A stretch of DNA of 64,000 bases from Hamadaea sp. (GTDB taxonomy: Bacteria; Actinomycetota; Actinomycetes; Mycobacteriales; Micromonosporaceae). Shown here piece by piece: positions 1 through 64,000 of the stretch. The translations under genes and the position numbers were made by a program. Where the stretch lies: the NCBI RefSeq assembly GCF_013362815.1, contig NZ_JABFVK010000013.1, positions 372,001 to 436,000 of the forward strand. Direction: 5' to 3'. The notes beneath the pieces are model-generated. The model saw only the letters and a list, made by a program, of their open reading frames with translations. It did no database searches and was not told where the DNA came from. The first letter of the stretch is position 1; every line of letters begins with the position of its first letter.

Positions 1-1768
1 CCGGCGGGGCGCATTCCGGATAGGTCGTGGAGCTCACGCCGGGCAGGGTGGCCGGTGCGGTCCGGTCGATGGTGACGTCGCAGTACGCGCTCCAGGGTCC
101 CCAGTCGACGCCGTCGTACCCGATGGAGCGGTAGGACAGCTTCGCGCCGTCGGTCGCGTACTGGGCCGGGATCGACGCGCGGAAGGTGGACCCGGAGCCC
201 TTCGCGGCCGTGTTGACGCCGCCGAGGCGTACGTGGTCGCGGGTGTACCACTCGAACCCGCCGATGACGTTGCCGCCGTCGTAGTCGGAGATGACCGAAG
301 CCAGCTCGGGCCCACGCGATCCCTTCGCCGGATCGTTGTCCACGTACGGGTTCACGTAGGGCTCGTTCGGCTGCCCGGCGCACGGCTTGCCCTCCACAGT
401 GGGCAGCGACGGTGCGTTCGGGTAGGAGTTGTAGTGCACGGTCAGCGTCGGGTTGGTCGCGAACTTCTTCCACCCGTAGTCGTCGGCCTCGTTCTCGGCC
501 CGCAGCATGATCGTGGTGGCGGTCTTGCCCAGGCCGACCGACCAGTTCACGATCGGGGCGGCGTCCCAGCCCACCCAGTCGGCCGGGCAACCCGACCGCC
601 CATACGCGACGGTCCGGGTGCCCAGCGCGATGCCGGTGCCCGGCCACCACGGCTGATTGCTCCACGTGGTTCCGGTCCCGACCGTGTCCGTACCCCACGC
701 CTGGACGGGCTTGGCGGTGCACGACGCGGACCAGGTCTCCAACGCGTTGAACTCGGCGCCCAGAATGTGCCGGCCCACCAGGAAACCCGTAGAGAACTGG
801 AAGTAGGAACGGGCGTCGCCGATGCCGTTGCAGAAGCCGTCCAGGCTCGTCGGGCATTGGCCGACCTTGGCGATGCCGTCCCCGTCACCGCCCCAGAAGG
901 ACTGCCCGGCGTAGGCGGCGCCGGAGAAGACCAGCGCCCAGCCCGCCCCGCCGGCCGGGAAGTCGGGGTCGAGGTAGACCGGGAAGACCGCCGCCGGATC
1001 GGTCAGCAGCGCCCGATTCGGCCGCAGGACCAGGGCATCGTCGTCAAGCCGCAGGCCACCGGTGGTACGCCGCCCGCCGGAGTCCCACATCATCGGCGCG
1101 CCGGTGCCGAAGACCTGCTTGCCCGCCGCATCGGCGAAACCGATCGCACCGTGGTCGTCCGTACGCGCGGACAGCCCGTCGGTCGTCACCGGGAACCTGA
1201 TCTCGGTCAGACGATCGGCGGCGTCCCGGTTCTTGACGACGAGCACCTTGGCGAAACCGTCGGCGGTGGCCTTCATCCGCAGGTCGACGCCCGGAAACAC
1301 GTCCGGGTAGGTCGCGGTGTCGCCGCTCAGGCTGGGCACCGGCAGGCGGCCCGGCCAGCGCAGGATCACGCGGTGGCCGTCCTTCGCGACGGTGACCAGC
1401 GGCTGGTCGCCGCCCCCGGAGAACACCACCGACCGGGTAGTCGCCGCCGGGGCGACACTGCCGTCCGCCTGGCGGCTCAGGGTCGCGTCGATCGGCACCC
1501 AGCGACCGTCCTTACGAGCGCGTACCGGGACGGTATGCAGCACCGATGTGAAGGAGCCGTCCGGCTCGGCATACACGTCGCGTGCCTCGTCCAAATCATT
1601 GAGCACCTCGACGCGATGACCGAGACGCCGTGCTTCCGCACTCGCATCACTGGCGTTCGCCCGCTCGCCGCCGTTCGTGCCGGCGGCCGGTTCGGGATCG
1701 CTGATCGAAAAGGCCAAGCCAGCGACCATCACCGCGAGCAAGCCGGAAACCACACGCCGGACGTGCAC
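1..1768 (-). CDS. large secreted protein with DNRLRE-like region, 3' part beyond window
   Basis: The reading frame stays open on the minus strand from a GTG at 1768 to the window edge (about 589 codons), so only the N-terminal part is visible. The GTG follows a GGAGG four bases upstream. The first 30 residues form a signal peptide (VRRVVSGLLAVMVAGLAF core), followed by a region typical of actinobacterial RHS/LamG-type exoproteins: a 'PVRARKDGRWVPIDATL' segment, 'YPDVFPGVDLRMKA', and a middle region with 'SYFQFSTG' and 'TTIMLRAENE' that resembles DNRLRE repeats. The visible end resembles a fibronectin/Ig-like stretch. Role unknown; probably a secreted cell-surface or toxin-delivery protein. 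Family assignment is from memory of such proteins, without alignment. Confidence 0.7.
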   Translation of the reverse strand, partial: MHVRRVVSGLLAVMVAGLAFSISDPEPAAGTNGGERANASDASAEARRLGHRVEVLNDLDEARDVYAEPDGSFTSVLHTVPVRARKDGRWVPIDATLSRQADGSVAPAATTRSVVFSGGGDQPLVTVAKDGHRVILRWPGRLPVPSLSGDTATYPDVFPGVDLRMKATADGFAKVLVVKNRDAADRLTEIRFPVTTDGLSARTDDHGAIGFADAAGKQVFGTGAPMMWDSGGRRTTGGLRLDDDALVLRPNRALLTDPAAVFPVYLDPDFPAGGAGWALVFSGAAYAGQSFWGGDGDGIAKVGQCPTSLDGFCNGIGDARSYFQFSTGFLVGRHILGAEFNALETWSASCTAKPVQAWGTDTVGTGTTWSNQPWWPGTGIALGTRTVAYGRSGCPADWVGWDAAPIVNWSVGLGKTATTIMLRAENEADDYGWKKFATNPTLTVHYNSYPNAPSLPTVEGKPCAGQPNEPYVNPYVDNDPAKGSRGPELASVISDYDGGNVIGGFEWYTRDHVRLGGVNTAAKGSGSTFRASIPAQYATDGAKLSYRSIGYDGVDWGPWSAYCDVTIDRTAPATLPGVSSTTYPECAPP

Positions 1769-2136
1769 CGAACCTCCATGGGGAATACCGGAAGTCCCGT
1801 CCGGCTGCGAACCGGTCAGGCCGCCTCGAACCGAGGCGTACCACCGAATATCGCGGCATGCTGTTTCAGATCGCCTTCATGGTGCCTTCACGCAGTTCCA
1901 AGGCGCTCTGGTCCTCGTGCAGGTTGGCGAGCTGCGGCACAAGTGGCGGCGTACCGATGATTCCGGCGTGTCAGGCGGGCCACGTCCCCGTGCGAGACTG
2001 CTGACATGGTTGCTCCCGTACGCCCGACTGGTGCACCTCGCGACGTCGCAGGTCTGCGCATGAATCGGCTTCCCAGTACGAGTTCCGGTGCGGCGGTCGG
2101 TCGCGTCGACGCGCGGCGGCGGATCGGCCGTCCATC
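1769..2136. other. intergenic region, no gene recognised
   Basis: This 368-base divergent spacer lies between the secreted-protein gene (minus) and the GH31 gene (plus). Short frames exist on both strands but none has a ribosome-binding site plus a convincing protein. It presumably contains both promoters; I see no clear operator. Confidence 0.5.
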
Positions 2137-4476
2137 ATGAGTGGAATCGTGTGGGAGCCCCGCGACGACGGTCTGCTTCTGCGATGCGGTCGTCTCGCCA
2201 TTCGCGCGTCCTGGCAGGCGCCAGGGATCCTGCGGATCGCTGCGCTCCCGGCCGGCGTCGGGGAGCCGGGACTCGCTGACGGGCCGATGCTCGATCCTCG
2301 GCGGGTACGCGGGCACGTCCGCTTCGATCTGCATCAGTCATCGGACGAGCTGGTGATGTCCGATGGAATCTTGAGCCTGCATGTCAACGGCGCGACGGGT
2401 GCCTTCGCGTACCGCAATGCCCGGGGAGAAGTGCTGTTCCAAGAGCCCGAGGGTGGCGGAAAGCTCCTGATGCCACGGCGCGACGAGCTCACGGCGAATG
2501 GCTATCGCACGCAGCTGGACTTCCAGTTCTCGCCAGGGGAGTCGCTGTACGGGCTTGGTCAGCATGAAGACGGCAAGCTCGACTATCGCGGCCGATCGCA
2601 ATATCTGTACCAGCACAATCTCAAGGTCGCGGTGCCGTTGCTGGTCTCCTCGCGCGGATGGGGGCTGCTGTGGAACGGCTACTCGGCGATGACCTTCCGC
2701 GACGACTCGTCCGGCTCCTGCCTGCGGGCCGAGTACGCCGAACAGATGGATTACTTCGTCATCGCAGGCGACGGTCTCGACGACATCATCCGAGGCTACC
2801 GACACCTGACCGGGGCAGCACCCATCCCGCCGCGATGGGCGTTCGGATTCGTCCAGTCGAAGGAGCGCTACCAGGATCAGGAAGAGGTGCTCGACGTCGC
2901 CCGCCGATACGCCCAGCTCGGCCTACCGCCGGAGTGCATCGTCCTGGACTGGCAGTACTGGCCGGACGGCCAGTGGGGTCAGAAGTCGTTCGATCCGCCG
3001 CGCTTTCCTGATCCCGAAGCGATGAGCGGGGAGCTTCACGACATGGGCACACGGCTGATGGTGTCGGTCTGGCCGCATCTGCACAACGATGGTGCCGACC
3101 GACTGGAGTTCGCGGCCGCAGGCAAGCTACTCGGCAACGATTTCACCTATGACGCCTTCGACCCCGACGCCCGGGCCATGTTCTGGAACCAGGCCGAGCG
3201 AGGCTTGTTCGCCAACGGAGTCGACGCCTGGTGGTGCGACTGCTCGGAACCGTTCGAGGCGGACTGGACCGGCTCCGACCGGCCGTCGGATGAGGAACGG
3301 TGGCGGGTCAACGTCGAAATGGCCGAGCGGTACCTCGGCCCGCAGTGGGCCAACGCCTATTCGCTGGCGCACAGCCAGGGCGTGTGGGAGGGGCAGCGTG
3401 CGTCGGGCAGTCCCAAGCGGGTGCTCAATCTGACCCGCTCCGCGTGGGCCGGGCAGCAGCGCTACGGCACTTTCGCCTGGTCTGGCGACGTCAACGCATC
3501 CTGGGAGACCCTGCGCCGCCAGGTGCCCGAGGGGCTGAACTTCTGCGCTTCCGGCCTCCCATATTGGACCACAGACGTCGGTGGCTTCTTCGCCGCTTCA
3601 CGAGAACCGTGGTTCTGGCGCGGTGACTTCGACGCAGGGGTCGCCGACCTCGGCTACCGCGAGCTGTTCCTGCGCTGGTTCCAATACGCGACGTTCCTGC
3701 CCATGCTCCGGGCCCACGGCAGCGACACCCCGCGCGAGATCTGGCATTTCGGCGAACCGGGCAGCCCGATCTACGACACGCTCGTGCGATTCATCCGGCT
3801 ACGCAAAGCCCTAGTGCCATACCTGTACGCGGTTGCCGGTGCCGTCCACCTCGACGGATACACGATGATGCGCCCGCTGGTCTTCGATTTCGCGCACGAC
3901 GCCGAGGCGCTGCGAATCGAAGACCAGTTCATGCTCGGCCCGGCGCTGCTCGTCTGCCCCATCACCACCGCCCAGAAGTTCGGGCCGAACTCTGTTCCCA
4001 TACACGGCGCGTCGACAACCCGGCCGGTGTACCTTCCGACCGGCGGGCCGTGGGTCGACGTGTGGGACGGAACCGTGCATCACGGTGGCACCCACATCGA
4101 CGCCGCCGCACCCCTGGACACCATTCCCATCTACGCGCGGGCCGGATCCATCGTTCCCCTCGCCCCCGCCCAGGGCGAGTCCGCTGATCTAGATCTGCTG
4201 GTGTTCCCAGGAGCCGACGGTTCCTTCGTCCTGTACGAAGATGAGGGCGACGGTTGGCACTACGAAGCGGGCAGCTACGCGCGCACTGAACTACGCTGGA
4301 TCGACGCAACCAGAACGCTCATCATCGGCGCCCGCAACGGCTCATACCCCGCAATGCCGCTACAGCGAACCATCCGCGCGAGACTCGTAGCCGCCGGATC
4401 AAGCTGGCAAAACGATCCCGCCGCCGAATGGGCGTCCGTCCGGCACCGAGGCGACGAACTGCGCCTCCAGCTCTGA
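2137..4476 (+). CDS. GH31 family alpha-glycosidase (alpha-glucosidase/alpha-xylosidase-like)
   Basis: A 779-residue glycoside hydrolase family 31 enzyme, expected to cleave terminal alpha-linked glucose or xylose. Visible in order: an N-terminal beta-sandwich with 'YGLGQHE' (about 140), the barrel from about 230 ('PPRWAFGFVQSKERY'), 'IVLDWQYWPDGQWG', the nucleophile motif WWCDCSEP with Asp368, the probable acid/base Asp451 in 'FAWSGDVNASW', and C-terminal beta domains. No signal peptide is seen, so it is probably cytosolic, acting on imported oligosaccharides. It stands alone, with no sugar transporter beside it. The ATG at 2137 lacks a strong ribosome-binding site. Family certain; substrate not determined. 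Confidence 0.93.
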   Translation: MSGIVWEPRDDGLLLRCGRLAIRASWQAPGILRIAALPAGVGEPGLADGPMLDPRRVRGHVRFDLHQSSDELVMSDGILSLHVNGATGAFAYRNARGEVLFQEPEGGGKLLMPRRDELTANGYRTQLDFQFSPGESLYGLGQHEDGKLDYRGRSQYLYQHNLKVAVPLLVSSRGWGLLWNGYSAMTFRDDSSGSCLRAEYAEQMDYFVIAGDGLDDIIRGYRHLTGAAPIPPRWAFGFVQSKERYQDQEEVLDVARRYAQLGLPPECIVLDWQYWPDGQWGQKSFDPPRFPDPEAMSGELHDMGTRLMVSVWPHLHNDGADRLEFAAAGKLLGNDFTYDAFDPDARAMFWNQAERGLFANGVDAWWCDCSEPFEADWTGSDRPSDEERWRVNVEMAERYLGPQWANAYSLAHSQGVWEGQRASGSPKRVLNLTRSAWAGQQRYGTFAWSGDVNASWETLRRQVPEGLNFCASGLPYWTTDVGGFFAASREPWFWRGDFDAGVADLGYRELFLRWFQYATFLPMLRAHGSDTPREIWHFGEPGSPIYDTLVRFIRLRKALVPYLYAVAGAVHLDGYTMMRPLVFDFAHDAEALRIEDQFMLGPALLVCPITTAQKFGPNSVPIHGASTTRPVYLPTGGPWVDVWDGTVHHGGTHIDAAAPLDTIPIYARAGSIVPLAPAQGESADLDLLVFPGADGSFVLYEDEGDGWHYEAGSYARTELRWIDATRTLIIGARNGSYPAMPLQRTIRARLVAAGSSWQNDPAAEWASVRHRGDELRLQL

Positions 4477-4488
4477 TCAGAGCGTGGT

Positions 4489-5157
4489 CTAGTGCCTATG
4501 GGCGCTGTCGGTGAGGCCGATCCGGACGGCGAGGATGGCGAGCTGAACCCGGTTGGCGCTTCCGGTCTTGGTCATGAGGTTGGCGACGTGGGTCTTGACG
4601 GTGGTGACGGCGAGCCGGAGCCGTTCGGCGATCTCGGCGTTGGACAGTCCCGCGCCGAGCAGGGCGAGCACGTCTTGTTCGCGTTCGGTGACGTCCACGG
4701 CCGCGATGCTGGGCCTGGTGGTCGGGCTGGCCCGGGAGGTCAGAGCCTGTTGGACGACGCGGCGTAGCACGTCGGGGCTGAAGGGGTTCTCGTCGCGGGC
4801 TGCCCGCCGGATGCCGTCGAGAAGTTCACCCGGGGTCGCGTCCTTGACCAGGAACCCGCACGCGCCCACGCCGAGCGCCGGGTACAGATGATCGTCGTCG
4901 TCGAATGTGGTCAGTATGACGATCCTGGCAAGTGGGCGGCGCGCCAGGATGGCCGTCGTCGCGGTGATGCCGTCCATGCGTGGCATGCGCAGATCCATCA
5001 GGACGACGTCGGGGGCGAGCCGATCGGCGAGGCGGACGGCTTCCTGACCGTCGGCCGCCTCGCCGACGACCTCGATGTCTTCCTCGGCCGCACACAGAGC
5101 GCGCAGGCCGGCGCGCACAAGGCGCTGGTCGTCGACGAGCAGTACGCGGATGGTCAC
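4489..5157 (-). CDS. NarL/FixJ-type response regulator
   Basis: A 222-residue response regulator. The receiver domain occupies residues 1-120, with the acidic pocket at Asp9-Asp10, phospho-acceptor Asp55 (VVLMDLRMP) and the conserved Lys in 'FLVKDA'. A LuxR-type helix-turn-helix lies at about 155-215 ('LTEREQDVLALLGAGLSNAEIAERL'-like). It starts with GTG and overlaps the stop of the upstream histidine kinase by four bases, so the pair is translationally coupled. It resembles the DesR/LiaR branch rather than DosR. Target genes are unknown. Confidence 0.93.
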   Translation of the reverse strand: MTIRVLLVDDQRLVRAGLRALCAAEEDIEVVGEAADGQEAVRLADRLAPDVVLMDLRMPRMDGITATTAILARRPLARIVILTTFDDDDHLYPALGVGACGFLVKDATPGELLDGIRRAARDENPFSPDVLRRVVQQALTSRASPTTRPSIAAVDVTEREQDVLALLGAGLSNAEIAERLRLAVTTVKTHVANLMTKTGSANRVQLAILAVRIGLTDSAHRH

Positions 5158-6350
5158 GCGGCCACCGTCAGCCGAACGCGGGCGGGCAGGACGGCCAGCA
5201 GACGCCAGCCCGTCCGACCTGGCCCGGCCTCCAGACGGCCGCCGAGCAAGGTCATTCGCTCGTGCAGGCCCATCAGACCGTGACCGCCACTGGGGATGAG
5301 CCCGTTGCCGGCCGGGCCGCCGTCATCCGTGATCTCCACTTCGACCTCTCCTTGCGCGGTCGCGGCGACCCGTAACGTCGCCGTCGCGCCGGCTCCGGCG
5401 TGTTTCACAACGTTGATCAAGCCCTCCTGGGCGACGCGGAGCACGGCAAGGCCGCGTACGGCATCGAGGTGAGTCAACGCGTCATCGATGACCACGGTGA
5501 CCGGGAGGCCGGCTTGGCGGATCCGGTTCACCGCCTGGTCCAGGGAGTCGGGAAGGTCGGCTGGGTCGAGCACCGGTGCGTGCGGGTCGTCACCGGCGGC
5601 GATGGGGTCGCGCAGCACGGCCACGAGGCGGCGCAAGTCGTCGAGAACGGCCGTGCCGGTGGCGTGGACGTCGTCGAGGGCCGCCTTCGTCTCTTCGCTG
5701 TCCTTGCCACCGAGATGCCGCGCGACTCCGACGCGCAACACGATCGAGGCTACGTGATGCACGACGATGTCGTGCAGTTCGCGGGCGATGGCCGTCCGTT
5801 CGACGGCCCGCGCCGCTGCGGTCTCCGCCTCCTGCCTGCGTTCCAGGTCCAAGGCTCGCTCAGCGGCCTCGGTGGCGATGCGACGGGCGGTCGCCAGCCG
5901 CATTCCGAACAACACCGGCGCACCCACGAGGCAGCAGAACACCACAGCGGTGATGGGATAGAAGGGCGTCGGCAGCTCGGTGAGCGGCACGTCGATGACC
6001 GACACGAACATGCCGGCCGTGGCCACGGACACGCCGAGGGCCAGCCGCCAGCCGCGCCGGGCCAGCGACAAGTCGATCAGGCCGATCATCGTTGCCAGGA
6101 GCACAACGAAGTCAGCCTGCGTACCCAGGTAGTCGGTGAGGATCAGCAGGCCCGTCAGGCCGCAGATGGCGACGAACGGCATCCTGCGGCCGGCCAGGGG
6201 CAGGGCAGCTGCCGATAGTCCGGCCACCCAGGCCCAGCCGTCGACGGGCTGTCCCGGCTGGCCGGCGACCGACAGATAGCACACCGCGAACGCGACAGGC
6301 AGTAGCCGGACGAGCGCTGACCGCGGAATGCGGCGGACGGTAACCCTCAC
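5154..6350 (-). CDS. sensor histidine kinase, HisKA_3 type
   Basis: A 398-residue membrane kinase paired with the NarL regulator. About four to five transmembrane segments fill residues 12-150, followed by a short coiled segment ('ERALDLERRQEAETAAARAVERT'-like), the HisKA_3 dimerisation domain with phospho-acceptor His193 (RELHDIVVHHV), and a C-terminal HATPase with the G-box 'GHGLMGLHERM'. I chose the GTG at 6350 because the membrane region begins immediately afterwards; longer in-frame extensions run into the neighbouring plus-strand gene and are not protein-like. It lacks an extracytoplasmic sensor domain, so it probably senses a membrane signal. Confidence 0.9.
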   Translation of the reverse strand: MRVTVRRIPRSALVRLLPVAFAVCYLSVAGQPGQPVDGWAWVAGLSAAALPLAGRRMPFVAICGLTGLLILTDYLGTQADFVVLLATMIGLIDLSLARRGWRLALGVSVATAGMFVSVIDVPLTELPTPFYPITAVVFCCLVGAPVLFGMRLATARRIATEAAERALDLERRQEAETAAARAVERTAIARELHDIVVHHVASIVLRVGVARHLGGKDSEETKAALDDVHATGTAVLDDLRRLVAVLRDPIAAGDDPHAPVLDPADLPDSLDQAVNRIRQAGLPVTVVIDDALTHLDAVRGLAVLRVAQEGLINVVKHAGAGATATLRVAATAQGEVEVEITDDGGPAGNGLIPSGGHGLMGLHERMTLLGGRLEAGPGRTGWRLLAVLPARVRLTVAA

Positions 6351-6407
6351 GCCACGATGGTAGAAGCCCTGCGACCTGGCCGTATCCTTCCTTGGGAGGA
6401 GGCGCTC

Positions 6408-7103
6408 GTGCCATCGGCCGCCTGGATCAGGCTCGCAATGATGAGGCGGCGTAGCGGCGTACGCAGCAAGCTGATCTTCGTGACGATGAAGACCAGCGAC
6501 CTGCTCACCTTCCTGGGCGTGGCCACCCGCCACCCGCGCACTGTGGGTGCCATCGCGCCGAGCGCCCGTGCCCTCTGCCGCCGTCTCGCCCAGATCGTTC
6601 CGAGCGTACGCCCATCGACGGTTGTGGAGCTCGGCGCCGGAACGGGGGCGGTCAGCGATGCGATCAGGCAACGCCTTCAGCCCGGTTCCCGCCACATCGC
6701 CCTGGAGATCGACAAGGAGTTCGCCACGCGCCTGCGCCGCAGCCGACCCGACCTGGAGGTCATCAACGCCGATGCCACCAGCCTCGGGTCCATCCTCGAA
6801 GACCGTGGTGTCCACCAAGTGGACGCGATTGTCAGTGGTTTGCCCTGGTCGTTGTTTCCGCCCGCACAGCAGCGGAAGATCCTCAACGATGTCGGGTGGC
6901 TCCTCGCGCCCGATGCCGCCTTCACGACTTTCGCGTACCTCCACGCGTTGCAGCTTTCCGGCGCGCGCCGGTTGCGGCGAAACCTGCACGAGTCCTTCGA
7001 CGAGGTCATCACGAGCCGGAGCGTCTGGTGGAACGCCCCGCCTGCGCTGACCTACGTCTGCCGGCGGCCGCGTCAGCGGGCTTGGCGCGGCGCGCGTGTG
7101 TAA
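6408..7103 (+). CDS. SAM-dependent methyltransferase, phospholipid N-methyltransferase-like
   Basis: A 231-residue class I methyltransferase. Motif I is 'VVELGAGTGAVSDAI' and the acidic post-II residue is in 'IALEIDKEFA'. The motif IV position reads 'IVSGLPWSLFP', the form seen in PmtA-like phospholipid N-methyltransferases and distantly in rRNA adenine methylases. The GTG at 6408 is preceded by GGGAGGAGG five bases upstream, better supported than an earlier in-frame start at 6357. No membrane anchor is seen. Predicted substrate (phosphatidylethanolamine or an rRNA/small molecule) is not settled. Confidence 0.75.
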   Translation: MPSAAWIRLAMMRRRSGVRSKLIFVTMKTSDLLTFLGVATRHPRTVGAIAPSARALCRRLAQIVPSVRPSTVVELGAGTGAVSDAIRQRLQPGSRHIALEIDKEFATRLRRSRPDLEVINADATSLGSILEDRGVHQVDAIVSGLPWSLFPPAQQRKILNDVGWLLAPDAAFTTFAYLHALQLSGARRLRRNLHESFDEVITSRSVWWNAPPALTYVCRRPRQRAWRGARV

Positions 7104-7126
7104 CCGAGCATGGCGACGGCGCTGGG

Positions 7127-7741
7127 TTACAGATCGCCGCCAAACCGGGACTCGGCTTGCGCCTCGATCTGCTCACGAGTCACGATGCTTTCCGCGAGCT
7201 GGAGTGGGACAAGTCTGGTGGCGGCCGGAACCATCCAGGTGTCGCCATTCTCTGCGGTGCAGTGCAGCCACAGCCGGATTGGATTGGTGTATCTCTCCCA
7301 TTCCTCCGTGGACGCGGCTCGCATGTAGAGGGTTTCATCTCCGCCGGGATGCAGCCGGAACGTCTCGGTGTCGATGGGACCGTCGTAGTAGGGGCTGTCG
7401 TCATCCCAGACATATGGCCCGAAGTCCGCCTCGGTATCGGTGCGGCCAAAGACGCGAGGCCGAACTGAGGCGATGACATCGACCCAGGCGAGTGACCTCG
7501 AGTCGGTCAAGGTGATGCTGCAGGCGGCCAGCCGGTTGTCCATGACCAGGCCCTCACACTCCAGCTGAAACTCCGGGCGGTTCTCGGCGTGCCACCGTGC
7601 CTTCTCAATCTCCGTCAACACGGCAGTCGCGTCCGCAGCATTCTGCGCAGCCCGCCAGGAGAAGTAGGCGACGATTGCGGCAATGACAGCCACAGCGACA
7701 CTGGCAAGCGAACCGATTGCACTGACGAGATCGGCGTCCAC
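7127..7741 (-). CDS. membrane-anchored hypothetical protein
   Basis: A 204-residue protein of unknown function with a single N-terminal transmembrane helix (about residues 8-28, 'IGSLASVAVAVIAAIVAYF'-like). This is followed by a short helical linker rich in Ala and a soluble acidic domain with many Trp/Tyr residues. The soluble part resembles beta-rich domains of cell-envelope hypothetical proteins in actinobacteria. It starts with GTG at 7741. It converges on the methyltransferase gene with 23 bases between stops. I recognise no catalytic motif. Confidence 0.7.
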   Translation of the reverse strand: MDADLVSAIGSLASVAVAVIAAIVAYFSWRAAQNAADATAVLTEIEKARWHAENRPEFQLECEGLVMDNRLAACSITLTDSRSLAWVDVIASVRPRVFGRTDTEADFGPYVWDDDSPYYDGPIDTETFRLHPGGDETLYMRAASTEEWERYTNPIRLWLHCTAENGDTWMVPAATRLVPLQLAESIVTREQIEAQAESRFGGDL

Positions 7742-7788
7742 GACCCACCCTAACCCGGTCGGGTGATCTTGGCGGCTACGCTGGGCGG

Positions 7789-8424
7789 ATGGACGAGAGC
7801 CTGGCCCGCGCCTGGGTGGACGGATGGGTGCTGTCGCGGGGAGCGGCCCCGCCGCAGGAAGTCGACGGCGGTCTGTTCATCGACGTCGGCCTGACGACGC
7901 ACGTCGGGCGCTACGTTCTGTTCGACGCCGACGAGGCTCGCGTACGCCGGCTCACCGAGACGGTCACCGCGCCGAACACGTGGATCAAGACCTTCCTCGA
8001 ACCGGAGACCATCGGCTCCTGGATCGCCGACGGGACGGCCTGGCGCGTCGACGATCCGGTCTTTCTCATGAGCACCGAACTCGACGCCCATCGCGACCGG
8101 CCTGCGCCGGCAGGGTACGAGCTGCGACTGTGGACCCGAAACGGGATCACCAAGGCGCTGATCGTCACCGAAGACGGCTCCTTCGCGGCGCGCGCACAGA
8201 CTGCTGCGGCCGATGAGGCGTACACGGTGGTCTTCGACATGGTGGAGACGGCGGCCGAGCATCAGCGTCGTGGCCTAGGCCGATGGGCCATGACCGCACT
8301 CGCGGAGGCTGCGGTCGCCCGGGGAGCGCGAGCGGGCGTGCTGGCCGCGACCGTCGAGGGGCGTGCGTTGTATGAAGCGCTGGGATGGTCCGTGGCCGCG
8401 CCGTTCGGCGGCCTGGTCTTGTAG
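7789..8424 (+). CDS. GNAT family N-acetyltransferase
   Basis: A 211-residue acetyltransferase. The C-terminal half carries the GNAT fold with the acetyl-CoA-binding motif A 'EHQRRGLGRWAMTALAEAA' (about residues 160-178) and the terminal 'ALYEALGWS' motif. The N-terminal 90 residues are less typical and may be a degenerate first GNAT domain. Substrate unknown. It is divergently arranged from the membrane-anchored hypothetical gene and ends in a convergent pair with a clear hairpin after its stop. Confidence 0.85.
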   Translation: MDESLARAWVDGWVLSRGAAPPQEVDGGLFIDVGLTTHVGRYVLFDADEARVRRLTETVTAPNTWIKTFLEPETIGSWIADGTAWRVDDPVFLMSTELDAHRDRPAPAGYELRLWTRNGITKALIVTEDGSFAARAQTAAADEAYTVVFDMVETAAEHQRRGLGRWAMTALAEAAVARGARAGVLAATVEGRALYEALGWSVAAPFGGLVL

Positions 8425-8426
8425 CG

Positions 8427-8459
8427 GAACCCGCGGACAGCGACGCCGCCCGCGGGTTC
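8427..8459. terminator. bidirectional hairpin terminator
   Basis: GAACCCGCGG (8427-8436) pairs perfectly with CCGCGGGTTC (8450-8459) across a 13-base loop, between the convergent stops at 8424 and 8466. There is no T-run, as is usual in high-G+C actinobacteria. Confidence 0.6.
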
Positions 8460-8465
8460 GGGCTG

Positions 8466-8894
8466 TCAGGCGTTGACGCCCTTCCAATCGGTGCAGTTCT
8501 TGAGCTCGCCGTCGATGTAGCGGCAGGCCTTGAAGCTCAGCAGACTGCCTTCGTGGTAGTCCTTGTTACAGGTGCCCCAGTGCCCGGCCGTCAGCTTGTT
8601 GATGCAGATGCCCTGGCGGTAGAACTCGCCGTTGTAGTGGTTCTGCCAGTACACGACGCTCGGGTAGCCGTCGGACTCCATGTCCTTGACGAACCAGATG
8701 TCGCCGTCCTTGCGGAAGCACGCCTGGGCGTAGGTGTTGAGCATGCATCCGTCGGTGACCGGGTCCATGCCGTAGGACACGGCCTCGTTCCACTCGGTGG
8801 GCGGGGGAACGACGGCTGAGGCGGGCGTCGCCACGGCGGTGACCGCGGTGAGCACCCCGATCACGACGATGGCGATTCGTTTGGCGATACGCAT
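8466..8894 (-). CDS. small secreted protein of unknown function
   Basis: A 142-residue preprotein starting at ATG 8894 with a classic Sec signal peptide (basic MRIAKR, hydrophobic core, cleavage near 'TPASA-VVPP' at about 28). The mature part is about 114 residues with six cysteines, suggesting three disulfides, and is rich in Tyr, Trp and Lys. No domain is recognised; it looks like an exported enzyme inhibitor or a spore/cell-surface protein, but this is a guess. The start lies just downstream of the ECF sigma gene, which ends at 8941 on the same strand. Confidence 0.8.
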   Translation of the reverse strand: MRIAKRIAIVVIGVLTAVTAVATPASAVVPPPTEWNEAVSYGMDPVTDGCMLNTYAQACFRKDGDIWFVKDMESDGYPSVVYWQNHYNGEFYRQGICINKLTAGHWGTCNKDYHEGSLLSFKACRYIDGELKNCTDWKGVNA

Positions 8895-8940
8895 CGGGGT
8901 AGCATGCCAGACTTCAACATCAACTGGCCATCTTGGACGA

Positions 8941-9861
8941 TCATTTTCTGGTACGCCCCCGGGGCCCGAGCTGGTAGCCCACGTCGCTGGTGGGGCCGAG
9001 GTGCCGCAGCTTCTCCGGATTGACGACCGAGTGGATCGACCGGATCTGTCCGTCGGCGATGTCCAGCCCGATGGCTGCGACGATGTGGTCCTGCGGATCG
9101 AACAGCAGCGCACCGGGCTGACCGTTGACGGTGGCCGGCTGGACGCGTACGCCGAACGGGGCGAGCGTCGACAGACCGAGCACCAGCACCCGGGCGACGT
9201 GTTCGCGGCCGGTGACCGGGCGGCCCATGGCGGGTACCTTGCCGCCGCCGTCGCCGTGCAACGCCGCGTCTGTGGCGAGCAGTTCCTCCAGCTCGTGCAG
9301 GTCGCCCTGCTCCGCTGCGGCGAAGAAGCGCCTGGTCAGCTCCTCATGCTCGCGAGCGGACGCGTGGTATCGCGGTCGCCGCTGCTCAAGATGGGCACGC
9401 GCCTTCGCGACGAGGTGCCGGGTGGTGTCGACGTCGGTTCCGATGATCTCGGCGACATCGGCGTACGGGTAGTCGAAGACCTCCCGGAGCAGGAAGGCCG
9501 CCCGTTGCGGCGGGGTCAGGTTCTCCAGCAACACCAGGAAGGCCAACGACAGGGAGTCCGCGGTTTCGGCCTGATCGGCCGGAGACGGATCGGTGACCAG
9601 TGGCTCGGGCAGCCACTCGCCGACGTACTGCTCCCGGCGTACGCGGGCCGACCGGAGCTGGTCGATCGCCTGCCGGGTGACGAGGGTGGCGATGTACGCG
9701 CGCGGCGAGGCGATCGGCTCGTGCCGCCCCAGCGTCTGGTGCATCCGCAGGAACGCCTCCTGCACCACGTCCTCGGCGTCGGCGACGCTCCCGAGCATCC
9801 GGTACGCGATGGCGAACGCGCGGGGCCGCAGCTCGCTGTACAGATCCGTCTCCGTGGTCAC
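8941..9861 (-). CDS. ECF41-type RNA polymerase sigma factor (SigJ-like)
   Basis: A 306-residue ECF sigma factor. Region 2 is at about 10-75 ('AYRMLGSVADAEDVVQEAFLR'), region 4 at about 108-160 ('LTPPQRAAFLLREVF'), followed by a SnoaL-like C-terminal extension (170-306). The extension carries both ECF41 signature motifs: DGGGK (204-208) and the NPDKL variant NPEKL (281-285). In ECF41 the extension acts in cis as a built-in anti-sigma/coactivator, so no separate anti-sigma factor is expected. It follows the epimerase gene by three bases, the classical ECF41 arrangement in which sigma usually controls its own oxidoreductase-like partner. Confidence 0.93.
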   Translation of the reverse strand: MTTETDLYSELRPRAFAIAYRMLGSVADAEDVVQEAFLRMHQTLGRHEPIASPRAYIATLVTRQAIDQLRSARVRREQYVGEWLPEPLVTDPSPADQAETADSLSLAFLVLLENLTPPQRAAFLLREVFDYPYADVAEIIGTDVDTTRHLVAKARAHLEQRRPRYHASAREHEELTRRFFAAAEQGDLHELEELLATDAALHGDGGGKVPAMGRPVTGREHVARVLVLGLSTLAPFGVRVQPATVNGQPGALLFDPQDHIVAAIGLDIADGQIRSIHSVVNPEKLRHLGPTSDVGYQLGPRGRTRK

Positions 9862-9864
9862 GGT

Positions 9865-10809
9865 TCAGCCCAGTCCTTCGCGGAATCCCGTACGCCAGCT
9901 GGGGTAACGCAGCGTCCAGCCCAACTCTCGTTTGGCCTTCTCGCTGGAGATGCCGCACGCCTTCGTCATGAGGTGCACCGGAGCCTCCCCGGCGACCAGG
10001 CGAACCAGCCAGCCCGGTATGCGTCGCGGCGGCTTCGCCCCGAGTGCCCGGGCAAGTTCCGGCAGCCACACCGCGACCGGCGCTGGGTCGTCGTCGGCGA
10101 CGTGATAGATACCGGCCGTGCCCCGTTCGATGGCCGCCACGGTCGCGGTCGCCGCGTCGTGGATGTGCACCATCGACCACACGCCGGAGCCGCCCCCGAC
10201 GATCGGGAACTTGCGACGGTGTATCTGCTCGGCCATGGGAGCGCCGGGTTCGCTGCTGAGGCCGGTGCCCGGACCATAGAACCCACCGTACCGAAGGGCG
10301 ATGCCGTCGGCCCAGGTGATGCCGGTGACGGCGTCCTCGACATGTCGCAGCGCGTCGACCGCCTCGCGAGCGTTTGCCGGTGGGTTCGGCTCGATCCGGG
10401 CGGTCTCGTCGGCGATCGGGCCGTCGTTCACGTCGCACCACAATCCGTTGCTCTGCGCCACGAAGGCGCGTACGCCGACCGCCCGGGCCGCGGCGAGCAG
10501 ATTGTCGGTGCCCTCGGTACGCAGCCGGTCGGTCGCGAGCGCCATCTGCTTGGTGTGCCGGAAGTCGAGCGGTCCGCTCAACGCCGTCATCTGGTGCACC
10601 ACGACCTCCGGTTCGGCCTTGGCGACCGCATCGGCCACAGACTCCGGATCGAGCGCGTCGACGACGACGGGTTCGGCCCCCAACTCCCGCAAGGCGCGCA
10701 GCTTTGCGGGCGTACGCGTAGTGCCGACGACCTCATGGCCCCGAGCCACGAGCTGGGTGACGAGATGGCTGCCGATCGCGCCGGACGCTCCGGCCAGGAA
10801 GATCTTCAT
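9865..10809 (-). CDS. NAD(P)-dependent epimerase/dehydratase, ECF41 partner
   Basis: A 314-residue extended short-chain dehydrogenase/NmrA-like protein. The N-terminal Rossmann motif is GASGAIG (8-14). Arg31 after the second strand (GTTRTP) suggests NADP preference. The YxxxK-like position reads 'RYGGFYGPG', so the usual catalytic Tyr-x3-Lys is not evident. The gene is directly upstream of the ECF41 sigma gene and probably co-transcribed with it. Known ECF41 loci pair the sigma factor with such an oxidoreductase or a carboxymuconolactone decarboxylase; the substrate here is unknown. Confidence 0.85.
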   Translation of the reverse strand: MKIFLAGASGAIGSHLVTQLVARGHEVVGTTRTPAKLRALRELGAEPVVVDALDPESVADAVAKAEPEVVVHQMTALSGPLDFRHTKQMALATDRLRTEGTDNLLAAARAVGVRAFVAQSNGLWCDVNDGPIADETARIEPNPPANAREAVDALRHVEDAVTGITWADGIALRYGGFYGPGTGLSSEPGAPMAEQIHRRKFPIVGGGSGVWSMVHIHDAATATVAAIERGTAGIYHVADDDPAPVAVWLPELARALGAKPPRRIPGWLVRLVAGEAPVHLMTKACGISSEKAKRELGWTLRYPSWRTGFREGLG

Positions 10810-10968
10810 ACAAGGGAGACGAGACAGCCCAGCCGGCTATGAACAGCGGTAACCCAGGTCACACCAACCTCAGCCGGGCATCCCGTAGTGATCCGGGTCC
10901 TTGGCCTCTGTCCGCAGCACGGCCCAGCTGGTTGGCTGAGACGAGTATCCGTGATCGAGGTGATCGTC

Positions 10969-11700
10969 ATGACGCTGTCCACTCAGCCTCGTGCCAAGAC
11001 GGCCACGGAAGGCATCCGGGTTCGGTCGGGACTGCCGCGGCTCGCCGCTGCGGCCGCAGCGGCGTCTGCGGTGCTGCTTCCGATCCAGGTCGGAGTCTTC
11101 CTGGTGTGGCCACCGCCCCTGGACGGCACCGCGGCCGACTGGTTCGCGTTGCTCGCTGACAACCGTCTTGCCGGAATGGTGGATCTGGATCTGCTCCTTG
11201 TCCTGGACAATGTTCTCCTCGTGCCCATTCTGCTGGCGCTGTTCGTCGTCTTGCGGCGGCTCCGGGAACCGATGATGTTGATCGCGACCGCGGCGGGTTT
11301 CCTCGGCGTGATCATGTTCATCGCGATGAACCCGGCAGTCCAGATGGTCGGGTTCAGCGAGGACTATGCCGCAGCGACGTCCGACGCGGCGCGGGCCAAT
11401 GCCGTCGCGGCCGGCGAGGCGGTGCTGGCGAATTGGCAGGGGACCGCGTTTCACGTCGGCTACCTGCTCGGATCGCTCGCCGGCATCCTGATCGGCGTCG
11501 TCATGCTTGGCAGCTCGGTGTTCGGCCGGGTCACGGCTTGGCTGGCGATTCTGGCGAACACCGCCGGGTTGGGTCTGTACCTGCCGGGCGTCGGCGTGTA
11601 CGTGGCAGTCTTCTCGGTCCTGTTCTTGGAGATCTGGTACTTGCTGGTGTCGAGGGCGTTGTGGCGGTTCGCCCGGGACGGCGTACGCCCGACGGCGTGA
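10969..11700 (+). CDS. DUF4386-like integral membrane protein
   Basis: A 243-residue polytopic protein with about six hydrophobic segments. Its layout ('ADNRLAGMVDLDLLLVLDNVLLVPILLALF', then 'MMLIATAAGFLGVIMFIAMNPAVQM' and a long acidic/Ala-rich loop) resembles the DUF4386 family. The ATG at 10969 has GAGG eight bases upstream; a GTG at 10951 is an alternative. Function unknown. It ends 115 bases before the hydrogenase operon, and the DosR-like box lies in that interval, so it is probably not part of the operon. Confidence 0.75.
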   Translation: MTLSTQPRAKTATEGIRVRSGLPRLAAAAAAASAVLLPIQVGVFLVWPPPLDGTAADWFALLADNRLAGMVDLDLLLVLDNVLLVPILLALFVVLRRLREPMMLIATAAGFLGVIMFIAMNPAVQMVGFSEDYAAATSDAARANAVAAGEAVLANWQGTAFHVGYLLGSLAGILIGVVMLGSSVFGRVTAWLAILANTAGLGLYLPGVGVYVAVFSVLFLEIWYLLVSRALWRFARDGVRPTA

Positions 11701-11766
11701 AGCTGAAGCCGAGATTCCGTCACCGGGGCTTGCCGACTGTTCGAGATGCCAAGGACCGGATCCACC

Positions 11767-11780
11767 GGGACTTTCGCCCC
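11767..11780 (+). promoter_or_regulatory. DosR-like box, hydrogenase operon
   Basis: GGGAC-TTTC-GCCCC matches nine of ten defining bases of the DosR/DevR box. Its centre is 42.5 bases before the A of the ATG at 11816, so a promoter with the usual proximal-box spacing would make a leaderless message. Confidence 0.6.
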
Positions 11781-11815
11781 TGCCGTCGGCGAGCCAGGTG
11801 AGGTGCCATGGGGGC

Positions 11816-12913
11816 ATGGTGGTACTGACCGGCTTGACCGAGCTCGTCGCGCGGCTGCGCGCCGAGGGTTACCGCGTCGTCGGCCCCACTGTCCGGGACG
11901 ACGCGATAGTGCTCGACGAGATCCAATCCGCCGATGAGCTTCCCTACGGATACGGTGTGGACGCCGCGCCCGGTCGTTACCGGCTGCGCCGCAGGGGAGA
12001 TGCGGCCGCCTTCGGGCACTCGGCGGGACCGCAGTCGTGGAAGCAGTTCCTTCATCCGCCGCGCCGTCAGCTCTGGACAGCTGATCGGGACGGCGGGTCC
12101 TTCACGGTGACAGAACCGGCGAATCCGGATGAACGGCTCGCACTGTTGGGCGTACGCCCATGCGACCTGGCCGCCATCGCCGTCCAGCGCCGGGTGTTCG
12201 GCGAGGACAGCGACTATGCCCGGCGGATCGATCAGGCCTTCGTCATCGCGGTCAACTGCACGGAACCGGCCGAAGTCTGCTTCTGCGTATCCGCCGGGGG
12301 AGGACCGCGCGCCGACACCGGATACGACCTCGCGCTGACCGAACTCGCCAATTCGCGTTATCTCGTCGAGATCGGGAGCGAGACAGGCTCGGCCCTGCTG
12401 AGCCAGGTGGTGTACGCACCGGCCGAGCCCGGCGACATCGCGACCGCGAACGATCAGATTCGCACAGCGGAGAACCGGATGAGCCGGGCGCTCCCCGACA
12501 CCGACCTGCCGGGTCTGCTGCGCCGCGCGGCCGAGTCGCCGCACTGGGACGACGTCGCGTCCCGCTGCCTGACCTGCGGCAACTGCACGATGGTATGCCC
12601 GACGTGCTTCTGCACGTCCGTGGTGGACACCACCGACGTCACCGGCGACCATGCCGAACGGTGGCAGGGGTGGGCGTCCTGCTTCGACCTCGACTATTCC
12701 GAGTTGCACGGCGGGCAGGTGCGGACATCGGGGGCGAGCCGTTACCGGCAGTGGCTGACGCACAAGTTCGGTACTTGGCACGCTCAGTTCGGCCAATCCG
12801 GCTGTGTCGGATGTGGGCGCTGCGTCGCGTGGTGCCCGGTCGGCATCGACGTCACCGCCGAACTGACCGCGCTGGCCGCGACCTCTGACATAGATCAGCC
12901 AGTGCCGTCATGA
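11816..12913 (+). CDS. [NiFe] hydrogenase (sulfhydrogenase) beta subunit, 4Fe-4S protein
   Basis: A 365-residue iron-sulfur subunit of the HydB/HyhB type, transferring electrons between the hydrogenase small subunit and the flavin subunit. The N-terminal domain contains 'LLGVRPCDLAAIAVQRRVF', typical of this family. Two ferredoxin-like motifs follow: 'CLTCGNCTMVCPTC' at about 255 and 'CVGCGRCVAWCPVG' near 340, each ending with a C-x3-C-P-type pattern. The start has no strong ribosome-binding site, consistent with a leaderless transcript from the box upstream (inference). It overlaps the next gene by four bases. Family confident; start moderately so. Confidence 0.88.
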   Translation: MVVLTGLTELVARLRAEGYRVVGPTVRDDAIVLDEIQSADELPYGYGVDAAPGRYRLRRRGDAAAFGHSAGPQSWKQFLHPPRRQLWTADRDGGSFTVTEPANPDERLALLGVRPCDLAAIAVQRRVFGEDSDYARRIDQAFVIAVNCTEPAEVCFCVSAGGGPRADTGYDLALTELANSRYLVEIGSETGSALLSQVVYAPAEPGDIATANDQIRTAENRMSRALPDTDLPGLLRRAAESPHWDDVASRCLTCGNCTMVCPTCFCTSVVDTTDVTGDHAERWQGWASCFDLDYSELHGGQVRTSGASRYRQWLTHKFGTWHAQFGQSGCVGCGRCVAWCPVGIDVTAELTALAATSDIDQPVPS

Positions 12914-13728
12914 CCACCACGCCGTACACCATGACGCCGCTGCGCTATCGCGTCGTGGCGCGTCGGCCAGACACCGCTGACGTGGTCACCCTCGACCTCG
13001 ATCCGCTGGGTTCGCCGGTGCAGTCCTGGGCACCCGGCCAATTCACCATGGTGTACGCCTTCGGTGTCGGCGAAGTTCCCCTCTCGGTCAGCGGCGGCGA
13101 GGGGCACCGGATCGTCCACACCGTACGGTCGGTCGGCGCGGTCACCGCCGCGATCTGTGTGGCTCCGGTCGGAACGGTGCTCGGCGTACGCGGGCCGTTC
13201 GGCCACGGCTGGAGTCTGCCCGACCGCGGCGACCTGGTCCTGGTGGGTGGCGGCATCGGGCTGGCGCCGCTGCGACCGCTGGTGCGTACGGTGATGGCCC
13301 GACGACACCGGTTCGGCGAGGTCGACTTGCTCGTCGGCGCGCGTACGCCGGACGACCTGCTGTTCACCGACGAGTACGACCGCTGGCGGGAGTCGGGCAT
13401 CAGTGTGCACGTCATCGTAGATCGAGCTGGTAGGCACTGGTCCGGACAGGTCGGCGTGGTCACGAGTCTGCTCGACCGGCTGCGGCTGGATCCCGAGATC
13501 ACGACCTCGTTCCTGTGCGGGCCGGAGATCATGATGCGAGTAATCGCCCGGAACCTGACCGATCGAGGACTGACCGCGGGTCAGGTCCAGGTCTCGCTGG
13601 AGCGCAACATGCGCTGCGGCTACGGAGTTTGCGGGCATTGCCAGTACGGCCCCTTGATGGTCTGCCGGGACGGTCCGGTCACCGACTACGCCACGGCCGA
13701 GCCGCTGATGGCAGTCCGGGAGCTGTGA
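12910..13728 (+). CDS. [NiFe] hydrogenase gamma subunit, FAD/NAD(P)-binding
   Basis: A 272-residue ferredoxin-NADP reductase-like subunit (HydG/HyhG type) that links the enzyme to NAD(P)H. The FAD-binding barrel includes 'PLSVSG' (about 60), the nucleotide-binding domain begins with '[17 protein letters not shown]' (about 112-128), then '[10 protein letters not shown]'. The C-terminus has a cysteine cluster CGYGVCGHC plus a later Cys (about 235-257), a [2Fe-2S] site as in dihydroorotate dehydrogenase PyrK-like proteins. It starts at an ATGA overlap with the beta subunit and overlaps the small-subunit ATG by one base, indicating strict co-translation. Confidence 0.92.
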
Positions 13729-14519
13729 TGAACACCCCCGAGGAGCGACCCACGTTGGCGGTCTGGAAATTCGCCTCCTGCGACGGCTGCCAGCTGGCTC
13801 TGCTCGACTGCGAGGACGAGTTGCTGACGCTGGCGGACCGCGTGCAGATCGCCCATTTCACCGAGGCCACCCGGGCGACGGTCGCCGGACCCTACGACGT
13901 TTCGCTGGTCGAAGGCTCGATCACCACACCGGCCGATCGCGACCGGATCATGCGCATCCGTCAGAACTCCCGCCTGCTGGTCACCATCGGAGCCTGCGCC
14001 AGCGCCGGCGGCATTCAAGCGTTGCGCAACTTCGCCGACGTCAGCGAGTTCCGGTCGATCGTCTACGCGCGTCCGGACTACATCGAGACGCTGGACCGGT
14101 CATTGCCGATCGGTGAGGTCGTGCCGGTCGACGCCGAACTGCGTGGCTGCCCGATCGACCGCGGCCAGCTGCTGGACCTGCTGACCGCGATGCTGGCCGG
14201 TCGCCGCCCGCATCTTCCGGACCGGCCGGTGTGCGGCGAATGCAAACTGCGCGGTACCAGTTGCCTGCTCGTCACCGGGCGGGCGCCCTGCCTGGGGCCC
14301 GTCACCCGGGCGGGCTGCGGCGCGATCTGCCCGGCCGCGAACCGCGGCTGTTTCGGCTGCTACGGGCCCATCGGCGACCCCAACACCGCAGCGCTCATCC
14401 CGGCGCTGCGGGCGGCCGGGCTCGACGAGGACGGCGTACGCCGGATCTTCCGCACGTTCAACGCCGCGGCGCCCGCGTTCGCCGACGCGGCTCGAGGCGA
14501 GGAAGGCGAACAACGATGA
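13728..14519 (+). CDS. [NiFe] hydrogenase small subunit (delta)
   Basis: A 263-residue small subunit carrying the iron-sulfur relay next to the Ni-Fe site. The proximal cluster ligands are Cys18 and Cys21 (FASCDGCQ), '[12 protein letters not shown]' and 'RGCP'. The distal part has two further Cys-rich stretches ('[12 protein letters not shown]', '[18 protein letters not shown]'). No twin-arginine signal is present, so the enzyme is cytoplasmic, as expected for group 3b. It starts in a TGATG overlap and overlaps the large-subunit start by four bases. Confidence 0.94.
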
Positions 14520-15823
14520 CGCATCGGCATGATCGGGTGCTTCGAGTCGACGCCCTGGCCCGAGTCGAGGGCGAAGGCGCGCTGCACATCCACGTACGCG
14601 ACGGCAAAGTCGGCGAAGTCCAGCTCGAGATCTATGAACCGCCCCGGTTCTTCGAGGCGTTTCTGGCCGGGCGGGACTACGCCGAAGCCCCCGACATCAC
14701 CGCCCGGATCTGCGGGATCTGCCCGGTCGCATACCAGATGTCGGCCTGCCAGGCGATGGAGGACGCCGTCGGGATCACCGTCGGTGGAGCCATCGGGAAA
14801 CTGCGGCGGCTGCTGTACTGCGGCGAGTGGATCTCCAGCCACGCTCTGCACATCTACCTGTTGCACGCGCCGGACTTCCTGGGCTTCGACGGGGCGATCG
14901 ACATGGCTGCGCGGCACCGGGATCTGGTCGAACGCGGCCTGCGGCTGAAGAAGACGGGCAACCAGCTCATGACGGCGGTCGGCGGACGGGCCATCCATCC
15001 GATCAACGTTCGCGTTGGCGGCTTCTACCGGGCACCGGCGCCGTCAGAGTTGTCCGCGTTGCTCGACCCGTTGCGGCAGGCCCTGGACGACGCGATCGCC
15101 ACCGTCGGCTGGGTCGCCGGTTTCGACTTCCCCGACTTCGAACACGACCACGAGTTGCTGGCGCTCGTCCGCGAGGGAACCTACGCGATCGAGCACGGCG
15201 TTCCGCACACCGACCGGGGACTCGTGTTCCCGGTGTCCGAACTCGACCACCTGGTGCTGGAACATCAGGTGCCACACTCGACGGCCTTGCACGCGACATT
15301 GGCCGGCCGGGACCGATACCTGACCGGGCCGGTCGCCCGGTACGCGCTCAGCGGGCGATGGCTGTCCCCGCTCGCCCGCCAGGCCGCCGCCGAAGCGGGG
15401 TTGCCGGCGGTGTGCCGCAACCCGTTCCAGAGCATCGTCGTGCGCGCGGTCGAACTCGTCTACGCCATCGAGGAGGCGATCGCCCTGATCGAGGCGTACG
15501 AGCCGCCGCATCCGCCCGTCGTCCACGTCGATCCGGCAGCCGGCGTCGGCTACGGAGCCACCGAGGCGCCCCGCGGCACTCTGTTCCACCGGTACGACCT
15601 CGACGATCGCGGCGTGATCCGCAGCGTACGGATCGTGCCGCCGACATCGCAGAACCAGGCATCGATCGAAGACGACCTACTGCGGTTCGTCGCCACGCGG
15701 CTCGACTACGACGACGCCCGCCTGACGAGCGTCTGCGAGCAGGTCATCCGTAACTACGACCCGTGCATCTCGTGCGCGACGCACTTTCTCACGCTCGACA
15801 TCCACGAGGGGGAGCTGCCATGA
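14516..15823 (+). CDS. [NiFe] hydrogenase large subunit (alpha), group 3b-like
   Basis: A 435-residue catalytic subunit. The L1 motif RICGIC (about 64-69) and the L2 motif DPCISCATH (about 413-421) supply the four cysteines that bind Ni and Fe. The C-terminus after L2 is short ('[12 protein letters not shown]'), giving a small cleavable tail for the protease encoded next door. Length and the accompanying beta/gamma/delta subunits fit cytosolic bidirectional NADP-linked group 3b enzymes (sulfhydrogenases). In actinobacteria such enzymes evolve H2 during hypoxic fermentation. Subgroup is inferred from gene order and motifs, not from a tree. Confidence 0.93.
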
Positions 15824-16293
15824 ACACCGTGGTCATCGGCATCGGTGACGCGTATCGGCACGACGACGGCGTCGGGCTGATCGTCGCCAAGCGGCTGCGC
15901 GACCTTCGCCCGCGGGCGGTCGACTTCGTCGAAAGCGACGGGGAGCCGACCGGACTCATCGACGCGTGGGACGGGGCTCCGTTGGCCATCGTCATCGACG
16001 CCGTAGACGCCGGCGAGGGCGTCGTACCAGGCCGGATCTATCGGCTCGGCCTGCATCATCCGGCGCTGTCCGGCGGCGGCGGACCAGCCGGCTCCCACGG
16101 CGTACCCCTTGGTGATGCCGTAGCGCTCGCGCGGGCCCTGGACCGGATGCCCCGGCGGATGTTGCTGTTCGGCGTGCAGGTCGCGGACGTGAGCCAGGGT
16201 GTGGGTCTGTCTCCGCAGGTCGAATGGGCCGCGGGGCTGGTGGTGGAGGAGATCGCGGAGCTGCTCGTCACCCAGCGATGGGCGGCCCGCTGA
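15820..16293 (+). CDS. hydrogenase maturation protease
   Basis: A 157-residue HyaD/HycI-family endopeptidase that removes the large-subunit tail after nickel insertion. The start is typical ([18 protein letters not shown]), with the acidic residue of the 'GxGN/D' motif and 'VIDAVDAG' (about 47-54) supplying nickel-sensing ligands; a His ligand lies in the 'GSHG' segment (about 88). It overlaps the large-subunit stop by four bases, so protease and substrate are co-translated. Confidence 0.92.
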
Positions 16294-16505
16294 TGTGCAC
16301 CGGCCTGCCCGCCCGAGTTCTGCACTCTGGGGCCGAGGTGGCCGAGGTCGAGGTCGACGGCCGGGTTCGGCTCGTCTCGCTCGCGGTCCTCGACGAAGCG
16401 GTGACAGACGGTGAGTGGCTGCTGATCCACGCGGGCGTCGCGCTGCGCCGCTTGACCGACGACGATGCCCGGCTGCTTCAGCTGGTGAGAGGTGAGCGAA
16501 GATGA
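16293..16505 (+). CDS. HypC/HupF-type hydrogenase assembly chaperone
   Basis: A 70-residue chaperone with the diagnostic MC-x-G-x-P N-terminus (Met-Cys-Thr-Gly-Leu-Pro); Cys2 binds the Fe(CN)2CO precursor. The 'VDGRVRLVSLAVLDEAVTDGEWLLIHAGVAL' stretch matches the HypC beta-barrel. It starts in a TGATG overlap with the protease gene. No hypA, B, D, E or F is present in the window, so these must be encoded elsewhere. Confidence 0.9.
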   Translation: MCTGLPARVLHSGAEVAEVEVDGRVRLVSLAVLDEAVTDGEWLLIHAGVALRRLTDDDARLLQLVRGERR

Positions 16506-17437
16506 ATCGGACTTCCGCCCGCGGCGCGGTGACGGCGGCGTTCGTCGCTGCGGCGATCAGCGGCCTCGCGGTCTTTCTCAACGGCTACGGCGTGCGCGCG
16601 GTGCCCGACGCCACCGTCTACACCACGGCGAAAAACCTGGTGGCCGCCGCGATACTCGGCCTTATCGGCCTGGTCGCGGCCGTTGTGGCCCGTTCTCGGC
16701 CCCAAGTGGTACGCACGACGCACCGCCCGGTCGCGTGGCTTGGTCTGGCCGCCCTGGGCCTGATCGGCGGGAGCATCCCGTTCGTGCTGTTCTTCGAAGG
16801 TCTCGCGCGGGCATCGTCGACCCATGCCGCTTTCCTGCAGAAGAGCCTGGTCGTCTGGGTGGCCGTGCTAGCGGTGCCCATGTTGGGGGAGCGGCTGCGG
16901 GTGACTCATGTGGTGGCGCTACTGCTCCTGCTCGGTGGCCTGGTCGTGCTGGACAGCGGCCTCGTGGGCTTCGGCTTCGGCCCGGGCGAGGGTCTCATCC
17001 TGGTGGCGACGCTGCTCTGGGCGGTCGAGGTGGTCCTGGCCAAGCGCCTGCTGCGCGGGTTCTCCCCGCAGACGGTGGCGATCGCGCGAATGGGGCTCGG
17101 CGTGCTGGTGCTGCTCGGCTGGGTCGCCGTCAGCGGCCGGTGGCATGCGCTGACCGCGCTGTCCGCCGAAGGCTGGCGATGGGCGATGGTGACCGGAGTG
17201 ATTCTGGCGGCATACGTCGGAATCTGGTTCACCGCCCTGGCTCGGGGCGCTGCGATCGACGTGACCGCCGTCCTGGTCGCCGGGGCCGTCGTCACGGGCG
17301 CATTGAACGTCGCGGTCAAAGGCATCACGTTGGCACCGGTCAACCTGCTGGCGTTGGCAGCGTTGCTCGGTGGCGCGATCATCGTCGGAGTCGGGGCAGC
17401 ACGGCGCCCGCAACCTGTGCTGGCGGACCGGCGATGA
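16502..17437 (+). CDS. EamA/DMT-family transporter
   Basis: A 311-residue membrane protein with ten hydrophobic helices in two EamA repeats (about 1-150 and 160-300). Conserved EamA features such as 'ASSTHAAFLQKSLVVWVAVLAVPMLGE' are visible. It starts in an ATGA overlap with hypC and overlaps the following gene by four bases, so it is made together with the hydrogenase. A role in exporting a metabolite made under the same conditions is plausible; no substrate can be read from sequence, and nickel uptake would be unusual for the family. Confidence 0.85.
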   Translation: MNRTSARGAVTAAFVAAAISGLAVFLNGYGVRAVPDATVYTTAKNLVAAAILGLIGLVAAVVARSRPQVVRTTHRPVAWLGLAALGLIGGSIPFVLFFEGLARASSTHAAFLQKSLVVWVAVLAVPMLGERLRVTHVVALLLLLGGLVVLDSGLVGFGFGPGEGLILVATLLWAVEVVLAKRLLRGFSPQTVAIARMGLGVLVLLGWVAVSGRWHALTALSAEGWRWAMVTGVILAAYVGIWFTALARGAAIDVTAVLVAGAVVTGALNVAVKGITLAPVNLLALAALLGGAIIVGVGAARRPQPVLADRR

Positions 17438-18195
17438 CCGCGTCGGGTCCGGTGTTGTTCGCCCGGTACGCGTACCCGCCGAACGCGCTCGGCTACTGCG
17501 GCCCGGGTGACAGCCGGGCTCTGCTGGAATACGCCGACGCCGAGACGACCGACGGTGGACTCGTAGAGCTGGCACGCCGATTCGAGGGCGCTTGGCCGTA
17601 TCTGGCGCTGATCGCCGGGGCGGCCGGCCGGGCCGACCCGCTCGACCGGGCCGTCGTCGAGGCGTACTGGATCGGCGGGACGCTGCTCGACGCGGTCCCA
17701 CCACGGCTCTTGGCCGCGAGCCTGGAAGAGCGCTTCCGGCCCCAGTTGGGCTCGGCCGCGGACGACTTGGCGGCGATGGCGATCCGCGGTGGCCGCCCGC
17801 AGCACAGCTTCCACGTGTTCGCCGTGTATCCGTGGGTCGGCATGCTGCGCGCCGGTTACTCCCTCGAGCCGCTACGGGTTCTGGACTCATGCCGGATCCG
17901 CTGGGGCGCGGTCGTCGACGCCGACCTGGAGTACGCCGTCGTGCGTACCCGGCCGTTGCGGTGGACCGGTAGTGAGCTCGTCCTGGACCCGCCACGGGCG
18001 GAACGTGTCCGGCTTCGCGAGGACGGCTACGGGCTCGCCTGCGGCGTGCGGCGTGGAGCATTGGTGAGCATCCACTGGGACTGGATCTGCGACGTCCTGA
18101 CTGAGGCGCAGGCCACGACGCTGGCCCGGTCGACGATGCAGGACTTGGCGTTGGTCAATGCGGTTCCGCAGAGGGTCGGGCCGCTCTGCGGGTGA
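17434..18195 (+). CDS. hydrogenase-associated protein of unknown function (DUF6390-like)
   Basis: A 253-residue soluble protein translationally coupled to the EamA gene. It has a distinctive N-terminus ('VLFARYAYPPNALGYCGPGD') and a conserved-looking core 'HSFHVFAVYPWVGMLRAG' near 130. I believe it belongs to the DUF6390 family seen near actinobacterial hydrogenases, but this is memory-based. Isolated His, Cys and Trp residues could be metal- or cofactor-binding; no recognised catalytic motif is present. Coupling to the operon suggests an accessory or maturation role. Confidence 0.7.
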   Translation: MTASGPVLFARYAYPPNALGYCGPGDSRALLEYADAETTDGGLVELARRFEGAWPYLALIAGAAGRADPLDRAVVEAYWIGGTLLDAVPPRLLAASLEERFRPQLGSAADDLAAMAIRGGRPQHSFHVFAVYPWVGMLRAGYSLEPLRVLDSCRIRWGAVVDADLEYAVVRTRPLRWTGSELVLDPPRAERVRLREDGYGLACGVRRGALVSIHWDWICDVLTEAQATTLARSTMQDLALVNAVPQRVGPLCG

Positions 18196-18205
18196 GGAGA
18201 CGACG

Positions 18206-18691
18206 ATGGCCGAGACGACGTTCGACCTGTTGAAGCGGCATCCCTTCCTCGAAGGCATGCCCGACGAGCACCTCCATCGGCTGTCGGTGTGGGCGCACGG
18301 GTCCATCCTGCACGGCGGCGCGCGGGTTCTGGACGAAGGCAGCCGCGCCGACCGGTTCTGGCTGATCCTCGACGGCCACGTACGCCTGGAGACGCACCTG
18401 CCCGGACCTGGCGACGTCACTGTGGAAACCCTCGGTCCCGGCACGGTGCTCGGCTGGTCCTGGATGTTCCCGCCCTATCGTTGGCACTTCTCGGCGACCG
18501 CCGTCGATCTCGTCCACGCCGTCGTCGTCGACGGTGGCGGAGTCCGCCGCCTGTGCGAGGAGGACCCCGCCTTCGGATACGAGCTGACTCGGCGGTTCAT
18601 GGAGGTCGTCGTGGACCGCCTGCAAAAGACACGGATGCGGCTGCTTGACCTCTACGCGCCGCCCGACTGGCTCATCGGAGGCACCCCATGA
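18206..18691 (+). CDS. cyclic nucleotide-binding-domain protein without DNA-binding domain
   Basis: A 161-residue protein consisting of a single CRP-like beta-roll: 'FLEGMPDEHLHRLSVWAHG' at the N-terminus, 'RFWLILDGHVRLE' (about 48-60), 'LGPGTVLGWSWMFPPYRW' in place of the phosphate-binding cassette, and a long C-helix. The usual helix-turn-helix is absent, so it is a sensor or allosteric partner and not a CRP/FNR transcription factor. The ATG has GAGGAGA just upstream. It overlaps the flavodoxin start by four bases. Ligand unknown. Confidence 0.85.
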   Translation: MAETTFDLLKRHPFLEGMPDEHLHRLSVWAHGSILHGGARVLDEGSRADRFWLILDGHVRLETHLPGPGDVTVETLGPGTVLGWSWMFPPYRWHFSATAVDLVHAVVVDGGGVRRLCEEDPAFGYELTRRFMEVVVDRLQKTRMRLLDLYAPPDWLIGGTP

Positions 18692-19212
18692 CCGTGCTCA
18701 TCATCTACGAGTCGATGTACGGCAACACCGAGTCGATCGCCCGGGCGATCGCCGGCGGGTTCGGACCCCAGGCGGGCGTACGCCTCGTCGAGGTGTCCCA
18801 GGCACCCGTCGACCTTCCTGACGACGTAGAACTCGTCGTCGTGGGGGCACCTACGCATGGGCACGGGCTGAGCCGCCCGCAGTCGCGGGCGGGCGCCGCC
18901 AAGGAGAAGCCGGTGATCTCGGCCGAAACAGGAGTCCGCGAATGGGCCGCAGCCGTCGGCATCTCCAGCCGGAGGCCGGCGATGGCCACCTTCGACACTC
19001 GCTTCGACAAGCCGCGATGGCTCACCGGATCGGCAGCCGCGAGCCTCGCCAAACTGCTGCGTCGCCGCGGATTCGCAGTGCAGGAGCCGCCACAGAGTTT
19101 CTTCGTCGAACACACCCTCGGCCCGTTGCGCGACGGCGAGATGAATCGTGCCCACGCGTGGGCCGCGACCCTGGCCGCCGACCTGCGCTCGGCTGGAAAG
19201 GAGCCCCTATGA
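18688..19212 (+). CDS. flavodoxin-like protein
   Basis: A 174-residue flavodoxin-fold protein. The phosphate-binding loop is 'YESMYGNTESIA' (residues 7-18) and 'VVGAPTHGHGLSRP' provides the isoalloxazine loop. Length matches long-chain actinobacterial flavodoxins. In this operon it could carry electrons between pyruvate oxidoreductase or NAD(P)H and the hydrogenase (inference). It is embedded by four-base overlaps at both ends. Confidence 0.88.
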   Translation: MTVLIIYESMYGNTESIARAIAGGFGPQAGVRLVEVSQAPVDLPDDVELVVVGAPTHGHGLSRPQSRAGAAKEKPVISAETGVREWAAAVGISSRRPAMATFDTRFDKPRWLTGSAAASLAKLLRRRGFAVQEPPQSFFVEHTLGPLRDGEMNRAHAWAATLAADLRSAGKEPL

Positions 19213-20309
19213 CAACCACGATTTCGCCGCTCGGGCTGCACGACCTGCGCGAGCTCGTCCGGCCGACGACGCCCGTCGCCTCCGTCTACTGGGGACCGCA
19301 CAGCGACCCGGCTGACGACGGGGACCTGGAGTTCCTGCTGCGCCGCCGGGCCATCGCCCGCCAGCTCGGCGACCAGGGCGCGGACAACGCGACCGTCGAC
19401 GCCGTCGGCGGCCACCTGGCCCGAATGCCCGAGTACGCCGGTGGCTGCGCCGTCTTCGCCCGGGGCGCCGACATACTGCTGTCTCAGGCGATGCCCGACA
19501 CGAGCGTCCCTGACCTGGCGGCATACGGTGTTCCGCCTCGGGTCGTCCCGTTGCTGGCCTGGCTGCACCGGCATCCGGCGCACGTCCAGGTAGTCGCCGA
19601 CCGCGCAGGAGCAGAACTAGTGGCGTACCCGGCCGGAAGCATGGTCGGGCTCCCACGGACCGTGACCGGTCCCGACGACGACATCCGCCGTCGCTTTCCC
19701 GGTGGCGGTCAGCAGCCACGTCTACAGCGGCGAGCCGAGGATTCATGGCGGCACAACGCGCTCGCCATCGCGAGCGCCTGCCAGGAGGAACTGGCTCGCG
19801 TGCACGCCGAGCTGTTGCTGATCAGCGGTGACCCGCGGATCGTGCAGTTGGTCAGCGATCGGCTCCGGAGCGGTGGACGTCCGCCGGCCCTGCGATACCT
19901 GCCGGGTGGCGGATCCGGCGACACGTCCGCCGTCACCGAAGCGCTCACCGCGTACGCGGCCGCCCGTTCGGCCGCGCTCGTGGAGCACGTGGTGGACCAC
20001 GGCGGACCGTGCGGAGACGCGGTTCGAGGCGCGATTCGGACCGCCGCGGCATTGGCCGAAGGCCGCCTCGGGACCCTCCTGGTTGTCGACCATAGCGGCG
20101 ACAGCCGGCTCGGCTGGTTCAGCCCCGAGCTATTGTGCGCCGTCGATAAGCCCGCACCACCTCTGCTGGAAGGCCATCCGAAGGCAGGTCGCCTCGTCGA
20201 CGTCGCCGTCCGGGCGGCGCTGCTGTCCCGAGCCGAGATCAGGGTGCTGACCCCGGCTCAGGGAAGCCGACTGCAGGACGGCATCGGGGGACTGGTGCGG
20301 CATGTCTGA
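19209..20309 (+). CDS. Rv2629-like bacterial eRF1-family (baeRF) protein
   Basis: A 366-residue protein of the bacterial/archaeal eRF1-like group to which mycobacterial Rv2629 belongs. 'PTTPVASVYWGP' opens the N-terminal domain; the middle domain includes 'DSWRHNALAIASACQEEL' and the C-terminal domain carries 'GRLGTLLVVDHSG'. These proteins are thought to act at ribosomes, by analogy with eRF1/Vms1; the exact reaction is not established. Rv2629 is a member of the M. tuberculosis DosR regulon, which supports the dormancy reading of this operon. It closes the operon, converging on a USP gene two bases downstream. Confidence 0.8.
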   Translation: MTTTISPLGLHDLRELVRPTTPVASVYWGPHSDPADDGDLEFLLRRRAIARQLGDQGADNATVDAVGGHLARMPEYAGGCAVFARGADILLSQAMPDTSVPDLAAYGVPPRVVPLLAWLHRHPAHVQVVADRAGAELVAYPAGSMVGLPRTVTGPDDDIRRRFPGGGQQPRLQRRAEDSWRHNALAIASACQEELARVHAELLLISGDPRIVQLVSDRLRSGGRPPALRYLPGGGSGDTSAVTEALTAYAAARSAALVEHVVDHGGPCGDAVRGAIRTAAALAEGRLGTLLVVDHSGDSRLGWFSPELLCAVDKPAPPLLEGHPKAGRLVDVAVRAALLSRAEIRVLTPAQGSRLQDGIGGLVRHV

Positions 20310-20311
20310 AC

Positions 20312-21178
20312 CTAGGCCGCAGCGCTGTCAGCCAACGAGCGGGCCGCGCCTTCGCGCGATGCCCGCTCGGCAGCGGACGACGGCCGGCGGACGATCATCA
20401 CGGGGCAATGCGCCATCCTGATCAGTGCCTGCCCGACGGATCCGAATAGGTACCCCGTCAGCGCGCCCCGGCCCCGGCTGCCTACCACGACCAGGCACGC
20501 CTGGCGGGAGAAGCCCAGCAGGGCCGCCCGTGGATCGACCTCCACCGGCACTCGGCGCAGGGCGACGCCCGAGAGCAGCTCGTCATCGGCGAGCGGTCCG
20601 CTGTGCAACGGATCCGGGGTCCGGTCCGAATAAGCCGACTCGCGCATCGTCGCATGCACCGCGATCAGCGGCGCCGAGCGTAGCCTCGCCTCGGCGATGG
20701 CTGCCGTGGCGGCGGCTTCCGAGCTGGGCGTGCCGTCGACGCCCACCACCACCGATCGGGCTGATCGCTGGGAGAACTCTGGCAGGCCCGGCACGCGAAC
20801 AACCAGCAGCGGTACCGTCAACGTCGGTAGCAGGTGCAGTGCCACGGAATGACGCATACCTGCCAGCTCGCCCCGGCCACGGTTGCCCAACACGAGCAGT
20901 CCGCAGTCCGCGGTGTAACTCCGCAGAACCTCGTCCGGATTGCCCAGACCAAGCACGGTGGACACGGGTACGTCGGGCTGCCGACGGCGTACGCGCTCCG
21001 CGGCCGTCGTGAGCAGGTCGAAGCCGTTCGATGGGCCGAGCGGCCGATCCGGGTCCAGCGCGTACACCAGGCGCAATGGCCAACCGCGCAGCTTCGCCTC
21101 CTCGGCGGCCCGGTCGGCCGCGAGGAGGCTGTTGCCGGTGCCGTCGATGCCGGCGACGACGAAGAGGCGTTCATCCAT
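20312..21178 (-). CDS. tandem universal stress protein
   Basis: A 288-residue protein with two USP domains. The second has a complete nucleotide loop (GSRG...9...GS at about 235). The first reads GNRG followed nine residues later by Ser-Val in place of Gly-Ser, so its ATP site looks degenerate. The ATG at 21178 has only a poorly spaced GAGG. It lies exactly 42.5 bases from the centre of a DosR-like box, so the message may be leaderless. Two-domain USPs are typical of DosR regulons. Confidence 0.88.
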   Translation of the reverse strand: MDERLFVVAGIDGTGNSLLAADRAAEEAKLRGWPLRLVYALDPDRPLGPSNGFDLLTTAAERVRRRQPDVPVSTVLGLGNPDEVLRSYTADCGLLVLGNRGRGELAGMRHSVALHLLPTLTVPLLVVRVPGLPEFSQRSARSVVVGVDGTPSSEAAATAAIAEARLRSAPLIAVHATMRESAYSDRTPDPLHSGPLADDELLSGVALRRVPVEVDPRAALLGFSRQACLVVVGSRGRGALTGYLFGSVGQALIRMAHCPVMIVRRPSSAAERASREGAARSLADSAAA

Positions 21179-21213
21179 ACCTCGAGCCTGGTCTCGCGAG
21201 GTGTCGCCAGCCA

Positions 21214-21227
21214 GGGACCAAAGACCT
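21214..21227. promoter_or_regulatory. DosR-like box between divergent USP and DUF1918 genes
   Basis: GGGAC-CAAA-GACCT matches eight of ten defining bases (reverse strand: AGGTC-TTTG-GTCCC). It is 36 bases before the minus-strand ATG and 59 bases before the plus-strand ATG. Alone it is only moderate evidence. Confidence 0.45.
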
Positions 21228-21285
21228 CCACCTGGCTGCCGCCGGACCCGTGACGGGCCCAGGCCAGCGCTCCTACCGTGAGGGC

Positions 21286-21483
21286 ATGAACGCGAAACTC
21301 GGTGATCGGCTGATCCTGGAAGGCACGCATGTCGGCGACCGGCGGCGCGTCGGGATAGTGATCGAGTTGCGGCACCAGGACGGTACACCGCCGTACGTCG
21401 TGCGGTGGCTCGACGACGGACACGAGGCGCTGGTGTTCCCCGGCAGCGATGCCCGGATCGAAACCGCGCACAGCGCGGTCTGA
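21286..21483 (+). CDS. DUF1918 domain small protein
   Basis: A 65-residue protein matching the DUF1918 pattern: 'GDRLILEGTHVGDRRRVGIVIELRHQDGTPPYVVRWLDDGHEALVFPGSDA'-type SH3-like barrel, here present almost end to end. The fold resembles small nucleic-acid or partner-binding barrels; function unknown. It shares the intergenic box with the divergent USP gene and ends six bases from the convergent histidine kinase stop. Confidence 0.88.
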   Translation: MNAKLGDRLILEGTHVGDRRRVGIVIELRHQDGTPPYVVRWLDDGHEALVFPGSDARIETAHSAV

Positions 21484-21489
21484 CGGCCT

Positions 21490-22806
21490 TCACCGGACCC
21501 GGCCGCGAATGTGGCCGGGCTCGATGTGCAGTTCGGGCCCGAGGTCGACGACGACCGTCGTTCCGCCGCCCGGTGTCGGTCCGACGGTCAGCCGCCCGCC
21601 GGCCGCGCTCGCCGTCCGGCGGGCGATGTCGAGGCCCAGTCCGGTAGAGCCGTCGCCGCTGGCCCCGCGCTGCAGCGGGAGTGTCGCCGGGATGCCGGGG
21701 CCGTGGTCGGTGATGGTCAAGCCCACCCGTCCAGAACGGTCGTCTCGGACCAGCTCGGCTCGAAGCGACGTGCCTTCGCGCGTGTGAGCGAAGACGTTTC
21801 CCAGCAAGGCGTCGACGCATACGCCCAGCTCGTCGGCGGAAAGTCCGATCATCATCGGGCCGGTTGGCAGCACCACGTCGAAGCCGCGTTGTTCCTCCTC
21901 GGCAAGCGGCGACCAGAACTCCATCCGATCCCGGACCTCGCGTACGGCGTCGCAAGAACCGGAATCGGTCGGTAGAACGGGCCGGCGCGCCAGCCGGATG
22001 ACATCGTCGACCGCCTTCTCCAAGGCGGCCGTGTCGGCCGCGATACGAGCGCGTTCGGCCGGATCGGCAAGCGCCTCGGCGTCGATGCGCAGGGCCGTCA
22101 GCGGGGTTCGGAGGCGATGGGACAGATCCGCCGCCGCCTCCCGTTCGTGAGTCACGAGGTCCCCGATCCGGGCTGCCATCCGGTTCAGGCCCAGGGCGAC
22201 CTGGCGTACCTCGCGGGCACCGGTGACCTCGCCGCGTGCCGTCAGGTCGCCGGTCGCCAGACGCTCGGCCAGCCGCCCGACCCCGGCCAACGGCCGCACC
22301 AGGGCGTTGGCCAGACGATCGGCCACGACGACGCTGACGAGCAGCACGCCCAAGCCCAATCCACCCAATACGAGCCACGACTGCGCGACGCCGTTCGTGA
22401 GCTCGTCGTCCGCCACGTACGCGCGGATCACGGCCGTGCCGTCGGCTCGGCCCTGCACCGCGACGAGCACCTCGCGGCCACCCGGCACGTCGCCGGTCAG
22501 GCTGCGTCCCGAGGAGGCTTCGGCGACTGCGGCCGTGCGGACCGCCGGCACGCCGAGCGTGGCTCCATCCGGCAGGAACACCGTCAGTGGATGTGCGGCC
22601 GAGACATTGGCTTGATCGAGAGCTTGGCGGATCGTCTCGTCGGTGCCGGCGGCGACGGTCGGGACGAACGTCTGGGCCTCCAAGGAGGTGGCCGCCACGG
22701 CGCGGTCGGCGGCCGCCGACCGGACGAGCAGCGCGAGCGGCACGAGAAACCCGACCAGCACCAGCGAGCTGGTGGCCACGGCCAGGAGGATCAGGCGTAC
22801 GCGCAT
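21490..22806 (-). CDS. sensor histidine kinase, HisKA/HATPase with HAMP
   Basis: A 438-residue sensor kinase. A first membrane helix (5-30), an extracytoplasmic domain (about 33-140), a second helix (142-162), a HAMP region ('[20 protein letters not shown]'), the HisKA motif with His230 (ADLSHRLRTPL) and an HATPase ending 'STGLGLDIARRTASAAGGRL' are visible. The response regulator lies seven bases upstream on the same strand. The pair sits beside the flavin electron-transfer operon and may control it (inference from neighbourhood). Confidence 0.92.
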   Translation of the reverse strand: MRVRLILLAVATSSLVLVGFLVPLALLVRSAAADRAVAATSLEAQTFVPTVAAGTDETIRQALDQANVSAAHPLTVFLPDGATLGVPAVRTAAVAEASSGRSLTGDVPGGREVLVAVQGRADGTAVIRAYVADDELTNGVAQSWLVLGGLGLGVLLVSVVVADRLANALVRPLAGVGRLAERLATGDLTARGEVTGAREVRQVALGLNRMAARIGDLVTHEREAAADLSHRLRTPLTALRIDAEALADPAERARIAADTAALEKAVDDVIRLARRPVLPTDSGSCDAVREVRDRMEFWSPLAEEEQRGFDVVLPTGPMMIGLSADELGVCVDALLGNVFAHTREGTSLRAELVRDDRSGRVGLTITDHGPGIPATLPLQRGASGDGSTGLGLDIARRTASAAGGRLTVGPTPGGGTTVVVDLGPELHIEPGHIRGRVR

Positions 22807-22813
22807 CTACCGG

Positions 22814-23503
22814 TCAGTCCTCGTCGCCGGGTGCGGTCAGCCTGACGCCGACGCCCCGCACGGTATGCAGGTAGCGCGGCGCGGCCGCCTGCTCTCCCAG
22901 TTTGCGCCGGAGCCATGACACGTGCACGTCGACGGTCTTGTCGGCCGAGCCGAACGGCTGACGCCAGACCTCGGTGAGCAACTCGCGCTTGGTGACCACG
23001 GCTCCGGGGCGCTGAATGAGGTAGCTGAGCAGATCGAACTCGCGTGGCGTCAGCTCCACCGCCCGGCCGTCGATCGAGACCTCACGAGTGACCGGGTCGA
23101 GTACCAGACCACCGACGGCGATCGGGCCACGGGTGGCCGCCGAACCGCCCCGCCGCAGCACGGCTCGAATACGAGCGTCCAGCTGTGCTGCTCCGAAGGG
23201 CTTGTGCACGTAGTCGTCAGCGCCGAGGTCCAGGGCTTCCACGACGGCCGGCTCGCCGTCGCGTGCGGTGGCCACGATCACCGGAACGTCGCTGACCGAT
23301 CGCAGCATGCGCAGCACGTCGCGGCCGTCGACGTCCGGCAATCCCAGATCCAGGACGATCAGGTCAGGGCGGCTGTCGACGGCGGCCTGCAGCGCGGCGA
23401 AACCGCTGGCCGCGCTCGCGACGGAGTGACCCCGGTCCGACAACGCGCGGATCAGCGCGCGGCGGATCTCCGGGTCGTCCTCGACCAGCAGCAGATGGGC
23501 CAC
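22814..23503 (-). CDS. OmpR-family response regulator
   Basis: A 229-residue regulator. Receiver domain 1-118 with Asp9-Asp10, phospho-acceptor Asp52 (LIVLDLGLPD) and the Lys in 'VHKPF'; winged helix 125-225 with 'LTPREFDLLSYLIQRPG' and 'DVHVSWLRRKLGE'. The DNA-binding domain is unusually close to that of the STAS-HATPase fusion at 27127-28292, so both may read the same sites. GTG start at 23503; no strong ribosome-binding site. Confidence 0.93.
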   Translation of the reverse strand: MAHLLLVEDDPEIRRALIRALSDRGHSVASAASGFAALQAAVDSRPDLIVLDLGLPDVDGRDVLRMLRSVSDVPVIVATARDGEPAVVEALDLGADDYVHKPFGAAQLDARIRAVLRRGGSAATRGPIAVGGLVLDPVTREVSIDGRAVELTPREFDLLSYLIQRPGAVVTKRELLTEVWRQPFGSADKTVDVHVSWLRRKLGEQAAAPRYLHTVRGVGVRLTAPGDED

Positions 23504-23602
23504 GCAGCCACACTAGTGGCCGGGCCGTCGGCCACCTAGCGCGGCGGAAATCTATGTCGTGCTTAACCGCGCCTTATCCGACGATGTGTCATCGTTGCCG
23601 GT

Positions 23603-24052
23603 ATGCGATGGAGGCCGAGCCGCGCTGTCGGCGGGGTGCTCGCCTGGGGCGCCGGTGCGGTCACGGCGATCGCTGTGGGGGTGCTCGCCCTGTCACTTAT
23701 CGGCAGCTCGCTCGTCGACCGGCGATTGCCCCCGACCACGATGCGGCTCGACCCCGCTGGATCCGCGTCATCGCCGTCGATCGTACCCACCATCGACCCA
23801 GCCCCGACCGCGGTGGAGCGCACGCTGACGACAGCCGCGGGCTCGGTGGTGGCTCGATGCGCGAACGGTCACGCTTACCTGGTGTCATGGAGCCCGGCCC
23901 AAGGCTATCGCGCCGAGAATGTGCGCCGGGGCCCGGCACAGACCGCTCGGGTCGAGTTCGAGTCCCGGTCGGAGGCGGCCGTGCTCCGGGTGACTTGCGC
24001 GGGCGGTACGCCGCAAGTAGCCGTGGGCCACGATGACGAACACGATCACTGA
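23603..24052 (+). CDS. membrane-anchored hypothetical protein
   Basis: A 149-residue protein with one N-terminal transmembrane helix (about 10-35), a Ser/Pro-rich linker and a beta-rich extracytoplasmic domain with two cysteines ('VVARCANGHAYLVSWSP' and 'LRVTCAGG') that may form a disulfide. The C-terminus is His/Asp-rich (GHDDEHDH) and could bind metal. It lies opposite the two-component operon and overlaps the ApbE stop by seven bases on the other strand. Function unknown; an envelope sensor or chaperone for the neighbouring electron-transfer proteins is only a guess. Confidence 0.7.
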   Translation: MRWRPSRAVGGVLAWGAGAVTAIAVGVLALSLIGSSLVDRRLPPTTMRLDPAGSASSPSIVPTIDPAPTAVERTLTTAAGSVVARCANGHAYLVSWSPAQGYRAENVRRGPAQTARVEFESRSEAAVLRVTCAGGTPQVAVGHDDEHDH

Positions 24053-24825
24053 TAGCTGGCGTCGACGACCGGCAGACCCGCTGAAACGTATGCGTGTCCG
24101 TCCGCGGTGATCGCCGCGGACTCGTAGCCGTCGAGCGCGCCCAGCCAGGCCAAGCCCTTGTGGCCCATCGCCACCGCCGCTGTGGCGTACGCGTCGGCCG
24201 TGGCCAGGTCCGCGCCCACGACTGTGACGGATACGAGTTCGTCGGCTCCGCGGCCGGTGAACGGGTCGATCACGTGCAGGCCTCGTTCATATGTGCCCGA
24301 TGTCGCCACGGCGGTGCCGGTGAGCTCGAGGACCCAGGCCACCTGATCCTTCTCCCAGGGGTGTTGAATACCCACACGCCACGGTTGCCCGGAGCCGGCG
24401 TGGCCTCTGGCGTAGACGTCACCGCCGGCGTTGACGCAATGGTTGGGGGCGCCTGCGGCGGCGAGCGCGTCGGACGCGACCTGAACCGACCAACCCTTGA
24501 CATAGCCGGACGGGTCGAGCCGCCCGGGGGCGAAGACGTCGAAGTAGCCGCCGGTGACCCGCCACAGCCGGTGGCATTCGTCCAGGACGTGCCGCAGCGG
24601 TAGCGAACGGTCGTCCGACCTGATCTCGCCGCGGTGCACCCGGCAGATCTCGCTGTCAGATTTGTAGGTGCTGAACCGCGCGTCGACCTCCCGGAACCAG
24701 TCGAACGCCGCCGTCACCAGATCGTGCGCGAGGTCGCCCGCCAGCGGGTCGGCGATCTCGATACTGATGGCGGTGCCCATGATCTGCTCGACGCGGTGCA
24801 CGCCGGTGTGCGTATCCCTGCTCAT
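24046..24825 (-). CDS. apbE: FAD:protein FMN transferase (ApbE)
   Basis: A 259-residue ApbE enzyme that attaches FMN covalently to Thr/Ser in target proteins. Visible signatures: 'MGTAISIEI' near the N-terminus, 'DARFSTYKSDSEI', 'LDPSGYVKGWSVQ' (FAD/Mg site) and 'VNAGGDVYARG' (about 128), and the C-terminal 'SVTVVGADLATADAYATA'. No signal peptide is obvious, so flavinylation may happen before or during export. It overlaps the FMN-binding-protein gene by four bases, and that protein carries the acceptor motif. Confidence 0.94.
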   Translation of the reverse strand: MSRDTHTGVHRVEQIMGTAISIEIADPLAGDLAHDLVTAAFDWFREVDARFSTYKSDSEICRVHRGEIRSDDRSLPLRHVLDECHRLWRVTGGYFDVFAPGRLDPSGYVKGWSVQVASDALAAAGAPNHCVNAGGDVYARGHAGSGQPWRVGIQHPWEKDQVAWVLELTGTAVATSGTYERGLHVIDPFTGRGADELVSVTVVGADLATADAYATAAVAMGHKGLAWLGALDGYESAAITADGHAYVSAGLPVVDASYQ

Positions 24826-25406
24826 GCGCGGGCCTGGTTGATCGCGGCCGCAAGCGACTGCTTGTAGGCCGAGCTGGTGTAGGTCGCGCCGGAAACGGAC
24901 TGGATGCTGGCGCTTTGCGCCGTCAGCACGCGGGCGTTGAGCTTGCCGATGGCGTTGGAGCTGATCGACGCGGACTCGCCCTCGCAGGGATTGGTGCAGG
25001 TGGCCGAGGCGTTGGTGATCCTTCCGCCGCTGACGACGATCGTCACCTTGATCACGCCGTAGCGTTCGGTGACCCCGGCACCCGCGAAAGTGCCGTTTCG
25101 CAGGCCGGTTGCGGCCGTCGTGGCAGGCGTTGCCGGTCGTGTCGGCGAAGCGGCCGGGCGAACGCTCGTCGTCGCGGACGGTGGGGCCGCGCCGGGGCTG
25201 GACTTCGTGGGCAGCGGCGATCCCGACGGGAGTGCCGACGGGGTGGTCTCGGCGCTCGCCGACTGGGTCGCGAGCGTGCCATCCGCTGGGGCGAGCACGT
25301 CCGCGGGCAGGTCGTCGGGCTCGTCAGCGTGATGGCCCAGCTTGGCCCCGATCATCAACATGGTGCCCAGCACGGTGGCGAAGATCGCCGCGACTCCTCG
25401 GCGCAT
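24822..25406 (-). CDS. secreted FMN_bind-domain protein, flavinylation target
   Basis: A 194-residue exported protein. An N-terminal helix (about 4-22) is followed by a long Ser/Thr/Pro/Ala linker (40-100) and a C-terminal FMN_bind domain with the flavinylation motif SGAT at 172-175 (Thr175 as acceptor). Two cysteines in 'ATCTNPCEGE' may form a disulfide. It is co-translated with ApbE and follows the ferric-reductase-like gene. Known FMN_bind/ApbE pairs move electrons across or outside the membrane, which is the inferred role. Confidence 0.92.
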   Translation of the reverse strand: MRRGVAAIFATVLGTMLMIGAKLGHHADEPDDLPADVLAPADGTLATQSASAETTPSALPSGSPLPTKSSPGAAPPSATTSVRPAASPTRPATPATTAATGLRNGTFAGAGVTERYGVIKVTIVVSGGRITNASATCTNPCEGESASISSNAIGKLNARVLTAQSASIQSVSGATYTSSAYKQSLAAAINQARA

Positions 25407-25445
25407 GTGCGCTTCTCCTGACTTGGCCGGTGTGGTTGCGGATGC

Positions 25446-27062
25446 TCAGAATTCGAACGGGTCGAGGTGAATCTGCCGACGCGGAACGCGCAGTCGCCGC
25501 AGAGTCTCCAGCGACGCGCCCACCAGGCCCGGCGGCCCGCACAGGAAGACGTCGCGCCGGGTGACGTCCGGGATGAGCTTTTTCATGCCAACCGGAGTGA
25601 AAAGGTGCCTGGGGCCCGGTTCGTCGCGACCGCCGATGACGTACCAGACCTCGGCTCCCCGTTCGCTGGCCAGCCAATTCAGCTCCCGCCGGAAGACCAC
25701 GTCGGCGGGTGTGCTCGCGCGATAGAGCATGATCGTGCCCGGCGGAAGGTCCTCCAGTAACGCGCGGATCGGCGCGATGCCACTTCCGCCGGCGATGAGC
25801 AGTGCCCGGCGTTTGACCCTGCGGTCCGCGGTGAACACCCCCGACGGACCCTCGGCGAGGACTCGGACCCCGGGCTCCAGGTACTGCAGCTCTTCGGTAT
25901 GGTCGCCGACCACCTTCACCGTGAGCCGCAGCCACTCGTGGTTCGGCGCCGCCGACAGCGAGAACGGATGCGCCTGCCACCAGCAGCCGCGGGCCAGGAA
26001 ACGCCACCGGAAGAACTGGCCGGCGCGGGCGTTGATCCGGTCGAGCCGCCGGCCGCCGATGTAGATCGAGATCATGTCCTGGCCCTCGGGGACCACCCCG
26101 GTGACGCGCAGACGATGGCGGGCGTTCAACGCCAAGGGAGCCAGCAGTCGACCCCACGCCAGGTTGGCCAGTACGAAGACGTACAGGGCGATCCAATAGG
26201 AACGCGCGAAGCCGGGCATCGAGAGCTCTTGGCCGGTCGCGAACTGGTGCCCGTAGCCGAGGATCAAGATCAGATAGCTGGCCAGGTGCAGGTAATACCA
26301 CGTCTCGTAGCGCATCAACCGGCGTATCGCCCGGATCGCCAGCAAGCCGATCGCGACCAGGATGCCCGTCGCCGCGGTCGCGCTCAGCATGTCCTCGTAG
26401 GTGGTGACCATCGTCCAGGTCTCGTGAAGCACCGGCTGGTGGCTGAGCAAGGCGTACCCGACGATCGTGGCGGCGACGTGGGCGAGGATCGCGAACAGCA
26501 GATAGCCGCCGAGGGCACGGTGCCAGATCAGGAGATCGTGCGCGCCGATCCAGCGCTCCAGCCAGCCGGCGCGGCTCATCGTGAGCACCTGGAACAGCAG
26601 AATGAAGCCGCCGGCCAGGCCGGTGATGCGTCCGGTCGCGATCCAGACGTCAGCCGGGCTGGTGAGCGAGCGCGCCGGGGTGTCCAGCCACCACAGCTCC
26701 AGGCTCGTCATCAGTGTGAACCAGAACATGATCTGGAAGAACGACCGGCCCGATCGGCTCGACGACCCTGAAGGCTGTTCCGGAGGGCCGGATCGCTGGG
26801 TGGGAACGGCGCGCGACGCGGGGGCTGAGCGCACCCGTTCGCCCTGGTCGAGAGCTTCGGTGGGCCTGGAGGGGAGCGTCGCGAGGGTCGTCGTCGGAGC
26901 CAGCCCGAGCCAGTCGCGCATCGACTCGGGGTCAGGCTCCCGTGACCACCCTTGGTCGGACCAGCGGGCGTCGAAGCTGTGCGGTTCGGTAGGGCGACGA
27001 TCCGCCCGGGCCGTGTCGAGCGGTCCGGGCGAGGCGCGGTGCAGCGATCGGGTGTTGTCCAT
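25446..27062 (-). CDS. ferric reductase-like transmembrane oxidoreductase with FAD/NAD(P) domain
   Basis: A 538-residue membrane flavoprotein. After a soluble N-terminus of about 120 residues come roughly six transmembrane helices (125-310), with helix histidines such as 'LIWHRALGGYLLFAILAHVAAT' and 'WYYLHLASYLILILGYGHQF' positioned for heme ligation. The reductase half has 'HPFSLSAAP' (FAD), 'LLIAGGSGIAPIRALLE' (NAD(P)H) and 'VFLCGPPG'. The ATG at 27062 has GAAGG upstream. In series with the flavinylated protein downstream it forms a plausible NAD(P)H-to-extracytoplasm electron route. Confidence 0.9.
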   Translation of the reverse strand: MDNTRSLHRASPGPLDTARADRRPTEPHSFDARWSDQGWSREPDPESMRDWLGLAPTTTLATLPSRPTEALDQGERVRSAPASRAVPTQRSGPPEQPSGSSSRSGRSFFQIMFWFTLMTSLELWWLDTPARSLTSPADVWIATGRITGLAGGFILLFQVLTMSRAGWLERWIGAHDLLIWHRALGGYLLFAILAHVAATIVGYALLSHQPVLHETWTMVTTYEDMLSATAATGILVAIGLLAIRAIRRLMRYETWYYLHLASYLILILGYGHQFATGQELSMPGFARSYWIALYVFVLANLAWGRLLAPLALNARHRLRVTGVVPEGQDMISIYIGGRRLDRINARAGQFFRWRFLARGCWWQAHPFSLSAAPNHEWLRLTVKVVGDHTEELQYLEPGVRVLAEGPSGVFTADRRVKRRALLIAGGSGIAPIRALLEDLPPGTIMLYRASTPADVVFRRELNWLASERGAEVWYVIGGRDEPGPRHLFTPVGMKKLIPDVTRRDVFLCGPPGLVGASLETLRRLRVPRRQIHLDPFEF

Positions 27063-27126
27063 CGCCTTCGGTCCTACCAACCGCCGTCGGCGCTCACAAC
27101 GGCTGAACGGAAGCCTTGTAGGAGCA

Positions 27127-28292
27127 TTAACCCTGTCTTGAGAGTGGCGGCCCCCCCTCGGGAGGGGTGCTCAGGCGCAAGCCCAGACCGGGGACGGTGT
27201 GCAAGTAGTACGGCGAGGCCGGCGACTCGCCCAGTTTCCGGCGCAGCCGGGAGACGTGCACGTCGATGGTGCGGTCGTCGGAGCCGACGGGGCGTTGCCA
27301 GACCCGGGTCAACAGCTCACGTCTGGTCACCACCGTGTCCGGACGCCGCATCAGGTAACCGAGCAGATCGAATTCCCGGGGCGTCAGGTCGAGCGGCCGG
27401 CCGTCCAAGGTGACCTCGCGTAGCGTCCGATCGAGGATCAGGCCGCCGAAGGTGATCACCGGATACGAGTCGACGCCTTTTCCGGACTGCGTCCGCCGTG
27501 CGGTCGGCAGAGCGGAGAACTGGGCCGTCGTCGCCCGGACGGTCGCCCAGACGATCTTGCCGTCCGCGACCGCACGCATGCCCCACGCAGTGGCGGCTGC
27601 CGCAACCCGCTGAAGCCCAGCTGAAGCCCATGAGCGTGCTGCTGTTCCCAATCCCGGATCGAAATGGTCGGGCGCAAGACGGGCATCCGGACGCTGTGGT
27701 CGTGTACGCGGATTCGGAGGAGGTCCGATTGCAGCGAGACGGTGAGTTCCGCGCCGTCCCCGGCGTGGGCGATCGCGTTGGCGACCAGCTCGGTCGTGAT
27801 GCGCCGAGCGGCGTCCTGGAGCCAGGGCACGTCCCAGTTCAAGCAGGCCGCGCCAGCCTGATTGCGGGCGTAGTTGACGGTTTCGGGATGCGGCTCCAGC
27901 GCGAGATGGAGCCAACGGTGGGGCGTGATCCTGGTGGCGACGAACCGAGCCGCGGCGACGGTGGGAGAAGTGGTCAGACGCCGGCCGACCGGGGTGCGAG
28001 CCAGCTCGTCTTCCGGCAGCACCACGACCAGAAGGACGCCGTGGCGAGCAACCCAGCGTTGCTCGGTGGCGAGCGCGACCGGCATCAGCGCATCGGCCGT
28101 CGGCGTCACGCCGGTGACGTCGACGACGATCGCGGCGGGGTCGTCTGCGAGGCATTTGCGAATCAGCCGCCGTAGGTCGGCGTGGCCGGCGCGGTCGTAG
28201 TCACCGGTCAGCGTCGCCAGCCAGACGCCCTCCTGCCAGTCGTGCTCGATGGACGAGGTGAGCACGGTTCCAACGTTACGCTCCACGGCCAT
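27127..28292 (-). pseudogene. STAS-HATPase-winged-helix regulator, frameshifted by 11-bp duplication
   Basis: Two adjoining frames together encode one protein. From ATG 28292: a STAS-like domain ('AAIVVDVTGVTPTADALMPVALATEQ'-type) and an anti-sigma-like HATPase ('RRITTELVANAIAHAG', then 'LLRIRVHDHS'). The frame is lost at a perfect tandem repeat (27609-27630). Downstream, the next frame continues the HATPase ('LQRVAAAATAWGMRAVADGKIVWATVR') and runs without a stop into an OmpR-type winged helix ('LTPREFDLLGYLMRRPD', 'DVHVSRLRRKLGE') that ends at 27127. Deleting one repeat copy restores a single frame. The start could also be the GTG at 28265. Either a genuine lesion, phase variation or an assembly error. 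Confidence 0.75.
27609..27630. repeat. 11-bp perfect tandem duplication
   Basis: GCTGAAGCCCA occurs twice in direct succession (27609-27619, 27620-27630). Eleven is not a multiple of three, so the duplication shifts the frame of the regulator gene it lies in. Confidence 0.95.
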
Positions 28293-28407
28293 CGCGGGAG
28301 CGTCTGGACGGACTATGTCTTGTCGGGCCTCCGGGACGGCAGGCCACCTGCACCGAATCACCTCGTTTGGGGCTTGCGGGGACGGATGGTCCCATGGGGG
28401 TCGCCAG

Positions 28408-29319
28408 TCACCGGACGTCGGCGATTTCGGCGATCGAGACCTCGTGCGTGGCTAGGAACGGCCATACTTGCCGGACACGAATCCGGTCCGGCGAGTTCTT
28501 CGCCGACACCCAGTACTCGTTCGTTCCGGTGATCCGGGTGATCAGCGGATCGGTCCAGCCGTAAACCTGCCTCGCGTACGCGGCGACGACCGAACTGCGC
28601 CACGGCATATGACCCTCGTCGAACGCCGATTGCACCGCCTTGGCCTGGGCCAGGCTGGTGTCCGGCCACATCCGCCACAGTGGCTGGTGCGCGACGTCGA
28701 TCACAAGCCGGTCCGGCGACGCCAGCCTCGTGACGGTGAATCCGGCGACCCGGTCGAGGCCCACCCCGAAGCTGAGCACGTTCTCGTAATCCCCGGAGAT
28801 CGTGATCTGCTTCAAGGTCGCGTACGCCGGCGTCGCGCTGTCGGGACCACTGAAGTGCGGACTCTGGCCGCCCCAGCGGGCGTACGCGTCATGGACGGTC
28901 ACCTGAAGGAACGCGTTGCCCGTCAGCGGTACGGTCGCATCCGAGGGATCGGCGTGCACGACCGGCACGTACGCCACCCGTACCGAACCGAAATGTCCGG
29001 TGAAATCGAAGACTACACGGTCGTAGGTTTCGTGCCGGCCGGTCCGGACGGCGGTCAGCGCAGGCGCCTTCGTCGGGGTCGAAGCGGTGAGAGTCCGGAT
29101 GTCCAACGGCCATACCGGCCCGCTTGGGGCTGTGGTCGCCGTGCTGGGTGTGGGGGTCGGCGAGATCGAGGGACTCGCCGTGGCCGTTTGCGATGCCGTT
29201 GGACTGGGCGACGGCGTGCCATCCGCTCCGGTTTGGTGGCGTGCGCATGCCGCTGCGAAGAAAGTAAGACTGAAGCTCGCGACGACGATCAGCAGTCGCG
29301 AGCGTGACGATGTGTTCAT
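28408..29319 (-). CDS. lipoprotein with AMIN-like domain
   Basis: A 303-residue exported lipoprotein. The signal peptide ends in a lipobox (FFAAAC), with Cys25-26 as lipid attachment site, followed by a Ser/Thr/Pro-rich linker to about 75. The C-terminal part is beta-rich with 'YDRVVFDFTGHFGSVRVAYVP' and 'DRLVIDVAHQPLW', resembling AMIN-like domains used for cell-wall association. ATG 29319 follows AGGAGG nine bases upstream. No enzymatic motif. It is the first gene upstream of the STAS fusion on the same strand, separated by about 115 bases. Confidence 0.82.
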   Translation of the reverse strand: MNTSSRSRLLIVVASFSLTFFAAACARHQTGADGTPSPSPTASQTATASPSISPTPTPSTATTAPSGPVWPLDIRTLTASTPTKAPALTAVRTGRHETYDRVVFDFTGHFGSVRVAYVPVVHADPSDATVPLTGNAFLQVTVHDAYARWGGQSPHFSGPDSATPAYATLKQITISGDYENVLSFGVGLDRVAGFTVTRLASPDRLVIDVAHQPLWRMWPDTSLAQAKAVQSAFDEGHMPWRSSVVAAYARQVYGWTDPLITRITGTNEYWVSAKNSPDRIRVRQVWPFLATHEVSIAEIADVR

Positions 29320-29495
29320 CGAGTTTCGCCTCCTGGCCGCGCGGACACGCGGCTCCACCTTCGACGGTCCGCTTTCCGGTGCCGGCTCGGCAGGGGCGAA
29401 CGTACTCATGGAGGAGAGTCGATCGGCATCACTTCGGTGCTCGTCGGCCTGCTCGGGTGGCTCGGCCGGCTCGGATAGCGAGGCGGGTACTGGGC

Positions 29496-29509
29496 GGGAC
29501 CTTATGCCC
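29496..29509 (+). promoter_or_regulatory. DosR-like box
   Basis: GGGAC-CTTA-TGCCC matches eight of ten defining bases. A start of transcription near 29545 would leave a 27-base leader containing the AGGAGG used by the gene at 29572. Confidence 0.4.
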
Positions 29510-29571
29510 TGGTCCGGCTTGGCATGGCGGGTCAGGGTGGAAATGGGGTTCTGTGACAGGAGGTGAGACCC

Positions 29572-29997
29572 ATGGTCGTCATGGGAACTCGTCATCCCGC
29601 CCGGTCGCGGTGGAAGGTCTGGAACGCCTTCACCGTCTGGATCCTGCATTCGCCGAGGCTCCACCGGCTCGCCGATCGTCAGGTGTGCGAGCTGCGCTTC
29701 CGAGCTCGGCGTAGCCGTAGGGAGATCGCGCTGCCGGTCATGTACGCCCAGCACGGCGACACCCTGGTCATCCTCGTCGGCCGGCCGGATGCCAAGCGGT
29801 GGTGGCGAAACTTCCGGCAACCGCATCGGACGGAGGTGCTTCTGCGGGGCGTCGTGCGTACCGGAACGGGCCGAATCGTCGGTGTCGATGCACCGCAACG
29901 GAGCGACGCCGCCCGCATCTACGCTTCGCGGTTTCCGGATCTCGCCGTCGAAGACGACCCGCTGGTGGTCATCGACCTAGATCCGGCCACATCATGA
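29572..29997 (+). CDS. nitroreductase/F420-type (DUF385-like) small protein
   Basis: A 141-residue split-barrel protein of the deazaflavin-dependent nitroreductase/quinone reductase type. The core reads 'LPVMYAQHGDTLVILVGRPDAKRWWRNFRQP', where 'KRWWRN' is the hallmark segment near the F420-binding groove. ATG 29572 has AGGAGG seven bases upstream. It is a paralogue of the genes at 34406 and 51685. F420 dependence and substrate are inferred from the family. Confidence 0.8.
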   Translation: MVVMGTRHPARSRWKVWNAFTVWILHSPRLHRLADRQVCELRFRARRSRREIALPVMYAQHGDTLVILVGRPDAKRWWRNFRQPHRTEVLLRGVVRTGTGRIVGVDAPQRSDAARIYASRFPDLAVEDDPLVVIDLDPATS

Positions 29998-30068
29998 GCC
30001 CGGAGGGTCACGTCCGACCGATGTGACGCCTTCGTCGCGAAAGACGGGGCCCCACGGCGGACCGTCGA

Positions 30069-30082
30069 AGGACTTTGGGCCC
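30069..30082 (+). promoter_or_regulatory. DosR-like box
   Basis: AGGAC-TTTG-GGCCC matches eight of ten defining bases and lies 80 bases before the ATG at 30163. Confidence 0.4.
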
Positions 30083-30162
30083 TGCTGCTCGGCTTGTCGC
30101 GTGTGGCTCACTGGGACCGGCGGTCATTCCGCCGGAAGCCGGCAGAGAACGGCGGTGGCCTG

Positions 30163-30426
30163 ATGCTGTACGTATTGTTGATCTTCGCAATGGTGTACCT
30201 CATCGCCTTCGCCTTGACGAGTGCGATCGGGCGGGTATATCGAGTGCCGGCCCGCGATGACACGCCGGTTGAGGCCCCGCCGATCAGTGAGGACGAGGCC
30301 GCCGAACTCGCCGAGGGGCTGCTCACTCGCCGGCTGCTCGACGGAGCGTTGACGCAAGGAATGTATCGGCACGCGTTGGAGAGGCTGGCATCGCGGGATG
30401 AGGCCCGACACCCGTTGCGCATGTAG
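30163..30426 (+). CDS. small membrane protein
   Basis: An 87-residue protein with one N-terminal transmembrane helix (2-25) and a charged cytosolic tail. The tail motif 'AAELAEGLLTRRLLDGALTQGMYRHALERLA' resembles a SHOCT-like short C-terminal helical domain. The ATG at 30163 has only a weak ribosome-binding site. Function unknown; membrane SHOCT proteins are often oligomerisation or stress-response factors. It converges on the membrane protein gene ending at 30470. Confidence 0.65.
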   Translation: MLYVLLIFAMVYLIAFALTSAIGRVYRVPARDDTPVEAPPISEDEAAELAEGLLTRRLLDGALTQGMYRHALERLASRDEARHPLRM

Positions 30427-30469
30427 CAGCCGGGCGGACTCCGCAGCCCGCCCGGCCCATGGTGCGCCA

Positions 30470-31477
30470 TCACGGTGTTCTGGTCGGTGTTCTAGTCAGG
30501 GCATGTTCGGAGGGCTGCCGCGAGGCGGTTCGCGGCCGGACCGCGCGCATCAACCGCGCGCTCACGACGGCCAACGCGATGATGAGAACGCCCGTGATCG
30601 CCAGCGTGGCGGGAACGCCGAGCTGGTCGCCGAAGTAGCGGATCACCACGGCGGTGACATAGCCGAAGGTCGCCAATGTCCCCAGCCCGAGGAAGAGCGG
30701 GTTGCGGGTGGGTACGCTCAACGCCATGACCGCCGCCGAGCTAGTGATCGCGACGGCATACAGCCAACCGTGGTCGGCGACTCCGATGCTGGGCGCCGTC
30801 AGCGCAAGCACTGTTCCCAGCGGTAGCCCGGTCCAGAGCGGCTCGATGACGTGCCGCCACGCGAGCACGGCCCATCCGGTGCCGAACGCCCACAACGCCA
30901 AGACGAACGATGGCGACGGAGGAGTGTCGCCGACCGCGACGAGGTTCACGCCGACGATGGTCACGACGAACGCGGTGAACAGGGCGGCATTCTGCAGCGC
31001 GGCGCGATGGATCAACCAGAGGACGGCCGCGTACGCCGAGGTCGCCAGTCCTACCGAGAGCGTTGTGGTTTCCGCCGTCCAGCCGGCGACCTGATATGCG
31101 GCGAATCCGACCGCGCCGGCGACTCCGGCTGTCGAGAGCAGCCAGACCACGCCGATTACGCGCTGCACAGCGGGCTCGCGTACCCGCCTGACAAGCAGTC
31201 CGATGATGAGGAAGAACAACGCCGCTCCGGTGAAGACGGCGACGTGACCCCAGTCGGTCATGTCGTCCCAGCGTTGGCCGACCGCGGTGATCGCGCCGGC
31301 GAGCACCAGGATGGACCCGACGTAGGCCATAGCCTCGGTGATCAACGAGATGCGCCGTCCGCCGGTGGATGCGGATGACCCTGGCGTGGCGGAGCGATCA
31401 CGACGTCGCTGCGCCCAGTAGTAGAAACCGCCAATGATCAGCGCGACGACGATTACCGGCGGCAGAAGTCCCAGCAT
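30470..31477 (-). CDS. polytopic membrane protein (DUF2157-like)
   Basis: A 335-residue integral membrane protein with about ten hydrophobic helices. 'EAMAYVGSILVLAGAI' followed by 'HVAVFTGAALFFLIIGLL' resembles DUF2157-type proteins. The N-terminus begins with a membrane helix; the C-terminus is a basic cytosolic tail. ATG 31477 has AGGAGG six bases upstream. It is the third gene of a probable operon with the two USP genes (32860 to 30470). Function unknown. Confidence 0.75.
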   Translation of the reverse strand: MLGLLPPVIVVALIIGGFYYWAQRRRDRSATPGSSASTGGRRISLITEAMAYVGSILVLAGAITAVGQRWDDMTDWGHVAVFTGAALFFLIIGLLVRRVREPAVQRVIGVVWLLSTAGVAGAVGFAAYQVAGWTAETTTLSVGLATSAYAAVLWLIHRAALQNAALFTAFVVTIVGVNLVAVGDTPPSPSFVLALWAFGTGWAVLAWRHVIEPLWTGLPLGTVLALTAPSIGVADHGWLYAVAITSSAAVMALSVPTRNPLFLGLGTLATFGYVTAVVIRYFGDQLGVPATLAITGVLIIALAVVSARLMRAVRPRTASRQPSEHALTRTPTRTP

Positions 31478-31503
31478 GGCAACCTCCTTGGTATTGCGGG
31501 GTT

Positions 31504-31980
31504 TCAGTTCGCGGCGAAACGCTCGACGACCTCGGTTGTCGCCTGAGACTGCGGATGCGGCGCGGGGACGACCACGACCGGTCGGAGGGAGCGGCGGACG
31601 CAGAACTCGGCGACCGAACCCAGCACCGCTGAATGCAGGCGACCTCGCCCGTGACTGCCGACGACGAGAAGGTCCGCGTCGGCGGCCGCCTCGCTCAGCT
31701 TGCGGCCCGGTGAGCCCAAAACGGCCTCGGCTGCGATGGCCACGTCCGGGAACTCTTGCCGCACATCTGCGACTGCGGCATTGACGATGTCCTCGGCCCG
31801 CCGCCGCTCGCCATCGGGCCCGAGCCCCGCCAACAACGCGGCCTCGGTTCCGGCCCAGTCGTAGACAGACATCGCCTGCACGGTTCCGTGATGTACGCGC
31901 GCCTGCTCTGCGGCCCAGTGAAGAGCTCGAGCGCCGCTGGGTGAGCCGTCGACGCCGACGACGATGCGGTACGTCTTCAT
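31504..31980 (-). CDS. universal stress protein
   Basis: A 158-residue single-domain USP. The N-terminal 'RIVVGVDGSPSGARALHWAAEQA' and the ATP loop GSHG...9...GS ('GSHGRGRLHSAVLGS', about 125-140) are intact, so it should bind ATP. It is close in sequence and size to the USPs at 52780 and 54226. It is downstream of the two-domain USP with a 25-base gap. Confidence 0.93.
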   Translation of the reverse strand: MKTYRIVVGVDGSPSGARALHWAAEQARVHHGTVQAMSVYDWAGTEAALLAGLGPDGERRRAEDIVNAAVADVRQEFPDVAIAAEAVLGSPGRKLSEAAADADLLVVGSHGRGRLHSAVLGSVAEFCVRRSLRPVVVVPAPHPQSQATTEVVERFAAN

Positions 31981-32005
31981 GACAAGCCTCCTCGGCGTGC
32001 CGCGA

Positions 32006-32860
32006 TCACTCGCGGACGATCATCAGCGGGCAGTCGGTGTGACGCATGAGGTGCAACCCGACGGAGCCCAGGAGCAGACCGGTGAAACCGCCGCGCCCGC
32101 GGTGACCGACGACCACGAGCTGGGCGCGCTCGGCCGCGGCGATCAAGGCTGAACCGGCTGACCCGGCGACCAGACGCAGACCGACCGAGACATCCGGATA
32201 CTGCTTCGCCAGTGGGTCGACCCGGCTGTGCATGACTTCTCGTTCGGCACTCTCGATCTCGGCGATCTCCTCAGCCCGCCACGGTTCGCTCGTGCGCGGA
32301 CGCGGCAACGGCGGGCGCCATGCGTGCACCACCGTCAACGGAGCCCGGCGTACGGCTGCCTCGACGAGGGCCCGTTTGACGGCCGACAGTGCGTGGGCCG
32401 ACTCGTCGAATCCGGCCACCACCGGCAGCGAAAGGCCTTCCGGCAATCGCCGGATCAAGACGACCGAACACGCGGCATGCGTGGCGACGGCGACGGCGAC
32501 CGAGCCCGCGAGCATGCCGGTGAAGCCGCCGAGCCCACGGGATCCGAGAACGATCAGACCCGACTCCGCCGATAGTTCACGCAGAACCGTGATCGGATCG
32601 CCGACGATCACCTCGGCGGTGATGGACAGCCGCGGACTGCGTTCCACCGTCTCCGCCCGAGCCAGCTCGACCATGCGAGTCGCCGGATCGATCAACTCAA
32701 CCTGCCATGCCGCCGGGTCGTAAGGCGGCGGCAGAACGTGGACCAACCGCACCGGATCGCCGGTACGCAACGACTCGTCGGCCGCCCAGCGGAGCGCCCG
32801 ATCGGCGTACGCGGATCCGTCGTAGCCCACCACGATTGCTTGATGGACATTCGTCTCCAT
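32006..32860 (-). CDS. tandem universal stress protein
   Basis: A 284-residue protein with two USP domains, both with intact nucleotide loops (GSRG...9...GS at about 112 and GHRG...9...GS at about 252). Layout matches the two-domain DosR-regulon USPs of mycobacteria (Rv1996/Rv2005c type). Two DosR-like boxes lie upstream, the nearer centred 42.5 bases before the ATG and the farther with one mismatch. An AAGG eight bases before the ATG also allows normal initiation. Confidence 0.93.
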   Translation of the reverse strand: METNVHQAIVVGYDGSAYADRALRWAADESLRTGDPVRLVHVLPPPYDPAAWQVELIDPATRMVELARAETVERSPRLSITAEVIVGDPITVLRELSAESGLIVLGSRGLGGFTGMLAGSVAVAVATHAACSVVLIRRLPEGLSLPVVAGFDESAHALSAVKRALVEAAVRRAPLTVVHAWRPPLPRPRTSEPWRAEEIAEIESAEREVMHSRVDPLAKQYPDVSVGLRLVAGSAGSALIAAAERAQLVVVGHRGRGGFTGLLLGSVGLHLMRHTDCPLMIVRE

Positions 32861-32895
32861 GGTCTTACCTTCGCTGCCGCACTGTGCGCCAGGTA

Positions 32896-32909
32896 GGGCC
32901 GATGGTGCC
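32896..32909 (-). promoter_or_regulatory. DosR-like box, proximal
   Basis: GGGCC-GATG-GTGCC matches eight of ten defining bases. Its centre is 42.5 bases from the first base of the USP gene at 32860. Confidence 0.35.
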
Positions 32910-32953
32910 TCCCGTCAGGGCTTTGTACCTGGGCCGGTGCCGGATCAGCCGAC

Positions 32954-32967
32954 GGGACGAAGGTCCG
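32954..32967 (-). promoter_or_regulatory. DosR-like box, distal
   Basis: GGGAC-GAAG-GTCCG matches nine of ten defining bases (reverse strand: CGGAC-CTTC-GTCCC). It lies 94 bases upstream of the USP operon. Confidence 0.55.
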
Positions 32968-33179
32968 CGCAGGACATGCCGCAAGGCCGTGGACGAAGCG
33001 ATGAGCATCGGCGATCCTAGATGTAGGCACCCGCCGACGAAGAAGGCGACAGTGGCCACAACGGACCGAGATCAGCAGTCGACCTGCAAGATCCACCATC
33101 ATCAAGATGGGATAGCCGTCGGACACACTGCTCGTCTTCACCGCGCCGACGGGTGCCTTCGCCGTGGCTTGCCGAAGCA

Positions 33180-33210
33180 GCGAACGGCGGCCGTCGCGGC
33201 CGCCGTTCGC
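33180..33210 (-). terminator. hairpin terminator after VOC gene
   Basis: A perfect 13-bp stem (33180-33192 with 33198-33210) and a five-base loop lie 17 bases past the stop of the VOC gene. Confidence 0.65.
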
Positions 33211-33226
33211 GTCAGTCTTCGCGGTC

Positions 33227-33589
33227 TCACCCAGCGATCGGGCCGGTCGCCCGCAGTAGTCCGAGGACATTGCCGCTCGGGTCGGCGAACATCGCGAACG
33301 AAGCGGTCGGATTGATCTCGGTGGGCGTCACGATCGTGTGCCCACCGAGCTCGGAGATCTCGGCGAGCTTCGCGTCGAGATCATCCACCTGGGTGTAGAT
33401 CGTCACGTACGACGGCATGCCGGCGCGCGTCTGCATGATGCCCCCGCCCAGGCCGTTCTCGGCCGCCGGGACCATGGTGTATTCGGGCCCGGCGTCGGTC
33501 ATCGTCCAGCCGAAGGCCTTCGCGTAGAACTCTCGTGCGGCCGCTGCGTCGTCGGTGCCGATCTCCCAATGCACGACTGGATGCGCCAT
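33227..33589 (-). CDS. VOC (glyoxalase/bleomycin-resistance) family protein
   Basis: A 120-residue VOC-fold protein. 'PVVHWEIGTDDAAAAREFYAKAFGW' opens the first beta-alpha-beta-beta-beta unit and 'IYTQVDDLDAKLAEISELGGHTI' the second; 'FADPSGNVLGLL' ends it. His6, Glu8-region and C-terminal residues may bind a divalent metal. Such proteins are isomerases, dioxygenases or binding proteins; the substrate is unknown. It starts at ATG 33589 with AGGAGG-type bases upstream. Confidence 0.88.
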   Translation of the reverse strand: MAHPVVHWEIGTDDAAAAREFYAKAFGWTMTDAGPEYTMVPAAENGLGGGIMQTRAGMPSYVTIYTQVDDLDAKLAEISELGGHTIVTPTEINPTASFAMFADPSGNVLGLLRATGPIAG

Positions 33590-33696
33590 GACGGCCTCCT
33601 TCCTCTGTTCGGCGCTTCGGCGGTGGACCGAAGCCTCCTCTCACTGAGCGTTGTCCGGCCATGCTCAGCGCACCAGAGATCTGGTCCTCCTTCGCG

Positions 33697-33710
33697 GGGA
33701 CGTTGGTCCC
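33697..33710 (+). promoter_or_regulatory. DosR-like box, perfect
   Basis: GGGAC-GTTG-GTCCC matches all ten defining bases. First of three boxes spaced 42 and 46 bases apart. Confidence 0.7.
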
Positions 33711-33738
33711 GCCCGCGCTGTCAGCTGCTGTCCGGTTT

Positions 33739-33752
33739 GGGACGTCCGATCC
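33739..33752 (+). promoter_or_regulatory. DosR-like box, second of three
   Basis: GGGAC-GTCC-GATCC matches eight of ten defining bases; its spacer departs from the usual YTTS. Confidence 0.4.
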
Positions 33753-33784
33753 GGCGAATACGGGCCGGCCGGTACAGCGGACAC

Positions 33785-33798
33785 GGGACCTCAGCGCC
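33785..33798 (+). promoter_or_regulatory. DosR-like box, third of three
   Basis: GGGAC-CTCA-GCGCC matches eight of ten defining bases. Standard proximal spacing would start the transcript near 33834, 30 bases before the ATG at 33864. Confidence 0.4.
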
Positions 33799-33863
33799 TA
33801 GGACGCCCGACGAGGACGGCGTGGAATTGCAGGTAAGCGTTCAAAGAGCTGCCGGAGGAAATC

Positions 33864-34040
33864 ATGTTCACCCAGATCACAACCCAAGTCATGACGATGA
33901 CACGCGAAGAGGCGACAACCACCATGGCGAAGGCGCCGGCGAGCGGGCCGGCCACCCAGCCCGGCTGCTGCCCCGACCGTCGCCGCGCGCGTCGGTCCAC
34001 CGGCCGATCGGCGCGGTGGATGCGCTGTCCGAGGCGTTAG
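33864..34040 (+). CDS. small Thr-rich N-terminus/Arg-rich C-terminus ORF, hypothetical
   Basis: A 58-residue reading frame behind an excellent ribosome-binding site (GGAGG at 33854-33858, five bases before the ATG). The first half is rich in Thr, Gln and Met ('MFTQITTQVMTMTREEATTTM'-like), the second in Arg with a Cys-Cys pair. Codon third positions are mainly G/C. No homology recognised. It precedes the next gene by 13 bases, which themselves carry AGGAGG. Could be a genuine small protein or a translated leader. Confidence 0.45.
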   Translation: MFTQITTQVMTMTREEATTTMAKAPASGPATQPGCCPDRRRARRSTGRSARWMRCPRR

Positions 34041-34053
34041 GTAGGAGGAGACC

Positions 34054-34338
34054 ATGACGATCTTCGTGCAAGCCCCGGAAGCGGCCCCCAAGGTGGAGGA
34101 CGAGCAGTCGCCCATCCACCAGTCGGCTGCCGAGATGGCCGCGTACGCCTATTTCGTGGCGGTCCGCGCGACAACACAATTCGTCAACGCGCTGCCAGGT
34201 ACGCCGACCAAGGCGGACCTCGCGCAGTACACGAGCCTGCTCGAGCGGGAGAACATCGCCTGGCAACGGCGGCGCGAGGCGTTCGCCGCCCTCGGCCTGC
34301 ATCACGAGCCGGAATCGGTCTACGAAGAAGGCGCGTGA
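34054..34338 (+). CDS. hypothetical helical protein
   Basis: A 94-residue, acidic, mostly helical soluble protein. ATG 34054 follows GGAGGAG four to five bases upstream. 'HQSAAEMAAYAYFVAVRATTQFVNALPG' and 'LLERENIAWQRRREAFAALGL' look like two amphipathic helices. No family recognised. It is the best-supported gene of the short operon driven from the three-box promoter, so it is a strong candidate for a hypoxia-induced protein of unknown role. Confidence 0.7.
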   Translation: MTIFVQAPEAAPKVEDEQSPIHQSAAEMAAYAYFVAVRATTQFVNALPGTPTKADLAQYTSLLERENIAWQRRREAFAALGLHHEPESVYEEGA

Positions 34339-34405
34339 CCTTCTGCCCTGTCGTGACGGCCGGTAGCCTCGTGACACCCGGTGTCTCAGGGGATGAGCTG
34401 AAGGC

Positions 34406-34831
34406 ATGACCGGCAACGTCGCGGTGCTCGCGGTGCTCCGAAGCCCGCTCCACACATTTCTAGACAGTCGCCTCTGCGCCCTGCGCTACCTCGGACCGCA
34501 GACCGGACGGCTCCACACGTTCCCCGTTCAGTACGTCACCGAAGGCGAAGGCGCGGTTCTTGTGGCCGCCGGACATGCCGACCGCAAGTCTTGGTGGCGG
34601 ATCATGGGTTCACCCTGGCCGGTGCAACTGCTGTTGGACGGGCGTTGGCACGACGGTGTCGCGCAGCTGGTGACGGGTGCACAGGCAGCCGCCGCTCGCG
34701 CGGCGTACCGGCGGGTGTTCCGGCGTACGCCGGATGGCGTCCCGGTGGTCAGAATCGTCTTCGTGGTGGGCGCCGCGCCGCGTCTCACCGAGTCGGCCGC
34801 GGATACGACGCCAGCGTACGCAGATAGTTAG
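34406..34831 (+). CDS. nitroreductase/F420-type (DUF385-like) small protein
   Basis: A 141-residue split-barrel protein paralogous to the gene at 29572. The core 'FPVQYVTEGEGAVLVAAGHADRKSWWRIMGSP' aligns with the 'KRWWRN' segment of the paralogue. The C-terminal 40 residues extend further with a hydrophobic strand ('VVRIVFVVGAAPRL'). Its last 47 bases overlap the 3' end of the DHODH-like gene on the other strand, which is unusual for high-expression genes. F420 use is inferred. Confidence 0.78.
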   Translation: MTGNVAVLAVLRSPLHTFLDSRLCALRYLGPQTGRLHTFPVQYVTEGEGAVLVAAGHADRKSWWRIMGSPWPVQLLLDGRWHDGVAQLVTGAQAAAARAAYRRVFRRTPDGVPVVRIVFVVGAAPRLTESAADTTPAYADS

Positions 34832-35792
34832 CCCGCTCGTACGCCGTCGGATCGGCCGTACCTGGGCGGCTGACGCTGCCGCGGGCCTGGCCGACGGTCT
34901 GAAAGTCCTGCTGGATCAGCCACGCCTCGAGCTCGGATTCGATCCGGGCGAGATAACGCGGCCCGTGCCGGAGGAGGACCGAGGCCATCATGACCGCGTC
35001 GGCACCGGCCAGGATCGCCTTCGCCGCGTCGAAGCCGCTGTGCACCCCCGTCGTGGCGGCGAGTCCCACGCCGGGCAGTTGAGCCCGGATGATCGCGAGC
35101 CAGCGCAACGGCAGGCGAAGCTCGGCCGGCTGCGACAACTCGATCTTCGGGCGCACTTCTCGGGTGCTGAGGTCGATGTCGGGCTGGTAGAAGCGGTTGA
35201 ACAGCACGACCGCGTCCGCCCCGGCGGTGGCGGCCCGGCGGGCGAAGTGGGCGGTCGCGGAGAAGAACGGGCTGAGCTTGACCGCCAGTGGCACGTCGAC
35301 CCGGCTGCGGACCAGCTCGATCACCTTCAGATAGTCCTCCTCGACCTGTACGCCGGACCGATGCGCGTCAGCGGCGACCGCGTACAGGTTGAGCTCGATC
35401 GCGTCGGCTCCGGCGTCGGCCAGCGTCTCGGCGTACCGGGTCCAGCCGCCGGGGGTGACGCCGTTGACGCTGGCGATGACCGGCACGTGCACGGCGTCCT
35501 TCGCCGCGCCGAGCAGTTTGACGTGCCCGTGCACCCCGGAGTCGCCGAAGTCGAAGTCGGGGAAGAACCCGGAGGCTTCGGCGAAGGAGTCGGTGTGGGT
35601 GTCGAGGAGATGGTGCAGGCGCCAGGCTTCGGCCTCCACCTCCTCTTCGAACAGCGACGGGAGGACGACGGCGGACGCGCCCGCCTCCACGAGTTCGATC
35701 AGCGTGTCGATGCGACCGGTGAGCGGTGAGGCGGAGGCGATCAACGGCGTACGCAGTCGCAGTCCCAAGTACATGGTGGTCAAGTCGGTCAT
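34785..35792 (-). CDS. dihydroorotate dehydrogenase-like protein coupled to PFOR
   Basis: A 335-residue TIM-barrel flavoprotein resembling class 1 dihydroorotate dehydrogenase. 'YLGLRLRTPLIASASPLTG' is the N-terminal signature; 'VPVIASVNG' and 'PLAVKLSPFFS' lie on the FMN-binding strands; 'ATTGVHSGFDAAKAILAGADAVMMAS' is the phosphate-binding C-terminal part. It begins in an ATGA overlap with the pyruvate:ferredoxin oxidoreductase stop. Genes of this type are often paired with PFOR in bacteria, so it may use ferredoxin-linked electrons for something other than pyrimidine synthesis (inference). Confidence 0.88.
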   Translation of the reverse strand: MTDLTTMYLGLRLRTPLIASASPLTGRIDTLIELVEAGASAVVLPSLFEEEVEAEAWRLHHLLDTHTDSFAEASGFFPDFDFGDSGVHGHVKLLGAAKDAVHVPVIASVNGVTPGGWTRYAETLADAGADAIELNLYAVAADAHRSGVQVEEDYLKVIELVRSRVDVPLAVKLSPFFSATAHFARRAATAGADAVVLFNRFYQPDIDLSTREVRPKIELSQPAELRLPLRWLAIIRAQLPGVGLAATTGVHSGFDAAKAILAGADAVMMASVLLRHGPRYLARIESELEAWLIQQDFQTVGQARGSVSRPGTADPTAYERANYLRTLASYPRPTR

Positions 35793-38700
35793 CACGGCTC
35801 CCCGGTGGTCGGCAGCGACCGTTCCTCGGCCGCCAGCTGTTCGTAGTAGTGCCACCGCTCGTCGACGTCGGCCTGGGCCAGCCGCATCAAGTGATCGGCC
35901 CGATCAGGGTCGCTTCGTTCGAGCATGCTGAACCGCGCCTCGTCGCGGGTGAAGTCGACCAGCGGCATCGTGGGCCGCTTCGCGTCCAGCTGGAAGGGAC
36001 GAGCACCCTCGGCCGGGCTGGGGTGGTATCGGTAAAGCGGCCAATAGCCGCTGGCCACGGCGGTCTTCTGGTGACTCATCGAGGTGGCCATGTCGATGCC
36101 GTGCGCGATGCAGGTGCTGTAGGCGATGACGAGCGAGGGCCCCGGCCAGGCCTCGGCTTCGCGCAGCGCGCGTACCGTCTGCATCTGGTTGGCTCCCAAG
36201 GCGATCTGGGCGACGTAGACGTCGCCGTACGCGCGGGCGATCGCGCCGAGGTCCTTCTTCGGGGTGGCTTTGCCGGAGGACGCGAACTTGGCGGCCGCTC
36301 CACGGGGAGTCGCCTTGGACGCCTGGCCACCGGTGTTCGAGTAGACCTCGGTGTCGAGCACCAGCAGGTTGACGTCGCGCCCGCTGCCCAGCACATGATC
36401 CAGGCCGCCGAAGCCGATGTCGTACGCCCAGCCGTCTCCGCCGACGATCCAGAACGTCTTGCGTACCAAGGCGTCAGCGAGTTCGAGCAGCCGCTGGACG
36501 TCGTCGCCGGGCTCGCGCGCCGCCAGCCGGTCCCGCACCTGCGTGACGCGTTCGCGCTGGGCCGCGAGGCCGGCCTCGGTCGTCTGGTCGGCGTCGAGGA
36601 TCGCCCGGACGAGGTCCGCGCCCACGGTGGGCGTGAGCTGAGCCAGCAGCCGGTGCGCCTCGTCGACCTGCTGTTCGTAGCCCAGCCGCAGGCCGAGGCC
36701 GAACTCGGCGTTGTCCTCGAAGAGCGAGTTGGCCCAGGCCGGGCCGCGTCCAGCTTGGTCGCGCGCCCACGGCGTGGTGGGCAGGTTCCCGCCGTAGATC
36801 GAGGAGCAGCCGGTGGCGTTGGCGACGATCAGCCGGTCGCCGAACAGCTGCGTCAGCAGCTTGAGGTAGGGCGTCTCGCCGCATCCGGCGCACGCGCCGG
36901 AGAACTCCAGCAACGGCTGGAGCAGCTGAGATCCCTTGACCGTGTCGGATCGCACGGCGGCCCGGTCCACCTCGGGAATCCGCTCGAAGAACTCCCAGGC
37001 CGGGCGTTCGCGGTCCCGATGCTCCAGCGCGGACGCGAGGTTGATCGATTTGTGGGAGGAGTCCGACTTGCTGATCGCCGGACAGACGTCGACGCAGATC
37101 CCGCAACCGGTGCAGTCGTCCGGCGCGACTTGCACCGTCAGCAGGGAACCCTTGAGCTCAGGCCCGCTGAAGTTCTTGTGCGGGAAGCCCTCGGGAGCAC
37201 CGTCCAGACCCGACGGATCGTAGACCTTCACGCGGATCGCGGCGTGCGGGCAGACGATCGCGCACTTGCCGCAGTCGATGCAGATGCTCGGGTCCCAGAT
37301 CGGAATCTCCTGAGCCAGCGCGCGCTTCTCGTACCGCGCGGTCCCACTCGGAAAGGCGCCGTCGACCGGCAGCGCGCTCACCGGCAGCAGATCGCCCTCG
37401 CCGGCCAGCAGACGCCGGGTCACCCTCCGCACGAAGTTCGGCTCCAGATCCGGCTCCGGCAATGCGCCGGGTTCAGCTTCCTTCTCAACTGGTACGCACA
37501 ACGGTGTGAGTTCGGCCAGCGCGCGATCGATTGCGGCCTGATTGCGTTCGACGATCGGCTCGCCGCGTTTTGCGTACTCGGTGGCGACGGCCGCCTTCAG
37601 CACGGGTGCGACCTCCTCCGCAGGAAGGATCCGGGCGAGGGCGAAGAAGCAGGACTGCATGACGGTGTTGATGCGCCCGCCCAACCCGACCTCCCGGGCG
37701 ATCCGGTACGCGTCCACGACGTGACAGTCGAGGCCCTTCTCCTGAATCTGGCGTCGCACCTCGGGTGGCAGCCGTCGCCAGGTGTCCTCGGCGGGGTACG
37801 GGCTGTTCAGCAGGAAGGTAGCGCCGGGGCGGGCGACGTCGAGGACCTTCATCCGGTCCAGGAGGCTGAACTGGTGGCAGGCGACGAAGTCCGCCGTGTC
37901 CACTAGGTACGCCGATCGGATGGGGTCGGGCCCGAACCGCAGATGCGAGACGGTGACGGCGCCGGCCTTGCGGGAGTCGTAGACGAAGTACCCCTGCACG
38001 TGCTGCCCGGTATGCCGGCCGATCAGTTTGATCCCGACCTTGTTCGCGCCGACCGTTCCGTCGCTGCCGAGTCCGAAGAAGACCGCCTGGGTAGCTCGTG
38101 TCGGCACGCGGAACGACTGGTCCGGGACGATGTGCGTACCGGTGACGTCGTCGACGATGCCGACGGTGACGTGTCGCCGGGGCAAGGGCTGCGTCAGCTC
38201 GTCGAACAGGCCTCGCACCATCGGCGGAGTGAACTCCTTGCTGGCCAGCCCGTAGCGCCCCCCGATCACCTCGATGCCGGTCCGGCCGTGTTCGGCCAGC
38301 GCGGCGAGCACGTCGAGGTACAGCGGTTCGCCGGCGGACCCCGGCTCCTTGGTGCGGTCCAGCACGGCGATCCGGCGGACGGTCGACGGCAGCGCCGCGA
38401 CCAGCTGCGCCGCCGGGAAGGGCCGGAAGAGGCGCAGCGTCACGACACCCGTCCGCTCGCCGATGCGATTCAGCTCCTCGACCGTCTCGGTCGCAGCCCC
38501 CACGCCGGATCCCATGAGGATCACCACCCGGTCGGCGTCGGGCGCGCCGGCGTACTCGACGAGGTCGTATCGGCGGCCGGTCAGCGAAGCCAGCTCGTCG
38601 AACACGTCGGCGACAGCGGTCGGAACCGCTTCGTAATACGGGTTGGCGGCCTCGCGGGCCTGGAAGAAGACGTCGGGATTCTGCGCCGAACCTCGCAGCG

Positions 38701-39340
38701 TGGGGTGGTCGGGCGACAGTCTCCGCCGTCGGTGGGCGAGCACGTCGTCCTCCCGGACAAGGTTCCGAAGATCATCCCGGCTGAGCGGGTCGATCCGGCC
38801 GATCTCATGGGAGGTGCGAAAGCCGTCGAAGAAGTGGACGAACGGCACCCGCGTACGCAGAGTGGCCGCATGGGCGACGAGCGCGAAGTCGTGGGCTTCC
38901 TGGACGGTGCCCGAGCACAGCATCGCCCAGCCGGTCGCGCGGGCCGCCATGACGTCACTGTGATCGCCGAAGATCGACAGCGCGTGTGTGGCCACGGCCC
39001 GTGCCGCCACGTGAAGCACGGCTGGGGAGAGTTCACCGGCGATTTTGAACATGTTGGGCAGCATCAGCAACAGCCCTTGCGACGCCGTGAACGATGTGCC
39101 CAAGGAACCGGACATCACCGCGCCGTGCAACGCTCCGGCCGCACCTGCCTCGGACTGCATTTCGACCACGCGGGGGACCGAGCCCCAGAGATTCGGCCGT
39201 CCGGCGGCGCTCCAGGCGTCGGCGAACTCGCCCATCGGTGAGGCGGGGGTGATCGGATAGATGGCGACGACCTCGGAGAGCGCGTACGCGATTCGCGCGG
39301 CCGCCTCGTTGCCGTCGACGAGCGCATACTCATCGTCCAT
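35792..39340 (-). CDS. nifJ: pyruvate:ferredoxin (flavodoxin) oxidoreductase
   Basis: A 1182-residue single-chain enzyme that oxidises pyruvate to acetyl-CoA, CO2 and reduced ferredoxin or flavodoxin. In order: the pyrimidine-binding domain ('VDGNEAAARIAYALSEVVAIYPITPASPMGE', 1-40), domain II, the gamma domain ('FFGLGSDGTVGANKVGIKLIG', about 420), two 4Fe-4S motifs (CIDCGKCAIVCP at about 687, CTGCGICVDVCP at about 747), and the TPP domain ('CAGCGETPYLKLL' about 817, 'GGDGWAYDIGFGGLDHVL' about 967). Full length. A DosR-like box sits 59 bases upstream. It would supply low-potential electrons for the hydrogenase operon under hypoxia. Confidence 0.96.
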   Translation of the reverse strand: MDDEYALVDGNEAAARIAYALSEVVAIYPITPASPMGEFADAWSAAGRPNLWGSVPRVVEMQSEAGAAGALHGAVMSGSLGTSFTASQGLLLMLPNMFKIAGELSPAVLHVAARAVATHALSIFGDHSDVMAARATGWAMLCSGTVQEAHDFALVAHAATLRTRVPFVHFFDGFRTSHEIGRIDPLSRDDLRNLVREDDVLAHRRRRLSPDHPTLRGSAQNPDVFFQAREAANPYYEAVPTAVADVFDELASLTGRRYDLVEYAGAPDADRVVILMGSGVGAATETVEELNRIGERTGVVTLRLFRPFPAAQLVAALPSTVRRIAVLDRTKEPGSAGEPLYLDVLAALAEHGRTGIEVIGGRYGLASKEFTPPMVRGLFDELTQPLPRRHVTVGIVDDVTGTHIVPDQSFRVPTRATQAVFFGLGSDGTVGANKVGIKLIGRHTGQHVQGYFVYDSRKAGAVTVSHLRFGPDPIRSAYLVDTADFVACHQFSLLDRMKVLDVARPGATFLLNSPYPAEDTWRRLPPEVRRQIQEKGLDCHVVDAYRIAREVGLGGRINTVMQSCFFALARILPAEEVAPVLKAAVATEYAKRGEPIVERNQAAIDRALAELTPLCVPVEKEAEPGALPEPDLEPNFVRRVTRRLLAGEGDLLPVSALPVDGAFPSGTARYEKRALAQEIPIWDPSICIDCGKCAIVCPHAAIRVKVYDPSGLDGAPEGFPHKNFSGPELKGSLLTVQVAPDDCTGCGICVDVCPAISKSDSSHKSINLASALEHRDRERPAWEFFERIPEVDRAAVRSDTVKGSQLLQPLLEFSGACAGCGETPYLKLLTQLFGDRLIVANATGCSSIYGGNLPTTPWARDQAGRGPAWANSLFEDNAEFGLGLRLGYEQQVDEAHRLLAQLTPTVGADLVRAILDADQTTEAGLAAQRERVTQVRDRLAAREPGDDVQRLLELADALVRKTFWIVGGDGWAYDIGFGGLDHVLGSGRDVNLLVLDTEVYSNTGGQASKATPRGAAAKFASSGKATPKKDLGAIARAYGDVYVAQIALGANQMQTVRALREAEAWPGPSLVIAYSTCIAHGIDMATSMSHQKTAVASGYWPLYRYHPSPAEGARPFQLDAKRPTMPLVDFTRDEARFSMLERSDPDRADHLMRLAQADVDERWHYYEQLAAEERSLPTTGEP

Positions 39341-39398
39341 TCTTCGACGCTAGGTCCGGCCGGGCCACAGTCGTAGAGCCGGAACGCACCGGTGGCAA

Positions 39399-39412
39399 GG
39401 GTCTTTCGGCCC
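39399..39412 (-). promoter_or_regulatory. DosR-like box, PFOR
   Basis: GGGTC-TTTC-GGCCC matches eight of ten defining bases. A start near 39363 would leave a 23-base leader. Confidence 0.4.
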
Positions 39413-39456
39413 GCACCAGCCCACCACCCCGGGCCACCGTCACGGATCCAGTGTGG

Positions 39457-39951
39457 TCAGCGCTCGCGGGTCGCCGCGGCCGGGGTGTTCTGCCACACGG
39501 CTTTCGCGCCGGAGTCTCCGATCCGATAGACCTGGACGAGGTTCGCGATGGCGATGGCGATGGCCAGCACGGCGAAGGTCGCCGCCGCGGCTTTGCCGGC
39601 AGCCGGGCGTGCGACCGCATCGTCGGATGTGGACTGACGGCGGCGGCTCGTCCAGTACAACGCGATGGCGATCGCCAGCAGGGGCAGGGCGAACCAGATC
39701 AACGAGTCGCCGAGTTCGGCGTGTACGCCGGGCCGGCCGACCTGGCGCTCGAGGTTTTCGCCGCTCTCGGTGGCCAGCGGGATGGTGAGGCTCGCCCCGA
39801 GTGTCACGAGGGCGACCAGGCCGGCGTACTTGCTTCGCCAGGCGGGCCGGGCTGCTACGGCGATGACGCCGAGGGCGGCCAGCGGCAGCAAGACGACGAC
39901 GGCGTGTACGACGAGCGGATGCAGCGGCAGCCCGTTGACGGTCTCCGGCAC
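39457..39951 (-). CDS. DUF2231-like membrane protein
   Basis: A 164-residue membrane protein with four hydrophobic helices. The N-terminal 'GLPLHPLVVHAVVVLLPLAALGVI' contains the paired histidines typical of DUF2231, possibly heme- or metal-binding. A periplasmic/exoplasmic loop 'ERQVGRPGVHAELGDSLIW' carries another His. Function unknown; in other genomes the family occurs near cytochromes and copper/redox genes. It lies between PFOR and the OmpR pair, apparently on its own. Confidence 0.85.
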   Translation of the reverse strand: MPETVNGLPLHPLVVHAVVVLLPLAALGVIAVAARPAWRSKYAGLVALVTLGASLTIPLATESGENLERQVGRPGVHAELGDSLIWFALPLLAIAIALYWTSRRRQSTSDDAVARPAAGKAAAATFAVLAIAIAIANLVQVYRIGDSGAKAVWQNTPAAATRER

Positions 39952-40021
39952 GGCGGAACCTCCCTATGTCGGTTACCGCCGATCCTGGCCGTGAATCTTT
40001 GGAGTTCTCTTGGACGCCGCC

Positions 40022-41221
40022 TCAGGGCACAGGCTTTGCCAGCGGGATCCGCAGGGTCAGTGTCGCGCCGTCGCCGAGGTTCGCGGCGCCGACCGAGCCG
40101 CCGTGCCGGTCCGCGATCTCCGCGACGAGTGCGAGGCCCAGCCCATAGCGACGTTCTCTCGCCTCACCGGAGGAGGCGAATCGGTCGAAGATCCGCTCGG
40201 TCATCGTCGGGTCGATTCCCGGACCGTCGTCGCTCACCTCGACGATCGCGTCACGGCCGTCGGTGCCGGTCGTCACGAGGACGCGACTTCGCGCATGGCG
40301 TACCGCATTGTCGATGAGCGAGGCCAGCGCCCGATGAAGACCGCCTGCGGTGCCACGGACGGGAACTACCTGGTTCGGTGATCGGTGCTCGATGACGACT
40401 GCCTCGCGAGCGTCGGCCCGCGCGGCCTCGCACGCCCGCAGCACTGGTTCCCGCAGGTCTAGCAGTCGAGTCGGAGTGTCGCCGCGAGGGTCGGCGGCGA
40501 CGAGCAGATCGTCGAGGATGTCGGCGAGCCGGCTGCTGTCGTCGACCAGGGCGTCGAGGTCCGCATCGGCCCGGGGATCGAGATCCGCCCCGGTCCTCAT
40601 GCGCCGCCGAAGCAACTGCGCCCGCGTATGCAGCAAGGTGAGCGGAGTGCGCAGCTCATGGCCGGCGTCGGCGACGAACCTGCGCTGGAGTGCGGCAGCG
40701 GTGGCCAAAGGCTGGACGGCCCGATGCCCGAGCCAGGCCCCGCCCGCGGCAGCCAGAATCAGCGCCAGCACGCCGCACAGCAGGAGCGCGTCGAGCAGCG
40801 TACGCCGCTCGGTGTGGTCGGTGCTCAAATCGAGTGCGGCCTGCCGGACGGTGGTGCCGTCTCGTTCGGTGAGAACCCGGTACTCGACTCCACCCACGTG
40901 CAGGTCGTCGAAGCCGCGTCCGGCGGCGGTCAGCGCGGCCTGCGCCGGGAGGTCGGGAAGTCCGGGAGGCAAGCCGGGTGTCGCCGACCGCCCGCCAGGT
41001 GTGTCGATGACGACCCATACGCCGTTCGGCGGATCGGCGACGTCTTCGGCCCGGGTCAGCGCACTGGTGAGCAGCTGGTCGGCCGCGGCGTGCTGGGCGC
41101 GTACCACCACGAGGGTGGCGACACCGGCCAGCAATGCGACGATCACTGCGACCGTCGCGGCGGCTTGCAGTCCTAGCCGTACTGCGGTGCGGCGGAGTAG
41201 TGCCCGTTCTCGGCCGCTCAC
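40022..41221 (-). CDS. sensor histidine kinase
   Basis: A 399-residue classical kinase: two transmembrane helices (about 18-40 and 142-162) enclosing an extracytoplasmic domain, no clear HAMP, HisKA with His187 (DAGHELRTPLTLLH), HATPase with 'DDGPGIDPTMTERIFDRFA' and 'RYGLGLALVAEIADRHGG'. It overlaps the response regulator by four bases. Signal unknown; the pair lies opposite a P-type ATPase gene and could be a metal or envelope stress sensor. Confidence 0.92.
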   Translation of the reverse strand: MSGRERALLRRTAVRLGLQAAATVAVIVALLAGVATLVVVRAQHAAADQLLTSALTRAEDVADPPNGVWVVIDTPGGRSATPGLPPGLPDLPAQAALTAAGRGFDDLHVGGVEYRVLTERDGTTVRQAALDLSTDHTERRTLLDALLLCGVLALILAAAGGAWLGHRAVQPLATAAALQRRFVADAGHELRTPLTLLHTRAQLLRRRMRTGADLDPRADADLDALVDDSSRLADILDDLLVAADPRGDTPTRLLDLREPVLRACEAARADAREAVVIEHRSPNQVVPVRGTAGGLHRALASLIDNAVRHARSRVLVTTGTDGRDAIVEVSDDGPGIDPTMTERIFDRFASSGEARERRYGLGLALVAEIADRHGGSVGAANLGDGATLTLRIPLAKPVP

Positions 41222-41901
41222 GCGCGGCCGAGCCGGTAGCCGCGTCCGCGGACTGTAGTGATGACCTCCGGTCCCAGCTTTCGGCGGAGGTAGTGCACGT
41301 AGGTGTCGACCGCCACGTCGCTCTCGGCGTCGACGAAGACGGCGGAGCGCAGCTCAGCTCGGCTGACGACCCGCGACGGCCGGGTGGCCAGGTACGCCAG
41401 AAGCGAGCTTTCCCGGTCGGACAGCCGCACCGGGTCGCCGGGCGACGAGGAGCAGACCTCCCGGCTGTCGAGATTCAGCCGCCGATCGCCGATGCGCACG
41501 ATTCGGGCCTTCTCGAGGTGCCTGCGCCGTAGCGCCCGCAGCCGTGCCAGCAACTCGTCGATGTCGAACGGCTTGGCCAGGTAGTCCTCGGCCCCGGCGT
41601 CGAGGCCCTCCACCCGGTCGGCTGGATTGCCCAACGCTGACAAGACCAGAACCGGGCAGGTGACGCCGTTGTGGCGCAGCCGGGCGAGGAGATCCAGGCC
41701 CTCCAGCGCGGGCAGCCCGCGATCCAGGATCAGAACGTCATAGGCGTACGTCAGTCCGAGGTGAAGCCCACGTTGCCCGTCGAGGGCGACCTCCACCGCG
41801 TAGCCTTCGTCGGTCAGGAGCTCCGCAAGCATGGCAGCCAGGCGAGAGTCGTCTTCGACGATGAGGACCGAGGGTGCGGGCGTGGAGTGCACGACATCCA
41901 T
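41218..41901 (-). CDS. OmpR-family response regulator
   Basis: A 227-residue regulator. Receiver 10-125 with Asp17-Asp18, phospho-acceptor Asp60 (VLILDRGLP) and Lys in 'LAKPFD'; winged helix 130-225 ('SDRESSLLAYLATRPSRVVSRAEL', 'YVHYLRRKLGPEVITTVRGRGYRL'). ATG 41901 has GAGG four bases upstream. It diverges from the hemerythrin-fused ATPase with a 107-base spacer. Confidence 0.92.
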   Translation of the reverse strand: MDVVHSTPAPSVLIVEDDSRLAAMLAELLTDEGYAVEVALDGQRGLHLGLTYAYDVLILDRGLPALEGLDLLARLRHNGVTCPVLVLSALGNPADRVEGLDAGAEDYLAKPFDIDELLARLRALRRRHLEKARIVRIGDRRLNLDSREVCSSSPGDPVRLSDRESSLLAYLATRPSRVVSRAELRSAVFVDAESDVAVDTYVHYLRRKLGPEVITTVRGRGYRLGRA

Positions 41902-41929
41902 GATGCCTCGCCTTCGAGCCGGCACCCTT

Positions 41930-41943
41930 GGGACCTTCGGCAC
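41930..41943 (+). promoter_or_regulatory. DosR-like box
   Basis: GGGAC-CTTC-GGCAC matches eight of ten defining bases. For the ATPase at 42009 a start near 41979 would leave a 30-base leader with AGGAGG. For the divergent regulator the spacing does not fit. Confidence 0.4.
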
Positions 41944-42008
41944 TGTGCAGGCCTCGTGCCCGGCTGGCAGCGTTGGTGGAGATCTTCGGGCCGAGGAGGT
42001 GACCGGCA

Positions 42009-44315
42009 TTGCCTGACCTGGCCGGGAAGTCCGGTGCCGTCCGGTTGTGGGCGGTCCGCGACAGCCTGCTGTTCGGCCTGACGGTCGTCCTTCTCCTCGG
42101 CGGTGTCGTCGCCGTCGTCCTCGGCGCACACGACCTGGCCACCGGTCTGTGGATCGCCGCGACCCTGGTCGGGCTGGCGTATTCCTCGGTGACGATCGCG
42201 GTGTCCCTGCGCCGCCGTCAGCCGTCGGTGGACGTGATCGCCTGGCTGGCGCTGATCGGAGCCTTGCTCGTCGGCGAGCCGGTCGCTGGAGCCGTCATCG
42301 CGGTCATGCTGTTCACCGGCGGTGTGCTGGAGGCGCGGGCGTCCGCGCGCGCCCGCCGCGAGCTGAGCTCTCTGGCAGCGCGGGCGCCGCGATCCGCTCG
42401 TCGCCAAGAACACGACTCGATCCAGGAGATCCCCGTCGAGCAGGTCGTGGTGGGAGATCGGCTGCTGGTCGGCGCTGGGGAGATCGTGCCCGTCGACGGA
42501 CGCCTGATCGGCTCGGGGGTGTTCGACGAGTCCGCGTTGTCCGGGGAGGCGAATCCGGTCGACCGGCAGGCAGGCGAGGACGTGCGAAGTGGCGTTGTCA
42601 ACGTTGGTTCGGCCGTCGGTGTCATCGCCACGCAGAGTGCCGCCGAGTCCACGTACGCCGGGGTCGTGCGCCTGGTCGAGCAGGCGCAAGCCGGTAGCGC
42701 GCCGTTCGTGCGGCTCGCCGACCGGTTCGCTTTGGCATTCGTGCCCCTGACGCTGGCGGTGGCCGGTTTGGCCTGGGCCGTCACCGCCGATCCGGTCCGC
42801 GCCGTCGCCGTACTAGTAGTCGCCACTCCGTGCCCACTGCTCCTGGCCGCTCCGATAGCGATCATGTCCGGGTTGTCGCGCGCGGCGCGGCATGGCGTGA
42901 TTCTCAAGGGAGGGTCCGCGCTGGAACGTCTCGCAGCCGGGCGGGTACTACTGTTCGACAAGACGGGCACCTTGACCCGCGGATGGCCGGCTCTGACCGG
43001 CATCATCACCGCAGGCACCGAACCGCCGGAGGAGATCCTCCGCCTGGCGGCCTGCGTCGATCAGGCGTCCGCGCACGTGCTCGCGGCGACCATCGTCACC
43101 GCCGCCCGCGATCGTGGCCTCGAACTGATCGCCGCGTCAGGCGTGCGGGAAAGACACGGTTATGGCATCGAGGGCACGGTCGGCGGCCGGGCGGTGCGGC
43201 TCGGCAAAGCCGCCTGGATCGTGGACGGTCCGATTCCCGGCTGGGTACGCCAAGCCCGGCGTCGAGCCGCGTTGGACGGCTCCCTGACGGTGTTCGTGGC
43301 CGTCGACGGCCGGCCGGCCGGAGTGCTTCTGCTGACCGATCCGCTGCGGCCGGACGCCCCCCGCATGATGCGCGCACTGCGTCAGGCGGGCATCCGGCGT
43401 ACGGTCCTGGTCACCGGCGACCGTGCCGACATCGCGGAAAGCATCGGCCGCATCGTCGGTGTGGACACCGTGTTCGCCGACCGGGACCCGGCCGAGAAGC
43501 TGGCCATCGTACGTGCTGAACAGCAGGCCGCCCCGACGGTCATGGTGGGCGACGGCATCAACGACGCGCCCGCGTTGGCCGCCGCCGGAGTCGGCGTCGC
43601 GTTGGCCGCCCGGGGAGCGACCGCGTCAGCCGAGGCGGCCGACGTCGTGCTGACGGCAGACCGGGTCGACGGCCTCGCCGACGCCATCCTCATAGCCCGG
43701 CGCAGCCATGGCATCGCTCGTCTCGCCGCCGGGATCGGCATGGCACTCTCTCTGGCGGCGATGATCCCGGCCGCCGCCGGGTTGTTGTCACCGACCGCAG
43801 GCGCCATCCTCCAGGAGGTCATCGATGTCGCCGCGATCGCCATCGCGCTGACGGCGCTGCTTCCGACGCGGACGCATACGGTCACGCTTTCGCGAGCCGA
43901 CCTGGCCATCACCCGCCAGTTGTACGCTCAGCACGCAGCGACCCGTCCGCTGGTCGAACGGCTTCGCACGGTCGCCGATGATCTGGGCGGCGACAAACTT
44001 GACTTGACGATGGTGCGCGAGCTGGTGGACCGGTTGGACCGCGTCTTGCTCCCCCACGAGCAGGCTGAAGAGCAGGATCTTCTGCCGATCCTCGATCGTG
44101 CTCTGGGGCCTGATCCGACGGCCGCGCTCAGCCGTACCCATGCCGAGATCGAGCACCAGGTACGCCGCCTCCGCCGCGCCTGCGAAGACCTGGGCGATCA
44201 GGCCGACCCGGACGAGATCACGGAGATCCGCGCCATGCTCTACGGCCTGTACGCGATCCTCAACCTGCACAACGCGCAGGAGGAGGAGAACGCGTTCAGC
44301 CTCATGCCGAGTTGA
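42009..44315 (+). CDS. P1-type metal-transporting ATPase fused to C-terminal hemerythrin-like domain
   Basis: A 768-residue fusion. The ATPase part (1-625) has no N-terminal HMA domain. It shows 'CPLLLAAPIAIMSG' in the ion-path helix (about 275), the phosphorylation motif DKTGT (Asp317), and 'MVGDGINDAPAL' (about 515). After the last helices (to about 620) follows a hemerythrin-like four-helix domain (632-768) with ligand-type motifs 'QHAATRPLVERL', 'LLPHEQAEEQDLLP', 'THAEIEHQVRRL' and 'LHNAQEEEN'. TTG 42009 follows AGGAGG nine bases upstream. The CPL motif and the missing HMA leave metal specificity open. Its stop region overlaps the TauE gene end by 14 bases. Confidence 0.9.
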   Translation: MPDLAGKSGAVRLWAVRDSLLFGLTVVLLLGGVVAVVLGAHDLATGLWIAATLVGLAYSSVTIAVSLRRRQPSVDVIAWLALIGALLVGEPVAGAVIAVMLFTGGVLEARASARARRELSSLAARAPRSARRQEHDSIQEIPVEQVVVGDRLLVGAGEIVPVDGRLIGSGVFDESALSGEANPVDRQAGEDVRSGVVNVGSAVGVIATQSAAESTYAGVVRLVEQAQAGSAPFVRLADRFALAFVPLTLAVAGLAWAVTADPVRAVAVLVVATPCPLLLAAPIAIMSGLSRAARHGVILKGGSALERLAAGRVLLFDKTGTLTRGWPALTGIITAGTEPPEEILRLAACVDQASAHVLAATIVTAARDRGLELIAASGVRERHGYGIEGTVGGRAVRLGKAAWIVDGPIPGWVRQARRRAALDGSLTVFVAVDGRPAGVLLLTDPLRPDAPRMMRALRQAGIRRTVLVTGDRADIAESIGRIVGVDTVFADRDPAEKLAIVRAEQQAAPTVMVGDGINDAPALAAAGVGVALAARGATASAEAADVVLTADRVDGLADAILIARRSHGIARLAAGIGMALSLAAMIPAAAGLLSPTAGAILQEVIDVAAIAIALTALLPTRTHTVTLSRADLAITRQLYAQHAATRPLVERLRTVADDLGGDKLDLTMVRELVDRLDRVLLPHEQAEEQDLLPILDRALGPDPTAALSRTHAEIEHQVRRLRRACEDLGDQADPDEITEIRAMLYGLYAILNLHNAQEEENAFSLMPS

Positions 44316-45177
44316 CGGGCGTCGTGCGGCAGACGTGCACATGGCGAGCCGCTGCGACGGCCAGAACGGCACATCCCGCGCCGAGGACGAGGCGACCGCT
44401 GAGGGTGCCCGCGAGGGCATGGCGCACCGCCGCCGGCGCTTGTTCCAGCAGGACCGAGGCGGCCATGACGACCAGAAACCAGCCGAAGCCGGTCCGCAGC
44501 AACCGCGCGGGAATCCGGGTGCCCAGTCGGGCGCCGACCACGGCACCGGCGACAGCCAATGTGGTGACGATCCCGGTGAGCGTCCAGTCGATTGTGGCGT
44601 GCTGCAGCTGCCCGGCGAGGCCGGCGGCGGCCTGCAGCGTGATGACTAGCAGCGATGTCCCGACAGCTGTCGCCATGGGCAGACCCGCGACCAGCACCAG
44701 TACGGGAACGATGACGAAGCCACCACCGGCGCCGATGAGACCGGTGACCAGCCCGACTGTGCAGCCGAGCGTGAGGAGCGCTGGTAGCCGGCCAGTGTGC
44801 GAGCGCACCCGTAACGGCCGGCGGCAGGAGCGGATCATCAGTGTGGCGGCGGTCGCCATGAGCAGCCCGAACCCGGTCAACAGCATGGTCGGGGGAAGAT
44901 GTGCCGCCAGCCGTCCGCCGGCGTACGCCCCGGCCAAGCCTGCGGTGCCGAGCACGAGGCCGGTGCGCCACTCCAGACGCTGGGCGCGCGCGTGCGGGAC
45001 GAGTGCTGCGGCGCTGGTGACCGCGACGACGAAGAGCGACGCGGGGATGGCGGCATCCGGTTGCTGCCCGGCCAGATAGACGAGCACGGGCACGGTGAGG
45101 ATGGAACCGCCGCCGCCGAGCAGGCCGAGCAGCAGGCCGACGACGACGGCTGCGGCGAGAACCACGGCGAAGGTCAC
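44302..45177 (-). CDS. TauE/SafE-family anion permease
   Basis: A 291-residue permease with about eight transmembrane helices in two repeats: 'VVVGLLLGLLGGGGSILTVPVLVYLAG' (8-34) and 'GLVTGLIGAGGGFVIVPVLVLVAGLP' (about 155-180). This glycine-rich signature is typical of TauE. Located after the persulfide dioxygenase-rhodanese gene, it probably exports sulfite, thiosulfate or related sulfur anions, as TauE does in cst operons. GTG start at 45177. Confidence 0.92.
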   Translation of the reverse strand: MTFAVVLAAAVVVGLLLGLLGGGGSILTVPVLVYLAGQQPDAAIPASLFVVAVTSAAALVPHARAQRLEWRTGLVLGTAGLAGAYAGGRLAAHLPPTMLLTGFGLLMATAATLMIRSCRRPLRVRSHTGRLPALLTLGCTVGLVTGLIGAGGGFVIVPVLVLVAGLPMATAVGTSLLVITLQAAAGLAGQLQHATIDWTLTGIVTTLAVAGAVVGARLGTRIPARLLRTGFGWFLVVMAASVLLEQAPAAVRHALAGTLSGRLVLGAGCAVLAVAAARHVHVCRTTPVNSA

Positions 45178-45186
45178 CTCAAGCCC

Positions 45187-47350
<2,164 letters not shown>

Positions 47351-47413
47351 TCCGCAAGCTTGGCGCCGGCCATGCCTGGCGCGTTTTCAGATTTCATCAG
47401 AAGGGAGCCGCGC

Positions 47414-47581
47414 ATGTGCCGGCAAGTCACCTGTCGCACCTGTGGAAAGGCCACGTACGCCGGCTGCGGAATGCACGTCGAGCAAGTCCTCGCCGGGGTG
47501 CCGCAAAGCCGGCGGTGTGACTGTGCCGCGGCCGCCGACAAGCCGGCCCGTGGCCTGCTGTCTTGGTTTCGGCGACGCTGA
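47414..47581 (+). CDS. small cysteine-rich zinc-ribbon-like protein
   Basis: A 55-residue protein with cysteines in 'CRQVTCRTCGKATYAGCG' and 'RRCDC'. This is a small zinc-ribbon type seen commonly in actinobacteria. GGGAG lies seven bases before ATG 47414. It follows the cstR gene by 64 bases and may be co-transcribed. Could bind zinc or react with sulfane sulfur; function unknown. Confidence 0.78.
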   Translation: MCRQVTCRTCGKATYAGCGMHVEQVLAGVPQSRRCDCAAAADKPARGLLSWFRRR

Positions 47582-47589
47582 AACAGCCG

Positions 47590-50097
47590 TCAGGCGACCA
47601 GCCGGGTGACGCGTTTGGCCATCTCGTTGACGCCGACGTACGCCACGGTCAGGCCGGCGAGTGCGGCCAGCAGCGCGGCCGGCGGCGGAGTCAGCCCGAG
47701 CGCGTCGGCGAGTACCGGCAGATAGGGCAACGCCAGCGTCACCGCCATCACGACCGCGCTGGACAGCAGCAGCAAAGTGGACGGACGGCTGCGCGAGATC
47801 GGGCGGGCCGAGCGCAGTACGAGCATGACCACCAGTTCGGTGGCCGTGGACTCGATGAACCAGCCGGTCCGGAACAATTCGGGTCCGGCCGAGAAGCCCC
47901 ACCGCAGGACGGCGAAGGTGGCCAGGTCGAACAGGGAACTGAGCAGTCCGAACACGATCATGAAAGTGCGGATGCCGGCCAGGTCCCACCGTCGGGGCGA
48001 CGCGAGTTGTTCGGCGTCCACGCTGTCGGTGGCGATCGTGGTGCCCGGCACGTCGGTGAGCAGGTTCAGCAGCAGGATCTGCCGGGGGAGCAGGGGAAGG
48101 AACGGCAGGAACGCCGAGGCGGCGGCCATCGACAGCATGTTTCCGAAGTTGGCGCTCACGGTCACTCTCACGTACTTGAGGGTGTTCGCGAAGGTCCGCC
48201 GCCCCTGGCGTACGCCGTCGGCGATCACCCGCAGATCCTTCTCCAGCAGCACTATCGACGCGGCCTGCTTGGCGACGTCCACGGCGCTGTCGACGGAGAT
48301 GCCGACGTCGGCGGCGTGGAGCGCGGGCGCGTCGTTGATCCCGTCTCCCAGAAAGCCGACGACTTCGCCCCGAGCCCGGAGCGCTCGCACGACACGTTCC
48401 TTGTGCAGCGGCTCGACTTCGGCGAAAACGTGCACGTCGGCGATTTTCTCGGCCAGTTCGGCGTCGCCGAGTGAGTCGATCTCCGATCCGACGAGCATCT
48501 GGCCACGCAACCCGACCGCTTCCGCGATGTGCCCGGCCGCCAGCCGGTTGTCCCCGGTCACCAGGCGGGTGGAGACGCCGAGCGCGGAAAGGTCGCGGAC
48601 CGCGTCGGCCGCGTCGGCCTTCACGGGATCGTGGAACGCCAACAGCCCGTCGAGGATCAGCCCGGTCTCGTCGGCCGGGCCGATGTCGTGCCGGTTCGGC
48701 ATCGCCCGGCTGGCGATGGCCACAACCCGATAGCCGTGTGCACTCAGCTGCGCCAGGCGCTCTTCGACGTCACGCCGGACGAGGTCCAGTGGTACGACTC
48801 CGTGAGCGGTCCGGGCCTGGCCACACGTCGACAGAACACCGGAGACCGCGCCTTTGCAGATCATCAGGGGGCCATCGGCGTCATCGACCAGGACTGACAA
48901 TCGCTTGCGCGTGAAGTCGTAGGGTGCTTCGTCGATCAGCTTGACACGCGATGGCAGCGGTTCCGCCGCCGTGACGATGGCCTCGTCCATCGGATTGGCG
49001 AAGCCGCGTTGCAGTCCGGCGTTCAGCGCCGCGAGCCGCAGGACCGCCGGACTGTCGGCGCCGTCGAGGCTGATCGCCCGGTCCAGCCGGACCGAACCGG
49101 CCGTCAGCGTGCCGGTCTTGTCGGTGCACAGCACGGTCATGCCGCCGAAGTCCTCGATCGCGTCGAGGCGCTTGACGATGACCTTCTCCGCGGCCATCAA
49201 GCGGGCGCCCGCGGCCAAGCTGAGCGCCACAATCGCGGGGAGCAGCTGTGGTGTCAATCCGACCGCCAAAGCCAGCGAGAACAACACAGCGTCCAAGGCC
49301 GGTCGGCCGAGCAAGAGATTCACGACAAGGATCACCGTGACGAGCACCGCCATCGCGCGTACGAGCAGAAGACCGAAGCGGGTCATGCCCCGCTCGAAGC
49401 TGGTCGTGACGTCGCGCCCGGCAAGTCGCTCGTAGACCGCCGCGAACTCGGTGGCGCGGCCGGTTTGCGCGACCACCGCGGATCCCGCGCCGCTGATCAC
49501 ATGGGTGCCCATGAACAGCGCGTCCGTGCGCTGCGCCAGCTCGGCCTGCGGGTCCGCGGGCCGGTCGGACTTCTCGACGGGAAACGACTCGCCGGTGAGC
49601 GCCGACTCGTCCACGAGGAGGTTGCGCGAGGTCAGCACCCGGCAATCGGCGGGCACAATGTCGCCGGCCCGCAGCACCACGACGTCGCCGACGACGACCT
49701 CCTCCAGCGCCACGGGCCGCTCACGACCGTCGCGCAGCACGTCGGCATGCACTTGTACGCGAGCAAGCAGTGCGTCGACAGCGCGACCGGCGCGGTGGTC
49801 CTGCCAGAAGCCGAGTGTCCCACTGGCGGCGATGATGGCAAGGATGATCACGCCGTCGGTCAGGTCGCCGAGAAGCATCGCCAGGACGGTCGCGGCGACG
49901 AGGATCAGGATGATCGGATTGGTGAACTGAGCCAGCAACAGCCGGACACCCTGCTTGCGAGGAGCACCGGCGATGCGATTGGGACCGTACGCAGCGAGCC
50001 GGCGCGAGGCCTCTGCCGAGGTCAAGCCGTCGGCGGTCGCGCCCGCGTCCGCCAGCGCCGCCGCGGTCGAACCGGCCCAGAACGCGCGGTTTGCCAT
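47590..50097 (-). CDS. magnesium-translocating P-type ATPase (MgtA/MgtB-like)
   Basis: An 835-residue type IIIB P-ATPase. The N-terminal cation ATPase domain, 'LTGESFPVEKSDRP' (actuator), phosphorylation motif 'CTDKTGTLTAGSVRLDRA' (about 325), hinge 'VGFLGDGINDAPALHAADVGISVD' (about 620) and membrane motif 'NFGNMLSMAAASAFLPFLPLLPRQILLLNLLTD' are characteristic of MgtA. It should import Mg2+ using ATP. A box with one mismatch lies 72 bases upstream, suggesting induction with the dormancy set. Confidence 0.92.
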   Translation of the reverse strand: MANRAFWAGSTAAALADAGATADGLTSAEASRRLAAYGPNRIAGAPRKQGVRLLLAQFTNPIILILVAATVLAMLLGDLTDGVIILAIIAASGTLGFWQDHRAGRAVDALLARVQVHADVLRDGRERPVALEEVVVGDVVVLRAGDIVPADCRVLTSRNLLVDESALTGESFPVEKSDRPADPQAELAQRTDALFMGTHVISGAGSAVVAQTGRATEFAAVYERLAGRDVTTSFERGMTRFGLLLVRAMAVLVTVILVVNLLLGRPALDAVLFSLALAVGLTPQLLPAIVALSLAAGARLMAAEKVIVKRLDAIEDFGGMTVLCTDKTGTLTAGSVRLDRAISLDGADSPAVLRLAALNAGLQRGFANPMDEAIVTAAEPLPSRVKLIDEAPYDFTRKRLSVLVDDADGPLMICKGAVSGVLSTCGQARTAHGVVPLDLVRRDVEERLAQLSAHGYRVVAIASRAMPNRHDIGPADETGLILDGLLAFHDPVKADAADAVRDLSALGVSTRLVTGDNRLAAGHIAEAVGLRGQMLVGSEIDSLGDAELAEKIADVHVFAEVEPLHKERVVRALRARGEVVGFLGDGINDAPALHAADVGISVDSAVDVAKQAASIVLLEKDLRVIADGVRQGRRTFANTLKYVRVTVSANFGNMLSMAAASAFLPFLPLLPRQILLLNLLTDVPGTTIATDSVDAEQLASPRRWDLAGIRTFMIVFGLLSSLFDLATFAVLRWGFSAGPELFRTGWFIESTATELVVMLVLRSARPISRSRPSTLLLLSSAVVMAVTLALPYLPVLADALGLTPPPAALLAALAGLTVAYVGVNEMAKRVTRLVA

Positions 50098-50168
50098 CCC
50101 ATCACCCCTCCCGGCAAGTCTGGAGGTTCGACGCCGGACTGGTCAGCGGCGCAATGCCCCGGCAGACC

Positions 50169-50182
50169 GGGCCTTTGGTCCC
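50169..50182 (-). promoter_or_regulatory. DosR-like box, Mg ATPase
   Basis: GGGCC-TTTG-GTCCC matches nine of ten defining bases. A start near 50133 would leave a 36-base leader. Confidence 0.6.
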
Positions 50183-50238
50183 GGTGGCCGGGCATCAGAG
50201 CCGGCGGCTCGCCGGTCGTAGCCACCAGGAGAGCATCG

Positions 50239-51597
50239 TCAGCCCGGCGAACGACAGCGGCGCGAGGATGTTCGTCCAGCCGGTGCCGGCTGGAGTGCTT
50301 CCCGCCCAGGTTCAGGGGTCAATCCCAGCGCGGTGGCATCTCGGCGCATCGCCGACAACAGGATGGGCAGATCCGGATAGCCGTCGGCATCGGCCTGCAC
50401 GGCGATGGTCAGCCGCCCGGCGTACGAGAGGGCCAGAAAGCCGATGCTGATATTGCCCACCACGGTGCCGATCGGGACGACCTCGACGATCGTCGTCCCC
50501 AGCAACCGAACGTCGTCAGGCGGTCCGGCGACGTTGCTCTCCACAAAGTGGATCATGCGCTGATGGCGGCTGAACCACCTGAGCAGACCGAGCCGGGACA
50601 AGCCGATCAGCAGACCGTTGCTGGCCGTCGGCAGCTGACGTGCTTTCGCCTGAGCGCTCCGCCAGGCTATGTCGGCCAGCCGATCGTGGACGTCGGCCGA
50701 CAACGGCACCCGTACTGCGACGCCGCCCGTGCGGTTGCCGTTCGCCGTGTCCGCCGTGTGTTCGGTGTCCCGCAAGGACATGGCGACGGTCGCGTGCAGG
50801 TCCACGTCGTCGACCACCTCGCCTCGCGTACGCAACAGCCCGCGTAATCCGCCTGCAGCCAGGGCCAGCACGACATCGTTGACCTTGCCACCGTGCCGAT
50901 GCGCCGCGGCCTTCGCCTCCTGGAGATCCACGGTCACGGTGTCCAGACGGCGCCGCACCCCGACCGGAGCGGTCAGCGACGTCCGCTGCGCGTGCCGCAA
51001 CGCCGCCATCTGACGCCACTGCGAGACGTCCGGCAGGCGGACCGCCCGCAATGCCGCCAACCGGCGAGCGAGGTTGTCCTGGGCCAGCGTCGCCCAGCCC
51101 GGCCGAGGCGTCGGCGTCGGCGTCGGCAGGGGGCGAGCCCCGTCCGCGAGCGCGCTGAACAGGCGTACAGTCGTCAGCCCGTCAGCGACCACATGATGCA
51201 TCGCGAACACCACCGCTGCCCGGTCGCCCCCGGTCAGGCCGGTGACCAGCCAGACACGCCACAGCGGGCGGCCGGGGTCGAGCGGCTCGTTCGTCAGGCG
51301 TACCGCGAGATCAGTCAGCCGCTCGGTTCCGGGCAGGGCGATCTGCCGTACGTGATAGGCGAGGTCGACCTCCGGCGCGTCTATCCAGATCGGCCGGCCG
51401 GCGAACCACCGCGGCCGGTAGACGACCTGCCGCAACCGGGGAACTCGCGGCGCGCGCTCGGCGATCCGCGTACGCAACTCGTCCAGCGAAGGCGTACCGT
51501 CCAGCAGCGCCAGCGCGCCGACCCGGGCCGGCGCCGCGGGCGTCTCGACGTACACGTTGATCAGATCGGTGGGCGTCAGCCGCTCGATCGCCGTCAT
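50239..51597 (-). CDS. wax ester synthase/diacylglycerol acyltransferase (WS/DGAT)
   Basis: A 452-residue acyltransferase that makes triacylglycerol or wax esters. The catalytic HHxxxDG motif is intact (His134-His135, Asp139, Gly140 in 'MHHVVADG'). 'PLWRVWLVTGL' and the C-terminal 'SNVAGPPDDVRLLGTTI' (about 365) are family features. Mycobacterial Tgs1 of this family is DosR-controlled and drives dormancy lipid storage. ATG 51597 has only GGAGA two to three bases upstream; a DosR-like box is 37 bases away. Confidence 0.94.
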   Translation of the reverse strand: MTAIERLTPTDLINVYVETPAAPARVGALALLDGTPSLDELRTRIAERAPRVPRLRQVVYRPRWFAGRPIWIDAPEVDLAYHVRQIALPGTERLTDLAVRLTNEPLDPGRPLWRVWLVTGLTGGDRAAVVFAMHHVVADGLTTVRLFSALADGARPLPTPTPTPRPGWATLAQDNLARRLAALRAVRLPDVSQWRQMAALRHAQRTSLTAPVGVRRRLDTVTVDLQEAKAAAHRHGGKVNDVVLALAAGGLRGLLRTRGEVVDDVDLHATVAMSLRDTEHTADTANGNRTGGVAVRVPLSADVHDRLADIAWRSAQAKARQLPTASNGLLIGLSRLGLLRWFSRHQRMIHFVESNVAGPPDDVRLLGTTIVEVVPIGTVVGNISIGFLALSYAGRLTIAVQADADGYPDLPILLSAMRRDATALGLTPEPGREALQPAPAGRTSSRRCRSPG

Positions 51598-51633
51598 GTC
51601 TCCAGCCTTCGCGGGACCGATGGGCTCCGGCCA

Positions 51634-51647
51634 GGGCCGTTCGACCC
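51634..51647. promoter_or_regulatory. DosR-like box between divergent WS/DGAT and F420-type genes
   Basis: GGGCC-GTTC-GACCC matches eight of ten defining bases. Its centre lies 43.5 bases from one ATG and 44.5 from the other, so both transcripts could be nearly leaderless. Confidence 0.45.
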
Positions 51648-51684
51648 TGATGGGTCCCGTTGTCGCCCCCCTAACGTCAGCCCC

Positions 51685-52215
51685 ATGGGACACGCACGCA
51701 CGCGGCCGCTGTACCGGCTGAAGAGATGGATGTACCCCCACAACCGGCCGAACTGGCTCGCCCGGGCATTGAACAACGTGTCGGTCGCCCAGTTCCGCTC
51801 CGGTGTGCTCGCGAACCGCCGATGGGTCGTCATGGAGGTGCCCGGGTTCCGGTCCGGCCGAACGGTCTCGTGTCCCCTGGTCGTCGCTCCGGTGGCGGGT
51901 CATCGATACCTGGTGTCGATGCTGGGTCCCGACTCGAATTGGGTGCGCAACGTGCGCGCCGCCGACGGGCATGTCGTACTGCGGCATCGCGACCGGGAGA
52001 CGGTTCAGCTCGTCGAGGTCCCGGTCGCGGACCGGGCTCGCATCATCAAGCGCTACCTGGACTTCGCGCCTGGCGCACGGCCGCACATCCCGGTCGATCG
52101 CCACGCCCCGCTGGAGGAGTTCGAGAAGATCGCCGACCGCATCCCCGTCTTCCGCATCACCGCCGACGCTGCGGTCGACGCCGCGGCTCGGCGGATGCCG
52201 GCGATCTCAAGGTGA
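51685..52215 (+). CDS. deazaflavin(F420)-dependent nitroreductase family protein
   Basis: A 176-residue DUF385/DDN-type split barrel. 'VMEVPGFRSGRTVSCPLVVAPVAGHRYLVSMLGPDSNWVRNVRAADG' follows the family pattern: GR[K/T] loop, then 'GxxxxxWVRNxRA', which contacts F420. It is the most canonical F420-type gene here. The C-terminal extension 'PVDRHAPLEEFEKIADRIPVFRI' is also typical. ATG 51685 lacks a ribosome-binding site. It diverges from WS/DGAT across the shared box. Confidence 0.9.
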   Translation: MGHARTRPLYRLKRWMYPHNRPNWLARALNNVSVAQFRSGVLANRRWVVMEVPGFRSGRTVSCPLVVAPVAGHRYLVSMLGPDSNWVRNVRAADGHVVLRHRDRETVQLVEVPVADRARIIKRYLDFAPGARPHIPVDRHAPLEEFEKIADRIPVFRITADAAVDAAARRMPAISR

Positions 52216-52227
52216 AGGAGGACCGTG

Positions 52228-52683
52228 ATGGCCCGCATGACGATACGCCACCTCGACGGTGACGCGTTCTCCGTCGACATCCGGCAGCACCGGCTGTTCG
52301 TCGACCAGCGTACGGGGACGGGCGCCGAGCGGGGACCGACTCCGGTGGAGCTGTTCGTCGCCAGTCTGGCCGGCTGCGCCGCCTACTATGCCCATCGCTA
52401 CCTGCTGGAGCAGGGCTGGCCGGACGAGAAGCTGACGGTCGAGTGCGACTGGCTCATGAGAGCCGGGACACCGCATGCCGTCGGCAGTGTCCGGCTGCGC
52501 GTGACGACTCCCGGCCCGATCCCGGCGACGCTCCGGCACGGTCTGCTGAGCGCGATCGACGCCTGCACCGTCCAGAACTCGATCCGGCCGCCCCTGCCGG
52601 CTGTCTCCGTGGAGTTGGCCGACGGCACCGCCGACCCCATCAGCGTCCAGGACATCCTGCACCACCAGGCGAACGCCGTTTGA
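52228..52683 (+). CDS. OsmC/Ohr-family protein
   Basis: A 151-residue OsmC-like protein, probably a thiol peroxidase for organic hydroperoxides. 'TPVELFVASLAGCAAYYAHRYL' carries the first catalytic Cys (about 50) and 'LLSAIDACTVQNSI' the second (about 113). AAGGAGG is six bases before ATG 52228. It follows the F420-type gene by 12 bases and is probably co-transcribed. Confidence 0.92.
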   Translation: MARMTIRHLDGDAFSVDIRQHRLFVDQRTGTGAERGPTPVELFVASLAGCAAYYAHRYLLEQGWPDEKLTVECDWLMRAGTPHAVGSVRLRVTTPGPIPATLRHGLLSAIDACTVQNSIRPPLPAVSVELADGTADPISVQDILHHQANAV

Positions 52684-52703
52684 GCGGTGTGGCCCTGCCG
52701 GGC

Positions 52704-52717
52704 GGGACCATCGCCTC
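52704..52717 (+). promoter_or_regulatory. DosR-like box, USP cluster
   Basis: GGGAC-CATC-GCCTC matches eight of ten defining bases. A start near 52753 would leave a 27-base leader with AAGGAGG. Confidence 0.4.
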
Positions 52718-52779
52718 TGCTCGTCGCCGAGGCCACAGGCGCAGCCTCAGATCACAGCACATTTGCCAAGGAGGTTGAC

Positions 52780-53247
52780 ATGAACTTCGGCATCGTCGTC
52801 GGCGTCGACGGCTCTGAAGCCGGTCGGCGTGCGTTGCGCTGGGCGGCCACCGAGGCCGAGGCTCGGGGTGGCACCGTTCACGCGGTCATCGTCTGGACAT
52901 GGGACGGCACCGGAACCTTCGCGCCGATGGCCACTTCGCCTGACGAGGAACGTGAGCGCGCGGAGACTGTGCTCGCCAGGGACATCGCCCCCATAATCAA
53001 CGACTTCCCGACGATCACCATCGCCGCCGACGTGATCGAGGGCCGCCCCGCTCGTGAGCTGACTCGGGCCGCTCGCGAGGCGGACTTGCTCGCCGTCGGC
53101 AGCCACGGTCACAGCCATCTACACCAGGCGGTGCTCGGCTCAGTCAGCGAGGAGTGCGTACGCGCGGCCACCTGCCCGGTCGTGGTGGTGCCCGCGGCGC
53201 GTGCGGAGGCCATAGCGAAGCCGGAAGCGCTGGTCAGTGCCCGGTGA
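52780..53247 (+). CDS. universal stress protein
   Basis: A 155-residue single-domain USP: 'FGIVVGVDGSEAGRRALRWAATEA' and a complete ATP loop GSHG...9...GS ('GSHGHSHLHQAVLGS'). AAGGAGG precedes ATG 52780. First of three consecutive USP genes on this strand. Confidence 0.93.
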   Translation: MNFGIVVGVDGSEAGRRALRWAATEAEARGGTVHAVIVWTWDGTGTFAPMATSPDEERERAETVLARDIAPIINDFPTITIAADVIEGRPARELTRAAREADLLAVGSHGHSHLHQAVLGSVSEECVRAATCPVVVVPAARAEAIAKPEALVSAR

Positions 53248-53254
53248 ACCGTGA

Positions 53255-53280
53255 GCCGACCGGCCACCGGGCCGGTCGGC
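53255..53280 (+). terminator. hairpin between USP genes
   Basis: GCCGACCGGCC (53255-53265) pairs perfectly with GGCCGGTCGGC (53270-53280) across a four-base loop. It may end or attenuate transcription between the first two USP genes. Confidence 0.55.
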
Positions 53281-53325
53281 TGAGCTCGCTGGAGACGGTA
53301 GGCGATCGAGGGGAAGGGGACAGCC

Positions 53326-54207
53326 ATGGTGAACAAGCCCGTAGTCGTCGGGGTCGACGGATCGCCGGAGAGTCTGGGCGCGGCCGAAGCTGCCGCGCGT
53401 GAGGCCGTTCTGCGGCGAGTGCCGCTCGATGTCGTGCATGGATTCATCTGGCCCTACATGCGTACTGTCCCGCTTGGTCCGTCCGATCTGGGCCCGATCC
53501 AGGGCGGCCTGGAAAACGAGGCACGTCAGCTGGTCGACGACGCCGTCGCCCGAAGCCGGAAGGCCGTTCCCGGGGCGGAGATCACGGGCCGGGTGGTCAC
53601 CGGCTCCGCTGCGCAAGTGCTGATCGCCGCTGCCCATGAGGCGTCCCTGGTCGTCGTGGGCGACCGGGGGCTGGGCGCGTTCACCGGGCTGCTCGCCGGT
53701 TCCGTCGCCGTCCACGTCGCTGCTCACGCCGCGTGCCCGGTCCTGGTCGTACGCGGAGACGCCGACCCGGTCGCGCCAGTGCTGCTGGCGACCGACGGCT
53801 CTCCGTCGGCGGATCCTGCCGTGGGCTTCGCGTTCGAGGAGGCGTCCTTGCGTGGCACGGCCTTGATCGCTCTCCACGCCTGGCGGCATCCGATGTCGGC
53901 CCGGCCGGGCGACATGCAACCCCTCGTCTACGACGAGGCCGTCGGCCGGGAGGAAGAGGAGCGTGTCCTCGCTGAGGCGCTGGCCGGATGGCGGGAAAAG
54001 TTCCCCGACGTCGTGGTTCGCCAGCAGGTGACGCACGGTCGGATCCGCCGCACGATCATCGACGCGACCGCCGCCGCCCAGCTCGTCGTGCTCGGCAGCC
54101 GTGGCCACGGCGGCTTCACCGGTTTGCTGCTCGGCTCGGTCAGCCAGGCCGTCTTGCACCACTCGGCTTGCCCGGTCGTCATCGTTCCCAGTGCCGTCCG
54201 GCATTGA
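53326..54207 (+). CDS. tandem universal stress protein
   Basis: A 293-residue two-domain USP; both nucleotide loops are intact (GDRG...9...GS at about 113 and GSRG...9...GS at about 260). Same architecture as the proteins at 32006 and 61683. AGGGGAAGGGGAC-type bases precede ATG 53326. Follows a hairpin and precedes another USP by 18 bases. Confidence 0.93.
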   Translation: MVNKPVVVGVDGSPESLGAAEAAAREAVLRRVPLDVVHGFIWPYMRTVPLGPSDLGPIQGGLENEARQLVDDAVARSRKAVPGAEITGRVVTGSAAQVLIAAAHEASLVVVGDRGLGAFTGLLAGSVAVHVAAHAACPVLVVRGDADPVAPVLLATDGSPSADPAVGFAFEEASLRGTALIALHAWRHPMSARPGDMQPLVYDEAVGREEEERVLAEALAGWREKFPDVVVRQQVTHGRIRRTIIDATAAAQLVVLGSRGHGGFTGLLLGSVSQAVLHHSACPVVIVPSAVRH

Positions 54208-54225
54208 CTTCTCAGGGAGGTCGTC

Positions 54226-54693
54226 ATGACCAGCACCTATCGCATCGTCGTCGGCGTCGACGGGTCACCGGCCTCCGTCGCCGCTCTCCGCTGGGCCTTC
54301 CGACAGGCGTACGCCCGCCGGGGCAGCGTGCTGGCGGTCTGCGTCTGGCCCTGGGATCCCCGGCGGGAGGTCACTCACGCTGAAGCGACGCACGCGCAAT
54401 GTGAGGCGTTGCTGAGCGAGGCCATCACGGTCGCGCTGGCCGACAACCCCAGAGTGCCGGTCAGCGGCCGGGTGGTCGTCGGCCGGGCTGCGTACGAGCT
54501 GGTCAAGGTGGCTCGGGTAGCGGATCTGCTGGTGCTCGGCAGCCACGGCCGTGGCCGAGTCAGCCGCGCGATGCTCGGATCGGTCACCGAAGCCTGCGTC
54601 CGGCTTTCGACGGTTCCAGTCGTGGTTCTGCCCCACCGGGCGCCGGTGCCCGCTACGCAGCCCGCGCGGGCTCTCACCGCCGCAACGGTCTGA
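54226..54693 (+). CDS. universal stress protein
   Basis: A 155-residue single-domain USP with 'RIVVGVDGSPASVAALRWAFRQA' and the ATP loop GSHG...9...GS ('GSHGRGRVSRAMLGS'). Probably in one transcript with the preceding two-domain USP. A strong hairpin follows the stop. Confidence 0.93.
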   Translation: MTSTYRIVVGVDGSPASVAALRWAFRQAYARRGSVLAVCVWPWDPRREVTHAEATHAQCEALLSEAITVALADNPRVPVSGRVVVGRAAYELVKVARVADLLVLGSHGRGRVSRAMLGSVTEACVRLSTVPVVVLPHRAPVPATQPARALTAATV

Positions 54694-54744
54694 TCGCATT
54701 GCTTGCCAAACCGTCGGCTGACCTGACGGCACAGCATGACCCGC

Positions 54745-54787
54745 GCACGACACGGCCGCCGGAATCGCCTCGGCGGCCGTGTCGTGC
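54745..54787. terminator. strong bidirectional hairpin terminator
   Basis: A perfect 16-bp stem (54745-54760 with 54772-54787) and an 11-base loop sit between the convergent stops of the USP (54693) and flavodoxin-like (54791) genes. Confidence 0.8.
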
Positions 54788-54790
54788 CGG

Positions 54791-55276
54791 TCACCGCGTA
54801 GCTTGCGCCAGTTCGTCCGCTACGGCCGCCGCGAATGCTTTCACCTGGGCCGGATTGCGCCAGTCGCCCGCCCTCGTCTTCGCCATCGCTGACGCGACGA
54901 GACCCTTGGCGTCACGGGCGAGCCGTCCGCCGAACGTCATCGAGCCTCGGGCCCCGACAACCGCGGCGGCCTTCGCCACCTGGGACACGGGCGGCAACGT
55001 TCCCTGGTTCGCGGAGTCGTCGAGCGGTCCGCTCGCGATCAACCACACCGGAATCGACTGCAGGGCGGAACGGAACCGGTTGACGAATCGGCGAGCGTCG
55101 CGATGCCAGCGGCTGTTGTACAGCGCTCCGGCGACGATGACGCCCTTGTAGCCGTCGACAGAGAGGATCCTGGCTGCCGGTCGGACGTCGACGCGCAGCC
55201 CGTGCGCGATGAGCTCGGCGCCGATCATGTCGGCCAAGCCGGCGGTGCCGCCGCGTTTCGAACCGTACGCGATCAA
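54791..55276 (-). CDS. flavodoxin-like protein with displaced start
   Basis: A 161-residue flavodoxin-domain protein (protoporphyrinogen oxidase/HemG-like long-flavodoxin type). 'IAYGSKRGGTAGLADMIG' is the FMN phosphate loop and 'VIVAGALYNSRWHRDA' the second loop. The frame begins at a TTG (55276). A strong ribosome-binding site and an ATG ten bases upstream are in another frame: removing one C from ATGACCCATC would give the expected start Met-Thr-Ile-Leu-Ile. So either a single-base insertion, a sequencing error, or TTG initiation. It is the first gene after the convergent hairpin. Confidence 0.8.
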   Translation of the reverse strand: MIAYGSKRGGTAGLADMIGAELIAHGLRVDVRPAARILSVDGYKGVIVAGALYNSRWHRDARRFVNRFRSALQSIPVWLIASGPLDDSANQGTLPPVSQVAKAAAVVGARGSMTFGGRLARDAKGLVASAMAKTRAGDWRNPAQVKAFAAAVADELAQATR

Positions 55277-55314
55277 GATGGGTCATCCTACGTTCTCCTC
55301 TCGAAGCCTTACCG

Positions 55315-55995
55315 TCAGCGTTCGGCCGAGCTCAGGCGATGGCGAAGCCAGCGCAGGGCCAGGTCGGTGGCCAGATGTCGCTCGCTCGGGTCATCCAGCG
55401 GCCGAGCCGACGCGATGACGTCGAGCAGGACCGGGCAGCGCAGACGTCGTTGTGCCACGCGGTTGGCATCGAGGAGTTGAGTGTCGGAGACGCCCGCCAC
55501 CAGCAGCGTCGGGGCGCGCACGGCGCGAAGGCGCTCGGGCGCGAGTGCGACCTGGCCGTTCACCGAGACGATGGCCGCAACGTCGGCTCCCGGCTCCCCG
55601 GCGGCCCACAAGGCTGCGGCCGCGCCGGATCCGGTTCCACACCATCCGATGGGCGTCGCCGCCGACCAATGCCGACGGCGCAGCCATTGGTCGGCGGCGG
55701 CCAAGCGGGTGGCCATGAGTTCGATGTCGTGTGCAGGCGCGCGTTCCAGATCCTCAGCCGGCGTCAGCAGATCGAGTAGGACCGTTCCCAGCCCGGCGTC
55801 GTTGAAGCGTCGTGCCGCCAGGACGTTGCCGGCGTCGTACCGTCCGCCGGAGGACGCGAGCGCGAAGATCACCAGGCCGTCGGGCGGCAGCGGAGTGAAA
55901 AGATCGCCTGTCAGTGTCACGCCGCACACGTCGATCGTGAGCGACGAGCGCAGCCGAGCCGGACTGTCCGGAACCGCCGTACGCACACTAGTCAT
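55315..55995 (-). CDS. alpha/beta hydrolase (dienelactone hydrolase-like), nucleophile Ser possibly missing
   Basis: A 226-residue alpha/beta hydrolase related to the hydrolase part of Rv0571c/Rv2030c-type proteins (family link from memory). 'GLVIFALASSGGRYDAGNVLAARRFNDAGLGTVLLDLL' is the oxyanion-side region. The nucleophile elbow, normally G-A-S-T-G here, reads G-T-G-S-G (about 125), so the serine position appears to be Gly with Ser one residue later. The His/Asp region near 195 ('SERHLATD') is present. ATG 55995 with GGGAGA upstream. A non-catalytic or altered enzyme is possible. Confidence 0.78.
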   Translation of the reverse strand: MTSVRTAVPDSPARLRSSLTIDVCGVTLTGDLFTPLPPDGLVIFALASSGGRYDAGNVLAARRFNDAGLGTVLLDLLTPAEDLERAPAHDIELMATRLAAADQWLRRRHWSAATPIGWCGTGSGAAAALWAAGEPGADVAAIVSVNGQVALAPERLRAVRAPTLLVAGVSDTQLLDANRVAQRRLRCPVLLDVIASARPLDDPSERHLATDLALRWLRHRLSSAER

Positions 55996-56177
55996 CGCTG
56001 TCTCCCGGAACATCGGTTTGGTCGCCTCCAGCACATCGCGGAAAGCCGAGCCCGCACAGTGTCGGCAGTCCCGCCGAGGACCCGCCGAAGGTCCCGACCG
56101 GCCGGATGCCCCCTGCGCCCCTGGATGCACACGCGCCCCAACCGTGCGCGTGACCCGGCCGGTCGGGCTCCGCCGGC

Positions 56178-56191
56178 GGGACTTTCGTCCC
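56178..56191 (+). promoter_or_regulatory. DosR-like box, perfect
   Basis: GGGAC-TTTC-GTCCC matches all ten defining bases, 70 bases before the GTG of the beta-CASP gene. A start near 56227 would leave a 35-base leader. Confidence 0.72.
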
Positions 56192-56261
56192 GATCGCCAG
56201 GTCTGCCGCCTGGTGCGCCGGGGGACACGGCTCGGCGAGCCTGTAGGTGGAGGTGGCCATC

Positions 56262-57629
56262 GTGTACGTGACCTTCTTGGGCGCCGCCGGTACCGTGACC
56301 GGCAGCCGGTTTCTGGTGGAGCAGGGCGAGACCCAGCTCCTGGTCGACTGCGGGATGTTTCAGGGCGAGCGTGAGTTGCGCCGGCGCAACTGGGACGCGT
56401 TTCCCATCGCGCCCAGCGGGCTGGCGGCCGTCGTGGTGAGCCATGCGCATCTGGATCACATCGGCTGGTTGCCGCGGCTGGTCGCCGAGGGGTTCACCGG
56501 GTCGGTGCTGCTCACCCCGGACACCGGGCGGCTCGGCTCGATCGTGCTGAGAGACGCGGCTCACTTGCAGGAGGAGGATGCCGAGTACGCGCGGCGAGCC
56601 GGGTATTCCAAGCATCGTCCGCCGCTTCCGCTGTTCGACTCGGCCGCCGCCGAGAAGGCGATCGCGTTGTTCCGGCCGATCGATCACGGTCGGCGTACGC
56701 AGGTAGCCCCAGGCGTCGATGTCATGCTGCGCCGAGCCGGTCACATCCTCGGGTCGGCGACCATCGAGGTTCGGGCCGGCGGACGATCGGTGGTGTTCAG
56801 CGGCGACCTCGGCAACCCGGATCATCCACTGCTCCGGCCACCGGAACCGCCCCCAGCGGCCGACGCGATCGTCGTCGAGTCGACCTACGGTGATCGAGAC
56901 CGCCCGCCACGCGACCTCGGCGACTTCGCGGCCGCATTGACCAAGACGCTCGGTCGAGGCGGAGTGGTGCTCATCCCCGCGTTCGCCGTGGACCGCACCG
57001 CAGTCCTGCTCACCGAGCTGCGCTCGCTCATGCTCAGCGGCCGGATCCCGAATGCGCCGATCTATGTGGACAGCCCGATGGCGTTGGCCGCGCTGGACGT
57101 GTATCGCCGGGCGCTCACGAACGGCGGGCCACAGATGAGGCCTCAACCGGCAACCGGTGACCCGTTCGAGACGGGCACGCTCCACGCGTGCCGGACCGTG
57201 GACGAGTCCAAGGCACTCAACGAGACGCGGATGCCGTGCATCATCATCTCGGCGTCCGGCATGGCGACCGGCGGCCGGGTCGTCCATCACCTCGCCGGGC
57301 TGGCGCCCGATCCGCGCAACCTGATCGCCCTGGTCGGCTTCCAGGTCGCCGGCACCCGCGGCCGGGCGCTGCTGGACGGCGCGCATGTCATCAAAGCCCA
57401 TGGCCGCTACATCCCGGTGCGGGCGCAGGTCGAGGGCTTCGACGAGTTCTCGTGCCACGCCGACGCCGACGAACTCCTCGCGTGGCTGGCCGCCGCGCCG
57501 CGACCGCCGCAAACCTGCTTCGCCGTCCATGGTGAGGTTCATGCGGCTCAGGAGCTGGCCTCCCGAGTGGACCAGGAGCTGGGCTGGTGCGCAGTCGTGC
57601 CGCGGCCGGGCGAGCGGGTCCGGATCTGA
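56262..57629 (+). CDS. beta-CASP metallo-beta-lactamase-fold ribonuclease
   Basis: A 455-residue RNA-processing nuclease of the CPSF-73/YSH1-like bacterial group. Motif 1 Asp in 'LLVDCGMFQG', motif 2 HxHxDH in 'VSHAHLDHIG' (about 62-67), motif 3 His in 'RRAGHILGSA' (about 160), motif 4 Asp in 'FSGDLGN', then the beta-CASP insert and the C-terminal 'FDEFSCHADADELL' and 'VHGE' motifs. The GTG at 56262 is eight bases after GGAGG, better than the GTG at 56247. A perfect box lies upstream, so RNA turnover may be retuned in the dormant state (inference). Confidence 0.93.
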   Translation: MYVTFLGAAGTVTGSRFLVEQGETQLLVDCGMFQGERELRRRNWDAFPIAPSGLAAVVVSHAHLDHIGWLPRLVAEGFTGSVLLTPDTGRLGSIVLRDAAHLQEEDAEYARRAGYSKHRPPLPLFDSAAAEKAIALFRPIDHGRRTQVAPGVDVMLRRAGHILGSATIEVRAGGRSVVFSGDLGNPDHPLLRPPEPPPAADAIVVESTYGDRDRPPRDLGDFAAALTKTLGRGGVVLIPAFAVDRTAVLLTELRSLMLSGRIPNAPIYVDSPMALAALDVYRRALTNGGPQMRPQPATGDPFETGTLHACRTVDESKALNETRMPCIIISASGMATGGRVVHHLAGLAPDPRNLIALVGFQVAGTRGRALLDGAHVIKAHGRYIPVRAQVEGFDEFSCHADADELLAWLAAAPRPPQTCFAVHGEVHAAQELASRVDQELGWCAVVPRPGERVRI

Positions 57630-57649
57630 CGCGGCCAGGGGATCCCGGT

Positions 57650-60256
57650 TCATTCACGGCGTGTCCGGCGTGCGCGTACCGTCTTCGCGATCGCGTCCGC
57701 GGCCAGCACGGCGGGTATCGCGAGCGAGGCCATCGCCCAACCGAGCGCGCTCGGCCAGGATCCGCCGAGCAGCTCCGCGACCCACGGCACGCCGAGGAAG
57801 CCGACCAGCAGCACCAATTCGACCCCGATCGCCCCCAGCAGCAACGGATTGTGTCCCCGATCCAGCCGCCAGGGCGGGCGACTCTCACTGCGGCAGGCCA
57901 GCGCGTTCGCCAGCTGGCCCAGCACGATCGCCGCGAAGGCGGTGCCGGAGGCGACCGTCTGGAGCTCGGTCGGTGGCGTCTGCCCCCAGCGCCAGCCACC
58001 GGCCAGCAGGACCACGGCGAACGCCGCCATGGAGGTGAGCACCTCCGTCGGCCCGAGTACGCCGAAGGACCGGATCAGAACCTTGCGATCGAGCAGGCGG
58101 CCCTGGCTGGCTCCTCGGCGGAGGGCCCGGCGCCCCGGCGGCTCCGCGCCCAGCGCCAGTGCCGGCAGCAGGTCGGTGCCGATGTCCAGCGCGAGCACCT
58201 GCAGAACACCGATCGCCAGCGGGAACATGCCACCGGTCAAGGCCCACAGCACGAACGGCGCCAGTTCCGCCACATTGTCCGTCAGATGGTAGGTGAGGAA
58301 CCGGCGGAGGTTGGCGAAGGTTGCCCGGCCCAGCTCGACCGCGGCCACGATGGTGCCGAAGTGGTCGTCGAGCAGCACCAGGTCAGCAGCCTCGCGGGCG
58401 ACGTCGGTCCCAGTGGCGCCCATCGCGACACCGATGTCGGCGACCCTGAGGGCTGGGGCGTCGTTGACCCCGTCGCCGGTCATCGCCACGACATGACCCC
58501 GGCCTTGCAGCGCCTGGGTGATCCGCAGCTTGTCCTCGGGGCGTACGCGGGCGACCACGACCCCGTCGCGGTCGAGCAGTTCCGCCAAGGCCCGTTCGTC
58601 GGCGGGCAGATCGGCTCCCGTGAGCACGAGCCCGTCCGAGCCGAGCAGGCCCACGTGGTCGGCGACAGCACGGGCCGTACCCGGATGATCGCCGGTGATC
58701 ATTGCGATCCGGATGCCGGCCGTCCGGCATTCCGCGATCGCCTCGGCGACGTCGCTGCGCGGCGGATCCAGCAAACCCACCACCCCGAGCAGCGTCAGTT
58801 TCGCCTCGGCGGTCTCCGGCGCGTTCACCGGTCCAGACAAGGCGCGCGCCGCCACTGCCAGCGTACGCAAACCCCGGCGGTTCATTTCGGCGGCCGCCAG
58901 ACCGGCCTGTTCAAGGGGCTGGCCGGCCGAACAGCGCGCCAGGACCGCTTCGGGCGCACCCTTGACGTAGAGCTCCGTACCCGCGACGGCCGATGCCAGT
59001 AGACGGCGGTGATCGAACGGATACCGCTGGATGGTCGGCTCATTGAGCTTCTGGGTCGACAGGTCGATCCCGGCTCGCGCCGCCAGGACGTAGAGCGCGA
59101 CCTCCGTCGGATCTCCAGCGGGCACCAGCCGCCCGTCGATCCGCCGGAGGTGACCGGTTGACGCCCGCGCTGCCGCGTACGCCAAGCGGCGTACGGCCGC
59201 CATCACGGGGATGTCTGCGGAGATGTCACCGACGGGTTCGTAGCCCACGCCGGCGACCCGGGCGACGCCGATCGGCGTCCACACCTCTACGGCTGACATC
59301 TCATTGCGAGTGAGGGTGCCGGTCTTGTCGGTGCAGATGAAGGTGACCGAGCCGAGCGTTTCGACCGACTCCAGCCGTTTGACCAGCGCCTTGCGCTCGG
59401 CCATCCGGCGGGCGCCCCACGCGAGCGACAACGTGACGGTCGGCAGCAGTCCTTCCGGCACTAATGCGACGGTGACCCCCAATGCGAGCAGGAAGCCGTC
59501 CATGGGCGCCATCCCCAGCAGGACGGCAAGTGCGAAGAAGACGATTCCGGCGACGACGGCCACTGCCGCGATGACGCGGACCACCGTGTTCAGCCGTAGA
59601 GCCAATGGGCTCGGGGGACGGCGGGTGCGGCGGGTCAGTGCCGCGATCCCGGCCAGCCGGGTTTGGCTGCCCGTCGCGACGACTTCTGCCTCACCGGCTC
59701 CTTCGACGATGAAGGTGCCGGCGTACATCAGCGCCGACTCCGCATCGGCCGGGTTCACCCGGCGAGGGACGCTCTCCCCGGTCAAGGTGGACTCGTCGAC
59801 GGACAAGCCGTGCCCGGCATACGTCCGCATGTCGGCGCTGACTTGGTCTCCGGCCTCCAACAGGACGATGTCGCCCGGAACCAGGTCGATCGCCGGGACC
59901 GGCTGCCGGCGGCCGTCCCGGCGAACCGCGACGGACACCGGCAACAGGTCGCGTAGCCGGTCGGCGGCTCGATCGGCTCGATATTCCTGGATGAAGGCGA
60001 AGATCCCGTTGACGACGATGACCAGCGCGATCGCCACCGACAGCTGGGGCAAGCCGGCCAGCCACGCCAGACCCACGGCCGCCCAGAGCAGCAGGGCGAA
60101 GAAGTGGACGACCTGCTTGATCAGGAGAAGCGGCGCCGACGGGCGACGCGCGGTCGGCAGAGAGTTGGCGCCGGTCTCGGCCAGTCTTTCAGCGGCCTCG
60201 GCGGAGCTGAGTCCTTTCCGATCGCCCATCACGGCTGGCGCGACGACAACGCTCAC
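57650..60256 (-). CDS. P2-type cation-transporting ATPase (CtpF-like)
   Basis: An 868-residue P2A-like ATPase. N-terminal cation ATPase domain ('LSSAEAAERLAETGANSLP'), actuator 'VDESTLTGESVPR', phosphorylation motif 'CTDKTGTLTRNEMSAVE' (about 327), hinge 'MTGDGVNDAPALRVADIGVAMG' (about 600) and C-terminal membrane domain. It resembles mycobacterial CtpF, a DosR-regulated Ca2+-type pump. Several in-frame GTG/ATG starts exist between 60271 and 60229; I chose 60256 for its AAGG. It shares a box with the divergent ABC ATPase gene. Confidence 0.9.
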   Translation of the reverse strand: MSVVVAPAVMGDRKGLSSAEAAERLAETGANSLPTARRPSAPLLLIKQVVHFFALLLWAAVGLAWLAGLPQLSVAIALVIVVNGIFAFIQEYRADRAADRLRDLLPVSVAVRRDGRRQPVPAIDLVPGDIVLLEAGDQVSADMRTYAGHGLSVDESTLTGESVPRRVNPADAESALMYAGTFIVEGAGEAEVVATGSQTRLAGIAALTRRTRRPPSPLALRLNTVVRVIAAVAVVAGIVFFALAVLLGMAPMDGFLLALGVTVALVPEGLLPTVTLSLAWGARRMAERKALVKRLESVETLGSVTFICTDKTGTLTRNEMSAVEVWTPIGVARVAGVGYEPVGDISADIPVMAAVRRLAYAAARASTGHLRRIDGRLVPAGDPTEVALYVLAARAGIDLSTQKLNEPTIQRYPFDHRRLLASAVAGTELYVKGAPEAVLARCSAGQPLEQAGLAAAEMNRRGLRTLAVAARALSGPVNAPETAEAKLTLLGVVGLLDPPRSDVAEAIAECRTAGIRIAMITGDHPGTARAVADHVGLLGSDGLVLTGADLPADERALAELLDRDGVVVARVRPEDKLRITQALQGRGHVVAMTGDGVNDAPALRVADIGVAMGATGTDVAREAADLVLLDDHFGTIVAAVELGRATFANLRRFLTYHLTDNVAELAPFVLWALTGGMFPLAIGVLQVLALDIGTDLLPALALGAEPPGRRALRRGASQGRLLDRKVLIRSFGVLGPTEVLTSMAAFAVVLLAGGWRWGQTPPTELQTVASGTAFAAIVLGQLANALACRSESRPPWRLDRGHNPLLLGAIGVELVLLVGFLGVPWVAELLGGSWPSALGWAMASLAIPAVLAADAIAKTVRARRTRRE

Positions 60257-60314
60257 TCTCTGACCTTGCACAGCGGTTCACCCGATCGGACAGTGCCGAC
60301 CTGCCGTCTCTGCC

Positions 60315-60328
60315 CGGACCTTGGACCC
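60315..60328. promoter_or_regulatory. DosR-like box between cation ATPase and ABC ATPase
   Basis: CGGAC-CTTG-GACCC matches eight of ten defining bases. For the minus-strand ATPase a start near 60279 would leave a short leader. Confidence 0.4.
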
Positions 60329-60429
60329 TGGGCGGAACCCGACAACGGGCGCAGGCTGGTCGATGTCCCCCCCGCGTGACGGTCACCCCTCGGCACGCGG
60401 TTGCCTTCGACAGCCGTGAGGTGATCCCG

Positions 60430-61629
<1,200 letters not shown>

Positions 61630-61682
61630 TCACAGGCCCGCGCACCCTGTCACCTCACGTCGGCCGGGTCGATTGTGAAGGC

Positions 61683-62567
61683 ATGAACACTCTGTATGCC
61701 ACACGTCCGGTCGTCGTCGGCGTCGACGGATCGCCGTCGAGCCTGGCGGCTGTCGCCTTCGCGGCCCGGGACGCCGTATGGCGGGGTGTGCCGCTCCGTC
61801 TGGTGTATGCGCACGAGTCACCGCTGTACGGATATCTGCCGGTCGGCATGGTGTCGTACTCCATCGCCGAGGCCGAGCATTTCCAGGAACAGGTCGCCAA
61901 GCTGCTCGCCGACACGGTCGAGCGGATTCAGCGACAGTACCCGGCGTTGACCGCAGTCGAATCGAAGGAGATCGCCGGAGTTCCCGCGGGCGTCCTGATC
62001 GAAGAATCGCGTAAGGCCGCCCTGACGGTCGTCGGCTCACGCGGGGTCGGCGGCTTCACGGAACTGCTGCTGGGCTCGGTGTCTGCCCAGGTCGCCGCGC
62101 ACGCCCACGGCCCCGTGGTCGTGGTCCGCCCGCCGGAGAGCGACGTCGAACCTGGACCAGAACAGCCGCCGCCTTCCGCCGGCCCCGAAGCACCCGTCCT
62201 AGTGGGGTACGACGAATCGGTTGCCGCGCGCGCGGCGCTGGTCTTCGCCGTCGACGAGGCCCGCCGCCGTGACGCTCCGCTGATCGTCATGAACGCGTGC
62301 GTGCCCAGCGAGCAGACCGATGCTGCGAAGATGCTCGCGAACGCCGTCGCCGCGTACGCAGAAGGCGGCATCACGGTGCAGACTCGGGTGAAGGTCACCG
62401 GCAACGTCGAAAAGGCGATGGTCGACGCCTCGGCCGACGCGGCATTGACGGTCGTTGGATGCCGGGGCCGCGGTGGCTTCGCGGGGCTGCTGCTCGGCTC
62501 GGTCAGCCGCGCACTGGTTCATCACGCCCACCACCCGGTCGCCGTGATCCACCCGTCCGAAGACTGA
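61683..62567 (+). CDS. tandem universal stress protein
   Basis: A 294-residue two-domain USP with 'VVVGVDGSPSSLAAVAFAARDA'. Domain 1 has an intact loop (GSRG...9...GS at about 117); domain 2 has GCRG...9...GS ('GCRGRGGFAGLLLGS', about 260). Fourth two-domain USP of the window. GAAGG precedes ATG 61683 closely. Confidence 0.93.
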   Translation: MNTLYATRPVVVGVDGSPSSLAAVAFAARDAVWRGVPLRLVYAHESPLYGYLPVGMVSYSIAEAEHFQEQVAKLLADTVERIQRQYPALTAVESKEIAGVPAGVLIEESRKAALTVVGSRGVGGFTELLLGSVSAQVAAHAHGPVVVVRPPESDVEPGPEQPPPSAGPEAPVLVGYDESVAARAALVFAVDEARRRDAPLIVMNACVPSEQTDAAKMLANAVAAYAEGGITVQTRVKVTGNVEKAMVDASADAALTVVGCRGRGGFAGLLLGSVSRALVHHAHHPVAVIHPSED

Positions 62568-62617
62568 CCGGGTCCCAGTGACTGTCGGGGGTTCAGCGCG
62601 CCGACCGAGCGCATTCG

Positions 62618-63616
62618 TCAGCGCACGATCGTGATCACCTCGCTGCAGGGGCGGCGAGCTGTCGGCCGGAGTTCTCCGCCACTCGCGTTCAGCCCGAACC
62701 GCACGGTCAGCTGCGGAAACTCCGCGGGGGCGACGACTGCGCGAAGCAGCGCTCTGGCCCCGGGCACCTCGACGACCTCACTCAACACCGATGAGGCGAT
62801 GCCCAGCGTCGTTGCTGTCAACAACATGGCGCTGACCGCTTCGCCGGTGCGTAACCAGTCCCATCGGGTGTCGGTGTCTGTGGCCAGGGCGAGATAGGTC
62901 GTGTACCGGTCGTCACCCGGCCCAGGCTCCAGCAGCGGTACGCTGTCCGGCGCGAAGTCGCGCACCGGGACAGGACGAGGCACCTGCGGCACCGCCGCTG
63001 TGGGTGGAACGCCGTCGCGCTGAGCGGGATCTCGATACGTGGTCCAGGCCGCCATCTCCTCGCGGTAGGAATCGCTCTTGGCGTGAATGTGAGCCGCCGC
63101 CTGCGCGGCGTGTCCCAGTAGGCCGATTTCCGCGGGATCGAAAACATGGGTGCTTACCTCGAACGGCACCGCCGACTGGCGCAGCAGGTCGACTATCGCG
63201 TCCGGCAGCGGCCGGATTCCCCGGAAGGGCCGGCGATCGGTGCGCCGGATGCGTAGGGCGTGATGCATTCTCATGTCCTCGGCACTGACCCGCCGCGAGC
63301 CGGTCAACACCAGCCGTGCCAGCAGGGCGGGATCCGACGGGTCGTCGACTCGTTCGATGGTCGCCGCTGCCCCCAATGCCGCGAGAGCCACGGAGGCGTG
63401 ATGCAGCAACGCCCCGCAACTCGTCACCATCAGTTGGCCGTGCGGGTCCGCGACCGGCAGCTGCCGTGACTGGTCGCACCGCAACTCGAGGACATCGCCG
63501 TCGATGCGCCACAGCCACGGCTGCGAGTTCGCGATCGACGGCGCACGACATGCCACGCAAGCTACTTCGAAGAGCAGGTCCTGCGGCGAGATCGTCATCG
63601 GCTCGGCGCCGAGCAT
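62618..63616 (-). CDS. Acg-like nitroreductase family protein
   Basis: A protein of about 332 residues resembling mycobacterial Acg/Rv2032 (two nitroreductase-like halves, one FMN). 'FEVACVACRAPSIANSQPWLWRI' is the FMN-contacting N-terminus, 'HHALRIRRTDRRPFRG' begins the second half and 'WDWLRTGEAVSAMLLTATTLGIASSVLSEVVEVPGAR' matches the family. Acg proteins are DosR-induced and thought to sequester flavin. Starts at 63616 and 63598 are both possible. No convincing box precedes it. Confidence 0.85.
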   Translation of the reverse strand: MLGAEPMTISPQDLLFEVACVACRAPSIANSQPWLWRIDGDVLELRCDQSRQLPVADPHGQLMVTSCGALLHHASVALAALGAAATIERVDDPSDPALLARLVLTGSRRVSAEDMRMHHALRIRRTDRRPFRGIRPLPDAIVDLLRQSAVPFEVSTHVFDPAEIGLLGHAAQAAAHIHAKSDSYREEMAAWTTYRDPAQRDGVPPTAAVPQVPRPVPVRDFAPDSVPLLEPGPGDDRYTTYLALATDTDTRWDWLRTGEAVSAMLLTATTLGIASSVLSEVVEVPGARALLRAVVAPAEFPQLTVRFGLNASGGELRPTARRPCSEVITIVR

Positions 63617-63831
63617 GTCAACTCCAGCGGATGAACTGTGTCGCTGGCAATCCGCGACGTTTGCCAAATGATACGCGAATCATAATAAACGGCTCCAGGC
63701 GCGATGTATCTGACTTTCGCCTCCTTGAATACGACAATTGGCAGCTGAGGGCGCCGGATCAGCGGCTAACCTCGCGTCTGCTCGGCGGTAAGTCGCCTTA
63801 GCGGGACGCTGTTGTATTGCTCAAGAGGCTG

Positions 63832-64000
63832 TCAAGACCAGGTGATCACTTGCCGACGTTCGAGGATGCGGGATTGGAGCGCGTCGGAGTCGATGTCCTG
63901 CACATCGATCTGCTTGGCGAGGGCCTGTACCGCGGCGACTGCGGCGGATTCGGCCAGTACGCAGAACACGGGCTCCATCCGGGTGGCGGCGTAGCCGACG
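63832..64000 (-). CDS. FAD-dependent oxidoreductase, C-terminal end only
   Basis: The last 56 codons of a gene that starts beyond the right edge. 'VGYAATRMEPVFCVLAESAAVAAVQALAKQ' matches the C-terminus of FAD-dependent oxidoreductases of the xanthan-lyase/COG-type secreted group. Family placement rests on this short segment. Confidence 0.55.
   Translation of the reverse strand, partial: VGYAATRMEPVFCVLAESAAVAAVQALAKQIDVQDIDSDALQSRILERRQVITWS

What the first reader, a model, noticed from the sequence alone, without database searches (positions are those of the whole stretch)
27127..28292. Unusual STAS-HATPase-winged-helix regulator architecture
With the duplication removed, one polypeptide would join a STAS domain, an RsbW-like anti-sigma ATPase and an OmpR-type DNA-binding domain. 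STAS and HATPase normally act on separate partners in sigma-factor switching, and I know of no common family combining all three with a winged helix. It would let a partner-switch module act directly on DNA.
Basis: partly seen in the sequence, partly recalled or inferred. Interest (0 to 1): 0.65.

Follow-up and report, generated by a model that had tools for sequence, protein, structure and literature searches.

The report
Stress-switch module fused to DNA-binding domain
In an actinobacterium and a close relative, a protein module that normally holds stress sigma factors in check has been joined to a DNA-binding domain, so that stress switching could act directly on particular genes; the copy in this stretch of sequence is interrupted by a small duplication, but two intact copies exist in the relative.

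Summary
On the minus strand, 28292-27633 reads STAS plus RsbW-like ATPase; a perfect 11-bp tandem duplication (27609-27630) shifts the frame, and the OmpR-type winged helix (27402-27175) continues in another frame. STAS plus ATPase in one chain is ordinary in this family: Actinoplanes SipA has it, and in 7 of 108 held loci (some overlapping) it sits beside a sigma factor carrying a STAS domain. The unusual part is the added winged helix, found in 2 of 4 Hamadaea genomes and in no other of 354 family genomes searched. One other relative has apparently independently joined the module to two LuxR-type HTH domains. The winged helix resembles that of a response regulator 4 kb away, whose putative operator overlaps the fusion gene's stop codon before a ferric-reductase-like cluster. 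Best reading: a SipA-like partner-switch module turned into a DNA-binding regulator; this copy is recently broken or mis-assembled. DNA binding and partner control are inferred, not shown. New variant of a known kind.

The parts
27933..28265 (-). STAS domain (approximate limits); canonical phospho-serine position holds Asp
   Evidence: Family profile A3 matches SpoIIAA/RsfB within positions 5-120; phospho-site column: Ser in 1 of 30 rows, Asp in the window
27633..27920 (-). RsbW/SpoIIAB-like ATPase domain, N-terminal part (approximate; up to the frame break)
   Evidence: Profile A3 matches SpoIIAB over positions 127-226; N-box Glu and Asn and G1-box Asp in 30 of 30 rows
27609..27630 (.). perfect 11-bp tandem duplication that shifts the frame inside the ATPase domain
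   Evidence: Tandem Repeats Finder, period 11, 2.0 copies, 100%; the intact homologues read through here without a break
27130..27606 (-). downstream frame: end of the ATPase domain, linker and winged helix; stop at 27127-27129
27175..27402 (-). OmpR/PhoB-type winged-helix DNA-binding domain (Trans_reg_C)
   Evidence: 92 bits, E 2.6e-26
22814..23503 (-). neighbouring OmpR-type response regulator; its winged helix is 62% identical to that of the fusion (74% at DNA level over 264 bases)
21490..22806 (-). histidine kinase beside that response regulator
   Evidence: HAMP, HisKA, HATPase_c
25446..27062 (-). ferric-reductase-like membrane flavoprotein, next gene downstream of the fusion (start codon uncertain: TTG 27080 or ATG 27062)
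   Evidence: Ferric_reduct, FAD_binding_8, NAD_binding_1; 68% identical in H. tsunoensis
24822..25406 (-). FMN_bind protein of the same conserved cluster
24046..24825 (-). ApbE-type flavin transferase of the same conserved cluster
23562..23579 (-). putative response-regulator box GGATAAG-N4-GGTTAAG upstream of the response regulator
   Evidence: exact match; the only exact one in the window genome; motif read off these sites, so partly circular
27115..27143 (-). putative three-unit operator (11-bp period) before the ferric-reductase-like gene, overlapping the fusion gene's stop codon
   Evidence: same place and unit order as L069:3318-3346 in H. tsunoensis; weak in the window (3 mismatches per pair of units, a level at which chance matches are common)

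Best explanation
The gene belongs to a small Hamadaea family in which a SipA-like partner-switch module (N-terminal STAS plus RsbW-like ATPase) has been joined, probably once, to the winged helix of an OmpR/PhoB-type response regulator. By analogy with SipA, the ATPase domain binds its own STAS in a closed state; a competing STAS protein, possibly a sigma factor with a STAS domain, would open it and so change dimerisation or exposure of the winged helix on its target promoter. The STAS lacks the phosphorylatable serine, so I expect control by competitive binding and nucleotide state, not by phosphorylation of its own STAS. In this genome the gene sits just upstream of a ferric-reductase/FMN-binding/ApbE cluster and its response-regulator/kinase pair, and may have acted on that cluster. 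The 11-bp duplication has interrupted this copy recently, or is an assembly error. Shown here: architecture, common descent of the three fusions on their STAS-ATPase part, retention of ATPase residues, loss of the phospho-site, neighbourhood. Inferred: DNA binding, autoinhibition, partner, target.
For: Two intact in-frame homologues. The STAS-ATPase parts of the three fusions form one clade (SH-aLRT 95), sister to the H. tsunoensis protein without the winged helix. Profile match to SpoIIAA/RsfB and SpoIIAB; a low-confidence AlphaFold model of the H. tsunoensis module (mean pLDDT 62) finds the same two folds among its matches. Catalytic Glu/Asn and G1 Asp in 30 of 30, phospho-Ser in 1 of 30. 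Of 108 held loci of the module family (118 module ORFs, 104 distinct, the window's own included), 10 have a SigB/F/G-like gene beside the module, 7 of them with a STAS match in the same frame, as for SipA and sigma-SsdA (PMC10733313). A second, apparently independent module-HTH fusion in G075. The winged helix resembles the neighbouring response regulator's and its recognition region reads almost the same by eye. SigB/F/G sigma factors over the family cut-off in 4 of 4 Hamadaea genomes.
Against: Only three fusion genes in two genomes are known, and one is broken. On the winged-helix tree the three do not group; a single origin is only not rejected (p-AU 0.30), and the winged helices of both G061 copies are on long branches. 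No SigB/F/G-like gene lies in the 64-kb window or within about 7-11 kb of the other fusions (other sigma types were not sought), and none of the five G000 sigma genes read, of 25 matches, carries a STAS match. Each genome has 47-56 HATPase_c_2 matches, so the partner is not constrained. The three fusions lie beside three different gene sets, so no conserved target is shown. No response-regulator box with up to one mismatch lies near the two G061 fusions, and genome-wide the one-mismatch box counts do not exceed the backward control. Only 4-10 candidates per genome were scored in the wide searches.
Confidence: 0.55

Rival explanations
1. A decayed chance fusion: gene fusion happened once, has no lasting role, and is being lost (this copy frame-broken, one G061 copy with a diverging winged helix).
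For: Frame break in the window; the G061a winged helix has lost the usual recognition residues by eye and has the longest branch of the three; present in only 2 of 4 genus genomes, one of those four 87% complete.
Against: Two G061 copies about 58% identical to each other over the STAS-ATPase part are both fully open; the window winged helix still scores 92 bits; third codon positions differ most in all six comparisons of copies, though only slightly for the C-terminal part of the two G061 copies.
Confidence: 0.2
2. Sequencing or assembly error: the window gene is intact in the organism and the 11-bp repeat is an artefact of a 124-contig draft.
For: Both halves look coding and unspoilt apart from the single break; draft assembly of 124 contigs.
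Against: An exact short tandem copy is a usual natural slippage mutation (general knowledge); no reads or second assembly of this strain could be examined.
Confidence: 0.3
3. An on/off switch: the two-copy 11-bp repeat is gained and lost by slippage, so cells alternate between full-length fusion and a truncated protein.
For: Perfect short tandem repeat whose copy number sets the frame; flanking frames unspoilt.
Against: Only two copies; neither intact homologue is broken there; no population data.
Confidence: 0.07
4. Two separate proteins: a truncated STAS-ATPase and a stand-alone winged helix from an internal start.
For: ATG at 27579 lies in the downstream frame ahead of the winged helix.
Against: No clear ribosome-binding site by eye before 27579; the break removes the end of the ATPase domain; homologues keep one frame.
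Confidence: 0.06

Closest known systems
SipA / sigma-SsdA system of Actinoplanes missouriensis (PMC10733313)
   Same: STAS plus RsbW-like ATPase in one chain; relatives of the window module lie beside sigma factors that carry a STAS domain (7 of 108 held loci), as SipA pairs with sigma-SsdA; linked there to oxidative stress
   Different: SipA is 243 residues and ends after the ATPase domain; no DNA-binding domain; no SigB/F/G-like gene found beside the Hamadaea fusions. SipA's own sequence was not compared: it was not fetched
OmpR/PhoB-family response regulators (neighbour at 22814-23503)
   Same: same Trans_reg_C winged helix, 62% identical residues
   Different: no receiver domain match in the fusion; the input is a STAS-ATPase module instead
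SpoIIAB/RsbW with SpoIIAA/RsbV
   Same: both folds recognised by profile; ATPase N-box and G1 residues kept
   Different: partners fused in one chain; phospho-serine of STAS not kept; winged helix added
Rv1364c of Mycobacterium tuberculosis (PMC10950880, passages read)
   Same: ATPase and STAS in one chain
   Different: joined to PAS and PP2C phosphatase domains and with a phosphorylated serine, not to a DNA-binding domain
STAS-ATPase-GerE-GerE protein of genome G075 (L078:1995-3365:+)
   Same: same module followed by DNA-binding domains
   Different: two LuxR-type HTH instead of one winged helix; apparently separate origin; found here, no description met in my searches

Membership tests
SipA-type STAS plus RsbW-like protein | N-terminal STAS followed by RsbW-like ATPase in one chain | tested here: met
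   (window up to the frame break; complete in L006, L035)
SipA-type STAS plus RsbW-like protein | neighbouring sigma factor carrying a STAS domain | tested here: not met
   no SigB/F/G-like gene in the window or near the G061 copies; seen at 7 of 108 held loci of the module family
SipA-type STAS plus RsbW-like protein | ATPase domain binds its own STAS and that of the sigma factor | not testable with these tools
   shown for SipA by two-hybrid (PMC10733313 section 8)
SipA-type STAS plus RsbW-like protein | chain ends after the ATPase domain | tested here: not met
   winged helix follows in frame in L006 and L035
OmpR/PhoB response regulator | Trans_reg_C winged helix | tested here: met
   92 bits in the window, 80.5 and 66.1 in the intact copies
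OmpR/PhoB response regulator | receiver domain with phospho-aspartate | tested here: not met
   no Response_reg match in the window frames or intact copies
SpoIIAB/RsbW anti-sigma kinase | N-box Glu/Asn and G1-box Asp of the ATP site | tested here: met
   30 of 30 rows
SpoIIAB/RsbW anti-sigma kinase | binds a sigma factor and phosphorylates a STAS antagonist | not testable with these tools
   needs biochemistry
SpoIIAA/RsbV phospho-regulated STAS | phosphorylatable Ser/Thr at the canonical site | tested here: not met
   column 70 of A3: Ser in 1 of 30 rows, window Asp, G061 copies Pro and Gly; a gap nearby makes the exact column slightly uncertain, and neighbouring columns hold some Ser/Thr

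The most novel reading that the evidence does not exclude
A partner-switch transcription factor: the winged helix holds the protein on the operator of the response regulator's redox operon, while the ATPase domain captures or releases a STAS-bearing sigma factor at that promoter, so anti-sigma control becomes promoter-specific; the 11-bp repeat in this strain would be a reversible off-switch. The second, apparently independent fusion to LuxR-type HTH domains would mean that the module is a general, portable input for DNA-binding domains.
Probability: 0.13. Interest if true: 0.8.

Novelty: new variant of a known kind. Interest (0 to 1): 0.55.

Why it matters
Partner switching is known as control of sigma factors by partner proteins. 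A chain that puts the whole switch on a DNA-binding domain would let it act on single promoters without a dedicated sigma factor. The intact Hamadaea homologues and the separate LuxR-type fusion make that directly testable, and suggest that the SipA-like module has been coupled to DNA-binding domains at least twice.

Tried and rejected
Considered and set aside: (1) that the winged helix is a separate gene with its own start, because both intact homologues keep one frame. (2) That STAS plus ATPase in one chain is the novelty; it is common here and described (SipA). (3) That the fusion is widespread: no full-length match outside Hamadaea in 354 family genomes (E 1e-40), 394 genomes of the class (E 1e-26) or 183 of the phylum (E 1e-40), with the limit of 4-10 scored candidates per genome. 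(4) A frame break in a module gene of another genus (L127): no HTH follows. (5) Response-regulator boxes near the G061 fusions: none with up to one mismatch; one with two mismatches at L072:7944 lies inside a long ORF. Genome-wide, box counts with up to one mismatch against the pattern read backwards: G000 5 against 6, G039 16 against 20, G061 14 against 12, G080 7 against 14. Exact matches: G000 one (before the response regulator), G039 two (one before the ferric-reductase-like gene), G061 none, G080 one (elsewhere). (6) Leptospira LvrC, the top fold hit: rmsd about 18 A over both domains of a low-confidence model, not used; paper listing only. (7) A shared 20-mer between upstream regions: several pairs reach 15-16 of 20, mostly also reached by shuffles.

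Literature searched for a STAS/ATPase/DNA-binding fusion; none of the listed titles or abstract starts described one; the SipA paper came. The library lacks most subscription journals. Papers: PMC10733313 abstract, passages, section 8 and section 14 part 1; PMC10950880 passages; PMC8256260 passages; the rest search listings only.

Full report
What is there. On the minus strand, an ORF opening at ATG 28292 (or GTG 28361) encodes a STAS-like and an RsbW-like ATPase domain; a perfect 11-bp tandem duplication at 27609-27630 shifts it into a frame that stops at 27456-27458. The end of the ATPase domain, a linker and an OmpR-type winged helix follow in another frame, to a stop at 27127-27129. Scanned alone, the first two domains are weak (HATPase_c 24.3 bits, STAS_2 16.9, both under Pfam's cut-off) and the winged helix is strong (92 bits). 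NCBIfam has no match for the first part.

Is the architecture real. The genome held has 124 contigs, and no second full-length copy was found in it by DNA comparison. In the 300 family genomes the two best foreign matches are both in G061, a complete 8.86-Mb genome of the same genus. The genus is Hamadaea by inference: contig length and coordinates of G039 coincide with H. tsunoensis DSM 44101. Both G061 genes are open over STAS, ATPase and winged helix (L006:1027-2202:- and L035:5525-6637:-), and their STAS-ATPase parts are 62 and 59% identical to the window's. The H. tsunoensis relative (44%) ends after the ATPase domain. In G080, the fourth genome of the genus and 87% complete, only more distant modules were found, and the one read has no winged helix.

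Domain identity. An alignment of 30 STAS-ATPase modules (A3), made of 29 of the 34 matched stretches listed plus the window fragment, matches anti-sigma antagonists in the PDB within positions 5-120 (4qtp, E 4e-10; RsfB 8ih8, E 3e-9; SpoIIAA) and SpoIIAB over 127-226 (E about 1e-3). Of the 30 members, 29 match HATPase_c, 27 HATPase_c_2, 11 STAS and 10 STAS_2 at E 0.01. The AlphaFold model of the H. tsunoensis module from two sequences is poor (pLDDT 62, pTM 0.48); after two chains of Leptospira LvrC its best matches are TM1442, anti-sigma antagonists, SpoIIAB and RsbV/RsbW chains. ATP-site Glu, Asn and G1 Asp are present in 30 of 30; the aligned phospho-serine position has Ser in 1 of 30.

How common. 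Matches to the window's STAS-ATPase stretch: 252 of 300 family genomes; the family profile has a match at E 1e-25 in 170 of 394 class genomes, many of them over the ATPase part alone. The winged-helix fusion: at E 1e-40, 3 of 354 family genomes hold a match and all three are Hamadaea, the third (H. tsunoensis) without winged helix. In 394 class genomes at E 1e-26, 113 match, but the rows listed outside G000 begin at profile position 254 or later, that is, are winged helices; in 183 phylum genomes at E 1e-40 only G000 matches. In these searches only 5, 4 and 10 candidates per genome were scored. C-terminal tails were inspected in 27 loci (L008-L034; module ends within 28 residues of the frame's end), 20 loci chosen for long frames (L075-L094) and 64 ORFs of loci L095-L154. 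Apart from the window itself (L125), one gene has a DNA-binding tail: G075 (L078, L095 and L155 are the same gene), with two LuxR-type GerE domains (100 bits). A search of all ORFs of 40 residues or more in the same 108 loci found no other match to that GerE or to the winged helix. Of 354 family genomes only G075 matched the 322-residue query of its module plus first HTH from end to end; three others run past the module only across stop codons.

Origin. On the module tree the three fusions are one clade (SH-aLRT 95) next to the H. tsunoensis protein. The winged helices of all three are nearest by path to the response regulators at 22814-23503 and in H. tsunoensis, but the tree is poorly resolved, both G061 fusions have long branches, the three do not group, and a single origin is only not rejected (p-AU 0.30). 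The window winged helix is 62% identical to the neighbouring response regulator's; its highest identity in the tree, 65%, is to a response regulator of another family (L063).

Neighbourhood. Downstream of the fusion on the same strand come a ferric-reductase-like flavoprotein, FMN_bind and ApbE, then, past a small gene on the other strand, a response regulator and histidine kinase. H. tsunoensis keeps these six genes in the same order (43-77% identity) with no match to the STAS-ATPase part in that 19-kb stretch. In G061 one fusion is followed on the same strand by a SulP permease ORF, and the other lies beside Lactamase_B/rhodanese, rhodanese and TauE genes. A direct repeat GGWYAAG-N4-GGWYAAG was noticed before the response regulators and before the ferric-reductase-like gene. 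The exact match at 23562-23579 is the only exact one in the window genome, and one of two in H. tsunoensis is before the ferric-reductase-like gene; G061 has none and the one in G080 is elsewhere. The motif was read off these sites, so this is partly circular, and counts with up to one mismatch do not exceed the backward control. In the window a weaker three-unit version overlaps the fusion's stop codon.

How it probably works. SipA of A. missouriensis has the same two domains; its ATPase domain binds its own STAS and the STAS of sigma-SsdA (PMC10733313, section 8). In 10 of 108 held loci (overlaps and the window's own locus included) a SigB/F/G-like gene lies beside the module, with a STAS match in 7, so the family is SipA-like by context too. 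The HTH-fused genes have no SigB/F/G-like gene nearby, but neither do most plain ones within the flanks held, about 1.5 kb in most loci. SigB/F/G sigma factors over the cut-off exist in all four Hamadaea genomes; none of the five sigma genes read in G000 or the four in G061 carries a STAS match. I infer a closed STAS-ATPase state opened by a competing STAS protein, changing winged-helix activity. No step of this was tested.

The frame break. Both halves are coding-like; the downstream half has no decayed look. Recent mutation, assembly error and slippage switching cannot be told apart here; no second assembly or reads were examined.

Noticed in passing
L078:1995-3365:+ (genome G075; also L155:8800-10173:+): STAS-ATPase module followed by two closely similar LuxR-type GerE domains in one 457-residue frame: an apparently independent module-HTH fusion.
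   Followed up: partly
window 23562-23579, 27115-27143; L069:3318 and 7005, L068:8576, L070:4178: 11-bp-period direct repeat GGWYAAG-N4-GGWYAAG before the response regulator and the ferric-reductase-like gene: a putative operator of this two-component system.
   Followed up: partly
L016:158-1303:+, L022:103-1296:-, L030:2272-3465:+: SigB/F/G-like sigma factors with a STAS match on the N-terminal side, beside a module gene; the described sigma-SsdA has it at the C-terminal end.
   Followed up: no
L160 (G000:C31:452870-453529, about 17 kb past the window end): A second SigB/F/G-type sigma over the family cut-off in the window genome; each of the other three genus genomes has one over the cut-off. 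It has no STAS match.
   Followed up: partly
L127 (G045): A plain module gene in another genus has its frame broken near the same place, the end of the ATPase domain; no HTH follows.
   Followed up: partly
L006:1051-1272:-: The winged helix of the G061a fusion has lost the usual recognition-helix residues (by eye) and sits on a long branch.
   Followed up: partly
L006:493-1023:+: Next to the G061a fusion an ORF reads like a CsoR-type regulator (recognised by eye, no family call), before rhodanese and TauE genes.
   Followed up: no
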